Positions 1 through 64,000 of a DNA stretch of 64,000 nt are shown one piece after another (the stretch's first letter is position 1; every line of letters starts with the position of its first letter). The stretch comes from Heterostelium album PN500 (Eukaryota; Evosea; Eumycetozoa; Acytosteliales; Acytosteliaceae), in NCBI RefSeq assembly GCF_000004825.1, contig NW_008805068.1, positions 930,001 through 994,000 on the forward strand. The letters run 5' to 3'. The notes under the pieces were generated by a model. The model was not told the origin of the DNA. It saw only the letters and a list, made by a program, of their open reading frames with translations, and ran no database searches. The position numbers were made by a program, and so were the translations under genes.

Positions 1-1
1 G

Positions 2-88
2 TATGTTGTTGGTGCTAGTGTGATTCGACTCTTTAAACAAGAGAGAGATACCGATAGGATTTGGAATCTACTCACTTATATAAATTAG
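2..88 (+). CDS. C-terminal 28 codons of an unidentified protein (partial)
   Basis: The window opens inside an open frame that ends with TAG at 86-88. The last 28 residues include GASVIRLFKQERDTDRIW, which is charged, of mixed codon use and unlike the AT-rich sequence that follows directly. It reads as the end of a gene whose main part lies left of the window. No domain can be named from so short a tail. It could also be a chance open frame, since nothing upstream is visible. Confidence 0.45.
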   Translation, partial: YVVGASVIRLFKQERDTDRIWNLLTYIN

Positions 89-1113
89 TTTTTTAAAAAA
101 AATAAAATTAAACAACCACAATATTATTTTTTAAACAGACACATATTAAATCTTTATAAATATTTTGTAATAACACTGATTATTTAGAAAAAGTCTGTAA
201 ACTGTTGGAATATTAAAAATCATTCATACAATCCAAGTGGTTCATATTGTTTTTTTAATCAAAATATTCGTCTTGTTGTTTGGAGAGTGTAGTAATAAAT
301 TGATGATTCAACGACAATCGAAATATGAATGATAATTACCTTTTATGAAACCGAGATTTTACCAATTGATAGAAAGAGTCAAATTGACGTTGTTTGGTAA
401 AAGATTGGTGTGTGTTGGTGACTGATAGTCGTCTCTTATGGTAGTGGTAGTATTGATTTATTTTAAAGTAAGAATGTGGGAATTTTAGATGAAAATTTGT
501 TGTTTGATTTTTATGACTGGTTTCAGAGGGTTACAAAAATAAAATTACCTGTTTGGTTTCAAATTAAAACAAATAGATCTAAATTGAAAATGATTAATAC
601 CATTTGGATTTAAAAGGTTGTCATTTAAAAATAATTAAATAAAAAAAAATATTCTAATCATAGAGTGAAATATTTTTAATATTATCTTACAACAATAATT
701 ATTATTAATTTGATGGTTTCACACAGTTGAAGAATAACAATATTGTTTGTTCCAAATTTGAAAAAATACACTCACCCTTCATCTGCTTTCAAAGATAAAA
801 GAGATGTGATGATGTGTACGTTCTATCATTTTTACTACTATTAACATTTTAAAATAGCTGTATGTGGGAAAGTTAACATTGAGTTAAAGATTAAACAAAT
901 AACAATAAAAACAACTATCACAAAATAAGATATAATACTCTATGTTTGGGTATATACATTCACAAATAACAAGATTGATGAAATTTATTAACAACTCTAT
1001 GATCATTGGTAATTCTTGATTTTTTTAAAAACAAACAAAACAATAACAACAACCAAAAATATCAATACAAGGTAAAAGAAGAATGATTGATCTATTCAAG
1101 TGATGATTGGCTA

Positions 1114-1136
1114 ATATATATATATATATATATATA
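1114..1136. repeat. (AT)n microsatellite
   Basis: An uninterrupted alternating AT run within the large left spacer. Confidence 0.9.
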
Positions 1137-4100
1137 AGTAAAAATATAAAAACTTTAATATCAATGGGCTGAATGGATAAATTACAATTAAAAAAGATAG
1201 AAAATATCTAACCTTTATGGATACATGGGCATATTTGTAGTTTGCTTTGAAATGATTGAAAAGGAATGGAATGAATTCTTACTTTTTAAAAAGATTTATC
1301 TTTTTTTTTTTTAAAGTTCTATTTACAAATAAAATATAAGTTCTTAATTATTTTTTTTTAAAACTAAAAATTTTAAATTTATTTCTATTAATTAGTACTA
1401 ATCTAATAAATTTTTAAAAACTATATTTAAGAATACAACAAAAATAAATAAATAAATAAATAGATAAAGTTTATAATAATGAATATTTGAAGTTGAATGA
1501 TATTATTAAATGGTAAAGATTAGAAGTGTGAAGTTGAGGACAGAATGGATTGCTTATGAGTGGTGGTTGTGTGTATTATTTGGAAACAATGTAAAGTGGA
1601 ATGTAGTGTATAGGAGGTAAGTTTTTGGAATTAACCATTTATTTAAATAAATCGATTAATAGATATATAGAGTTTAAAAAAAAAATTGATAACCACACCA
1701 ACACGATCTTGATTTATATTCAGTTGTTGGTATATTTGTTGTTGATGTTGATCCAAACCTCGAATTATTGCAATAATAATTCTGATCTCTAACAAGCAGA
1801 TACCAAAAACATCTTTTTTGGAATTTACCTATTCAATTTTTATTTTATTATACCACCAACTCCACACCCAAACTCGCTACCACTACATCGAATTCCTCCA
1901 CCTCTTATATATGAAGTATGTGTCTTTGTATATCTTATCACCAACACACATTATAAACATAGATTATGAAAGCATCAATAAAATCTGCTTTCAAACAAAA
2001 TATACTGATTGTCTAACTTTATGTTTGTCTGAGAATAGATAGACAGAGAGAGAAATTGAGAGAGTGAGTGATTTAGTGTTGTGTGTGAGTGTATAGAAAC
2101 AAAATCATACTAAATTTTAAAATACAAAAACATACATACACACATATACTAATGATGAAAATAATCAAATCTACACAGTGACCGGTGATATGATATCACA
2201 ATAATCAACAACAACAACAACAACTTCATTTTTTTATTTGTACACAATACTATCTTTTTAATTAAATATATCACTCTTTTTGGATTTTTTAATCTAATGT
2301 TTTTTAATTTTTTGAATTGGAGTGGTGAATAAAAATATTATTATTATTATATGTTCTTGATTTGCAAAAACAAATAAATAAAAGTGTTTTTTAGTGTGTG
2401 AAGTGTGACATCTTTGAAAGATGTGATTGCATTTTATTAATTAATAATTTTTAATCTATTCATTTAGTTCCAACCACGCTATCTTACTATTTTTCTCTAA
2501 TTATCTAAAACACACAACTTCACACTTCAAAAAAAATAAAGAGATACAATTAGAGAAATAATAGAGTTACAAAAGAGAGGAAGAGAGAGAAGATAGGGAT
2601 AGATATGAGAGAAATAAGTAAAAAAAAAAAAAAAAGAGAGAGCTTCATTATTCCTCGAATTTTAATAAATACCTCTAAACTTGGGATGTAAGCTCAGTTG
2701 AAAACAATATTAATAGTTCCTATTAGAGAAGTTATTATTATTTGATAAAATTTTATATGTACAAGAATAAATAAAATGAAGAAGCTGAGTGTGTGAATGT
2801 AAATATGTACAATGTAAATAAATAAGATTGTATTTGTTTAGTTTTTGATTATTTGTTGGGTTGTTTGTCCAATAAACTAATGTTTTACATTTGGTATTGA
2901 TTACTCTTTATATAAAATACACTGCCGTTCATCGAACCATCTTAATTTAATTTAGCAAACATATTGATTTTAACATAAATGAATGATTATTTTAATTATA
3001 TTAATCAAAAGTTAATAATCAAAGCAGATGATATGCATTTTTACGCACTGTTTTTTTAATTTCGCGACAAAAAAAGTAGTGGTTAACTTCACTTCATCAT
3101 GATTATTTTTAATTAATAAACAGAAATAACCAAAAATGGACAAAAAAAACAAAAAAAAAAAAGTTTTTATTGTGAAAAGTTTATCACCACTGACGGATTG
3201 TCATCTGCGCTTTCTAAAAGTAAGTGGTCAACCTTGAACCACAAAATTTGACATCATACACCTTTTTTTTGAAATATTTTTTCTTTGCATGGTGGTCATA
3301 TTTCAACACACCAAAACTTTTTATTATATTGGATTTGTGTTACATATGATTGGATCTAGCATCTAGATTATCTGAAAGGTACTTTGCCTTCTTAAAAGAG
3401 TGCAACAGTATCAGCATCAATCAAGTAAATAACATCATTATTTTAGATCGAATCTTATTGATGACACTATACAATAATAACAAATTATTTATAACAAGTA
3501 CTATCTATTTGTTTTGAGTGGAGATGGATAGAAAGTAGAAAGTTAGAAAAGTTATTAATGTTAATCAATGACTTTTGATGTTTAATGATATATGTTTGAT
3601 TCATTTACAAAAACAAAAGACAGAAAATAGAAAAAAAAAAAAAAAAAACAAAAAAGAAAAGTTGTGTGTTGTACATCTAAATATCATTCTCTAAACATGA
3701 CAACACTCTATTATTAATTAATTGATTCTATGATAATGGGTAAAGAAGTAAAAGAAAAGAATAAAGAAAAGTAACTTTGGTTCCACCGGTAAGTCGGACT
3801 GATAATTGACTCTCCATTATTTTTGTTAAGGGTAATTAAAAAGATCTATTTAAAACAAACTAAACAGCAACTTCCCATTTCTAATTATTTGTTGATACTT
3901 CAATACCATGAAACTAAAAAAAATTGAGACAATCAAGAGCGTGGTGTGTAATCATTTGTTTTCATGCCACCCAATTAGTTTACCGATAAATATCTCTCCG
4001 GTAAGTTTTAAAAAAACATCATCAACAAGTGTCTATCAGTGATGGTGGAAAAAAATAAGAAAAAAAAAAAAAAAAAAAAAATACAAAATAAAAAAATTAA

Positions 4101-5544
4101 AAACAAACAAATCAAAAAAATAATTCAATTTCGTATTTTTGTTTTTTGGCACCACACTACCGTGTGTACCAGGACAAGGTTCAAAGTTGTTTAAACAATA
4201 AAAAGAAATGAACTTTTCAACTCAATTTAAAAATTTTATATTTGAGAATTAAAAAAAAAATAAAAAAAAATCAAAAAACACGAGAGACACTCTCACGCAC
4301 GATTTTTTTTGAGAACATCCACTAAACAACAAAAGTGACTACAAAAAGGAAACAGTCTTCTCCACTTTTACTCCAAAACAACCAACCAACTACCCAATCA
4401 ATCAAAGACAGTTGATCATTTGTGTATTCAAATTGCGCGAATGGTTCTCTTCTTTATCTCTTTCATCAATAATACAATTACAACAACCTCACTCTCTTTG
4501 CTCAGCTGTTGCTATTCGTCAACTACATCGTATTCCTAACTGAACATTAATTATCTATTCTGTTAATAACAATTATAACAATCAAAAAAATAACTATTAT
4601 TTATAATTAAACTTCAGCTTTTGTCATTTCAAAATATATAAGCATAAATAGCACCAACCAACCAATCAAATAACAATAGTTATAAATTCATTCTCATAGC
4701 AAATAGTAGAATAAAACACATATAAAGCCTATCAGGGTATGTATAAATTTAATTTGAAATCATAAAATCCTAATAGAAACACAACTCTTCACAAACATTG
4801 CATAACGGATGTTTCTCAATTTTAAAATAAGTATTTTCATGTTATTTATATCTACATCACACAAACAAAATGATTGTTTTTTTTAACCGTATCTGTAGTG
4901 TTAACAAATCAATGTTAAACTAGCTTTACATTCATAATTTGATTGGATTTCTGCAATTAATTGTCATTAGCATTAGAAAGTTAGTGTTTTGTTCAAAAAA
5001 AAAACAATCAATTGCCACTACACATTTGGCTTAGAGTAGAAGAAAGAGCAAGGTGTGGCTTTTGCGTGTGTTTCGTAACCTTAAGGTTATAAATATAATT
5101 AGACAAACAAAACAAATATATTTTAACCCCCACCCTTTTTTATTTCCCACCCACTATCACACTTTTTTTTATTATAAAAATATATATTTTTTAAACCCAC
5201 ATACTCATTAATTGTTTATGTTTATTATACATTGTTGTTTTTACTACTATGAAAGTGTTTGTTTAGTTATTATCATCAAACAGTTTAAATTAAAAATAGT
5301 GAGAGAGTGAGATTTTATATTTGAAAAATAATTAGGTGGAGAGAGAGGAAGAAAATGAGGAGAGGAGCATGAGGAAGTGAGTTGATAATATATAATATCA
5401 TACCATTCAATGGTATCACTTCACACATAAATATATCACATCTTATCAATATATTGTGAACTATTGATTAAATTAAACATTAATTTAAATATAAAGTTGT
5501 TTGATGATACTAGTTTAATTTATAAGTAGACAATTATTTAAATA

Positions 5545-5547
<3 letters not shown>

Positions 5548-5594
<47 letters not shown>
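5548..5594. repeat. (AAC)n microsatellite, 47 bases
   Basis: A perfect AAC repeat in non-coding DNA about 0.8 kb upstream of the SAP30-like start codon. The same triplet, read as CAA, encodes the Gln tracts seen in many genes of this window. Confidence 0.9.
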
Positions 5595-5595
<1 letters not shown>

Positions 5596-6396
5596 CCACA
5601 AAGTTGTAATATTGTTAAATAAAATACAAATTCAACGAGTAAATATCTGTTTTCAAATTATTTATTTTTTTGTTTTGTTACACATAATAGATTGGAGTGT
5701 GCATGCTTAGGTGGTGGAGAGAGAACTCACTTGAGACAGAAGAATAATAGATAGACAAATAATTATATTAAAATTAAATTGTTGTTAATTATAGTGTTAT
5801 TTTTTTTGTAGTGTTCGAAATTAATAAAAAATATTTTTTTAAAAAATATATAAATAGAAATTAAATTATTTATATTTATTATATTAGATTTCTATAAATT
5901 AATCTATTACCCTTTCAGATAGCGTGGAGAAGGAGTAAACAAAAACAAACAGGAATAAGAGTATAGAGTTTTGTTTTTTTATTTTATTTTTTTTCAAAAT
6001 TTGTAACTTGGTTATCTGTCTCTCTTTTTGTGTTTTTTTTATATACTTCTAATCTTATCATCACACCTCTACTACTCACGATTACTAACTTTTTATTTAA
6101 CTTCTTTAATATTTAATTACTATTTAGTTTCTTTTTTTTACAATCTAACTAAATCAACCAAATTCAAATCCTTTAAATATATATAATCTAATTTATATAT
6201 AATAGTAAAATCAAAATCAACCAATCAATTTTTTTCCAAACAAACCAAAACTAGTTCGAATTTATATATATATAGATTTTTTATTTTTTGAATATTTCCT
6301 CTTCTTGTTTTTCCCGGAAATCAACTCTTCACTCAAATATACTAAAAGAAAAAAAAAAGATAATCGTTTTAAAATCAACACGATAATAATAATAAA

Positions 6397-7025
6397 ATGG
6401 ATACAAAGATATTACACGCCAACAACAATATTTTGATTTCAAATAATAATGCCAATGTAATTGGTAGTAATGGTACAAAGAGAAAATCATCGACACCAAG
6501 CATGCCAGTAAATATGGTCCATTATTCCAACGGTAACAGCATCAACGGCAGTGGAGTTCACATTGGAAACGGAAACAACAGTGCGTTTGGCGCTTTCACC
6601 ACGACACAACAACAGCAGATGATGACCATCAGCAAGGGTGCTTGTTCAAAGTGTGGCGGAAAAAGAAAACACTCCAAAGCCTGCATATACAGAAAGAAAG
6701 AGGATGACGACGATTTACTTTCTCCAATATCATCATCACAAAAAGATGTCATCCAAAGAGTAAGTGTGAAGTAGTACACAATGTTTTACTACTATAGTAG
6801 CAACCTAAACATTCGAATGATACTAATTCGTACAATGCTTGTTGTTTCACATTATAGCTCGACGTCTCTGCGCTCAAGAGATATAAAAAACACTATAGAT
6901 TAAAAACCAAACATAATTCAACTAAAGATGAGTTGGCATCTGCAGTAAGATTGCATTTCGACGGACTGCCAGTGAACGAAGGTGAAATTATAGAGAATTT
7001 TATGGTAAAAGTAAAGAGTCTTTAG
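6397..7025 (+). CDS. sap30: SAP30-like Sin3 histone deacetylase complex subunit
   Basis: Two exons, 6397-6759 and 6858-7025, encode 176 residues; the intron is GTAAGT...ATAG and the phase is kept. The second exon contains LDVSALKRYKKHYRL and, further on, LPVNEGEIIENFMVKVK. These match the Sin3-binding region of SAP30/SAP30L, where the family has an LxxLRRYKRHFKL-type helix and a PVNExDTLxYFIxxVK-type end. SAP30 bridges Sin3 and RPD3-class deacetylases in chromatin repression. The first exon is Asn/Ser-rich and holds C83-x2-C86-x5-H92-x3-C96 with basic residues between, a possible small zinc site unlike the larger metazoan SAP30 finger. The start is the first ATG of the open frame, after an A-rich leader. 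The Sin3-binding match is good; the zinc site is inference. Confidence 0.8.
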
Positions 7026-7302
7026 TGATATTGACCTATCTAAAATTAAATCAAAAATAAAAATAGAAAAAAAAATGGATAATGCTAACCCCATATAAAA
7101 ATTATTTAAGTTCACCATGATTAATCCCCACACTTCACTTTGGATTTTATTAATTTTTTAATTTGGATTTTTTTTTAATTTTTTATTATTATAAAATGAT
7201 TGCTAAGGTCAGACCTCCAAGTGAAGATAAATTATTATTTTTATATTTTTTTCAGTCAATTAATTGTATACTAACAAATAAATTATTATATTTATATAAA
7301 CT

Positions 7303-8022
7303 ATGTATAAAACTTTAAAGCTTGGATTTGGAAACAGTTTTTCCAGATCTATTTTAGTGAGTGGAACTAATTTCAATGTTGTACAAAGATACTCTATTGC
7401 GAGTTTTGTAACAAAGTCCGCTGCAGGTAGTACTACTGCCACCTCGACCAACAATTCAAGTGTTATCGATAACATCCTTTCGAGTTCCAATCCAACCAAC
7501 GAGAAAGAGCAACGTAGAAAACTGAGAGAAGAAAGAAAGCAATTAAAGTTGGAGGAGAAACAAAAGAAATTGGAGGAGAAGGTCGATAAGTTACTCAAGA
7601 AGAGATTGACTCCAAAGAGACCGGTATCCTCTTTCAATTTGTTTATAAAGGAGAACATTGTTGCTCGCGGTGGTATGCGTGAAGCCGTCAAGTTTTGGAA
7701 TCACTTGGAGGCAGACAAGAAGTCAGAGTACGAAAGACGTGCACGTGAGATGACAAAGGAGGCCGAGCAGAGCAATCAGCAAGTATTACAACCACCAAAG
7801 CGTCCTCTCAGTGCATTCCAGAGATATGCCAAGTACATGGATGGTAAACAGACCGCTGGTCAGTGGAAACTTCTCAGTGACCTCGAAAAGAAAGACTTTC
7901 TGGAGGGTGCCAAACAAGATGAAATCGAATACAAACAAAAGTTGGATGAATACGAAACATATGTTGGTAGAATCAAAGATGAAATTAGAGTATCATTAGA
8001 TAGTCCATCACATACTCAATAA
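7303..8022 (+). CDS. Mitochondrial two-HMG-box DNA-binding protein (TFAM-like)
   Basis: A single exon of 239 codons. The N-terminus is rich in Ser, Arg and hydrophobics without acidic residues for about 40 positions, as in a mitochondrial presequence. A charged helix (about 65-100) precedes two HMG boxes: box A near 103-155, opening TPKRPVSSFNLFIKEN, and box B near 164-225, opening PPKRPLSAFQRYAKYM, with the usual Trp and basic-acidic helix pattern. Tandem boxes plus a presequence are the layout of TFAM/Abf2, which compact mitochondrial DNA and, in animals, start its transcription. It begins 277 bases downstream of the SAP30-like stop on the same strand. An abundant nuclear HMG protein is the main alternative; the presequence argues against that. 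Confidence 0.8.
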   Translation: MYKTLKLGFGNSFSRSILVSGTNFNVVQRYSIASFVTKSAAGSTTATSTNNSSVIDNILSSSNPTNEKEQRRKLREERKQLKLEEKQKKLEEKVDKLLKKRLTPKRPVSSFNLFIKENIVARGGMREAVKFWNHLEADKKSEYERRAREMTKEAEQSNQQVLQPPKRPLSAFQRYAKYMDGKQTAGQWKLLSDLEKKDFLEGAKQDEIEYKQKLDEYETYVGRIKDEIRVSLDSPSHTQ

Positions 8023-8223
8023 AAGATAATTATATATATATGTAATGTTTCTTTATTGTATTTTCTTTGTTAATAAATTGTAAAAGTTAAAGTTAAGATT
8101 ATATAATTCGTGTTTTTCCTTTAATTAATTTATTTACATTCCTATTTTTTGAACTATATATATGTACTTTAAATAACTATAACTATATATATATTGTTGA
8201 CAAAAAATTAAAACACACATTAA

Positions 8224-9492
8224 CTAATGATCTATTCGTATACGTTTAAATATTTGTTCTGTTGAAATATAGTTTGTATGTTGATATTGATGATGTTCGT
8301 GTTGATTTATATGAGTGTCTCTGTTGGTTGATTGTTGTTGTTGTTGTTGTTGTTGGTGTGTGTCATCGGTTGCAGTAGCCGGTTGATGATCAGATTGAAA
8401 ATGAGAGTTCTGTAGTTGTTGTTGAAGTGTGAAATGATCTAGCGAATTGTTATCACCTAGGATAAAATCTTGAAATATAGATTGTTGGCGTGGATCCAGT
8501 GATTCAAAGAATAGAGTAGCATTTCTACTACTGCTACTGTTATTGCCGCCGCCGCCGCCGCTGCTGCTGCTGCTGCTGCTGTTGATATTAATATGTTGTC
8601 TACATTCATTCGATGATCGCTTTTTCTTGATTGCTGTTGTCTCTGGATTGATTTTATCGGGTAGACGATTCACCCCTATACTTTGATGACTATGATTGTG
8701 GCTATGAGTATGAGTACCACTATGATTTATAAGACTATGGGCATTTGATAATTTATTGGCTAATAAAGGTGATGCATGAGTAGTGTTGGTATTATCGAAT
8801 TGAAACATATTGTTATCGAGCTCTACATCAAATAAACTTTTGGAATTATTGACACCAAATGTTCCACTATTACTATTATTAAATATAAACTTTATATCAT
8901 TTTGAGTAATAAAATTATTATTACTTTGTGAAATTTCATTTTTACACATGGGATGTTGAGGTTGTTGTTGTTGTTGTAGTTGTTGTTGATTTTCCAAGTC
9001 TGTCATATTCTCTTCACATGAAGTATTGTTGTTCAAAGTTGTTGTAGCTCTTGCTGTCACTGCTATTGTATTATTATTACTACTATTTTGAGTTGTAGAT
9101 GGTGATGTGGATGTTGTAGCTGTTGGTACTACTGTGTTTTGTTGTTGTTGTTGTTGATCTATCTCAATATATCTAATAATTTGTTTGATAATTATATCGT
9201 TTTGTTGTTGTAGTTGTTGTTGTTGTGTTGTTGTTGTTGTTGGAGAAGAAGCAGAAGAAGATGAGGAATGTCTAATGATTCTCAAGATGGATTGCATAGC
9301 ATCTCTTCTACCTTTTTGATAAGAGTTTTTCTGTTGTTGTAAACTATGTTTGTAGAGCAGAGTAAGGTGGTTGGCAGCCAATTGGAATGAGCTATAGAGT
9401 TCACCGTTGTCACTCTGAGTGTCGCCCCGGCTACTGTTGGTGGTTCCAATACCACCATTTAATTGATCACTACTACTACTACTACTACTCAT
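8224..9492 (-). CDS. HAPSTR1 / UPF0472 (C16orf72)-like protein
   Basis: A single exon of 422 codons, mostly Gln, Asn, Ser and His low complexity. The one well-ordered block is near the N-terminus (about residues 30-75): LYSSFQLAANHLTLLYKHS followed by a Gln-rich basic helix with GRRDAMQSILRIIRH. This resembles the conserved segment of vertebrate HAPSTR1, which reads roughly LWxxFQNAATAVTxLYKES, then a GxQxGYxRRxKDVLxW-type helix. A mid-protein LFDVELDNNMF block and a basic C-terminal end (KRIRI) also fit that family. HAPSTR1 is a nuclear stress-response partner of the ubiquitin ligase HUWE1. The assignment rests on one short helical region, so a general Gln-rich nuclear protein remains possible. 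Confidence 0.5.
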   Translation of the reverse strand: MSSSSSSSDQLNGGIGTTNSSRGDTQSDNGELYSSFQLAANHLTLLYKHSLQQQKNSYQKGRRDAMQSILRIIRHSSSSSASSPTTTTTQQQQLQQQNDIIIKQIIRYIEIDQQQQQQNTVVPTATTSTSPSTTQNSSNNNTIAVTARATTTLNNNTSCEENMTDLENQQQLQQQQQPQHPMCKNEISQSNNNFITQNDIKFIFNNSNSGTFGVNNSKSLFDVELDNNMFQFDNTNTTHASPLLANKLSNAHSLINHSGTHTHSHNHSHQSIGVNRLPDKINPETTAIKKKRSSNECRQHININSSSSSSSGGGGGNNSSSSRNATLFFESLDPRQQSIFQDFILGDNNSLDHFTLQQQLQNSHFQSDHQPATATDDTHQQQQQQQQSTNRDTHINQHEHHQYQHTNYISTEQIFKRIRIDH

Positions 9493-10834
9493 CTATATCG
9501 ATTTCAGTTACTATCAGTAATAAATAAATAAATAAATAGATTATATAAAATATTAACGAATGTATTATCAATTCATATATATAAACTATCTAATTAAATA
9601 AAATTAACTTTTTTTTTTGTTTTCGAAACTAACTTCTTGTTTTTGGTGGTTATTTTTCACAATATTTATATTGTTTTTGATATTAAATAATATATTATTA
9701 TTTTGTTTTTTTTCATTGATATTATCATTTCATTAGATAAAAAAAATAAAATTATCTTTTTAGATCTTTATTACATTTTTTTTTGATTTTCTATTTATTT
9801 ATTCAAAAAAAATTAAAATTAGATTAAATATCTTGAATATGAAATTTCAGTGGAATTTAAAATTTTCATCAAAATAATCAAACTACCAAAACTTCTTATT
9901 TTTATATATTTTGAGAAAATTTGATTGTTATTAAAATGGGGGAGCTAATAATTTTTTAATATTAATATTGTTTCTTTATTAAAACCAACCACGCTTAAGA
10001 AATATTATTATTATTTACTTTTTTTTTACTTTTTGTTATTATATGTTTTTTTGTGAATAGTCATAAGTTGCAACTTCAAATCTTATTACTCATTTATTTA
10101 TATTTATTGGTTTGTTTTTAATAGAACCACTTTTAATTGTAGATATCATTGCAGCATATACTCATAGTTAGTCATTTCAGTAACAGGATATAATATTAAA
10201 TTTTTTTTTATTTTTTGTTTGTACATAATTATTTAAAAGAGGTTCAATATAAATAATATCAAATTATAGTTTTATTTTGTTTTTTTTAAAAAAAATAAAA
10301 ACAAACATTGGTTTTATTTCATCTTAAATCAAGATATCCAATGATCTACCGATAACTATAATCAATTTTTAATATATTTATATATATATATTTTTGTGTA
10401 GTTTTTTTTGTTTAATCATTATTTTTATTTCATTCTTAATTATATAATTATTAGCAACAGTAACATAAACAGCGGGCACCAACAGTGATATCATTTCATT
10501 TCAATAAAGAAATATATCAAACAACAAGATATTGTATATAGAGAGAAACACAAAAGGTGGTTTTTGTGTTTTTATTTTATTTAATTTTCAAACTATTTTG
10601 ACCTTTTATTATCACTTTTTACTTTTGAACAAAAGTAATCTTTTGAATTATTTTTATTTTATAATATATTATTACTTTCTATATAGATATCAACACGAAC
10701 GATAATCTTTTTTTTTATTTTATTTATTACTTTTTTAATTTCTTTTTTTTTCGCTTTGTGTGATTCCGATAGTTTTTTATTCTAACTTAATATATATACA
10801 ATATTAAAAGGCCACTTTATTATTTTTGACCAAC
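9493..10834. other. Divergent intergenic region, 1.3 kb
   Basis: An AT-rich spacer between the divergently transcribed HAPSTR1-like and Yippee genes, so it must hold both promoters. It is made of T/A homopolymers and short ATT or TAT repeats. I see no RNA gene or coding block. Confidence 0.6.
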
Positions 10835-11459
10835 ATGGGGAAATTATATCTGACACAGCTAGGCGGACTTAATGTATATTGCTGTTCCAAATGTAAAAGT
10901 CATATAGCTAATAAAGAAGAAATCATCTCCAAAGTAAGTTTATCCAACTAATTTGCTTTTTTCTCATAAAACAATAATATTAAACTTTTTGTTAACATTA
11001 ATTTAAATAATGAAGCAATTTCAAGGTAGAAGTGGAAAAGCATATTTATTTGCATCAGTGTATGTTTTATTTATATTTTTGATTTGTTTTTTATTGATTT
11101 CTATTCTTATATTAAAATGATTGATTTTTATTATTTTTTCCATAGTGTAAATGTTTGTTTAGGTGATCCAGAGGATAGAATTTTTAATTCTGGAGAATAT
11201 AATGTTAGAGATGTAATATGTCTGTCTTGTCTTTCAGTAATCGGTTGGAGATATGTAAGTATCCATTGATTTTTTAATTTTTATCTTTATTCAACAATAT
11301 TGGAATCAATTTCTATTCCAAATTTGTCATACTATCATTTTCTTATTTTATTTATTTTTTAATTTGAAAATATAGGAAAAAAGTTATGAAGATACCCAGA
11401 CTTATAAAGAAGGAAAATATATTGTAGAAAAAGCCAGAATAAATAAACTATGTAAATAA
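10835..11459 (+). CDS. Yippee family zinc-binding protein
   Basis: Four short exons, 10835-10933, 11016-11059, 11146-11254 and 11376-11459, give 111 residues, the usual length for Yippee proteins. The joins restore family landmarks: the paired cysteines C17-x2-C20 and C72-x2-C75, 51 residues apart (the family pattern is CX2C-X52-CX2C), the FQGRSGKAYLF block, the VNVCLGDPEDR block, and IGWRY near the end followed by a KEGKYIVEKA-type tail. Yippee (YPEL) proteins have a beta-tent zinc fold; in plants and animals they act as subunits or substrate-recognition-like modules in ubiquitin or stress pathways, with centrosomal or nuclear location reported. Individual exons are too short for simple ORF searches. 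The exon 2 donor was taken as GTATGT because that alone restores the phase. Confidence 0.9.
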
Positions 11460-11544
11460 ACTATTATAGGTTATATTTACTATCGTTTTTTTGTTTTAGA
11501 TAATAGGAAACTTATCAATCATGTTATTTTTTTATTCAATACGT

Positions 11545-13350
11545 TCATTGTGATCCTGGTGGTAATGAATAGGATTGTGGTTGTGGTAATTGGAATCCAT
11601 TTTGTTGAATAGATTCAATTGGTTGGAAATTCATTGGTTGTTGCTGTTGCAGTGGTTGTTGCTGTTGTTGTATTTGTTGCAGTGGTTGTTGCTGTTGTTG
11701 TTGTTGTTGTTGATTATTAATATTTTGGAGATCTTTTAATTGTTTAAAATAAGATGTTTGTTGATTTTGTGGGATTTGTTGTTGTTGCTGTTGTTGATGA
11801 TGATTATTATTATTATTGTTATTATTATGTCTTGGTTGTTGTTTCATGAATGAAGGTCTTCCTCTTTGGTTTTGTTGTCCTCTTGGTGGTTGCTGAGCAG
11901 GTACACCATTTCTTGGAAGCGGATTATATTCAAATGACTCTTGTATAAATTCTAAATCTGATTTTTGTGGTTTGCTCTTGGTATTCTTTCTCTTCTTTCT
12001 ATTCTTAAATTCTCTTTCCTTTTCATCGTCACTAAAATCCATTTCATTCTCCTCCAACTCGTCGTCATTCTCATTCGAGGCATCGAATCCTTTTGTGTAG
12101 ATTGCTGATGGCACTACAAACTTTGAGAGATCCGGTACATTAACATAATAAATAGGTGTCTTTAATTCTATTTCAATTATCTTTTTTTCTTGTGTTTGAT
12201 TTGTTGTTGGTACTGATTTTGTTGTTGTTGTTGTTGTTGTTGTTGTATTTGATGTAGTTGATACCTCTCCATTTGTTACTGTTTCTACCTGTGTTTGTGT
12301 TTGTGTTTGGTTGATTGTTAAATCTTCTTGTGGTTCTGCTTTGGCAATGTCGGTCTCGGCTGTTGGGATTGCTTGCTTTGGTTGTTTAGATGGAATGACA
12401 ATTGATATATTGGATGGTACTCTGACGGAATAGTATGGATCTGAGATTTGACCAAATACCTCGTAGATACGTCCAATGGGAGTGCGATCTTCCAAACAAA
12501 CAATTGAGTCGATATCCAAGGCAGGTCTATCCATTGGTTTGGCACTTGAACTTGAAGGAAAAGATTTAATAACGATCATATCATCGACCAAACTAGATAG
12601 TGTACCAAGAACATTGATAGAAGTGTTTGGTGGTAGTGTCAACTCTAATGGTTTCTCTTCTGGCATCTTTGGTTTGTATATCTTTGAATCGAAATCATCT
12701 TCTCCATCATCATTGACCTTTCTCTTATTATTATTATTATTATTATTATTTCTATTGTTATTGTTGTTATTATTATTGTTGACATTCTTATTAACTATGA
12801 TATCATCAAGATTATCGTCACTAGATTCACTTTCACTTTCACTTTCACTACTACTGCTACTACTGCTACTTTCGCTACTAGATTCACTGTCACTACTTTC
12901 ATCTTCTTTTTCTTTCTCTTCATATTTGACTTCTTCTTTAACAATATTGTTATCTGTCATTTCGATCTCTGTAGATTTAACTTCCTCCGTAACATTGACA
13001 CTTATGCTGTGATCTTCTTCTCTAATCTCTTGTTTCAATACCATAACATTAGTCATCTCTGATTTAACCTCAAGATCGATAGCTTGAACATTTGAAACAT
13101 CTGCCATTGGAGGTTCTTCAGTTGAAATAGTTTCAACTTCTTTATTCTCTTCCTTCATCTCTATAATATTTGTTGATTCATTCTCTAAAACAACTTTATC
13201 CTCTGACAGACTGTCATTTTTAATATCGTCTGTAGTTGGTGTAACTTCTATATTTTGGTTGACATTTGGATTTGTAACTTCTATTTCCTCTATAATACTC
13301 TCGACATTTTGGATGACAGACAATGAATTATCACTATTTGTTGCCTCCAT
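11545..13350 (-). CDS. naf1: NAF1, H/ACA snoRNP assembly factor
   Basis: One exon of about 601 codons, starting at the methionine of MEATNSD; an upstream in-frame ATG at 13380 would add ten hydrophobic residues and is less likely. Order: an acidic Glu/Asp/Ser region (about 1-185), Asn tracts, then a Gar1/Naf1 beta-barrel core from about residue 235 (PLELTLPPNTSINVLGTLSS, then a VCLEDRTPIGRIYEVFGQI-type block and DPYYSVR). The core is split by a Thr/Gln-rich insertion before YYVNVPDLSKFVV. The tail carries a DEEENEMDFSDDE-like acidic patch, Lys/Arg stretches and Gln/Pro runs. NAF1 holds dyskerin on nascent H/ACA RNAs before Gar1 replaces it. Gar1 itself would be short and Gly/Arg-rich, which this is not. 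Confidence 0.85.
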   Translation of the reverse strand: MEATNSDNSLSVIQNVESIIEEIEVTNPNVNQNIEVTPTTDDIKNDSLSEDKVVLENESTNIIEMKEENKEVETISTEEPPMADVSNVQAIDLEVKSEMTNVMVLKQEIREEDHSISVNVTEEVKSTEIEMTDNNIVKEEVKYEEKEKEDESSDSESSSESSSSSSSSESESESESSDDNLDDIIVNKNVNNNNNNNNNRNNNNNNNNKRKVNDDGEDDFDSKIYKPKMPEEKPLELTLPPNTSINVLGTLSSLVDDMIVIKSFPSSSSAKPMDRPALDIDSIVCLEDRTPIGRIYEVFGQISDPYYSVRVPSNISIVIPSKQPKQAIPTAETDIAKAEPQEDLTINQTQTQTQVETVTNGEVSTTSNTTTTTTTTTKSVPTTNQTQEKKIIEIELKTPIYYVNVPDLSKFVVPSAIYTKGFDASNENDDELEENEMDFSDDEKEREFKNRKKRKNTKSKPQKSDLEFIQESFEYNPLPRNGVPAQQPPRGQQNQRGRPSFMKQQPRHNNNNNNNNHHQQQQQQQIPQNQQTSYFKQLKDLQNINNQQQQQQQQQPLQQIQQQQQPLQQQQPMNFQPIESIQQNGFQLPQPQSYSLPPGSQ

Positions 13351-13540
13351 GACTATAAAACTAAAAATAATAAAATACAATTTGTTTATGAATTCAGAAC
13401 ACTTACACTCGTTCGTTTTTTTTAAAAAAATTATTTTAAAAAAATTGAATTAATTCAGGCATCTCAAACTATTTTTAAAATTGACATTTAATTTAATATT
13501 ATTATATATTATATATTTAAAATTTATTTATTTAATTATT

Positions 13541-14602
13541 TTATAATCTATTTGACATCCAACCAATAATGTCGTCGAAAATAATTTGACATTCTGGTTC
13601 AGATGTAAGACCATGCCACATTCCCTCGTAAATCTTTAAAGTTTTATCCAAACTGGTCGATGCTTTGTAGAGTTCTTTTGAAACCTCTGGGGATGACACC
13701 TTATCCTCGGATCCATGTGCAATGAACAGTGGAACTTTTACGTCGGCCAACTTTGATTGGAGATGTGACGTTACCTTTAGGATAGCAAGTCCGGTACCAA
13801 GACGTGCACGGCCCTTGTAGGTCAGTGGATGAGTGGCGTGTTCTTCACGCTTCTTTGGGTCTTTGATGTTACGATCGAGAACATTGTCACCCGGTACGAT
13901 TGGGAGCGATGGGAATGCACTGGCGATCAATGTGAGAATACTGACCACATAGTAGTTTGGAACCATGGTGTCGTCCAACTTGATGAGTGGAGCCAACAAG
14001 ATCAATCCACCATTGAGCAGATCTGGCTTTTTCAGTGACACCAAAAGTCCGACAGCACCACCCATCGAGCATGAATAAATGAAACGCTTCAGATGTGGGA
14101 ATCTCAGCTGAATGTCATCGATAAAGATGATAGAGTCTTCCATCAAATCATCGAAACTCTCGACGTAGCATTGAAGTCCTTCACTCAGACCATGTCCTTG
14201 TTGATCGAAAATGAAGGCAGCATAACCTAACTTTGCAAAAATTCTGGCATCTTCTGCCAATGTAGTTTGACCATGATCTCCATAACCATGGATAATAATT
14301 AAAGCACCCCTTTATAGTTAAAATAATAATAATAATAAAAACAGCAATATTATTAATATTTTATCAATTTACACAGAATTAAAGTTTACATACTTTGGAT
14401 GTGGTGGTAACCACTCTTGACAAACTAATTTAAGATTATTTTTATTCTTGAAATGTCCTCTTTTATAAATAATGTTTCCAGGCTCTGTAGTCTCTGATTC
14501 AAATGTAATAATGGAATCTTTTCTATCGACTAAATGTTTATCGTTGAGTGGTGACAAAATATTTGGAACACCCTCAACAAGAACACTATTTACTCCGACC
14601 AT
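13541..14602 (-). CDS. Alpha/beta hydrolase, monoacylglycerol lipase / lysophospholipase type
   Basis: Exons 14394-14602 and 13541-14309 (intron GTATGT...AAAG) encode 325 residues. The join creates ALIIIHGYGDHG, the oxyanion-hole block of this family. Then come DQQGHGLSEG, the nucleophile elbow SCSMGGAVG (Ser at the usual place, but the first Gly of GxSxG replaced by Ser), the acid-loop block IAHGSEDKVSSPE, and the catalytic His in MWHGLTSEPE. Family members hydrolyse monoacylglycerols or lysophospholipids in the cytosol or on membranes. No signal peptide is seen. The gene lies 190 bases from the NAF1 start, both on the minus strand. The exact substrate cannot be read from sequence. Confidence 0.85.
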
Positions 14603-16447
14603 TTTATTGTATTGTTATTGTAACTAAATATATTATATGAATGTGTGTGTGTTGTGTGACTTGTTAATTTATTATAATATATTGGATGAATAATGTTTAA
14701 AAGTCTTTTTTGTTTTGTTGAATAAAATAAAATATACAAATGAGTTATTATACAAATATAAATAGTTAACTATTGGTTATTAGATTCAATAGATTTAAAA
14801 ATAAAAAGTTGTATTTAAAAATTTTAAAAAAAAATGTTATATATAAATATATACAGAAATAATAAATAAATTCACTGTTAACAGTTAAAGAGCTTAAAGT
14901 AGTTAATTGACTAACTGTATAAACTAATACTTTAATCAAAAAGGAAAATAATAAATTCAATTATACCAATTTCTAAAAATGGTAAATTAAAAATGATGAA
15001 TTATTATTTTTCGTTCGAAAATTGTGTGTGTGTGTGTAAACTTGTTTTTTTATAGTTGGCTGTGCGAGTGAGAGAGAGAGAGAAAATCTTTGCTTTGGCA
15101 AAAAAGAAAAGATAGACAATAAATTATATTGAGAACAAACAACGGATTCGAATGTGTTTGAAATTGTCGAAAATATATAAATATAATTTAAGTTAATAAT
15201 AAATAGATAGATAGGTGAATGAATTAAATTAATTAATGTTTACTGTTTTTCACTAAAACAAATGTAGCTAATTAAAATAATTGTTTTTTTTTAGTTATGA
15301 AAAATGCAAAGAAAAAAAAGTTGTAAAATCTAGATTTTCTTTGGGTTGAAAAGAAAGATATGAACTGGTAATAATTGATTGTTTTGTTTTTTTTTTTTTG
15401 AGGTGAAAAAAAACCAACAAGTGATTATTGTAATCAAATAAAAATAAAATGACTTTTCTTGATCTTTGATTGTGATCAAAATGTGGTGTGAATCTTTTTT
15501 GGTGTGAGAGAATATCGATCAAACAAGAAAAATTTAAAGATAATTAAGTATTTGGTGGTTACAAACAACAATGAATAAATAAATAGGAGAGATTTGTTAA
15601 GTCTTTTGAAAACCAAAAAGTTTAAAAATAAAAATAAATTTAAAAAAATGAGAAAAGAAATATTAAAATTCCTTTGTGCTTCTGCGCTGATTTTTTGTTT
15701 GTTTTTATTTTGGTATCCTAATTATGCCCTTTCCTCCTTCACAATCACCAGAGCCAAATTTGATCAAATTTGGAAATGTGTGGGGGTGGAAACAGCGAAT
15801 CGAAAATTCGTTTGCTTTTTTTCAAAAAATCTTTCTTCACAAAAAAAAACAAAAAATTATTTTGATACCTATTTTGTAATTTTTCATCATTTTTCGGAGT
15901 TTTTCAATCTCTATCACAAAAAGTTAAAAAGTAAATGGTATTTAAAAAAAAAACATCATTATTTTTCTTTATAATGGGAAGTTGACATTATTTTGATTGA
16001 TTCAACATTATATGACACCATCTGTCGGAGTTTATTAATAAAACACAACATTGTTTATCTGTCTCTATAGCTTTGAAAGTTTTGACACTTGACACATATC
16101 CCCAATATCTTCAAAGTGTTATAATAATTAAAAAGAAAAGAAAACATGTTAGATTTTTAATTGTACATATACAAGTTTTTATTTTATTTTTAATTTTTGA
16201 TAGCTATAATTCTGGGTGCTCCTTTTCGACTTTGGACAAATTTGCTTTAATCATAAAGCTGAACTTTTAAAAAAATAATAAGTTGGAATAAATAGTTATT
16301 CAAAACTAGTTCAATTTGAAATGTTGATGTTGCTATAAAGGGGTTTGTAAATTTGCTTTGAAAAATGATAATGTAAAAATCTTTGTGTCAATTCATTCAC
16401 AAACACATAATTAATTTATTGTTTCAGAATTTAATTAAAAGAAAAAA
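14603..16447. other. Divergent intergenic region, 1.8 kb
   Basis: A spacer between the divergent hydrolase and amine oxidase genes. It contains open frames at 15594-15974 and 16073-16270, but their Phe/Lys/Asn composition and lack of any domain look like chance. It also holds a perfect 20-base palindrome at 15754-15773, described separately, within a locally less AT-rich patch (about 15720-15810). Both promoters must lie here. Confidence 0.6.
15754..15773. promoter_or_regulatory. Perfect 20-base palindrome, candidate regulatory site
   Basis: The two half sites are CCAAATTTGA and TCAAATTTGG, exact reverse complements with no spacer, centred on TTGATCAA. It lies 675 bases upstream of the amine oxidase ATG and 1.15 kb upstream of the hydrolase ATG. 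A dimeric transcription factor site is an inference. Confidence 0.35.
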
Positions 16448-17968
16448 ATGAATGAAGTGACAAGTGATGTTTTAATTATTGGTGGAGGTTTGTCTGGTCT
16501 ATATGCAGCAAGTCAATTGTTGATCAGTGGTACACTACTAAGAGTTGTATTGCTAGAGTCATCCGAGAGAATAGGTGGACGTGTCGCTCAGCTCAATGGA
16601 ATGGTAGATTGGCCCGTTGAATTGGGTGGCGAATTCATTCACGGTGTGAATACAACCACCCATAGACTCATTGAATCACAACTATTCCAATTGATACCGG
16701 TATTCGATAAACCTCGTTCGTTTGCAATCTATTTGGAACGTGCCAATCAATTACATTATGCCGACGATATAGTTGTTAATGATCATGATGATGATAAAAA
16801 ATCGAATGGTGGTTTATCGTTGGTTTTCAGCATTATGAAGGAACTATATAGTGGGGTACTAGATAGAAGTGCATCAGAGTTGCCTAGTAGTGCTCTTTCT
16901 TTACAAGACTATTTAATTTGGAGGGGTGTAAGCACGCCAATGTTAAGTGTCTTTGATGCATGGTTGGCAAAGATCTGGGGAACTAGCATCGATCGTCTTG
17001 GCATAGATTCATTGCGACGTGAACTTGCTAAACCAAATGCACTGTGCTCACCTACACCTACATTTAGACTTAAACAATCTACCAAGCAATTAGTAAATCA
17101 TTTATCAAAAAACATAGATATAAGATTAAATAGCAATGTTCAGTCTATTATTTACAATGATAATAATATTGAGAACAAAGATAAAGAATCATTAATCAAA
17201 ATTATTACTAAAGATAGTAAAGAATATTATTGCAAAAGATTATTAATAACAATACCTATTGATAAATTAAAACAATTACAATTCATTGATAACAAAGCAA
17301 ATAATAATAATAATAATAAAAATAATAATGAACAAGTTAATCAACTTTATAAATCAATTAATAATATTGAAATGGGTAAAGCTATAAAAGTATTTATTAG
17401 ATTTAGTAAAGCTGTTTGGCCTGAACAGTTGCAGTGTATGGTGTGTGCAGATTGTATGATATCTCAGATCTGGTTCGATGGTAAACCACTACGAGATGAT
17501 ACAGATCAGTATTTGGCATGTGGATTCATCGGTGGTGAATTAGTAGATGCTGCCAACCAACTGCAACCACCAATCAATAGTCAACCGGGCATAATCAAAG
17601 TGTTCTTGGATCAATTGAATAGAGTTTTCCAACGTAATGATTCACAATCTTATTATTTAACACATCATATACAGCAGTGGCCGAGTGCCTACAGTTATCC
17701 ATCGGTTTTAAAACAACCAACTTTCAATCCATTTGAAACTATTTCAAAAGTAAGTATAAAAGATTAAAATGTTTTATTTAGAGAAACCTAACTATTTGAT
17801 TTTCAATCATTACATATATAAATATATTTCTAGATTAATTTTGATAATAAAATATTCTTTGCTGGTGAAGCTACTGCATTTGAATTTGAGAGCTCATCTA
17901 TTAACGGTGCAATAGAAACTGGTGATAGAGCACAAAAGTTGATATTAGATTCATTTATAAATAAATAA
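16448..17968 (+). CDS. Flavin-containing amine oxidase (polyamine/monoamine oxidase family)
   Basis: Exons 16448-17749 and 17834-17968 give 478 residues. The N-terminus has the FAD-binding Rossmann motif VLIIGGGLSGLYAA (glycines 12-17), then VVLLESSERIGGRV and ELGGEFIHG, the standard amine oxidase FAD blocks. The second exon supplies the C-terminal FAD block FFAGEATAFEFESSSINGAI, without which the enzyme would be dead, so the splice is well supported. A short Asn run near residue 290 is the only low complexity. Family members oxidise polyamines, monoamines or methyl-lysine, producing hydrogen peroxide. No SWIRM domain is seen, so an LSD1-type demethylase is unlikely; a soluble polyamine-oxidase-like enzyme fits best. 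It ends 50 bases from the IMP2-like gene, tail to tail. Confidence 0.88.
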
Positions 17969-18018
17969 TTAAATATTACAATTATTCTTTCATTCATCGA
18001 TTTATTTGAATATTACAT

Positions 18019-18586
18019 TTACAAAGGCCAAATTGAACCGATTACCTTCCCAGCTATAAATCCAATTGGGAATGGTCCTGCCACTGAAATATTCGGTTGT
18101 TGTTCGAATGGTAATAAATGTGATGTTGCTTCTGTTTCAACTGTATTTACATTTGAATGTTGTTTCTCTATCACTGTATTTGTTGTTGATTCTAAAGAAG
18201 AAGAAGAAGATGTTGTTGTTGTTGTTGTTGCTTTTGGTGCTGATGATTTATACATAAAATGACCTCTGGGAATGAGTGGTATCAATGGAAATAGATGAGT
18301 ATCATGTTCGGTTGCAACAATCTTCCTACATATATATTTATTTGTATTCTTTGGATCTCTTTTTATTTTTGATTGAACTAAAGTTAGATTATTTATCATA
18401 ATAATAATAATAATAATAATAATAAAACATTTACATTAATACAACTTGATCACCAGATCTATATCTAGTCGATAATTTATTTATCAGTAACCATTCATGT
18501 CTATCAGTATCGTGAAATACACTAACTACTTGATCTGATATAAATATAGGTAGTGGTACCAAAAATAATAGATTCGACCATTTCAT
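18019..18586 (-). CDS. IMP2-like mitochondrial inner-membrane peptidase homolog, apparently inactive
   Basis: Exons 18435-18586 and 18019-18358 (GTAAAT...AAAAG) encode 163 residues. The chosen acceptor gives GDQVVLIDPKNTNKYICRK, lining up with the family's GDIVxLxSPKNPxxxxxKRV block. A membrane segment (about 5-23) precedes it. After it come IPRGHFMY (family VPRGHIWVEGD) and an end GPFPIGFIAGKVIGSIWPL (family FGPVSLGLLxGxAxxIxWP). The homology to IMP2/IMMP2L is clear by order and spacing. However, the GxSMxPT catalytic serine block is missing: the protein runs from SDQVVSV straight into a Trp-Leu-Leu-Ile segment. The catalytic Lys position reads Arg, and the EGDN region is replaced by a Thr/Ser-rich insert. 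An unseen upstream exon could in principle supply the serine, as an AG lies just before the start. Confidence 0.7.
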
Positions 18587-19581
18587 TTCACTTTCACTTT
18601 CACTATCTGATTAATCATAATTATTAAATACGAAACAAGATCGATTAATTAGTTTTTTTATTTATTTTTTTTTAATTAGAAAAATTTGCAAATTATTCTA
18701 ACTACAATTAGTACATTGATATTTAGTTATTATGAGGTATGAAGATATTCGAAATCCTATTATTAATTCAAAAGAACAAATGGTTGTGATTAATGATTAT
18801 GAAGTTATCTTTGGAAGTTCATTAAAAATGAATTCAAATTAATAGCAGTTAAAAAATTTTAGAAAAAAAAAAATTCAAAAAACAAACACTCATCAAAGGA
18901 TCTTCATACAATCACCTACTTTAACTACACCAAACAACAACAATTTCAACAAGACTTTGACCGATTTATTAAATACTTTACTATTAATTAATTTAATTAA
19001 TTATTATTATATAAATATTTATATATATTTGCTTTTTTTTTTTTTTTGAAAAAGCTCTTAATAAAATATTATATATATTAAATAGTTTTAATATAGTCAG
19101 TCAAGCAATCATTGTAAAATTGTTAAATTAATTAACTATTTTATTATTTATCTATTAATAGTATAATAGTTAGTTTGTTTGTTAGCATAGTTGCTTACTT
19201 GTTTGTAACATAATAATAATAGTTCATTTTGTTGCAAATTTACTTTTTAAATTTCATTAATATTTAATATAATCAATCAGACAACAACAACAACAACAAC
19301 AATTCAACTATAGTTATTTATAAATAGCAATAGATCTCGATCATTACAGTACCCCAATAAATCATTAACAATATATATTAATAATCTTTTTTGTTATTAC
19401 CAAATTTTTTTTTAAGTTTAAAAAAAATCAATAACAGCAAAAAAGCAAAAACAAAAAAAAAAAAACAAAAAAAATAACAAAAAACATAATAATAGTAATA
19501 ATCATTTTTTAAATAAATTAAAATAATCGTTTAAAAGTAGTAGTAGTAGTGTGGTAGTTAGTTAGTTAGTTAAAGTAGAGA
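18587..19581. other. Divergent intergenic region, 1.0 kb
   Basis: A spacer between the divergent IMP2-like and ARS2 genes. It has long A and T runs, an (AAC)n near 19280-19302, and a TAG/TTAG repeat leader just before the ARS2 start. A 36-codon plus-strand ORF at 18732-18842 is listed under findings. Confidence 0.55.
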
Positions 19582-22527
19582 ATGACTGATATGGAAAGAA
19601 GATGGGATGACGATGATGATGACTCTCATCATAGATCACGATACAATGGTACAAAACAAGAGAGTAATAATAATAGTATCAATAATAATAATAATAGTAG
19701 CGGTAGTAGCAACAGTAATAATGGTAATGGAAGTAATGGTGGTGGTAATAAGGATGAAGACGATGAACCTGTCGATGAGTTTGGTCGTCCATTGAGACCA
19801 GGCAGAGAGAGTTCAGATAGTGATAGCGATCATGACTATCGATACAGAAGACGTTCCAGAGGTGACCGACGTGACAATAGATACTCACCGGACAACAATC
19901 GTGGTGGTGGTGGTGGTAGCGGAGGTAGCGGCAACAGAAAGCGTGATCACTCCCCGTCATCGATGAACGGTCCCGACAAGCGAACCAGAGGAGATACCTC
20001 TCCAAGAGATAACTATAGAGATAGAAGAAGAAGAGATGATTGGTAAGCACTACTATTATCATGATATTCAAACCTATTCAATGTCAATATATTAATATAT
20101 TATAAATTTTGTTTGCTAATAATAATTAGGAATGATAGATCAAATGATTACAATGGTAGACAGTTGAATAGTTCGAATAATTCACGAAACAATGGAAGAG
20201 GCGATGAGAGATCGCTTTCTCCAAGTAAATCGTCGCAACAACAGCAACAGTCGAATACAGGCAGTACAGGTATGAGAAGACCAAAGAGAGGCGATATTTT
20301 CGAAGGCGGAGTATTTAAAACCTATAAACAGTTCCTCGACTATCAGGATGATTCGATAACACCAACTGATGCCGAAAAGAAATACGAGGAGTACAAATTA
20401 GAGTTTTCAAAGAGACAGGCACGTGTATTCTTCAAGGATCACCAGACCGAAGAATGGTTCCGAGAGAAATACGATCCTGTATTTTTAAAGAAGAAAAAGC
20501 TGGAAAAGATGGAGTTTGCAAAAACTAGAGTACCAGCTTTCATTACAATGTTAGATGATGGTAATGAATAATAATAATAATATCGAAACGTTTATTGTAT
20601 TAATAATATTTATTTTATTTTATTTTATTTAGAAAACTTTAATTTCAATCTCACTGCAAAGGATAATATTAAGGACAGTGAAAAGTTGGTAAATAGTGAA
20701 GGCATGGAGATTGAACATGATGACACTAATGAACATGAACACACCGATAGTGAGCATCATCACGATGGAGAGGAGAAAACAAATAGCAATAATTCATCTA
20801 GTGATAGTACAACTACTACAACAACAACATCATCATCAACATCATCAAACAACACCAATAACTCTGCTGCTTCAGCAGCCAACAAGACACTATTTATTAA
20901 AGCAATATCACCGACTTGTACAAAAGATGATTTACTAGAGGTTCTCAACAAGGTTGGCACTGAAGAAGAGCCAGTCGTAGTCACCAAACTCACACTTTCT
21001 GAACCAATGAAATATAAGAACTTCTACCGTCTTGGATGGGTTACCTTTAAAACCAGCGAGTATTCGATGAAAGCTCTAAAAGAATTAAATGGTACCAAGG
21101 TAAGAATGATCATTAGATTTTTATTGATTATTTATTAATTTTTTTTCGTCAATTTCAATTATAGATGAGAGATTTTGAACTATATTTGACAATAAATAAA
21201 CAGGTACCCATTGATACACAGAAAAAGTTTAGAATTACACCAAAGATTGCTTCGACAGAACAGAGAATCAGTGTGGATCTCAAACAAGCAACCGAGATTG
21301 CCAAGAATTTGGATGTCGATCGTGATATTTCAAACAATCCTTTGTGGACAGATCAGATTGAATCACTCTCAGAGATGGACAGACTCGATAGAACCATTCA
21401 CTATTTGCGTTATGTCCATTTGTTTTGTTATTATTGTTCAGAGGAGTACGCCGATGTAGATGAAATCGAAAGAAAATGTGGTTCAGTACATCTCAGAAGA
21501 CCAATCGGAGCTGAAGATACAACCACAATCACCGCCCCCAAACCAAGATCAGAGGAAATGTCTGACGAAATCACCAATGAATCAAACAACAACAATAATG
21601 AACAACAAGACCAAACCATGGATATTGATCAAAAACCATCAGAGGGTAAGCGAGTGAAGAAATGATAATTAATTTATTTGAATGAAATATTAATTTATTT
21701 TATATTTAGAAAATACATGGGTAACTAATTTAGATAATAATATTAAAGCTAAAATCGTCAAAATCAATAATCAAGAGCAATATGAATATACACAAGCCAT
21801 TGCAAAGAGTGCAGAGGAATTTATTCAAATCAATACATTTAAAATGGAGGAGGAAAAGTACAGATGTTCTTTGTGTTGCAAATTGTTTAAGGGATCCGAG
21901 TATGTCAAGAAACATATCAATCTTAAGCACCCCGAGGAACTTAAAGAGGATTCACACAAGAAAGGAACGGAGGAACAATTCTTTTTAAATTATTTCTCTG
22001 ATCCCAGGAGAATGATTCCACCAACCCAACAGCAATTGCTGTACTACCAGAATCCACGTGGTATGATGGCTGGAATGACACCTAGACCACGTTGGAACCC
22101 CACCCTAGGCACCTGGGAGCAACAGATGGTCATGCCTCAGATGATACCAGCTATGATCCCATCGACACCACCAATGGCAATGGGAGGTCAGATCTATCCA
22201 GTATCGCCACTGTTTAGCAGTCCCAATGTAAGAGGACGCGGACTTCCACTTCCAATGCCCGTGCCAATGAGAAGAGGTGCATACCCACAACAGGTAGGAG
22301 GACCACCCAACCAAGCGAGCGTGATACCATCACCATCACAAAATGTTCGTTATCGTCCATACCCATCTGCCGTGCCTCAGCAAAGAACCTCTGTACCTCT
22401 TCCTCCTGCTGATCCAAGAGGAATCAGAGAATACGTTGACCTAGATGCAGCCCCAACCGGTGCCATGCCAGAGATTGACTACACAGCCGCATTAAAACAA
22501 TTTCAAAGTAAAAGAGCAAATCAATAA
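19582..22527 (+). CDS. ARS2 / Serrate (SRRT), cap-binding-complex RNA processing factor
   Basis: Five exons (19582-20042, 20130-20560, 20633-21099, 21165-21645, 21710-22527) join in phase to 885 residues, about the size of human ARS2. Order: an Arg/Asp/Ser-rich N-terminus with DEFGRPLRPGRE; a DUF3546-type region YKQFLDYQDDSITPTDAEKK with FFKDHQTEEWFREKYDP, near-identical in style to the animal protein; an acidic and Thr/Ser insert; a degenerate RRM; and the ARS2 C-terminal zinc finger YRCSLCCKLFKGSEYVKKH with the H-x5-LKH continuation and a Pro/Met/Arg-rich tail. ARS2 links the nuclear cap-binding complex to microRNA, histone mRNA and exosome pathways. An intron sits inside the W codon at the end of exon 1. 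Confidence 0.93.
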
Positions 22528-22693
22528 AATGTTCAGTTCTGTTAATTGAAAGATCAAATTAATAAAATCAAAGAATGCAAATTGATATTAAAATGCTAAC
22601 TATAGTTTGTTAGTGGTGATACGAGTGGAGAGGATGTTATAACATTTTTATTATTGTTTTTCGTTATAATTTGACTTGATCATGATTGTTTGG

Positions 22694-24310
22694 TTAATTT
22701 GGGTATTGTGGGTATCTTGCATGATTATAGGTTTGTGGTTGTTGTCTGACTGGCTGACTATAGTAATAGTTCCAAGCATGACTGTTTGGTTCACTTGGAG
22801 GTGTGGTCAAATCTTGTTGTTGATACATTACGGTGGGTTGGGGATATACTGGATATGGGTATGATGGGTGTTGTTGAACATGGTATGGTTGTTGCGCGCC
22901 GTTCGACACATAACTTTGATATTCTACATTTTGATAGGTGGGTTGATAGTTATAGTATATTGGTTGTGGTTGAGGATAGGTATTATAATTTGGGTGGTGG
23001 AATGGCTTAGCTTTGTTGATAGTATTTACAAAGCTATTGAGTTGTTGACCATTCGTTTGGTAGGAATTTGACTTTTGTCGGAATGGTTTTGATTGTGAAG
23101 ATAAATTACCACTATTATTATTGTTGTTGTTGTTGGTAGGTAAGGGTGGTGTGGTGGAAGTGGGAATGGTTGGGGGTGGTGATGGTGAGGAGACTGGCTG
23201 AGGTGGACTTTGGGATCTTCGGTATTCATCAACACCAGTTTGGATAACTTTAAGGTACTTATCAAACTCTTCGCGGTCTATGTATAGATTATAATTGAGA
23301 AAAGCCAACAGCTTTAACTCTAAAAAGTTGATTTCAGATAGAGAAACACCTCCGACCTGAGCATAGTATCGATTGTCCAGTGACTTTTCGTTTTGATACT
23401 TTGACGATAGTAGAGCACATGTCATGATAAGGCGGTGAATGTTGAGGTTGTTAAATTGGAATTTTGGATTGAGTCTTTTGAGTCTATCCAGATATATTAC
23501 AGTGATGACAAAGATTTCCTCGTCAAACATGGTATATTTAAGAATTCTACGTAGATACTGAAATACAGAGATATTTGGCGATGATGCCGCGTTAAATGAT
23601 GAGCTGATTGGGTCTTCGTCGGATTCTGGTGTCTCTGAATCCATTTGATTCTCAATAAACTCTGCTGTTACGTGAAGAAGTGGGAGATACAACTTGATGG
23701 ATTCGTCGTCCATTACGATTGGGTTAATTTCGGCAGCGGAACTCGATTGCTTCTTGGCAACCTCGGCGACATCGGATGATGTTGCAGAACTGGATTCAGC
23801 TGCCTCCTTTGATGCCTCATCAATTGCGGCGCCAGCTGCAGTGTCGTGTGTAGGTGATAATGTTTTTGGTGGTGTCGTTATTGTTGTCTTTGCAATGACT
23901 GGCTTAGTGATATATGATTTATCTAATAAATTCGAAAGATTATCAACGCTGTTCTTATTAAATTTCTTTTGTTGTTGTAGGTTTCTAGAGTGGTTTCTAT
24001 TGTTATTTGTTGAAGGTTGTTGATTATTAATAATACATAAAGAGTTTTGAGCTCTTATTATTTCTGATGATGCGTCACTACTGTTACAACTACTATTATT
24101 ATTAAAGGTTTTTCTCTGATTCTTGTCGTTTCTATGATTGTATTGTTGCTGTTGCTGCTGCTTAAACTGCTTATTGGGATTCGAATTCATGGTTTTGAAG
24201 GGCTGAGTGGACTTTTGTAAAGATAGTAGAGATGGGGCCGATATTGACGATGGCAATCCTGAATATTCAGTTACTGGCTTTGGAGATGATGACTGTGATT
24301 TAGAATACAT
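22694..24310 (-). CDS. Pho80-type cyclin (P/U cyclin) with Gln/Pro-rich flanks
   Basis: A single exon of 538 codons. The folded part is about residues 200-350: IKLYLPLLHVTAEFIENQ, then ISVFQYLRRILKYTMFDEE, VITVIYLDRLKRLNP, NIHRLIMTCALLSSKYQNE, DNRYYAQVGGVSLSEINFLE and LLAFLNYNLYIDREEF. This is the classic Pho80/Pcl cyclin box with its YxDR, SSKY, and SxxEINxLE signatures. Such cyclins bind Pho85/CDK5-class kinases (metabolic and polarity control) rather than driving the core cycle. Both flanks are Asn/Ser and Pro/Tyr/Gln low complexity with no further domain. It ends 167 bases after ARS2, tail to tail. Confidence 0.88.
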   Translation of the reverse strand: MYSKSQSSSPKPVTEYSGLPSSISAPSLLSLQKSTQPFKTMNSNPNKQFKQQQQQQYNHRNDKNQRKTFNNNSSCNSSDASSEIIRAQNSLCIINNQQPSTNNNRNHSRNLQQQKKFNKNSVDNLSNLLDKSYITKPVIAKTTITTPPKTLSPTHDTAAGAAIDEASKEAAESSSATSSDVAEVAKKQSSSAAEINPIVMDDESIKLYLPLLHVTAEFIENQMDSETPESDEDPISSSFNAASSPNISVFQYLRRILKYTMFDEEIFVITVIYLDRLKRLNPKFQFNNLNIHRLIMTCALLSSKYQNEKSLDNRYYAQVGGVSLSEINFLELKLLAFLNYNLYIDREEFDKYLKVIQTGVDEYRRSQSPPQPVSSPSPPPTIPTSTTPPLPTNNNNNNNSGNLSSQSKPFRQKSNSYQTNGQQLNSFVNTINKAKPFHHPNYNTYPQPQPIYYNYQPTYQNVEYQSYVSNGAQQPYHVQQHPSYPYPVYPQPTVMYQQQDLTTPPSEPNSHAWNYYYSQPVRQQPQTYNHARYPQYPN

Positions 24311-24460
24311 GGTTATATAAAAATTTTAAATTATGTAATTTTTATATGAAATATATATATTAAAGTAGTATAATTATAATAATAAAAAAAGAAATATATA
24401 TGATTAAATTATTTTGTTGTTGATTATTGTAGCAAGGTGAAACTATTAATATAATAAAGT

Positions 24461-24607
24461 TTAAAATACTGATGTCTGTTTTGGAGCTGCCCTGCGAATT
24501 CGAGGTTGATCTTTAATTCTTTTCAAGGGGATATTATAGATATTATAGTCAACCAACATTCGGTAATGCTTTTTGCTGATACTTGTACAAAGAGGTAGAG
24601 ATAATAT
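24461..24607 (-). pseudogene. Orphan coding-like terminal exon, 48 codons
   Basis: After an acceptor-like TTTTCTAG, an open minus-strand frame of 48 residues ends in TAA. It contains SKKHYRMLVDYNIYNIPLKR and RIKDQPRIRRAAPKQ, is basic, has mixed codon usage, and is markedly less AT-rich than its surroundings. It lies 151 bases upstream of the cyclin start on the same strand. No in-frame ATG or convincing partner exon was found upstream: the minus strand has no ATG from about 24550 to 25136. It may be the last exon of a small gene starting beyond 25.1 kb, a remnant of a lost gene, or a short ORF from its internal Met. I do not recognise the protein. Confidence 0.35.
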
Positions 24608-25404
24608 CTAGAAAAGAATTGAAAATACTACTAGTAGGGGAAGAACTTCAAACAAACAAAATATATATATATAAATAATTTTGAAAGTAGAAGTTGATGC
24701 TGTTGCTGCTTGAAAATTTCTAATGTTACAATTGATTATGATTCGTTATGTTCTATTATTATATGGGTGTTCAGTTACTAATGATTATAATATGATATTA
24801 CAACCTTTTTCTCTTTTTTTTTTTAATTTTATATGTATGACCAATCAAAATTTGCTATTATTACTATTATTTTTTTGTCGTAGATTATCGCCAACGACCA
24901 AACGCACTACCGCTACACTACTACTACTCCAATTATATTAACTTTTTGATTTGGATAATGAATCAAATCTTTAGCTGAATATAATATAGACTGTTCTTGG
25001 TACTCTAATAATTTGAAGTTGCAAATTGAAATAAAAAAAAAAATGAAGAATGTAGGTTAGTTAACCGTCCTATTGAATATGTGTAAATGTTTGCAATATT
25101 ATTGTGAATTTAATTAATTTAATTGAAATTGAATTACATTTATTTTAAAATGATATCTTGTTGTTGCAATAACACATAGTTATACATGTTGAAGATTAAT
25201 ATGTTGAAATGAATATTGTCAATCATGTAGTTAACATCATACCTCAATTATACATATATATAAATTGAGTTTTCAAAATAATCAGCTGTTTATGTTTGTT
25301 ATTGTTAATGTTGTTGTTGCAGTAGAATTTATTAAAATATATCTGTTATGATCTATTGGATAATGTAGGAATAAAATGTGTAGAAAACTGTGTTACTATC
25401 TGTG

Positions 25405-25426
25405 GTGTGTGTGTGTGTGTGTGTGT
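25405..25426. repeat. (GT)n microsatellite
   Basis: A perfect alternating GT run, followed about 30 bases on by an (AAAT)n tract. Non-coding. Confidence 0.9.
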
Positions 25427-26424
25427 CAGTGTGGTATGTCTTTATGTGTGTAATTAATAAATAAATAAATAAATAAATAAATATATATATCAAGTGTGTA
25501 TGTGTTGATTTTCTATTTATATTTGAAAAAAAAAATTTTTTTTTTTTTTTTTTTTGTCAATTTCTTGTTTTTATGAGCAAAACAGATATCTGTAGGGCTG
25601 GTTTTTGGTTGGGGGGATAATGATGATAGTGGGTTTATTTGTTGGTTTTTTTTTTATGCTCATCAGAGTGGGTGGTTATTTGAGAATTTACTTGGTTTGT
25701 ACAGTGTCTCTTTGTTTTGATTCTATTTATTTATTCTATTGGTCAGATGTGAGTGTTTGTGCTGAGTTAACGTGTGGGTGGTAATGAAGAGTGAAGTGGT
25801 ATTGGTTATTGGGGTGTGTCGAGTTGATAACTCATTCTAGACCCACACACCACGCTATCATAATCAACCAACTTTATTTGTTGAAGTTAGAATAATAATT
25901 GTCTGTTTGATTTTTTTTAAAAAAAAAACTAAATACTTTTAAGTAATTTAAAATTTAAAATCCTAACTTGTTGTTCTTGCTGTTGTTGTAGCTTTTTGCT
26001 ATTTATGTATTTAACTAAAACTGTACACTGTGTGTGCAATACTAAAATTGTGTCCATTCTGTTCTGTTGTGATGTTGATAATGATGATAATGAAAATGAT
26101 GATGATGATGGTGATATATATCTATGCTTAATCAAAAAAATAATAATTTAACAAATGCTTACCAAACTGTACTAATTATCATAAAAATAAATTTGTTACT
26201 AATAAAGAGTTATAAAAGGGTAGATAGATAATATATGATGTGAATTTATTGTTTTGAAATTTGTTGGTCACAATTTTTACGAAAAAAAAAGTTTGCAAAC
26301 TTTTTTGTTTTCCTCTATTTATCCTGGTTTTTTTTGGACAATAAAAATCTCATCAATAGGGGGGATAAATAACGAAAAAATCAAAAATAACAAAAATTTT
26401 ATCACTCAACAATTTCTTTGCAGC

Positions 26425-26440
26425 ACCCATTATAATGGGT
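26425..26440. promoter_or_regulatory. Perfect 16-base palindrome ACCCATTATAATGGGT
   Basis: The sequence equals its own reverse complement. It lies 684 bases upstream of the NDP kinase start in otherwise AT-rich spacer. A regulatory role is only inferred. Confidence 0.25.
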
Positions 26441-27123
26441 CCAAATTTTTAATAAAATGAGAAATATGCTTAAGGAATTTTTATCTTTTTGTTTTTTTTA
26501 CTTTTTTTTTTTTTCACTTTTAGGTATGAGCATCACTTAATACCAATAACAGGTAAAATTATAAAAAGAGAGATCCGCGATCGATCGTAAAGAAAATAAA
26601 ACCAAACACCAATAGTCTAGACTTGGTTTTGATATGGTCATAATACACTTTACAAATAAAAAACAAAAAAATAAAACCATCCAATAATAATAACAACTTG
26701 TTGTTTTTTTCGATGTCACAATTTATACGAATTGTTAGAAGGTTGTTAATACACATAACAAACCAACTTATCAAAGTCTAAAAAAAATGATTATTGGGCG
26801 CACTGTGAAGTGATTAGTCTTTTTTTTTATTTTCAAATCGAAAGGTTTTGGGTCAATGAACTAGATTGAGAAGTTCTTTCCAATAAACTTTGAAAATCTT
26901 ATCTTAAAATTTCATTACATTGTGTTGAAGTTTATTTATTTGAACAACAATCACTTTTGAAAATAAAAAGATTGGTGTGTTGTGTTGAGCCCCATTACTT
27001 GAAGTGGTCCACTAGTAGTTTGAAAATTTTGTTGTTTTTTTTCTACAAAAAATAATAAAATAATAAAATTTAATTAAATAAACGAACGACCTCTTTTAAT
27101 TAATGTGTGTGTTTTTGTAATAA

Positions 27124-27804
27124 ATGAGTAGCAGTATTAGTAGATATACTTTGGCAATAATCAAACCTGATATTTTAATCAGACAATCGCAATGTCTTGA
27201 TTCGATCATTCAAAAAATAGAAACAAAGTTTAACATTGTCAATAGAAAACAAATAGTTTTATCAATATCAGAGGCAGAGCAATTCTACAATGGTATGTGA
27301 TCGAATCAATGAATACGTTTAGAAATAACATGTTATTCATTATCAATGGTATTATTAGAATATTAATAATAGAAAATAAAATAATAAACAGATCACAGAG
27401 GTAAATTCTTCTATGAAAGATTAGTGGGTTTCATGTCACGAGGTCCAATCATACCGATGGTACTAAGTGAAAAGAATTCACAAGTAGATTCAATAAAGAG
27501 TTGGAGAGAGTTTATAGGTCCAACACATGCTGAAAAGTAAGTCTATTGAAATGCGTTGAATCTAGATTGAATCAAATACTTATATAATGGAAAACAGTGC
27601 AAGAAAATTAGATTGTCTAAGAGGAGAATATGGTTTTTCAGATACATGGAATGGATTTCATGGTTCAGGTATATTTTAAATCTATAATGTTGTTTAATTC
27701 AATCTTGAAATTCATTAACAAATGTTGTTTTTATAGGTTCACATGATGAAGCTTTAAATGAGATAAAGTTTTTCTTTCCAGACTTTGATAAAACAAATCA
27801 ATAA
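27124..27804 (+). CDS. Nucleoside diphosphate kinase, NME6-like (group II)
   Basis: Four exons (27124-27292, 27392-27536, 27598-27668, 27737-27804) encode 150 residues. The N-terminus RYTLAIIKPDILIRQ is the NDPK start motif. FYERLVGFMSRGPIIPMVL follows, then GPTHAENARKLDCLRGEYG and the active-site block NGFHGSGSHDEALNEIKFFFPDF. The catalytic His lies in HGS, and the spacing of HGSGSHDEALNEI equals the family's HGSDSVExAxxEI, which decides the third intron's donor (GTATAT rather than the overlapping GTTCAG). The EIxFFFPDF end and weak hexamer-loop similarity suggest the NME6 group rather than the cytosolic NME1/2 group. The enzyme transfers phosphate between nucleoside di- and triphosphates; NME6 homologs are reported in mitochondria. 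Confidence 0.88.
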
Positions 27805-27953
27805 AAGTTATAAAGTCATTTGTATAGTTAGTTAGTTAGGATTAGTTCAATTAAATAATATTATGGATTCACTACTTTGTTGTACATATATTTACAAACA
27901 GGTTGTTTATTATTGTTGTTTTATACAATATTTCTCACTCTCTATGTTTATTC

Positions 27954-29306
27954 TTAGATTGGGAAATGTGCTTGCAAAAAGTCTTCAATAGCTGTTCCAG
28001 GATCACCTGTATTCGGTAGCTTACGTAGTGATGCCAAGAAATGTAAGATATCGTTGTGTAGTCTTCGCCGAGCAGACTTTGGTCCCAACTCCAATTTCGG
28101 TATGTTTTCAATGAATAGGTTGTTTAACATATAGTAGATATTGGTGAATACCTTGAATATCTGGTCTGGTGGCAATAGATTATTCAAAAGCTTGTGAAGT
28201 GTTGCGAAATCTTTTTGAAGTGCTGCAATTGGTGGTGATGGTATAGGTATTGTATCATTTTTCAAATCCAATTGCTAAATTGATCAAACAATTAATAACA
28301 ATTAATAAATAAATACATTATTATAAATAATTATTTTACAACTTACACTAAGTGCTTTAAATTGTATAAGTGAACGTTCTTTTAGGATAGCAACAAACTT
28401 TAGGAAAATCTCACCTCTGTGTGATGAGTAATCTTGGATGGTCTTGTCAAATCCACTCAGCAGTGGATATTGGCTCTTGGAGGTGAGTGAATGTTGTAAT
28501 ATGGTTTTGAGGTGTGGAATCAGCTTGATTTGGAAGCTAAGACACTGTGATGTCAGTCCGAGATGCTTCGAGTTGATTGTCTTGATGTTCATGGTCTGTC
28601 TGGCACCGGCACCCAGCACTAGCTGGTAGGTGATTCCATTGAATGTATTGAGAAGTTCGATCAGTTTCGGAATGGAGTCGATCACCAACGACGGTAGAAC
28701 CTCCACACAATGCAAATAGTCTTTAATGAATTTCAGGAGCATCAGCGAGGTGTTACCAACTTTGAATTTCTCACCGCTGATAGAAATGATCTCGTTGATG
28801 CCAATATCGTTTGGTATGACTGGCGATTGCACGATCGACTGGTTGGCAGCATTCGCCGAGACCAGCTGCTGGTCGTCGTCAAGTGTCTGGCCAGTCATGA
28901 TTGGTGATGTTGAACTAAGAGATTGGTCGACCAGTGCATCAACGATATTTTGGAACTCTGTTACGACTTGAACCGGTACCCATTCCTCATTCTCGAGCAG
29001 CAGTGACAGCGATGACAATCTGTTCTTATGAAGAGTATCTAGATATTGCTTGGATTGCGTGAGCTGAGTGGATCTGAGAATCGATGCTTTCTTCTTGGAG
29101 ACCGATAGCGTTGATTCCGAAAATTCGATAAACTCATTGATCTTTTGTGTGAGCGACACAAAGTCGGGCAGTGCCAACTTGGAGTTGACATCGGATCTAA
29201 CTTTTATCAGAGATGCCAGTCTCTCTTGCATTGTTTCATTTACAGATATCAATATATTATTACATATCGCTTTAATTGTATCTATTTGATTTGATTGAAT
29301 ACTTTT

Positions 29307-29362
<56 letters not shown>

Positions 29363-29790
29363 GATTATAATTATTAATATCTTGACTACTGTTATTATTA
29401 TATTTTGAATAGCTAATATCAACTTCTAATATTATTAGGTACCGAGCTCGTATTGTATCTTTTTTATGGTAATCATCTTTCTTTTGAATTCTTGATTGAC
29501 ACGGTTGAATAGTGGTATTGAATCGATAGGTGATAGCTTTACAAGTCGCTGTTTACACTCTTCCCATGTGAATTTCATTGGTTGAAGTTGACCATTGTTG
29601 ACTTTACTTTCATCCAACTCAAAGGTAACTGTAGATACAACAGTTTTAAACAAATTTCGTACAGATTCATCTGCAGCCTCTCTAAACGCTTCTAAAACTT
29701 CACCAACTCTTCCAATTCTAAGAAGATTCGCTACTATTGGTCTAATCATATCGTTAAATTCATCTATACCACTGTCATTATTATTATTAC

Positions 29791-29862
<72 letters not shown>

Positions 29863-31074
29863 CAATATTAAAGTTATGATCATTGAGTGCAATCTTTATA
29901 AAATCAGATTCCAACATTTTCTCTATTAGCTTGATCATCTCTGATAGTTGTGGTCCGATATTCTTGAGTGCACCAATGGTTACGAGGTCATTCTCGAGTG
30001 CGTACTGTGTCGATGCTATCAGGTCGAGTGCACCACCATAGTCACCCTTTGAGAGTAGCAGCTGGAGTGTTGGTTGCGCTTGTTTCACTTCGTTGACGAG
30101 AGAGAGTAGCGCCAGAGTATCCTGTGTTCTATTCTTCTGTAGATGAAGTCTACTGATATTCAAGCTACTCTTTACCACCTCGTTATCGACCTTCTTTAGC
30201 ATCGACCTCGAATGCATCAGTTCATGATAGAGTGTATTCAACTCTGAACGAAACTGCTTCAGATCGGACATCGCACTGACAAACGACTGTGACTTGTCTC
30301 TAATGTTACCAACGATATTCTCTTCGATAATAGTTGAGTAGTGCTCCAGTTTCTGAAAGATAATAGGTGAAGGATCGTTGTTTGCATACTCTAATATTTG
30401 ACTCTTATTCAACTCCTTTCTAAAAAAGAATTCCGGTATATTATCTAAACTAATGATTTCTTTAAGTAGTAATAGATTGTTAATAAAAAAGACACAATTG
30501 GCTAATTGGTTGATTATTATATATATTTGTTACCTTCCGATGTCTTTTTATTTGTTGGTATTAAATCTTTTTGTTCGTTATCTTTAAATATTCTATAGAC
30601 TTGAGATATCTTGTTGAGGTATGACTGAAATTGGTGAGTTGATATCTGTGGAATCGATGCAGATACCGGTGGTATGATTAGTTCATCCGGTTTCCATTCA
30701 TTGGTTGGTGGTGCCGTTGGATCTAGACATACTGATGTCAAGCTCTGTGCGAATACGAATGGTTCACAATTATGTTGTTGAAATAACTGTGACGATGATC
30801 TTCTAAGATGACCAATATTATTATTAATACTATAACTACCTCCACTACCACCAATGTTACCACTACTACTACTATTATTACTGGGCGGACTATTTATAAT
30901 ACTACTATTATAACTATGAAAAGAAGGTAAACTATTACTATTTGTTAAAGTTGATGTTGTTACAGGTAGACTATTTGATCTTTGATGAAATATTGATTTA
31001 CTATTACTGTTACTATTACTATTGTTATTATTGTTATTGTTTTCATTTATATAAGGTGAAGTTGGAAAAGACAT
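27954..31074 (-). CDS. vps54: VPS54, GARP tethering complex subunit
   Basis: Four exons (30534-31074, 29443-30459, 28347-29380, 27954-28274) give about 970 residues, the length of animal VPS54. Landmarks: IISLDNIPEFFFRKE, the N-terminal helical block with NISRLHLQKNRTQDTLALL and QPTLQLLLSKGDYGGALDLI, then HKNRLSSLSLLLENEEWVP, YQLVLGAGARQTMNIKTI and the C-terminal DUF2451-like region ending near residue 970. GARP ties endosome-derived vesicles to the trans-Golgi. The first exon is Asn/Ser-rich; exon 2 has an unbroken run of about 26 Asn codons and exon 3 opens with about 18 Gln codons. The exon 2-3 junction is the least certain: a 62-base intron at 29381-29442 keeps the frame. The gene lies tail to tail with the NDP kinase, 149 bases apart. 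Confidence 0.9.
29775..29866. repeat. (ATT)n tract coding for poly-Asn in vps54
   Basis: About 90 bases of almost pure ATT on the plus strand, AAT codons on the minus strand, within exon 2 of the VPS54 gene. It lies between two conserved helices, so it is probably a tolerated flexible insertion. Confidence 0.85.
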
Positions 31075-31224
31075 CTTTATTGTCTAAAATCATTATTTAA
31101 AATGATAAACATAAATAAATGTATATGGTGTGTGGGCGTGGTAATTGCGATTAATATTAAAAACAAAACTTTTTGTAAGTTCAATTTTTTTTTATTAATA
31201 TTACTATTAAATAAGTAGTTGATA

Positions 31225-32618
31225 TTACTCTACTTTAATTGGTTTGCAATATTCTTGTCCGAATAGGTGTGTAGCGTTTTCATTATTTTCCTCTTTGAAT
31301 TGATTTCTCTCGAGAATTCTTAGGAGAAGAATTGCTGCAGATCCTTGGGTGATACCCCAGATAGATACCTTTAAAATAATTAAATTTAAAAGAAATAGAT
31401 TAGTTAAAAACAGTACAATAATATATATTTCTTGTTTTGTTTTGTTTTGTTTTTGTTGAACACTTACACCAACGTATGGTACTGCAAGAATATAAGTACA
31501 GGCCAATGAGAATCCGAATAACCATCCAAAATAACGACGGTTGACATAGACCTCTTGTTTGACGTCGGGTACACGACAGTAGTAGACTTCGAGTAGTTCC
31601 TTACCCATTGAGTAACAGGCCATCAGTGCCTTCAAGATGTGTTTGGAGATATCGTGCATCGCTGGGTGAAGTGATACTACGGCTAGCACGAATGCCATTC
31701 CATTACCGAGTGGCTCTTTGCTGTAGAGGAATTGCGATGCTGCCACCGCGAATGTACCGATACCATAGGGAAGTAGCGATAACAAATAAACAATAGCACC
31801 AGATGCTGCCAACTTTCCGAATCTCCACAAAAACTCTGACATTGGATATTGTTTAACGATCGGTGAGTTTCTTAGGAATGTTGCTAATTCTTTGTTTTGA
31901 CCTTCTAATACATAGAAAAACATCTAAATAAATAATGATTATTAATATTATTTCAAATTATTGTTTTGCAGTGTAAACAACACTGACTCTAACTTACATC
32001 CTCATTGAAACTTGGTAGAACATATCTAAGGAAACCAATGAAAATCATTGGAATAAAGAATGCAATCTTCTCAAACAATGTGAATGGTGACATTACATGT
32101 GTTACTTTCTCGAGATAATGGAATCCAAGCTTCTCAAGGAGTGCCAGGATCACTCTAATTGGGAAGGTAGCCATAATCATCATGAAATAGGTCGCTGCAA
32201 TACCGATCAGTAAAAATTTAATGGTTTGTAGATACATTGCCATAATCTTTTGATTTCTAATTGCAATCCATGATCCTAAATAGAGTCATTCATATAGAAT
32301 ACATTGATTTAGTTACATTGTCTACAACAACAACAACAACAACAACAACAGTTTATAAAGTAATATTAAAAATGTACCTTGAATAAAAGTAAAAACACCC
32401 TTAAAGAATTTAATATAGAATACAGGATGTACAAGTGTTTTTCTTTTGGTAACCTTTTTCAATTCCTTTCTTGAGAGATTCGAATTGAGTCTTTGTGGTG
32501 TTGGTGGCGGTGAACCTGGTGTAGCTGTTTCACCACTGCTATTCAATGGTGGACTACTATTCTTTTTATCGATGGCACCCTTGACCATTGTCTTTGCTTC
32601 TTTTACATACTTATCCAT
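31225..32618 (-). CDS. Multi-pass membrane protein, possibly EI24/Rrt8-like
   Basis: Four exons (32378-32618, 31998-32275, 31468-31923, 31225-31368) encode 372 residues. The N-terminal 60 residues are soluble and Pro/Ser-rich with a basic KELKKVTKRKT stretch. Several hydrophobic segments follow: around TIKFLLIGIAATYFMMIMATF, FEKIAFFIPMIFIGFL, IVYLLSLLPYGIGTFAVAAS, GNGMAFVLAVVSLHP, WLFGFSLACTYILAVPY and ITQGSAAILLLRI. The pattern of paired re-entrant-like helices and an amphipathic linker is reminiscent of EI24/Rrt8-type endoplasmic reticulum or lipid droplet proteins, but I see no decisive motif, so the function is unknown. It lies between vps54 and the RBM26/27-like gene, all on the minus strand. 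Confidence 0.7.
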
Positions 32619-33032
32619 TATGTTGTTGTTGTTGTATCTCTATCTTATACCTCTCTAGGCATATCAATTTAGAAATATTTAATTTAAAAGAAAAAAAAAC
32701 TTGTTGCTTTAAATTGAAATTTAATATTGGCAGATTTTTCAAAAAAAAACATTGATTTTTCATGTTTGATGACAACTTGGAAAATGGTGCGTCACCCCAA
32801 CTCAACTAATTGAGATCTTTGCAATTTCAGTATAGTCATTAATGTGTGACTCATTAAAATTACTTTGCAGATCAAGATATTTTTAGTAATTTGATCGATA
32901 AACTAATTAAAACAATCAATTTTATTTGTATTATTGATTTTTTGCAGAAAAAAAAACAAAAAAGTATTAAAAAAAAAGAAAAAAAAAAAAAGGTTAAGAA
33001 TATTGTTTTGTTATGATTATATATTGTTTGTT

Positions 33033-35990
33033 TCAGTGTTTCCAAGATTTTTCAGTGTGGTCATCCTCTTCGTCATCGTATTGATCATCGTCATCATCAG
33101 AACTATCATTGTTCTCATCCATAGCACTGTCGGTAGTCTCTTTCTTTTCTTGATTTGGTTCGACCCAACTGATCTTCAATTCTGAACCTTTATATGACTT
33201 GGCAACCAAGAATACCTAAAGTAAGTAATAATATTATATTAGTATTGATTTACTTTTAAAATTATGATAATACTTTTAGTTATTATTATTACTACTTACT
33301 CTTTCAGCAGATGCACGTTTTTGGAATTTAATTTCAACACCATCGTCGGTGTGCTTCACTGATTGAATATCGGGGAACAGTGATCGAAGTAGATCTTCTT
33401 TTTTGAATTTCTCTGGTGGATCCGATATCAGAATGGTGGTTGTACGATTGTCGATGACCATAGATGCATTCTTATGTTTGAGTGCTGTCGCTGCTTGTTT
33501 TGGATATGGTAATGTCGGTTTGTTCAAATTGAATGAAGCTGGTGGTTTCTTGTACAATGTATTCGGACTGGGTTTAATAATTGATTTGTTGATGGGTGAT
33601 GTTGGTTTCGGTGAATTGTTACTCGTTGTTGTAGTGATTGTGGAAACTGGTGATACTATAGTATTGTTATTGTTTAATAGATTCGCTGGTACTTCGATTC
33701 CCAGGCTTTTAGCTTCTGATTCCAAACTCTTGAGAGTTGCTGTTAAATATTCTAGATTTGAAGAAGCTGAAGTTGATGTATCTGATGTTGTTGTTGTTGT
33801 CGGTGTTGAGTTATTTGTTGTTGTTTCATTGTTGGTTGTAGATGTCATTGATTGATCCTGTTGTTGTTTCTCTTTCTCCTTCTCTTTCTCCTTTTGTTTC
33901 TGTTCCAATGCAATTGTATCTTGATTGATACTCTCTTGTATTGATTTAGCGAGTTTGTTGATGGTATCTTTAATCTCTTCGCGCTCCTTGTCATCGGTGG
34001 TCGATTCCAACTTTAATAGCATTTGTTTCTGTAGTTCCATTTGTTGTGCACGTAGTTCTTCTCTGCTTTTGGCCAGCTTCTTCTTTTCCTCCTTCTTCTT
34101 GTCCTCGAGTTTCTTCAGTAGCAATTGCTCCTTGATCTTGAGTAGTTGTTGTTCACGTTTCTTCTCCTCTTCTTCACGCTTGGCCTGCTTCTCTTGATTC
34201 TCTTCAAACTTGGTCATTTTACCGTTGAACGACTGCTGCCAGAACAACTTGATGAACCGGTTGTTCATGATGGCCTCTGGTGACTTCATTGCTTTCTGCG
34301 CTTCAGCGTTGTTTGAGAACTCCACCGACGACTGGCCAGCATTCAACTTTTCAATCTTGACAATCTCACCAAACTTTGAAAAGTGTTCGCGAATCACCTC
34401 TTCGTTGTTTTGTGGTCCCGGAATATTTGTGATAATTAAAACGGTAGCAGTTGGCTCTGGACAACTACTTGATGTCTTTACTTGTTGATGTTGATGTTTA
34501 TCTCGTTTATTATGCTTTTCACCACCGGTGGATGGATTCTGTGAACGAAGATGATAGTGATGTTCTTCGTTGTTATTGTTATTCATCATCATATCGAAAT
34601 CATTCATTCCACCACCACCACCACTGACATTACCACTCAACATCATCTGATCTAAATTACCATCTAAACCATTGCCATTTGTATTCATCATCATATCTAA
34701 ATCTATTCCATTATTGTTACTGTTATTATTGTTATTATATGTTGGTTGTAACATTGTTGGTTGTCCATAGCCAAGATTGGATGGATCGTTTTGATTGGCA
34801 AGCATACCAAAGTTGGGATTTACAAACATGTTTGGTGGTGGTGGCTGTAGTAATGGTTGTCCTACCGATTGTGGTTGATGCCTCAGATGCATGTGATGTG
34901 CTTGTGGGTTGTATCCAACTTGGTTGATTGGCATTCCACCACTGGCCAAATTCATCATTGGATTCGATGGGTCGTATCCAATGATCGATGCTTCATCTAT
35001 GTTTCCACCTGCGCTATTACCGTTGCCACTGATGTTCTCGCCAGCAGCACCGCCACCATTGTTAAAATCATTCATAAGCATATTGGCAGGATATCCATTG
35101 ATCATCATTGGATTGCCGCTACCGTTGCCATTGAAAGTTCCACCGATCGGACCTGCAACACCACCGTGTATATACTGACAGTTTGGTCGCTTACAGTATC
35201 CCGTTGACTCGTAGTGTTTGCATGGCTTGTTGAAACGCGGATGTCTTGCCATTGGCTGACCGCCAACCATTGGAATATACTTTTTATTTGGCATGTTACC
35301 ATCGTAGTGACCGCCACCACCATTACTACTATTGTATTCTTCAGTGTTATTCTTACGCTTAAGAGGTGATCTTGTATCTTTTCTAAATTTATTGTTATTA
35401 TTACTATTACTGTTGCTACTACTATCATTATCACTATCGTCTCTATCTCTTTCTCTTCTCTGTAGAGGTGGTGATCGATCTCTTTTCGATTGTCTAGAGG
35501 CAGGTGATCTCGAACGAGATCGCGATCTTGACAATGAAGTAGGTGATCTCGATCTTGAACGAGATCTCGACAATGACGATCTCGAATGATAATTATGACG
35601 AGTGTCTCTATCTCTGTCTCTGTCTCTTTCACGAGTGTCTCTCTCTCTGTCTCTGTCTCTGTCTCTTTCACGATCTCTATCTCTGTCTCTTTCGCGATCT
35701 CTACTATATCTATCTCTTTCACGTTTCGGAGAGTGTTCACTCTCAAAGTAATTTATAGTATAGAGTTGACCGATAAGTTTCTGAACGAAATCCTTTGTGT
35801 TTTGTTCGAGAAACTCATTCAATGCATTGACACAGATCGGCTCCAACTGATCTGCCGACTTTTTAGAGTTGCCAGATGATGTCAACAATGCAATTATATA
35901 TTCAGAGAGAGTCGACGGATCCACCTCTGTAATCGGATCAAGAGAATCTCTTAGAAATTTATTAAATGAACTATGATCTTTTAGATTCAT
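33033..35990 (-). CDS. RBM26/RBM27-like CCCH zinc finger and RRM protein
   Basis: Exons 33300-35990 and 33033-33215 give 957 residues. Order: an N-terminal PWI-like helical domain (about 1-82) with SEYIIALLTSS and CVNALNEFLEQ; a long Arg/Asp/Ser tract (about 88-170); a CCCH finger CKHYESTGYCKRPNCQYIH (C-x8-C-x4-C-x3-H) near 254; Asn/Gly/Met low complexity; an RRM (about 515-590) with TVLIITNIPGPQNNEEVIREHF; a Glu/Lys coiled coil; and a second degenerate RRM completed by exon 2 (VFLVAKSYKGSELKISW). This is the RBM26/27 plan, which in animals joins the PAXT nuclear exosome-targeting connection. The short second exon was found by splicing AGA|GTAAGT to TTTAG|GTA; without it the last RRM strand is lost. 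Confidence 0.88.
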
Positions 35991-36718
35991 TTTTCTCTCT
36001 TATATTAAAATAAAACAATATTTAAATACACTATATATCACTTTTTAAAATAATAATAAAACAATATAAAAAAAAATATTGAAAAAGATATAAAAAAAAA
36101 GATAAAAAAAAAATTGGAAAAAAATATAAATTTTTTGTAACGGTAAAATTTATTTTTCAAGTGCAGTAACTCAACCAAATAAATATAATAATTTGTAGAG
36201 TAACAATAAAACTATTATCGTATTCTTCAGTTTTTATAGACGATTACTTTATGCTATACTTTTTAAAAAGAAAATAGTTTTGTTTTAGAAAATTCAATAA
36301 TCAAATTGTTTAATTTTTTTGTACGAATGATATTTCGATTGATACCAACAAATTATTAGATATAGATACACATTTATGTATACATAATAATGACTCTTAT
36401 ACTGATGAATCGATTCGGATCAATTTATTTCGATGAAAATTTCAACGAAATATATGTTGCTCATCAAAAAATTCTCCAACACTGAAGATAAAATTAAATG
36501 TAATGATTAGTTTTTAAAAAACTGCAAACAAATTGTGATGAAATTAAATTTTAATGTTGTTATAAATAGAAAATTTTTCTAAATTAAACATTAATTAATT
36601 AACAAAATATACTATATTATTTATATAAATATTATTTTTATTACTTTATAGCTATTTAATTTTCTATTTTTTTCTCTAAGATAAATAAAAATTTTTTCAA
36701 AACAAACAAAACAAAACA
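35991..36718. other. Divergent promoter region, RBM26/27-like / Hsp20
   Basis: 728 AT-rich bases between divergent start codons. It includes two TTCnnnGAA dyads at 36429-36449 in the only less AT-rich part (about 36390-36480). No coding block is seen. Confidence 0.6.
36429..36449. promoter_or_regulatory. Paired TTCnnnGAA dyads upstream of the Hsp20 gene
   Basis: TTCGATGAA at 36429-36437 and TTCAACGAA at 36441-36449 form a regular alternation of TTC and GAA with period six. Canonical heat-shock elements have TTCnnGAA (period five), so this is not a standard one. TTCn3GAA is the animal STAT (GAS) consensus, and dictyostelids have STAT proteins. Binding here is only inferred. The dyads lie 270 bases upstream of the Hsp20 ATG. 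Confidence 0.3.
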
Positions 36719-37473
36719 ATGAATCCATTAATTATGAGAGTAAGACTTATTAACCCAAATAGTATCCAAAATTTACAAAGAGGATGCTTTAGAAGATGGT
36801 TATCCTGTCACCGTGGTGGATATGATAGAGGTATGTATTTTAATAATAAATTTAATATTTAAAAAAAATGTATTTAAACTCGGTTGTTAATAATTTAATT
36901 TTAATTTTAGCATATAATCATGAATTCCAACGTGATGTAAAAGAATTCAAAGAGAATATGAAACAAATGGCAGAGGAATTCAAAGAGAAACATAGAGACA
37001 ATATGCATTCACATTCGTTCTGGTGGGCCAATAGATACACCGGAGGTGATCATGGACACCACGGTAAACCACTCGACCATTGGTTCGGTGGTGGAAGATC
37101 CGAAGAGTCTTTTTCCAGTTTCTCACCAAAGACAAGAGTCGAAGAGACCGGAAATTCGTTTGAGGTCGAGGTCGAGTTGCCAGGTATCAAAAAGAACGAT
37201 GTAAAGATTACTTTCTCAAAGGATACTTTGATTATTGCCTCCAAAGAGGATGTCGTCCCAACTACACCAGAAAGCTCCACAGCCAATAGTGAGCAACCAA
37301 CTACAACAACCAGCAACAACGCAACAAAATCAAAATCAACCAAGAGATTCCAAAAAGAAATTCAATTCTTTGAACCGGTTAGTTTTGAAAAGATTTCTGC
37401 AAGAATGGAAGATGGTGTTTTATATGTTACTGTTCCAAAAGAACAAATTGATCATCAAGTCAGCATCCTTTAA
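36719..37473 (+). CDS. Small heat shock protein (Hsp20), probably mitochondrial
   Basis: Exons 36719-36830 and 36911-37473 encode 224 residues. The first exon gives a presequence-like start, MNPLIMRVRLINPNSI then CFRRWLSCHRGG, rich in Arg and lacking acidic residues. A charged helix follows, then an alpha-crystallin domain (about 115-224): PKTRVEETGNSFEVEVELPG, IKKNDVKITFSKDTLIIASKE and the second half FEKISARMEDGVLYVTVPKE ending in VSIL, an IxI/V-like C-terminal anchor. A Thr/Ser/Pro insert of about 40 residues splits the domain where plant and bacterial members have a loop. Hsp20 proteins are ATP-independent holdases. The presequence call is inference. Confidence 0.88.
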
Positions 37474-37733
37474 TTTTTTTTTTTAATAAATAAATTAATT
37501 TGTATAATTTTTATTTAATTTAATTTTTATGTCTTAGTACCAAGTGGAAGAGTTTCTTTTTCAAACAAAACAATAGTTCACATAAACAACAAAACATTAA
37601 AATCAGTTAGCCATTCGATGTCAATTATTTTATATTGTGAATTATCAAACAACTATTCATATCATGTCAATAATTAGTTTAATTAAAAATATATATATCA
37701 ATAAACAAAGTTTTATTTTTATTTGGAATATAT

Positions 37734-38237
37734 TTATTTTAAAATAAAGGTTGTGGTTGGTTTCGCTGGAGCAGCTGCTTTCTTTGATCTTGATTGTTTT
37801 GGAGGTGGAGGACTGTCATCTTCATCGTCATCATCTTCATCATCATCTGCTTCTTCTTCACTTTCATCATCATCACTTCCATCTATATCCATTTTATCTT
37901 GTTTGTTATTCTTTTTGTTGTTCTTTGTTGTCTTTGTCTTTGCTGCTGCCTTTGTATTTCTTGACGATGTTGTTGTCTTTTTGTTTTTAGATGTTGAAGT
38001 TGCAGCAGCAGCGGTGGCTGATGAAGGCAGAAGTGGTAATCCTTCATCTTCTGCCTCTTTCTCGAGATTCTCTTTGTTGAATTTCGATTCCAATTCAACA
38101 AGAGTCTGTTTCAACTCGTTGCTCTTGTTGATCGTTGCCTTTTTACTCTTAGTGATGATCGCATTATCAAACACAGTTGGCGGAGAAGTTTATCGAGCAT
38201 TATTCACCCAGGTAGGAAATTTACAGTAGTTAACCAT
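37734..38237 (-). pseudogene. Acidic Lys/Ala-rich protein gene interrupted by an in-frame TAA
   Basis: From ATG at 38235-38237 the frame reads MVNYCKFPTWVNNAR, meets TAA at 38190-38192, and continues in the same frame with TSPPTVFDNAIITKSKKATI to a stop at 37734, about 166 codons in all. Base composition is coding-like on both sides of the stop. The C-terminal part has a coiled segment ELKQTLVELESKFNKENLEK, Ala/Thr/Lys runs, an Asp/Glu stretch and a basic tail, suggesting a nuclear protein. Splicing the stop out failed: a GTAAAT donor at 38224 has no in-phase acceptor nearby. Translation from a later start would lack an ATG for dozens of codons. Either a recent nonsense mutation, a sequence error or an unrecognised intron. 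The family is unknown. Confidence 0.5.
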
Positions 38238-38576
38238 GTCATCAATCTTACAATTAAAGATACTATCTTTTTTCCGTATAGTCAATAATTTTTAACAAGT
38301 TGGAATTTTAACATTCAAAACCATTGTTCTAACATAAATATAATCATGACAATATTATTATTTAAATTAAAATATATATATATTTAATGATAAAGATATA
38401 TCCTATATATTTATTTACAAAAAAGAGTTCGATTTGAATAATGTCAATATAAAAAGAATGAGTTTAAATAAAAAGATTTTCCTTTTTTGGTGCATTAATC
38501 AAAAATACTTAAAATTTAAATAGAGTGTGAGTTTAAAATGAATGGGTTAAACGTAAAAGTTTATTTTAGATATTTA
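38238..38576. other. Spacer between the interrupted gene and TAPT1
   Basis: 339 AT-rich bases on the upstream side of the interrupted gene and downstream of TAPT1. The frame of the interrupted gene stays open on the minus strand for about 19 codons above its ATG. Otherwise nothing is seen. Confidence 0.5.
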
Positions 38577-41217
38577 TTAATTTATCTTTTTTATTGTTCC
38601 AGTGGTGGTTGCAGGTGATACGATGGAAACCAAATTTGTTTTTCTCTTATAGCGAATACATTCACCAAGAATGATGATTTTAACCATGATCTTCAGGCAA
38701 ATGAGGCATAGGAAGATCAATATCACCACCAGCACACCAAATAAACCAGAGGACGGTATGAATTTATAAAAGATTCGTACCACCACTGTTGCTAGAGGGA
38801 ACGGTATAAATCCAATGACACTGGTGATACTCCAGGAACTCTCAGAGAAACTCTTGTTTCTTGTATCCAATATGGTGTCTATGAGGTGTGTTCTAAACTT
38901 TCCGTAGATGGTCGGTGATATCTTATTGAACTTTGTAATGAATGCATGCTTGATAGCATCGACTATCACCTCTGATCCCCATACCGATACAATAACACCA
39001 ATCATATTCAAAATGAAATCGCCACTCAAATCCCAATTTAAATCACTTAGATTCTGAAAGAATATAATTGCCAGGTATATAAATATTTGAAATCTTTCAA
39101 CGATATCTAAAAAGAAATAGCAAATGGTTTTTAATATGGATGTGAATTGGGATATGATGTATTAAACAAAACTTACCACTACATGATATTTGAAATAGAT
39201 TCTCTTTTTCGAAACGTTTGAATACCGAACCTTTTAGTTCAACGAAATTGTTGGACATGATAAGTGTGAGCAATGAATTGTTGTAAGAGTTGATGGCAAC
39301 ATTCAATGTGATCACCTGTGTAAATAGAATGAGTGAATGGAGACAGACATAGATCGTACAGACAATGATATGTTGGAATGGTGCAAGTATCTGGCCTGAT
39401 CCCATCTGTTGAAATTTTGAACTGAATGGTGGTGGTGGTACTGTTGCTGTAGTTGATGTTGATTTACTCGGTGTACTACTACTACTGCTGCTGCTGCTAC
39501 TAGATGTTGATTTGGCGGTAGATGATGATGAACTACTACCGGTTGTTGTAGAGTTGGTTTGCGATCCTCTCAAACTAACGGACATCCAATAGAGTGAATC
39601 AAAGATATCCTGTCCGAAAGAACAACACAACTTATCGAGAACCTCCAGCACATTATAGATAATATAGAGCTTGATCACAGCTTGACCTCTGATATGATGA
39701 TAGACCATCGAAGAATCTACCAAATTTAGAAATGCAAATGAAATGATCCATATAAATGTTCTAAATATATCATAGACTTGTGTATTTGTTAATCTGTATC
39801 TATAATAATAGTTTGATAAATAGAAATATTTAGTTTTGTTTTGAATTGATTTGTATCCATGTCTTTTGTTTTACTTACTTTTTTGAAAATGGTAATGCTA
39901 ATAGTTTTAAGAATGTAAAAACAATACGTATTGGTAGGAATGTAAAAAGATAAAGAAAGTTTTCTAAACAAATGAGAAATCCAAACGATAGAAGTTTCTC
40001 CAGCTCCCATGGTACATGTACAAAGTTGTATACCTGTTCACGCTTCATCGTGTCATCGACATTGATTGGCATATAATCACCATGTATTTCATCGGTGATA
40101 TAAGCAGAGAATGACCATCTATCCTTTCTAACTTTTGACATTGCCATCGCTATTGAATTAGATTCAACTGTACTACTATTACTATTATCTATATTACTAC
40201 TACTACTTGGTGTATCAATGTCAGTTGTCGATGTACTATTAGCAGATGTTGTTGTTGTTGTTGTTGTTGGTAATACAAAAGGAATTGGAGATGCATTTCT
40301 ATCTTTATTCAAACGAGAAGGTGTTTGTCTTCCATTGCCAGAAAAACTGTTATTCCGACTCCTTATCGGAGTTGTCTCTATTATCTCTACATTACTATTC
40401 CCACTCAATAAACTACTACTACTTTGGCTACTACTGGTCTTAATTGGTGTACTAATACCACTATTATTTACACCATTGATACTATTATTACACTTATTAC
40501 CATTACTATTACTATTATTGCTACTACTATTACTAATACTACTACTTCCATTACTATTACTATTACTATTACTATTAATACTACTAGCGTTGCTTCCATT
40601 AGTATTACTACTATTATTATTTAATTGTTGTATTTTAAATATTGAAGATAATTCATTTTCATCTATACTGCTATCTATAATTGATTTAAACTTTGGTGAA
40701 CATATCAATGGTGATATCAGTGGATGTTTGGTGTTGGTTGTATGGTCATACTCGAATGGCGATAGACAATCGGATGTTGCACCTGTTTGGTTTGGTACTA
40801 CTTGATTTTCATGTGAATGACCATTTTCATCGGTGTCACTAATGACTGACGGTGTGTTGGGTGATGATGATAGCGATGTAACCAAATCATCGTCATCATC
40901 ATCTTCTTCTTCATCATCATCTTCATTATCATCTATGTCATTATTATTACTATTTCTTTGGTTATCTTTATTTCTTTTGGTTCTCTTTGATTTACTCAAG
41001 TTTGACTTTACATCTTTTATCAGTTGTGTCATCGATGATGAAAGTGGTATCGGTATAGTAAGTAGACTCTTGTGTGGTGTTGTATTGGTAAAGACAACCT
41101 CTGCCAGTGGTGAAGGTGATCTTGTTTTCAATGTCTGTAATACATCATCTTTTGATTGTTTACTATTTTCTTTTGATTTACTACTATTATTATTATTATT
41201 ATTACTACTATTATTAC

Positions 41218-41251
<34 letters not shown>

Positions 41252-41296
41252 GTATGTAGTCATTCCATCAACAACACAATTGTCAATATCTTCCAT
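38577..41296 (-). CDS. tapt1: TAPT1 / Emp65 family membrane protein
   Basis: Three exons (39879-41296, 39177-39799, 38577-39106) give 856 residues. The first about 390 residues are Asn/Ser/Asp low complexity. The conserved part begins at WSFSAYITDEIHGDYMP and runs through FVHVPWELEKLLSFGFL (family VPxELExLLxFG), the join segment YRLTNTQVYDIFRTFIW, IRGQAVIKLYIIYNVLEVLDKLCCSFGQDIFDSLYW (shown here as consecutive blocks of the family core), SCSDIVERFQIFIYL, VIVDAIKHAFITKFN and SVIGFIPFPLATVVVRI. TAPT1 is a multi-pass endoplasmic reticulum or ciliary-base protein; its yeast relative Emp65 takes part in ER protein folding quality control. A Ser/Thr insert sits between two conserved blocks in exon 2. 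Confidence 0.93.
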
Positions 41297-41553
41297 TGAT
41301 TTTTATAAAAATGGACTGACTGATTTGACTACTGTAATATAATATATATTTTTAGGTAATGTTTTTTTTTATTTTATCTTATTTTTTTAAAAAACATTAA
41401 TAATAATTAAAGTGTGTGTGTTCTTGCTTAAAAATAATTAAAAACAAATAATATCACTTTTTGAATATGCAAATTTGGCTTTTTCTGAACACGTGTCACA
41501 TGTTTTTTATTTTTAAATTAATTATTAATTTTCCCGACAAAACAAACTTTATA

Positions 41554-43110
41554 TTAAAGATGCTCTCTAATTTTGTCGAATGAATCAATTAATTGTTTCA
41601 ATATTTCTTTTTCACCTTTTCTGATTCTTATGATATTCAACATGTTATAGGATAATGTTATCTTTTTTTCTTTGTTTTTCTCTAATAATTCCAAGTCATC
41701 CTATTTTTTTTATATTTTAATAATTAATATTAGTAGTACTTCTTTTTATTAAACTTTTTATTAACTTACAGATAATGTTGTTTCATAAGAGTCGAGATAT
41801 CTTGAGAGATAATTACTAAGGTATCGAAGTGCTGTCTTTTCGTTTCTTCGACTGACTGGTTTGTTTCGGTTGTCATCGTTACGATAGTGTTCTTTAGCCA
41901 ATTGTAGTTCATTCTCCTTTAAATTCTTTACTCTTGCGTAAATGAGAAGCTCCTGAGGTAGTTGATTTCGTTTGAGATTGAATTCACGTACAATATCCAA
42001 TTGTTCCAATAGATCGATTTTCGTATCTATATAAAGCTCGTCATCGCTAAAGTTATCGAGAGTCAGTTGAATGGTGTCACCTTCGGATGGATCGTCAAAT
42101 GCAAATCCATAATCCATCAACATCTGAGCGTTGCCAATCGTTTTGTACACGCCATACGGTGTGAATACCTGCTCACCTCTTTCAATATCCTTCGACGCAT
42201 AGTATATCAATTGATCTGCTCTTGAATCCGGTCTTACCTTTGACTTTGCCTTTTCGATTGCATTGAACATATCTGCCAATGGCACCATACCACCGTCGTC
42301 ACTACTCAAACTGAATGCACGTGACCAAATACAACTCAATGCCCATTTAAACAATTCAAAAGTATACTCTTTCTTTTTGAACTCATCATTTAATGACTAT
42401 TATAATTCAAATAGTTAACTATATATATTAGTTTGTTTGTTTATAATGTAACTACTATGTTTTTGGTTTGTTTATAAACTAACTATACTATACTTACAGA
42501 TAGTTTCTTAAAAATAACATTATAATGTCTTTCAATACCAGATAATCTTGATTCGGTGAAATATCTTAGTTTCGAAAGTTGTAGTTCCTTCATTTCATCT
42601 TGATCAAAGTAAATGGAGGTTGTAAACTGCTTTGGTAGAATCGATGTGTATTGATGCCAATAGGAGTCTTTATTGAGTAATGAATACATCAAGTAGACTG
42701 CTTGACCATCGGTACTACCAATGTCATCTCTATTGGAATCAATGATCGATCTTATCTCTTTTGGGATATGTAATTCAATACCTGTACGTGACATCATTAC
42801 ATTTCTTGGTACTCTTATCAATACATCACCTTCCTATCAATTGTTTATCAAAAACAAACGATTATTAATAATTTAATTTAAAATAAAAACAGTTGTATTA
42901 ATTTTTATTTACTTTAATTAAAGTATTTGCTATAATAGATCTACCATAATCTTCAAGCTTTACAATATCGAGTGATGGATTCAAATAGATACCTTCATCG
43001 TCCATCCATTGTTTGAAAGTAACAAGATCATCTATAACATTGGTTGAATCTATCAATGATGATAAACATACAACCAAAACTACTAGTAATACATTTTTAT
43101 ACAAATACAT
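41554..43110 (-). CDS. SET-domain protein with signal peptide (SETD3/LSMT class)
   Basis: Four exons (42913-43110, 42498-42833, 41770-42396, 41554-41700) encode 435 residues. The first 22 residues are a signal peptide (Lys, then LLVVLVVCLSSLI). The SET region begins with GRSIIANTLIKEGDVLIRVP, has the long iSET insert typical of the RuBisCO-methyltransferase class, then PLADMFNAIEKAKSK, ERGEQVFTPYGVYKTIGN and DYGFAFDDP. A helical substrate-binding C-terminus follows. In the family the NH of DxxNH contacts the cofactor; here Asn is kept but His is replaced by Ala. A secretory signal on a SET protein is unusual. It may be a lumenal methyltransferase or a non-catalytic relative. The last 49-codon exon was found by splicing. 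Confidence 0.85.
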
Positions 43111-43506
43111 AATATAAATAGAAAAAAAACTTTAAAAAAAAAAACTAAAAAACTATGAAATTCTTCTAGATATTTTTATTTATTTATTAATAAGCAGGTA
43201 ACAATGATCAACTTTAATTTCAATCGATTTATGATATTCCAATTATTGATTAAGCGAATCCTTTTAATTTTTAACAAACAATAGATAAAAAGTAACAACA
43301 AGTATCATTCTCTATTGAAATAAAATTCATAATTATTGGTAAATATAAAAAGAGTAATTTAAAATTTAATTATATTACAAATACCATTCATATTTATCAT
43401 TGCATTGCCTTTATAAAACAAAATTCATGAAATCCGAAGATTATTATTATTTGTTGTAATAATTGATTGTTTAATTTATATAACATTGAGTAATTGATTA
43501 ACTTAA
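43111..43506. other. Spacer between SET protein and OsmC genes
   Basis: 396 AT-rich bases upstream of the SET gene start and downstream of the OsmC gene, all minus strand. Nothing recognisable. Confidence 0.5.
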
Positions 43507-44033
43507 TTAATTCTCAAGTGAGGCATCGAGTGAGATTTGACATTTGAGTACCTTTGATACTGGACAACCTTCTTTGGCTTGTTTGGCTTTCTCCAAGAAG
43601 AGGTCTTTGGAAGCACCTGGTACGTTGGCAACACACTTCAAGTTGATTTGCTTGATAGTCCAACCAGCATCTTCCTTGATCATCTCCAATGTAGCGGTGG
43701 TATTGATTGATTTTGGTACCAAATTAACAGTTCCCAATTGAGCGGACAACGCCATTGAATAGCAACCGGCATGTGCAGCAGCAATCAATTCCTCTGGGTT
43801 TGTATTATTTTCAACAACACCTAAACAGTAATAATATAATATTTATTATTAGCTTTGTAGTCACCTTGTAATAATAATAATAATAGTAATTTGAATCATA
43901 TTAACTTACCTTCACCGAATCTAGATGGAACACCATATGCCAAATTATTGATAACCTTTGATTGTGTTGAAACAACACCTCCACCTTCCTTCAAACTTCC
44001 CTTCCACAAAGCAGTAGCAAATCTTCTGATCAT
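43507..44033 (-). CDS. OsmC/Ohr family peroxidase, probably mitochondrial
   Basis: Exons 43910-44033 and 43507-43820 encode 145 residues, the family length. The start MIRRFATALWKGSLKEGGG is short, basic and presequence-like. NTNPEELIAAAHAGCYSMAL carries the first redox cysteine, and GCPVSKVLKCQISLDASL the second, with the usual beta-rich middle (LGTVNLVPKSINTTATL). OsmC/Ohr enzymes reduce organic hydroperoxides with a Cys pair and lipoyl or thiol donors. The family is mainly bacterial, so a transferred origin is plausible, though the intron and composition show it is long settled here. The intron splits a Gly codon. Confidence 0.9.
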
Positions 44034-44196
44034 TTTTAAACTTGATTGATAAACTAATTAATTAATTAATGAATAAAGAATGAAAAAAAAAACAAACTGA
44101 TTTGATTGAACTTACACTAAAAGAAAATATTTTGCAAAATAAAAAAAAATAAAAAAAACCAAATTAAATTAAATCACTGCTCGCTATCTTTTAAGT

Positions 44197-44370
44197 TCAA
44201 GATCTTCTCTTTGTTTCATTCACTTTCTCAATCTTTATTATAATATCGTTTAAATTCTGTGATTCTATTTTAGCTCTATATTTTGTAGGAATATCCGCAT
44301 CTATTAATACATAGACATTATCACCATTACAACTTCCTTTATGTATTGCTTTTATTCTTTTTGTTGTCAT
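44197..44370 (-). CDS. Small ORF, 57 residues, unknown function
   Basis: An ATG-to-TGA frame below usual length cutoffs, between the OsmC gene and the tRNA-binding protein gene on the same strand. The protein is basic and of mixed composition (SCNGDNVYVLIDADIPTK in the middle, then a helix-like IIIKIEKVNETKRRS end), unlike the low-complexity chance frames of this window, and it is flanked by AT-rich spacers on both sides. It may be a small real gene or the first exon of a longer one. I do not recognise a family. Confidence 0.4.
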   Translation of the reverse strand: MTTKRIKAIHKGSCNGDNVYVLIDADIPTKYRAKIESQNLNDIIIKIEKVNETKRRS

Positions 44371-44571
44371 TATAATTATAAACTATACTATAATATTAAT
44401 AGAAAATATTAAACATGTTATAAATAACAATATATATATTTGAATTGTATGTGTGTGTATATGTGTGTTTTTCAATGTTTCTTTGAGAAAATGAAAATAA
44501 TCAAAACAACAACAGTTATTTAAATTACATAAATATTTATTTTTATTTTTTTCTTTTTTTTTAAAAAAGTA

Positions 44572-45183
44572 TTATAAAACTCTGAAACCAGCTTGAGCAT
44601 TGTCACAATTTAAAGCCAACACTTGTTTTGATTCATCGTCGCTTGCAAACAATACCATACCCTCAGAGACACCGAATTTGGTTTTCTTTGGTGCCAAGTT
44701 TGCAACCATAATAACATTCTTTCCTTGTAGTTGTTCTGGTTGATAGTGTTGTTTAATACCACTGAATACTGTTCTAATATCACGTTCAACGATTTCTTCT
44801 GTTTGTGTAGTAGTAGTAGCAGCAGGAGTAGTCGATTCATTTGTTGTTGATGATGTTGCGTTTTCAGTTGATTGTTCACCTGTTTGTTGAGCGGTGACCA
44901 CTGGTTTCTTCTTTGGTCCAATATCCAATGTCAATTTGATCAACTTTTTAGCACCTTCAACATGTTCGGCTTGCACTACTTTGGCAACTCTGAGATCCAA
45001 TTTGAAAAAGTCGTCCAAAGTAATTTCACCTGCAGCAACTGGTGGAAGAGTAGATTTTCCTCCGCAGCAACTGGCGAATCTCACTGGCATCAAAGCACCA
45101 TTATAACAACTTGCTTTGTTCAATGTTGTTGTAGATCTACTGATTAAACTAATTGTATTCTTTAACATATTGCTACTATTCAT
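44572..45183 (-). CDS. Mitochondrial tRNA-binding OB-fold protein (MetRS C-terminal / EMAPII-like)
   Basis: A single exon of 203 codons. The N-terminal about 45 residues are Ser/Thr/Asn/Arg-rich without acids, as in a mitochondrial presequence. The rest is the tRNA-binding domain seen at the C-terminus of bacterial MetRS and in Arc1/AIMP1: [70 protein letters not shown] and MVLFASDD. An insert of about 40 Ser/Thr/Glu residues breaks the barrel where family members have a short turn. It stands alone without a synthetase, so it probably assists a mitochondrial tRNA synthetase in trans (inference). Confidence 0.85.
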
Positions 45184-45460
45184 TTTATATATAAGAGATA
45201 ATTAACTAACAGGTATATAAGTAAAGATTGTAGTTATTGTAAATTTAAAAATTTAAATTTGAATTTGAATTTTGTAATGTTTCGTGCACAAGATTCAACG
45301 GGATTCTTAGGCTGATTCCGTTTTTTACCTGAAAAACAAATCAAAAAATCAAAAAAATTGTTTATGAAAAATCAGATGTACGTCATTATTAATTGATTGA
45401 ATGGAATTGCATTCCAAAAAAGTTATTCCTGTTTGTTTTTTGTTCTAAATATATATTAAT

Positions 45461-46413
45461 TTATTTTAGAAGGTCATCAATTTTAGCCAGGAAATCTTTT
45501 TGTCTCTCTTCTTCATTCAACTCTGTGACTAATTCTAAACTCATTGAAGTTAGCTCGATGCTTAGGTGTTCGGACTTTGCACTGTGGTAGTAGATGGATC
45601 TTAGTATACCAATGATACACGAAGCAACCAGTATACAAAACACCGCCATTCCAATAAACAAGTAAACTGTACCGGTCATGAATAGCGGTCCGCCATCCAA
45701 CACTATAAGCTGAGTAAATGTATCACCTTCAACTGGTGCTTTCTCTCCAAATACATATTCAGCTGTACATGAATCTATTGAATAATATACGTTTGCGAAT
45801 CCTCTAAATATAACTTTATTAATATTGTTGCTTTTGTTTGATGTTGTTCTTATAAATAGTTACTTACAAAGGTGTTACTGACACTGTTAATATAATACCA
45901 GTGATCAAATCAGTATCATTGGTTTTTGGAAACAAACATTGACATTCATCTCTTGTTTTCCAATCTAATCGTAAACTAGTTTTATAGATAGATCAATTTA
46001 ATAATTAGTATTTTCATTCCATTAATATATTATAATAAACATCATTGATCTATTATTACATACTGTAAATCGTTTAAAAAAAATCGTGATAATAAAAATG
46101 GATTTGTAATGTTACAATCGAATAAATATTTATGTACATTTCCAGGACTAAAACTCAAGTCCAGTAGGTGATGGCTTGGTCTGTTGTTGGTACACAACAT
46201 ATGAGATCCAAGAATTGGTGAATTGAAATCAAATAGTAACTCTGGAAACGCCAGATATCTAATTACACTTGAATCGTCGGGTGACACCATTTGAAGTCCA
46301 GGCAGATATTGGTGAATGAACCAATCGCTACCCTCTACGAAATAATTACTACTACTAGATACCACTACCAAACCCATCACCAAAAGTATTATATTGTATT
46401 GAAACTTTTTCAT
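45461..46413 (-). CDS. Type I membrane protein of unknown function
   Basis: Exons 46064-46413, 45868-45975 and 45461-45803 encode 266 residues. It has a cleavable-type signal (MKKFQYNIILLVMGLVVVSS), an extracellular or lumenal part of about 170 residues with six or more cysteines (including a CQC pair) and several N-glycosylation sites, then a transmembrane segment YLFIGMAVFCILVASCIIGIL (given as positions about 203-223) and a short acidic cytoplasmic tail of about 45 residues. The middle block with LFPKTNDTDLITGIILTVSV is conserved in style but I do not recognise the family. Both introns are phase-preserving with GTATGT and GTAAGT donors. Confidence 0.75.
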
Positions 46414-47471
46414 AATTAAATTATATTTTAACTATCCAATATAATAATGGTTGTTTTAGAAATAACATCTATTCTTTTTGAACAAAAACAAAAATTATAA
46501 CTATAAATAAATAATATCTAAAAATATAAACTATATGTATTGAAATTTAAACAAATAAATTTACAATGAAATTATTATTTTTACTAAAAATATTGATCAA
46601 AAAAAAAGAAATATATTATTGATATGTGTAAAAAAACTATTATTATCTATAATATTATTATTACTAATACTATTATTTATTTATTTATTTAATAATTTAT
46701 TAAATTGGTTGTGGATTGTATTGTATTATTTTGGATTGGATTGATTGATTGATTGATTGATAGTTTCAACTATTAAGTTAAACTTTTAATATTGGTATTA
46801 TACAATAAATTAAATATTATTTTTTGGATGTTAATATTTTATTAAAAATATTATTTTTTTGATAATCAATTTTGGTTAACTATTAGAATATATATATGGT
46901 GTGGTGGTGTTGTTTGTTGTAAACAAAAATAATAATCAAATTCACCATTCTTTATTTATAAATACTTTGTTGTTTTGTTTGTTTGTTTGTTTTTTTTTTA
47001 AACAAACACATGAATGTACTATCCGTATGAATACCTACCACCCATCAGTAACAAAACAAGTTCTATATGATTCCCACAACAAAAAATAAATATATATAAT
47101 TTTTTTAATCATTTATACAACACACACACACACACACACAACACACATACTGGTAACCATAAAAACCACTTTTATGATCAATCGTGTGTGATATGGTTGT
47201 ATTGAAAACTATGACCGATATCGTTAAGTTTACTGATAAATATTAAAGAACTAAACCTTTAAGTTTGAAGTGAAATAATCATAATTATCTGTTCGTCTGA
47301 AATTGAAATAGGTTAATAAAAAAAAAAAAAAAAAGTTTTTTTGATTTTTTTGTTTTCTTAATTCAAAAACACAAATGCAAAAAATGGTCGATTCTGAATT
47401 CATATCAAATCGTCTTTTCAAATAACTTGTTTTTAAGTTTACATTATATATATTGGGAGTAGTAGATTATA
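46414..47471. other. Divergent intergenic region, 1.06 kb
   Basis: A spacer between the divergent type I membrane protein gene and the heme lyase gene. It contains ATT-rich DNA, a GATT repeat near 46740, a (CA)n at 47119-47140 and long A/T runs. The open frame at 46901-47089 is low complexity. Confidence 0.6.
47119..47140. repeat. (CA)n microsatellite
   Basis: An alternating CA run in the promoter region of the heme lyase gene. Confidence 0.9.
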
Positions 47472-48311
47472 ATGGATGATCAGACAAAACAAAATGCATT
47501 AGCAGGAGGATGCCCTGTTGCACACGATATCAACCCAACCAATAACATGTATAGACCGAATCAAAAACCACATCCCGATCAAAAACTACCGTTGGAAACC
47601 GATCGTGTAACATCTTCGATTCCAAGGTAACCTACCCCAATCAATATGCTATGCTGCTACTGAATGTTGATCTACTACTGATCGATCATTAGATAACGTG
47701 CTAACATACAGATTGTCTTTTGCTTTTATTGACACTTTTAGAACAGAGAAAGAAAATTGGCAATATCCTTCACAACAAATGTTTTTCAATGCAATGAAGA
47801 GAAAGAACTACGAACCAAACGAAGAAGATATGAAAGTCGTCATCGCTATACATAATACAGTAAATGAAAAGTGTTGGGAACATGTAATGGAATGGGAAAA
47901 TGAATTTAAAGAGTATGTAACAAACTAATGACCATCTTAAGATCTCAGAGAATGAAATCAATCAGTTTATTAATATTGTTTGTCGAACAACAACAACAAC
48001 AACAACAACAACGACGACAACAAACGATAAAAAGTGAATGTTGTGATGTAAAATTAGTTAAATTTAGAGGAAGAGCAAAGGATTTCAGTCCAAAAGCAAG
48101 ATTCTTAAATTTTATAGGTTATAAGCTGCCATTCGATCGTCATGATTGGACTGTCGATAGATGTGGAAAGCAAGTTAGATATGTTATCGATTTTTATGAA
48201 GGAAAGGTTGATCCAGAGACCAACAAACCAATTGGAATCTATTTAGATGTGAGACCTGCAATCGATGATCTCAGCACTTTAAAATCAAGATTTAATAATT
48301 TATTCAAATAA
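47472..48311 (+). CDS. Holocytochrome c synthase (cytochrome c heme lyase)
   Basis: Exons 47472-47626, 47742-47912 and a third exon ending at 48311. The first has the GCPV heme-regulatory motif at residues 13-16 and [15 protein letters not shown]. The second gives [20 protein letters not shown] and the W-E-N/E helix. The third has [39 protein letters not shown] and [12 protein letters not shown], all family hallmarks. The enzyme attaches heme to cytochrome c in the mitochondrial intermembrane space. The last intron is ambiguous: with acceptor at 48034 the protein is about 200 residues and aligns without gap to animal HCCS; with acceptor at 47965 it gains a Gln-rich insert (about 223 residues). 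Both keep the frame. Confidence 0.92.
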
Positions 48312-48439
48312 AAACAACAATCTACTCTTCTACTATTTTAATATAAACATATATATATTTATAGTTAGTTATTTTTTTAATTAATAAATAATTTTTATTT
48401 CTATTTTCTTCTTTTTCTTTTTTTAATTATTATTATTTT

Positions 48440-51400
48440 TTAAGATAAATTAAATAATTTCATTAACATATGAATTGTCATATTGACATGTAGTGTAATA
48501 CCTTCTAATGGATACTCTTCAATGTGATTCTTACTGTACTCCAAGAGTTGATCCAACTCGAGAGTGACCGTCTTGGAAATGAGTCCGAATTTCGCTTCGA
48601 TCTCAAAGATACCACCTCCCAGTTGCTTAATGTAGACGTTGGTCTTGCTGTGAGATGATTCCGGTAGGTCGCAGTGCAGAACCATACCCTTCTTGACGAG
48701 ATCCGAGAGGATTTGTTTGATTGGCTTCTCCTTGGAGTCGGTGTTGGACTGTTGCTTACGAAGCTCCTTCTTTGCAATGGCTTTGGAGAGTTGTTCGTTT
48801 TGGAATTTAACGAGATTCTCGAGTGGCGTTGTTTCGATTCTGACCTTCTTGAGGAGGTTGTAGAGACGATCGAGTTCCGATCTCATCAATTTATTCTTTC
48901 TCAAGACCGATTGCAATTCCTTTTCTACCTCCAACAAGAAGATATCGTAGACCTCGGGTTCACTGCTGACCAACTCCTGACGGAACGACTTTAGTCGTTC
49001 GATCAACTGGTCACACTTGGCAATCAGTGTCATATTCTCAGCGGTGTTATTACCGGTTTTACAGAATTGAATGGCGTCGAGTAGGATCCTAATCGAGTTG
49101 ACATCCTTCTTGGGTGGAGGTGTCTTTGAGAGGATTTCAATCATCCAGATCTTTGCTTCCTTGAACAAGTCGGGTGGCATCACTGTTTCATTTTCATGGT
49201 TATTGATAAAGGTAAGTTGAATGGAACGGTCACCTTGTTCTGGCAAGAGAATCGGTGATTCCAGTTGATCCAACAACGATTGCAACCACCATGCATCGGT
49301 ACGACCACTGACATGTTGTTTGGGTGAACCGATTTGATATCTACGCTTCTCGGACATCGAGTAGTTCTTCTTGGCGATTTCATTCAGTGTCTTTGGATCG
49401 TAAGAGAGAGTACCAACATCAACCAAATCATAGTAAAAGTCGAGAATGGTTTCGTGTAACCAAATCACTTCTGAGACATTAACGACAGTACAGAAACTAA
49501 TGTTGTTCTCAGCCATAACTTGGTTGTACTCTGTGTAGTGAATGAGTTCATCAAGATCTGGAACGTTGGTAACTGACTCTAAGAATTTGTTGGCCACATC
49601 CTTTTGTGACTCAATCCAAGCTGCAATCTTGGGAGTTGCATATGGATGCAACCAAGCTCTGTTGGAGAATGCCGATTGCAACAATCTGGAAACAAGCGAA
49701 AGATTCATACGTGCCTGTTGTGCAATCAATGGATGTGAGAGAAGTACCAATTCATTCAATAGATCTGGTGATGCAATAATCGATGTAATGAATCTGTAGA
49801 TCAAAAAGTAGTAGGTTACCTGATGATCGTGTTCACCGGACTTCTTTGCAAAACTACAAACCGCCTTCTCGGAGATCTCACGACAGAGGAAACGAAGTTG
49901 CACTGGAATTTGATCGAGCGATTTGACAATGCGATCGAGGAAGTCAGCTCCAAACTCCAAGAGTTGCGAGATACGCGATTGATGTAGTGAAGCGACTTGG
50001 GGATCTCCAAGACATTGATCGAATGTCTTGGCTGAACGATCGGACTTCTTTCCCTCCTTCAACTCCTTGTCACGTTGAAGTTGCTTGTGGATCCAGACTG
50101 GATCAAAGTTGAGATCTAAATCTGGTTGATTCAAAATTCTAAGAATGCCTGGTGTGATTACTTCTTGAAGATACTTCAATCCCTTCTTTCTAAAGTAGTC
50201 AAAGAGCAAGTTCAATGGAACTGATTCCGATGCCATGAACTCTGTCAAGCTGCCGGACGAAGAGATTTGATATTCCAAGGCGAATGACAATGATTTCAAG
50301 AAGAGATCTTCTTCTCTTGGCGATACTTCATAGGGGTAGAGTGAGAGCAACAAACTCTGACTGGTCTTGGAGATCTGGCTGCTACTGAGAAGATACAAAA
50401 TCTTACCCATGACATGTGGTTGGTTTTGGATGTAGTAGAACAAACTCTGGTAGTTACGCATCTTGATTGGATTCAAACCGTTGGCAACACCCTTGACTGG
50501 CTTGATCTTCTTTTTCAACTTCTTGAGTTTCTTTCCTTCTTTCTTGTTCTCCAAGACACGATCGATCGATTTGGTCAGTCTTCTTAGCTCGGTTTGAAGA
50601 TTACGAGTGTTACGGATCTCACCAACGAGATTTCTCTTGAGCTCGGTGATATCTCCAACAAGCTTACCCATATTCTCAAAGGTCGATGGTGATTCAGCAA
50701 GAGTCTTTTGAATTCTGGTGGCAATACGATATTCCTTGAGATTCTCAAGACGTTCTTGTTCGTTTGCCTCGCGATCACTTTTCTCACGCTCCATACGCTC
50801 ACGTTCAGCAATCTCTTTTTCCATACGCTCGCGTTCTTCACGCTCTCTCTCCATACGCTCGCGCTCCGCCAACTCACGCTCCATGCGCTCCTTCTCAAGA
50901 CGTTCACGCTCTACCTTTTCACGCTCGGCTCTCTCCATATCTTCACGCTCTCTCTCCAAACGCTCACGTTCAACACGCTCACGCTCAATTGCCTCACGTT
51001 CCAATCTTTCTTTCTCCAAACGCTCACGCTCTGCTCTCTCTTGCTCCTTACGTTCACGCTCCGCACGATCACGCTCTACACGTTCACGCTCCAAACGTTC
51101 ACGGTCAGCTCTCTCCAACTCCAATGTCTGACGCATGTCAGCAATGGCAGCTTCAGAGTTGAAAAGTGAAGCAACAAGTGCAAGATTCAACTTTGGATGT
51201 CCAAGAGCAATGTCCGATGGAGTCAAGAAACATTTAACACCCAGCTTGTCACATGCATTCGTAATGAATTCAGCTCTAACAAAGAGATTCGATTCGTTTT
51301 GAGCACGTTCAACCAATGTTGAAAATTCAATTGGTACCAACTGAGCAAACAAGTTGGCATAGATAATTGAATCTTGAACATCCTCACTGAAATTGGTAAT

Positions 51401-52969
51401 TCTACGTTCACATCCAGCCTTTTCCAAGTGATAGTTGACCCAACGCAAGAGAATCTGCTCGGCAGAGTGTTCCTCCTTCTCTTTGGTCTTGTGATCTTCA
51501 CCTTCTTTGATTTGTTGATCTTCCTCTTGCTCCTCAAAGAGGATGTCAAGGATTTCATCGTTGGCATTCTGATTTACCATTGCCAAGAGACCGGCTTTGA
51601 TAATTTGCCAAATGATACCCAACACCAAGTATGGAGTGGCATTGACAAGATCTTGTGCACCAATATTCACAATGATACAACCAACTTTTGTTGCATTCTT
51701 GATAACTATATTTTGATTACCGATCTGTTCGAATGGATTCATCTTTAACTTGATAACCAATCCTTTTAGATCAACTTGATTTGGGAATAATGATTCCATC
51801 AATTTACTGAATAAATTCATTGAATAATAATTAGATTATTAATAAATATATATTGTTGTTTTGTTTTCAAAAACTTACTTTAATAATACACCATCATTAC
51901 AAGCTGTAAATAACATATTTGATGATGGATCAATTGGAATATATGCTGAAAGAGTGGTTTGTTGATCACCAAGTCTTTCAGAGATGAATTTAGAGTAGGC
52001 TACTTTCTCTTCCTCCGAGAATGTGTGAACACTACCCTCTTCAGCGTTAGCATTGATCAATGCAACATCTTTCTTTGCAACCTTGGGTACTTCAATTGCA
52101 TCCATATCTTCTTCGTCTTCTTGGTCTACTTCTTCTCGGTATCCGTCTTCTTCGTCGTCTTCTTCTAATTCGCCGTAGTACTCTTCTGCACCGTCAATAT
52201 CTGTGTAGTGATCGTAAAAATTGTTGTATTCGTAATATTGTAATTCCTCAAGTAACTCTTGTTCTTCTTTAGTTAGGAATTGTTGTGGAAGAACAAATTG
52301 TGTTGAATTTCTATTTGATTTGTTTGTGGTTGCTGTTGTTGATGCTGTTGCTGTTGTTTGTTGTTGATATGATAGTTGATGTTGTTGTAGATTCTTTGTT
52401 GTCAATGGTGATGATGATGAAGATGAAGTTGTTGTTGTTGATGTATCTTGACAATATTGTTCAATAAATAATTGTTTTGTCAATTGAAATTGTTTGGAAT
52501 ATCTTTTTGAACAATTGTTATTGTTACTATCTACACTGTTGATACTGGTGTTACTCCTGATACTATCGTTATTATAATATCCGTTTGTCAGAGATGTCTT
52601 CTTTGAAATACTCTGATTGTTGTTGTTGTTGGTATTGTAATTACTGTTGATAATATTATGATTATTATTAATACTCTGATTGTTGTTGGTTGGAGTTGGA
52701 GTTGAATAATTACTGAGTGCACCACCAAAACTATTGGATGATCTGATACTATTATAGCCTAGTGATTGATTGTTGTTGCCGCTATTAAACTGGTTGGGAC
52801 TATAAGATTTACTTTTTTGGACCAATGAATTTCCACTACTGAAACCAATACTATTGTTATTGTCATGATTATGTTGATTAGATTTTTTAATTTGTTCATT
52901 TGATTGTTGTTGTTGTTGTTGTTTTTCATTGGAATAAGAAGAATTAGTAAATGGTGATTTATACATCAT
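48440..52969 (-). CDS. Fimbrin-type CH domains fused to an IQGAP-like GAP-related region
   Basis: Exons 51879-52969 and 48440-51806 (GTAAGT...TTCAG) encode 1485 residues. Order: an Asn/Ser/Gln-rich N-terminus; a CH domain split by the intron (about 315-445: EEEKVAYSKFISERLG, ACNDGVLLNKLMES, IVNIGAQDLVNATPYLVLG), matching fimbrin's first CH; a second CH (about 477-580: ILLRWVNYHLEKAGCERRI, GHPKLNLALVASLFN); a charged coiled coil of RERxERERLE repeats (about 589-724); an IQGAP-type GAP-related domain (about 814-1160: FLKSLSFALEYQI, YYFLIYRFITSIIASPDLL); and an IQGAP C-terminal domain (about 1240-1480: LVKKGMVLHCDLPE, FEIEAKFGLISKTVTLELDQ). It should link actin bundles to Rac/Cdc42-class signalling. 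No IQ motif was spotted, and no clear arginine finger. Confidence 0.88.
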
Positions 52970-55155
52970 TTTTTTTTACAGTTTTTTTTAGATATTATTA
53001 TTATATTTTTAGATAAATAAATAAAAGATTGTTGTTTTAAACTATTAAATAAATTAAAAGTGAATATGTATGTATACACGAGTGAATTGGAAATTGATAC
53101 AAATAATATATTTTATATTTATATTTAATACAAATGTTTGTTTGTTTGTTTGTTGTTTTAATTTATTTAAATGAAAAAATGCTTTTGGGATGTCAAATAC
53201 TGCAGTTGTAATATTTTGTATATTATTGTTTATATATAATGTTTTAATAATAATGATGATGATGTGGATATTGAGGTTGGGTATCCACAATTGATGTACA
53301 TATAGAGATAGAAGATGCGTACTCTTCAATCAGTATTATCATTATCATCATCATCATTCATCTTATAATGGGGACATGTGGTTGGTTGAATTATGAGTAA
53401 ATTGAGAATATTGGATTAAAAAAGATAAAAGTTTACTAATATTGCTCTTTCCGATTAGATTGGACTCTGAAATAATTTAATTTAATTGATCACATGTGTG
53501 TTGGTCAATCCGTAATGCACTTCCAAATTTGACAACATCATAATATTTTCCACCAATAAAAAAATAAAAAAAAACAACAACAACAACTAATAATAATAAT
53601 AATTATGATAACATGTATTCACTTATATGATCTCTAAAATTAACTATTATTGGCACTTCACTTACGTTGTTGTGTTGTTACTAATGCCACTACTACTACT
53701 ACTACTACTACTAATGATGTGTATAATAGGTTGTATCTATCTATGTGTATGCTGTTGTTGAAAATATCAAAAAATGTACACCATCATGTAAATTGGTAAA
53801 TATCTATTAAATTATATCTTTACTAATAAAAGTAATATTTGCTGCAGGTGATGTTTTATAGAATAGTATATAAGATAAAATGATATAAATTAAAAAAACA
53901 ATATAATTATTGTTTGATTTTTTTTTTAATAGTTTTTTTTAATTCTTGCTTGTTGTTGGAGAAAAAAACAACCAACACCCACATCTATCCAAAAAAACAG
54001 ACAGATATTTAAATAAGGTGCGTATAATTATAGGGTTGTTTAAACCATTCATCTTTTAAAATTTAAAATGACAAACAATTGTAAATATCCACACACCTAT
54101 CATTTGAATTAAAGTGTGTGAAAAAAAAAAAAAAAAACTATCTATAAATCACAATTAAATAAACCACAATAAAAACAATATGATATATTATAAAGATATA
54201 ATAAGGAGTTTAGCTTTAATATTCTATTTATACAATTTATAATGTATTATTCACGCTAAATATCGATATAGTAGATTATGTGCGTTGTTTTTTTAATACT
54301 TTATTTAAATGGTAAATAAACTTACATATTACAACTATTATGAATATTATTAGAGAATCGATGGTAAATATGTTATATATTTGTAATAAATATTAATAAA
54401 AAGGTAAGGTATTGATTAAAATAAAAATCAATCAAAAACAATCGATACACTCAACAAATTTAAAAATATCTTTTTTTCAAAGTTTGTGATAATTTTGTAC
54501 ATCAAATTATTTTGTATGAAAAGGTGCACCTTTGAGCAAAAAATGTGTGTTTTTTTTCCCTGCAAATCTAAATCTAAAAAAGTTTTTTTTTTTTTTTCAA
54601 ATCAAAAAAATCGCTTATTTTTATTTTTAATTTATTTTTTCATTGGACATTCAAAAAAAAAAAAAAGAAACAATCAAAAGATATATCTGAAAAATAAAAT
54701 TAAAAGGAATTTATTATATTTAATTAATGTAAGATTTCGCCAAGGCAACAATGGAAATGAAGTATTCAAATATGATACAATTTGCAAAAAATCAAGAAAA
54801 AATATGAAAGAACTTGTTCACCTACATTCTTCTTTTTAACATTTATTAAGGAATAATTACCTGAGTGGGGTCATAACCCTCAATCTAATTCTTTTTTAAA
54901 TTGAAAGAATCTCTTTCACAATTTTAAATCTTTAGCCATTATATAATATTACTCCTTTCTCAATATTTCGAATTAAATTAATGTAATGAATATTCTTATA
55001 TTGAAAATAACATAAAAATAATGATTCAAAATCAAGGTTTTGGACCTATATATTTTTGTTCATTTTTATTTTTCTTTGCCCATTTGTTTATTATGTATTT
55101 TATTAAATGATAAAAAGGCCCATTAAAGTTGTACATAGGTATTAAAACAAGTTAT
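52970..55155. other. 2.2 kb intergenic region
   Basis: A spacer between the CH-IQGAP gene start (minus strand) and the end of the BAR gene. It is AT-rich with ACT and ATC triplet repeats near 53690-53712 and 53335-53360. The tail of the frame at 54486-54839 and a 24-base exon-like block at 54861-54884 looked slightly coding-like, but no gene could be built from them. Confidence 0.55.
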
Positions 55156-56678
55156 TTATTTTTTGAATGGTGGTCTCTGACCTGTGAATGGTTGTGGAGG
55201 TTGATATTGATTATTTGCAGCTGGCTGTGGTGGTTGATATGGTACTGGTGGTTTATATTGTGCTGGTGGTGATGGTCTTGCTGGTGGCTGATATTGATTT
55301 ACTGCATGTGAAGGTGGTGAAGTTGGTGCACCATATTGAGAGGGAGTCGGGTACATCTGTTGATGGTGCGAACTATCAATATCTATATCGTGAATCGAGG
55401 ATGGAACATTCTTGAGAGAGAGTGGTCTTGGTGGTGGTGGTGGTTGTTGGTACTGTTGTTGTGGTGGTTGGTATTGTTGTTGTGGTGGTTGATATTGTTG
55501 CTGTGGTGGTTGGTATTGTTGTTGTGGAGGTTGGTATTGTTGTTGTGGAGGTTGATATTGTTGCTGTGGTGGTTGATACTGTTGTTGTGGAGGTGATGGT
55601 TGTGGTTGGTATGGTTGCGGTGAATTGTATGAAGATGGACCTGTTGGTGCGGATGGAGGTGGTGGTGGAGATGGACGATGTGCATTGTTGTTGTATAAAT
55701 TGTTGTTTAATCTGGCTGGACGCTGTGGTTGTCCTCCGCCACCACCGCCATTCTGTGGACTGACAGCTCCACTCTTTATGGAACCTTCTGGTCCGGCTTG
55801 AATGTCCTCGGTGTTTGGTGGACCGTCCGGTAGTAGTACGGTGATTGGATTGATGGCGGGTGGTGGACGTGCAAGCTGTCCGTCGCAACTCGCGAATGCT
55901 TGATACAAACTCTGGAAGAGTGCAGTCTGTGAGTGTTGAATACGCATCAGTGAATCGTCAAACAGCGTGATCTTCTCCTCAAAGAATCGATGAATATCCA
56001 GCAGAGTATTGTAGTTCTTGGTGAGATATGCTTGTTTCTTTGCACGGTTTGTCTGTTCCTCGGCATTGAGCTTATTGAAATCAGCGGATGTCTTCTCGCG
56101 AAGCTGTTTGATACGCTGGTCGGATTGCTCCACCGACAACAACAGGTTGTCACGTGCAGTGATAGAGTCGCGAATACTCTTGATCATATTCATGCATCGA
56201 TTGACACTCTCATTGTATTGCTTGTTGCTATCGATCCAATCGTTGTAGACATTCTCAATTTGTGCACCAATCTGATGACTGTACTGATGCAATGGATGAT
56301 CATCAGGCAAATGTTTAGTTAACTTTTTATTTAAACTCTCTGGATCCAAAAATAACTCTAAATTAAGCAATTAAGTAATTGATTTTGAATATTAGAAAGA
56401 ATGTTAAACATATATAATGTTTGAGTCAATAAAATAGTTACTGGCTAAATTTTTATCACGTTTCTTCAATGCTTCGAAAATCGAGTTTACATGATCCGAT
56501 TCATGTTTGAATTCCTTTCTAGCTTGTTCGAACGATTGATCAGTGTCTCTATTCGGACCACCACCAAGAGCTCTCCTCATCTAAAGTAATATTATTAATA
56601 TATAGTTAAATAAAACTAAAGTCATGTTATTTTAAAAATTAGCTAGCTTACTTTATTTGTAAAATTTGCAAAAGACAT
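55156..56678 (-). CDS. BAR-domain protein with Pro/Gln heptad repeats
   Basis: Exons 56652-56678 (nine codons), 56442-56580 and 55156-56357 encode 455 residues. The N-terminus (MSFANFTNKMRRALGGG) could form a short amphipathic helix as in N-BAR proteins. Residues about 15-213 are three long helices: RKEFKHESDHVNSIFEALKK, LNKKLTKHLPDDHPLHQY, IENVYNDWIDSNKQY, NMIKSIRDSITARDNLLLSV, and a Lys/Glu helix closing with a DIHRFFEEKITLFDDSL block. These show the BAR pattern of curved-membrane dimers. The C-terminal half is Pro/Gln/Tyr-rich with about eight tandem PPQQQYQ units (about 311-367). It is paralogous to the next gene upstream through the same helices, intron positions and linkers (WIDSNKQY against WNDSNQQN). 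Confidence 0.85.
55440..55612. repeat. 21-base tandem repeat encoding PPQQQYQ heptads
   Basis: About eight copies of a 21-base unit (plus-strand core TGTTGTTGTGGTGGTTGGTA or close variants) inside the BAR-protein gene. It encodes a run of PPQQQYQ units. Copy-to-copy differences are mostly silent (GGT against GGA), which suggests selection on the peptide. Confidence 0.8.
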
Positions 56679-57127
56679 TTTTTGTACAACTAAACTACAA
56701 ATAGTAAATTAAATAATATTTAAAGTAATTTTCTCTCTTTACAACAAATTGGTATTATTAAAAATTATGAATCATAAAAAAAAAAATGAAAATTCAATTG
56801 CCTAAACAAGGTTACATAGAGGTCATTTCAAACAAAAAAAAAACCAAAATATAAAAAAATGTAAAATTATTTTAATTGCAATTTATTCCGTTGAAATTGG
56901 GAACACACAAAAATGTAATATAACACTTTAATGTACTTTAACAGTCACTTCGAATATATTATAATCTTTAAATAAATTTTTTAACAATCCAAATATTTTT
57001 GAATTCTATCCCTTTTTTTTTCTTATTTATAATAAAAACAACCAAGATTTAATTAACAATCAACTATTTTAAAATTACAAAAGTATAAATATTTATTTTG
57101 ATTTTTAGAAATAAATTAATAAAGAGA
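56679..57127. other. Spacer between the two BAR-domain paralogs
   Basis: 449 AT-rich bases between the start of the BAR gene and the end of its transglutaminase-bearing paralog, both on the minus strand. It must contain the promoter of the first. No coding block is seen. Confidence 0.6.
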
Positions 57128-59993
57128 TTATTTGATTGGTTTAACAGTCCATTGATCATTTTTCTTAACACCTTCGAAATTACCACTTCCAGATGCATAG
57201 AAGAGTGGGCTTTGCATTATATGTGCACTCTCATGAATGAATGTTGATACACCAGTTTCGATGTTACAAATTTCATCCATGTGGAATACAATGAGTTCAC
57301 CGCAATCATTACCAAAGTACTTGGTTACTAGTGAATCCTTGAGATGTAGATTCCATGTGACATCGACTGGCATCCATCCGATGTTGTCAATCCACACCTC
57401 TGACTTACAGTGCGTTTCGATTCCCTCTGGTGTCGAAAAGTTACCACCACGTCCAATGACCGATCTCGCTGGAATGCCAGAACGTCTCAATATTGCGTTG
57501 TACAACATTGTCAGACATCCGCAATCACCCTTACCAATCTGAGTGGTAGTGACAATTGGTTTCCATCCGATTTCCTCATAGTTATACTTGAAGTTCTCAT
57601 TGATGAAAAGGTTAACACGATAGGCAAAACATAGCGGTGTTTCTGCTGGTTCGTTTGAGGCGCCATTCGATTGAGGTGCTTGGATGAATAGATTATTCTT
57701 ATTGATGAAATCATTAAAGATTGGATCGTCTAGAGTGTAAGACTTGGAAGGTCTAGTGTAAAAGTTGAATTCCTCAGGTGAGAGAGGTTCGACGCTGCTA
57801 TCCCATTGGTCAGTCTCGACCATGTCGATACGATAGAGATCCGCTTCGATAATGAAACGACCACGAAGTCGACCGGTATCATGTTGTGGCATCACACTCG
57901 CTGGAACGAGTGCACGGAATACATAATGGTAGTCGGTAGTGAGCAGTTCACCATTGGTCAACCAATTGTTATTGAAATCATAGATCTCGAGACCGGAACT
58001 ACGAACATTTTGATTCATAGAGGTTGGTGGTGCTGGCATGATGACAGACCAATTATCGGGTTGTAAGTTTGGTGCTACATAGCTGAAATCAAAGGTTCCA
58101 ATGACCGAACGAGTGAATGTTGGATTGAGTTTGAATTTTTTGTGTGGTCCAAAGAGTTCACGGTGTTTCGCAAAGTTGGCGGATGGCAACAAGTTGGATT
58201 TGCTGTTGGATCTGCTACCTGAAGCAGCAAGAGAATTTAGATTAACTGATGGTTTAGTGGCTGTTGGTTGTTGTGGAACTGATGGTTGTCTTTGTAACTG
58301 TGGTGGTGGTTGTTGTTGAATTACACTCTTTGGTCTACTGGCTGGTGGCATACTAGGTTGAGATTGTTGTTGTTGTTGTTGAACTGGTGGTTGTTGTTGT
58401 GATGCAGCAGGCTTTGTAACAATTCCCATAGAGATTGGTTTAATTGCATTCTTATTGATTTGTGATGGTAATACACCACCTGATTGTTGTTGTTGTACTG
58501 GAGGTGGTGCTGATGAATTTGATTGTACAGGTGGTTGAGAATTTGGGTTTGATTTAAGATAACTTCCACTCTTTGCAACCTGATTAGTGTTGGGATTCGG
58601 TGCGATTGGAGTATGTAATGCTGGCTGAGGAGTTGAATTGTTGAAACTATTGCTCTTGGGTGCAGCCTTTAGTGGAACAGATTGTGGTTGTGCTGGTTGT
58701 TGTTGGAATGATTGCTGAGAAGATGTCACAGAGTTATTGAAACTATTACTCTTGGGTGCCGACTTTAGTGTTACAGGTTGTGGTTGTGTTGGTGATGGAG
58801 CTTGGTTATATGTCTGTTGCTGTGGTGGTGCTGGCGATTGATGTCCTGGGAATAATACTTCGTTATGAACCAATAGTTTCTTTTTGGTGAATGGTTCATA
58901 TGGTTTGACAAGATCAACAGGTGGTCCTGAGAGAGTTGGTGGTGACATTAATTGTTGTTGTTGTTGTTGTTGCTGTGGTGGTTGTTGAGGTGGGGGAGAT
59001 ATTCTCTTTTGTGATGGAGTTGGTTGAGCGTTTCCAGGAGATTGCATTGGTGTTGAATTTGGTTGATATGCATTGTTGCCATAGGAAGAGGAAGAAGGTG
59101 GTGGTGAATAGTCATCAACTTCAAGAGTTGAGTTTGTTTGGATACCAGACATATAGTTAGAGACTGGATTGTTTTTGGGTGGTGGTTTCTGGAGTACTTC
59201 GGAACACTCAAAGAGATTGTTATGAATGTTTTGGAAGAGATTAGAGAGTGACTCTTGAATTTGCATCAATGGCAAATCGAAAATATCGTTCTTCTCCTCA
59301 AAGAATTGGAATATCTCTTGCATAACGCTGGTGTTCTTTTGTTGGTAAGATTGCTTCTTCAATTTGTTATTGTTCTCTTCGGCGGGCAACTTTGATGGAT
59401 CCTTTGGTGGCTTCTCACGCAGCGATTTAAGTTTGGAATCGGAATTCTCCAGATCCATAAGATATTGGTCACGTGTAGAAATCGAATCCTTTATCGATTT
59501 AATTCTTGCAACAGTTCTACCGATTGTTTCATAATTTTGTTGATTTGAATCCTGATTCAATTATTATTATTTTAGGTTAATTTACTCTTTTTTAATAAAT
59601 ATTTATAACTACATACATTCCAATTATTAAATGAATTTTCAATCAATTTATTGGTTTCAATACAATTTGCAGCAAGTGGATGATCATTGTGGTAATACTT
59701 TGTAATTGTTTTACCAACACAATCAATATGTAAGAAAGTTTCTAAAAAGAAATAAATAATTGGAATCTATATTAATATACTCTTGCTTTGTTGACAACTC
59801 TTTTTTTGTTTTTATAAAATGTTTTGTTGAATTAATTACTTTTCAAGTTTTTGACACGCTTCTGCAAAGATGTGTGAATGGCAAATACATATTCCGAAAC
59901 ATATTTGAATTCCTTTCTGGTATTCTCGAAATTGACATCGGATTTCGATGGTCCACCAGAAATAGTATTCTTAATCTTTTGTAAAATACTCAT
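57128..59993 (-). CDS. BAR domain fused to a transglutaminase-like domain
   Basis: Exons 59840-59993, 59617-59741 and 57128-59551 encode 900 residues. Residues about 1-210 are the same BAR-type helices as the neighbouring paralog (RKEFKYVSEYVFAIHTSLQK, ARIKSIKDSISTRDQYLMDL, IFQFFEEKNDIFDLPLMQI) after an amphipathic start MSILQKIKNTISGG. A Gln/Pro/Ser-rich linker (about 220-560) follows. The C-terminal part (about 570-900) holds a transglutaminase-like fold: RVNLFINENFKYNYEEIGW, then GKGDCGCLTMLYNAILRRSG with Cys770, ETHCKSEVWI with His807 and MPVDVTW with Asp823, the full Cys-His-Asp triad. Possible roles are cross-linking or proteolysis at curved membranes (inference). No signal peptide, so it is cytosolic. 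Confidence 0.85.
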
Positions 59994-60332
59994 TATTTAT
60001 ATTTATTTCTACTAGAAATCTAAAACAAAACAATACACATATATATAAAAATGCTAAAACAAATAAAATGCAAAAAAAATAGTAATTAATAAACAAGAAA
60101 TCAAACTGATCAAGAAAAAATAAACTGGTGGGTTAATTAATATAAAAAAAAATAAATCATTGAAAAAATACAAAATTATTGTAAAAAATTTTTCAGACCG
60201 TGTGGTATTTTCTACTTAAATGGAATTATCATAAAAACTAGATAGTTTTGTTTTTTTGTTTGGTTGTTGTGTGGTGTGTGCGACAAAACTTGTGAAAAAC
60301 AAAAATAATTTGTTTTTATTTTAATTAGTATT
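59994..60332. other. Spacer between the BAR-transglutaminase gene and COG3
   Basis: 339 AT-rich bases upstream of the BAR-transglutaminase start and downstream of COG3. The open frame at 60212 is low complexity and overlaps the end of COG3 on the same strand. Nothing else is seen. Confidence 0.55.
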
Positions 60333-63300
60333 TTATTGATGTGGTAATGGTTCGTCAACAACAGGGATTGACAATGGTGGAGTGGTTGGGGCATTGGTCA
60401 ATGAAGATGTTGATGAGGAACGTGATAATGATGACGACGATGATGAATTGATATTACTGCCGCTTGTCGATGTCTTGATTGACAGTTGAATTGGTATTAC
60501 CTTGTCGAGTAGTGTTTTTAAATCTTCAGAGGACAACAATTGCATTGATTTAATTTGTTCTTCATTGTAGTATCGCTTGGCATACTGATTGATCTGGTCG
60601 AAACCATCAGCAATATTCGTACGAATCGGCTTCATCAAAAGATTCTGTGTCATATTCGATAGATATACTTTCATTCTGGCGATGATCTCTGGTAAATATG
60701 TCTCTATTCTTTTTACAACTTCTTTAATAGTTTCATTGATTCTCACTTGTAATAATAATTATAATAATAATAATAATAATTAATTTGCAAAAGTTAATAT
60801 AAATTAAAAAATTAATACACATTTATATATTAATACATACTTGGTTCAGCAAAAGGTTGTTGAGATAAAGAACTATTAACAACATTAGAGTTATCTCTAC
60901 TTGATTGATTAAGATAGACTGAAATCTTTGTTAGGATGGTCAAGAGTGGATCGATCGTATAGTTTGATGTTGAAAGAATAAATGATTCAATTACCAATTT
61001 CAATTCTTTTTCTAAATCCTAATAATAATAATAATACAGTCAGTCAATTAAAGTGTTTAATAATTCATTGGTATATTATAAAGTAACAATTGTTGTTGTC
61101 ATACTTTTTTAGAATCTATACTGGTATTTGTAACTCTTGGGTTTGCAGCAGAGGCAATTACATTGTATATTGGATTATTTGTAGAAAGTGCAAATAAAGA
61201 ACCATAATTATACATTGTAGAGAGTGCATCTATTGATAGATATAGAATTAATAATTATAAGCAATATAATTGTATAACATTATTAATTAATTAAACATAC
61301 GCTTTAAATTTGGAAAATCTACAATCTTTTCAATGATTACAAAGTTAATATCGAATGGTGTAATCTGTTCACGTAATACTATAAAGTATTTAATTAGAAA
61401 TAGTTGAGAATCGGTTATTGCAAATGGATTATCCTATTATAAATTTAGATAGATAGTTAGTAAGTTAGTTAGTAGCTAGTTAGATTATAATTGTTACTTA
61501 AACTTACTTGTTTTGTTGCAATTAATGAACTTGCTTTTATGAGTGTATATGTACATGCTTCAACAGCTTCTTGTGCCAGACCTTCGAAGATCTTGGTATC
61601 GACTACCAGATAGAGTTTCGATAGGCATGTCAGTGTCTTTTCTAGTGTTGGATACCACAGAGAGTACATTGACTTTGGTGAGGCTTCACCCGATGCCGAC
61701 AGCTTCGTTATGTGATTGGGATAGTCAATGTCTGCCGGCGATGGACTAAACGTTCTAATTTCATCGCGAATGAATGTTTGAATTAAAAACAACAGTCTCT
61801 CTTGAATATCTTGTAGCATTCGCTGCACCGCCAGTCTGAGACCGTTACAATATCGCGTCGATTGCTCAATGATATCATCCAATATCTCATTCCTTATCAG
61901 ATGTGCCAAGTTACACAATTCCTCAAACGAATGAATATGTATATACACCGGTCTAACTGTATCATACAACTGTTGTGCATATTCATCTAACAATTCACTA
62001 CAATACACATATATGTTAGTTTGTTTTTTCCACAACAAATAGTAGTAGTTATATGATATTATTATTATTGTTGTTGTTACATACTTAAAGTTAGCAGTTT
62101 GTTTATCAAAGAAATCGATATAGATTTGATATTCATTTTCGAATATCTGCACCATGTAGATACATAGATTCTGAACGAGCGATGGAACGTTGGCGTTGTT
62201 GGTGTTTCCGGGTGTGGTGTCATAGAGTGATTTAGTGAGTTCCTGTAGCTTCAGTGTGATGATTGGTGTGAGGATCAGCTTCCGATTCTTAAAGTAAATC
62301 GAATGACAATCTCTTATGTATGATACGTATTGACCAACTGCACGCTTCTCCAACTCCAAACAAAGCGGTCGCAGTTTTGGTGCGAATGCACGAAACTTGA
62401 TATTCGATATCTGGAAATCACTGTCGATATCCTTCATCGATGTGAGAATCTCTTTCGTTATGATCTTGAACGACGCCGATATATAATCCTTAATCAATCC
62501 CAACGCTCTTTGGAATAATAAAGTATATTGTAAAACATATTTAGATGTACCTTGGAAATTAACCTATCAACCAAACAAACACAATTATATTAATATTCCA
62601 ATTATTTCCGAGATCAAATAAATATATTATCAATGATAATATCAATATTTACATTCTTTTTCATGAATTGTATACAATCCTCCAGTGTCTCTAAACTAGA
62701 CATAAAGTTTGGATCGGTAACTGTAAAGCTTGAACTATTGAATTTCTTTGTACTTTGATCCAACTCCAAGTAATATCTCAATTTTTCATGTATAGTATGT
62801 ACAATATATCTTAATCTTAGCTAAGATTTCATTAAAAGGATATTAGTTTAATTAATAATTAAATGAATATTATTCACAAATTATTTATAAGTACTTACTT
62901 CTTCTTTAAAGAATTTCTCACAAGAGTCATGTAGTTGAGATGTCTTCTTGGTGAGTGTGAAATAATCGGTTTGAATACTGTTGATAAGTGTTTCACAATC
63001 TTGTACTTGTGCTTGTAGTTCATCAGTACCTTGTCCATAGCTTACTATAGTCTCTAAGAACCATTCATATTGATGTAGATGTGTCGATGTTTTCTCAATC
63101 AGCTTCAACCAATCATAGAAATCTGCTAAACTATCTATTGCTTTATCTGGTAGTTGTGTTGTACTCTTCAAACTGCCAGTAGTGGTACCACTTTCACTTT
63201 CCAACGATGATTCATTCGCTTGTTGTTGTTGTTGCTGCTGTTTCTCTTGTTGTTCTGATTCTTCTGCTGCTTCTTTTAACCTTTTTTGTTCTAACAATTC

Positions 63301-63610
63301 TTGTTGCTGTTTTAACTATTATCATCACAATGCATATAGGAATTTATGTTAGTAAACAAAGATGTTCATTCTGAAAATATCAATTTAAATTTTTGAGATT
63401 ATATATTACTTTTTGAGGTAGTGGACGCTCTGATATAATGAATGTCTGTAGATTATTTAATAGTAATGTTTGGTCGATTGATAATTTACTCTTTTTCTCC
63501 CATTGTGAAACATCGAAATGACTTGTATTGCTATTGGCTGTTGTTGCTGTTGTATTTGGAGATGAACCTGATGATGATCGAGTATGTCCACTTAATATAG
63601 GTGTTGACAT
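60333..63610 (-). CDS. cog3: COG3 (Sec34), conserved oligomeric Golgi complex subunit
   Basis: Nine exons (63410-63610, 62899-63315, 62653-62820, 62085-62563, 61508-61997, 61301-61433, 61105-61229, 60841-61018, 60333-60745) join in phase to 867 residues, close to animal COG3. Landmarks: a coiled-coil N-terminal region (FYDWLKLIEKTSTHLHQYEW), LRYIVHTIHEKLRYYLELD, GLIKDYISASFKIITKEI, YDTVRPVYIHIHSFEELCNL, NEILDDIIEQSTRYCNGL and, late, PFDINFVIIEKIVDFPNL. COG tethers vesicles in retrograde Golgi traffic. Exons 4 and 5 are in frame with the intron between them, so a simple ORF hides that intron. The end is Ser/Thr/Pro-rich. Confidence 0.93.
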
Positions 63611-63853
63611 TGTTATGATTGTTATTAATACATATAATAATATATATAAGTTATTTAATATATATTATTAATAAGTAGATCTTCAAACAATTTAATTAAA
63701 AGATTCTTGGTTGACCTGTTCAAAAAAAAAATGTTGCTTTACTGAAATGAAAAAAAAAACAAAGTTTTGCAAAATTGTGTTCAAGGATAAAGCGCGAATC
63801 ATATTATTACTCTTACTAGTTTAATCTTGATACGATATCTATTAGACAAGAAA
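63611..63853. promoter_or_regulatory. Short divergent promoter, COG3 / prefoldin 4
   Basis: Only 243 AT-rich bases separate the start codons of COG3 (minus) and the prefoldin gene (plus), with a GC-containing patch AAGCGCGAATCA near 63789-63800. A shared bidirectional promoter is likely. Confidence 0.5.
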
Positions 63854-64000
63854 ATGGCATCAAAGATAATGGTTTGTTGAAATAACTACAATTGTATTAA
63901 GATTGATATATTTACTTGAAATACCTTGATTAAATTAATAGTTGGATAAACAAGATGAGGTTGAAACCTCTGTCACTCATGAAGATCAAAAGATGATTAA
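63854..64000 (+). CDS. pfdn4: Prefoldin subunit 4, N-terminal part (runs off the window)
   Basis: Exon 1 (63854-63871) encodes MASKIM; exon 2 from 63942 continues LDKQDEVETSVTHEDQKMIN and is cut by the window end. The VETSVTHEDQKMIN block matches the prefoldin 4 start, where the family reads DVNVTFEDQQKIN. Prefoldin 4 is a beta-type subunit of the hexameric chaperone that hands actin and tubulin to TRiC. The first intron has a GTTTGT donor, weaker than the usual GTAAGT, but it gives the correct phase. The conserved coiled coil would follow beyond the window. Confidence 0.75.

Follow-up and report, generated by a model that had tools for sequence, protein, structure and literature searches.

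INTRODUCTION

The F-BAR proteins Hof1, Cdc15 and Imp2 are partners of fungal Cyk3, a transglutaminase-like protein of cytokinesis. According to one published study, Cyk3 lacks the catalytic Cys and keeps His and Asp, carries an SH3 domain and affects the chitin synthase Chs2 despite the missing Cys; when its transglutaminase-like domain was joined by engineering to Hof1, an F-BAR protein, the product rescued a point mutant of cyk3, whereas loss of CYK3 was not rescued (PMC4758748). The second described system that resembles the locus studied here is the amphiphysin/BIN group of N-BAR proteins. A literature search for a direct fusion of a BAR domain with a transglutaminase-like domain found no description, and the statement of the initial annotation that no described family joins BAR to this fold holds within the literature searched. 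Both parts belong to known families and the novelty lies in their direct fusion, which couples physically two functions that are split between proteins of one budding yeast cytokinesis complex.

RESULTS AND DISCUSSION

Gene structure and continuity of the fusion

The window, a stretch of 64,000 nucleotides from Heterostelium album PN500, contains two adjacent minus-strand genes that belong to one family, as had been annotated: their BAR modules are 43.7% identical over 222 aligned columns. The AT-rich DNA, the Gln-rich frames and an assembly of 32.9 Mb are in keeping with a dictyostelid host. New in the present analysis are a second BAR-linker-transglutaminase gene (C2), unlinked and located on another contig, and another BAR-only gene of the same genome (C31). 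The right gene of the pair (59993-57128) comprises three exons and yields a spliced model of 900 aa, in which a full-length N-BAR-like module is followed by a 330-residue Pro/Gln/Ser linker and a transglutaminase-like module (Table 1). The previously noted Gln/Pro linker in front of the transglutaminase-like domain is confirmed by composition, and Cys770, His807 and Asp823 carry the same numbers in the spliced protein.

Table 1. Positions of the features of the left and right genes in the window
Feature	Position	Strand	Content	Basis
Left gene, probable first coding exon	56652..56678	-	MSFANFTNK	In-frame GT..AG junction; matching intron in C31
Left gene, exon 2	56442..56580	-	Remainder of H0, then the start of helix 1	
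Left gene, exon 3	55156..56357	-	Remaining BAR (to about 55873), Pro/Gln-rich tail with QYQPPQ repeats; transglutaminase absent	
Right gene, exon 1	59840..59993	-	Putative amphipathic H0 (MSILQKIKNTIS), then the start of BAR helix 1	GT..AG splice model, 900-aa frame
Right gene, exon 2	59617..59741	-	End of helix 1 and start of helix 2; preceded by phase-1 intron	Helix limits taken from the left gene structure model
Right gene, exon 3	57128..59551	-	Bulk of BAR helix 2, then helix 3, linker and transglutaminase-like module	807 codons plus stop
Right gene, BAR module (residues 5-214)	59189..59981	-	Introns inside span	Pfam BAR and PDB profile matches
Right gene, linker (residues 223-552)	58175..59164	-	Pro/Gln/Ser-rich	60 P, 56 Q, 51 S per 330
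Right gene, transglutaminase-like module (residues 553-900)	57131..58174	-	Putative N-terminal beta-rich part, then core	
Right gene, Pfam Transglut_core (residues 728-823)	57362..57649	-		Profile match
Right gene, Cys770	57521-57523	-		
Right gene, His807	57410-57412	-		
Right gene, Asp823	57362-57364	-		

In the right gene, a single 807-codon exon encodes the greater part of the BAR module together with the linker and the transglutaminase part. The GC content in 150-base bins is 0.37-0.49 in every bin from 57300 to 59549 compared with 0.18 between the left and right genes (56700-57100), which argues that the fusion conceals no intergenic stretch. We considered whether a faulty gene model or assembly, with two transcripts or a false join, could have produced the fusion: the models were derived from DNA, and GC3 is lower in the linker (0.218) than in the BAR (0.426) and transglutaminase (0.404) parts. 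However, the exon is open as one piece with coding-like GC all along, and the unlinked C2 has the same architecture, likewise with BAR, linker and the beginning of the transglutaminase module largely in one exon; we regard such an artefact as very improbable. Judged from the genomic sequence, the BAR-transglutaminase fusion in the right gene is real.

Assignment of the helical module to the BAR family

A BAR profile search with the N-terminus of the right protein gave a near full-length Pfam match (profile positions 10-233 of 234, E 1.5e-5) whose 25.2 bits are below the curated cut-off of 28.5. The left protein reached 14.5 bits against the same cut-off, and C31 and C2 gave no match in the Pfam BAR search. 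The top matches of a three-row profile search of the PDB were BIN2, amphiphysin and BIN1; with the left gene as a single sequence, phmmer found BIN1 in the PDB at just 0.42. A structure model was obtained for left exon 3 only, and most of helix 1, being encoded in other exons, is missing from it. This monomer of 166 residues (pLDDT 75, pTM 0.53) shows predicted helices at 21-87 and 90-161, which we read as BAR helices 2 and 3. The first 11 Foldseek rows obtained with this model were all BAR domains, with no row at E 0.001, and a second structural aligner placed SMC, pore-toxin and other helical rows on a par with BAR rows. The hydrophobic moments of H0 were 0.52, 0.52 and 0.49 for the right gene, the left gene and C31, equalled by 6%, 11% and 2% of shuffles, respectively; the value for the C2 start was 0.33 and was equalled by 31%.

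Pfam scores below the cut-off and the mixed helical rows of the second aligner would also be expected from a generic coiled coil, in which case targeting to curvature would be wrong. We consider this improbable, however, as whole-length matches cluster on amphiphysin/BIN in two search types (PDB profile and Foldseek) and the helical module is linked to a gene above the Pfam BAR cut-off. By sequence profile, and probably by predicted fold, the right gene is kin to BAR proteins, and the Pfam, PDB profile and Foldseek matches agree with the earlier assignment of a BAR-type helical module to both genes. The likeness to amphiphysin/BIN extends over the entire BAR module, which can be aligned with BIN2, amphiphysin and BIN1, and includes a possible amphipathic N-terminus and a Pro-rich region following the BAR part. 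However, identity is low, at 9-12% for BIN1, BIN2 and amphiphysin as aligned by Foldseek, and the right protein has a transglutaminase-like module at its C-terminus and no Pfam SH3 domain: none was found in its BAR module, exon 3 or transglutaminase module at E up to 1.

The transglutaminase-like module and its relatives

The transglutaminase-core profile search with the right protein gave a match to Pfam Transglut_core (PF01841) with E 1.1e-16 and 61.5 bits, above the cut-off of 23, and Cys770, His807 and Asp823 align with C3, a protein of the same genome, and with bacterial proteins. Single-sequence fold prediction of the module yielded a pLDDT of 32.5, a single-sequence phmmer search of the PDB only 6g49 (E 0.15) and one unrelated row, and a search of NCBIfam no match. 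The closest transglutaminase module is that of C3 (L012; 33%, triad intact), which differs from the right protein in an N-terminal part without BAR profile match, where FGF-like matches only, all weak, were obtained. Outside the genome the top match is WP_008781120.1 of Parabacteroides (Bacteroidota), which shares the core, the triad and some of the sequence in front of the core. This protein of 480 residues differs in its extra C-terminal sequence and in having no BAR domain, and its start can be read as resembling a signal peptide. A plasmid search with the module gave 2 records, both from Parabacteroides distasonis, and a phage search gave none. Scans of genome and viral contigs for prokaryotic or viral relatives found none, using short back-translated patterns that do not imply absence.

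A second fusion gene and the question of catalysis

In C2, a single exon covers the larger part of the BAR module and runs on through the linker into the transglutaminase module, whose beginning it encodes. Its link to BAR is the weakest among the genes on sequence comparison: in genome searches, C2 and the BAR modules of the left gene, right gene and C31 failed to retrieve each other, and BLASTP of C2 gave E 67 against the right protein and no match to the left. In a tree built from two bacterial rows and the transglutaminase modules of the right gene, C2 and C3, the latter two were joined with a support of 55 on long branches, a result compatible with either one fusion event or two. The transglutaminase module of C2 has lost the Asp of the triad, which suggests that activity is dispensable in some fusions.

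C2 is maintained as an open gene in spite of this loss, as would be expected if the transglutaminase-like part were a non-catalytic binding scaffold that ties BAR-marked membrane to a synthase or to actin regulators. Fungal Cyk3, to which this alternative is likened by published description, points the same way in its reported action on Chs2 without the catalytic Cys and in the reported rescue of the point mutant by the Hof1 fusion (PMC4758748). In the right protein and C3, however, Cys, His and Asp are all kept, which is unnecessary for a pure scaffold, and we hold this alternative to be rather unlikely. The parallel to Cyk3 drawn in the initial annotation thus stands in part. A transglutaminase-like domain acts alongside a protein of the BAR superfamily in both cases, and the rescue by the domain-Hof1 fusion favours the comparison; but the yeast system uses separate proteins and F-BAR, whereas the right gene encodes one polypeptide with N-BAR, and it has Cys770 and no SH3 domain where Cyk3 has SH3 and no catalytic Cys.

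Proposed role of the fusion protein

We rank a transglutaminase-fold enzyme targeted to membrane curvature as most likely, with the Cyk3-like non-catalytic scaffold as its chief rival. As read from its sequence, the right gene probably encodes an N-BAR (amphiphysin/BIN) membrane-curvature protein whose transglutaminase-fold catalytic domain is attached through a long, flexible linker. The recurrence of this join in the unlinked C2 suggests that the protein serves to recruit an enzyme or a scaffold to curved membrane. The BAR module would dimerise, perhaps with the BAR-only paralogues too, and the N-terminal helix and the curved dimer would bind bent membrane. The linker, taken as disordered from its composition, could then allow the catalytic domain to reach membrane-proximal substrates. 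These would probably be proteins of actin structures in endocytosis or cytokinesis, and the domain would act on them as a thiol acyl-transferase or hydrolase. A more specific version can be put forward only tentatively: a dictyostelid-type family in which BAR dimers, some perhaps formed with BAR-only paralogues, would gather an active acyl-transferase or protease with a Cys-His-Asp triad at bent membrane. There the enzyme would cross-link or trim cytoskeletal or endocytic proteins, the second fusion having become a pseudoenzyme partner. The fusion would help to tell an enzymatic from a scaffolding role for transglutaminase-fold proteins at curved membrane, and with two fusions and two BAR-only paralogues this one genome offers a ready-made comparison set.

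Gene models and kinship of the BAR-only genes

The transglutaminase-like domain is confined to the right copy of the pair, as was claimed; a search for a transglutaminase remnant behind the left gene or C31 gave only two matches, both in L014 (E 3.6 and 6.9, 12 and 8 residues). The left gene probably has an additional upstream exon of 27 nt and starts with MSFANFTNKMRRALGGGP instead of MRRALGGGP, because the junction is in frame with GT..AG and C31 has an equivalent intron. The C31 intron is of phase 0 as in the left gene, and in both genes it precedes the end of the GP motif by nine codons. A short first exon had been noted before and is retained here. The two genes had also been said to share a split near WxDSNQQ, but an intron is present there only in the right gene (59616-59552) and the left gene is uninterrupted. 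The intron truly common to both is located in helix 1, in phase 1 and 23 residues past the KEF motif in either gene, and this phase-1 intron is also found in C31.

Tandem duplication of the left and right genes, as originally proposed, is plausible. However, the right BAR module is about equally close to C31 (45.9% identity), and the left gene and C31 have in common the H0 intron that the right gene lacks; a simple tandem pair, with the left and right genes as each other's closest relatives, is therefore only a candidate history. The SH3-binding consensus occurs three times in the left tail, twice in C2, once in C31 and 0 times in the right linker.

Structure of the fused gene and its paralogues

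The right-hand gene of the adjacent BAR pair encodes a BAR module, a linker and a transglutaminase-like module. The locations that the initial annotation gave for both genes were borne out, and its numbering of Cys770, His807 and Asp823, all present, is exact in the spliced 900-residue protein. Exon 3 is open over 807 codons, compared with longest runs of 65 to 115 codons in the five other frames. GC content in 150-base bins from 57300 to 59549 is 0.37–0.49 versus 0.18 between the two genes (56700–57100), so no intergenic region separates the BAR and transglutaminase parts. GC3 is lower in the linker (0.218) than in the flanking parts (0.426 and 0.404), which we attribute to CAA/CCA-rich repeats. 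By eye, a near-perfect repeat was spotted in this linker (58630–58770, minus strand): KSAPKSNSFNNS / KAAPKSNSFNNS; it could possibly be a short binding motif.

Gene models of the BAR and transglutaminase-like family (L012–L014, regions on other contigs)
Gene	Coordinates	Strand	Features
Right	window 59993-59840, 59741-59617, 59551-57128	-	both introns GT..AG; 900 residues
Left	window 56678-56652, 56580-56442, 56357-55156	-	455 residues
C2	L013 1666-1783, 1858-4006, 4074-4485		second BAR-linker-transglutaminase fusion; 892 residues
C3	L012 3749-5585	+	subfamily transglutaminase-like module, different N-terminal domain with weak FGF-like matches
C31	L014 3215-4802	-	BAR and Pro/Gln tail; H0 intron common with left

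The probable 27-nt first exon of the left gene was added in this analysis. It keeps the reading frame with GT..AG ends, and the intron after it has a counterpart in the contig 31 paralogue (C31), likewise in phase 0 and placed, in both genes, nine codons ahead of where the GP motif ends; around this intron, in the putative amphipathic N-terminal stretch (H0), MAFFT places the gaps differently from the codon count. Right, left and C31 share a helix-1 intron in phase 1, 23 residues past the F of the KEF motif. Counted from gene models, the C2 intron has the same phase and lies 24 residues past this F; MAFFT instead gaps after KEF, which shifts it about ten columns away. A split near WxDSNQQ had been ascribed to both window genes. 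This was wrong, as only the right gene has an intron there.

Identity of the two modules

The transglutaminase-like assignment held: the right module scores 61.5 bits (1.1e-16) with Pfam Transglut_core against a cut-off of 23, and the triad is present. A three-row transglutaminase profile found the transglutaminase-like structures 6g49 (5.7e-4) and 3isr (8.9e-4). The best relative found outside the genome is a Parabacteroides distasonis protein (27.7% identity, 75% coverage of the module, E 1e-8), whose triad aligned with that of the right module.

The BAR assignment of the N-terminal modules is well supported by the combined evidence, each match being weak. Pfam BAR matched the spliced right module at E 1.5e-5 (profile positions 10–233 of 234) and the left at 0.028, both under the curated cut-off, and the same search gave no BAR match for the C31 and C2 modules. 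In phmmer against PDB the top match of the left module was BIN1 (E 0.42). With a profile of right, left and C31, alignments spanning almost the entire module were obtained to BIN2 (2.5e-4 and 3.1e-4), amphiphysin (4.4e-4) and BIN1 (2e-3); the following PDB row stood at 0.25. A structure model of the left exon-3 part, with the right exon-3 part as sole other row and most of helix 1 (earlier exons) outside it, has long helices at 21–87 and 90–161 (pLDDT 75, pTM 0.53). Of its 575 Foldseek rows, the top 11 were all chains of the BAR superfamily, led by BIN1 with E 5.6e-3, a probability of 1.00 and TM 0.64, and no row reached 0.001; a second structural aligner intermingled BAR rows with other long-helix proteins. 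In the same genome, C31 BAR matched a gene on C4 (E 0.002), itself above the Pfam BAR cut-off (7.4e-12).

A second fusion in the genome

The fusion of these two known families is real and recurrent. Across the 32.9-Mb assembly, five loci carry the Pfam transglutaminase core. Judged from reading frames, the one on C17 resembles a peptide N-glycanase, and the one on C6 seems to encode a separate protein whose N-terminal part includes a hydrophobic stretch; right, C3 and C2 form one subfamily. Scored with the three-row BAR profile, C2 gave E 1.2e-5 for residues 1–186 and 0.0014 for the whole protein (Z set to 12000 in both cases), with the C3 protein as control giving no match (E 810); the hhalign probability was 81.5. 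In BLASTP, with the database size fixed at 5 million, the E value of C2 was 1e-4 to C31 and 67 to right, and left gave no match. In comparisons with shuffled sequences, C2 stood out in its similarity to C31 (z 11.6) and to right (z 7.3), not to left (z 2.8), and exons of right, left, C2 and C31 used as genome queries did not connect the C2 BAR module with the others. In our view its kinship to these modules is real but distant. A Pro/Gln linker of 357 residues precedes the C2 core (2.4e-13).

C31 and left each have a Pro/Gln tail after the BAR module and are without transglutaminase, so that two of the four BAR-family genes found carry this C-terminus, four being a lower bound from an own-genome search by exon and best candidates. 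Among the matches listed, from open PMC papers by title and abstract start, none described a BAR-transglutaminase fusion; an unannotated record elsewhere is quite possible.

Relationships among the copies

BAR identity over aligned columns is 45.9% for right-C31, 43.7% for right-left and 37.9% for left-C31. Of 2000 bootstraps, 1391 had right-C31 as the closest pair, 604 left-right and 5 left-C31, and the H0 intron is present in left and C31 and absent from right. On this evidence, the left-right tandem duplication that had been proposed is only a possible origin. A tree with the transglutaminase modules of right, C2 and C3 plus two bacterial rows (support 55) does not decide between one and two BAR fusions.

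Catalysis or scaffold

Coding continuity, domain kinship, triad and recurrence are established. In the proposed mechanism, the BAR module would dimerise and bind membrane curvature, the linker would serve as a flexible tether, and a thiol-based acyl-transfer or hydrolysis reaction would take place close to the membrane. The main alternative is that the transglutaminase-like part acts as a scaffold. As described in PMC4758748, fungal Cyk3 keeps His and Asp and lacks the catalytic Cys, cyk3-2A (both His and Asp mutated) is lethal in combination with C2-HOF1, and an engineered fusion of the Cyk3 transglutaminase-like domain to the F-BAR protein Hof1 rescues a cyk3 point mutant, though not loss of CYK3. 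This shows that a join of this sort can function in a protein lacking that Cys. For the C2 copy, which keeps Cys and His, the missing Asp favours a scaffold. In contrast to Cyk3 as described there, right and C3 retain the full triad, which favours catalysis; the N-terminal part of C3 has weak FGF-like matches only (E 0.12 and 0.5).

Neighbouring genes

The BAR pair lies 3.3 kb from a 1131-aa frame (48440–51835, minus strand) with a RasGAP domain and two calponin-homology stretches, an IQGAP-like layout. F-BAR Hof1, transglutaminase-like Cyk3 and IQGAP Iqg1 of yeast are described in one complex (PMC4758748); the linkage seen here may be chance. Upstream of the right gene, 61469–62563 (minus strand) encodes a COG3 C-terminal domain (Golgi tether).
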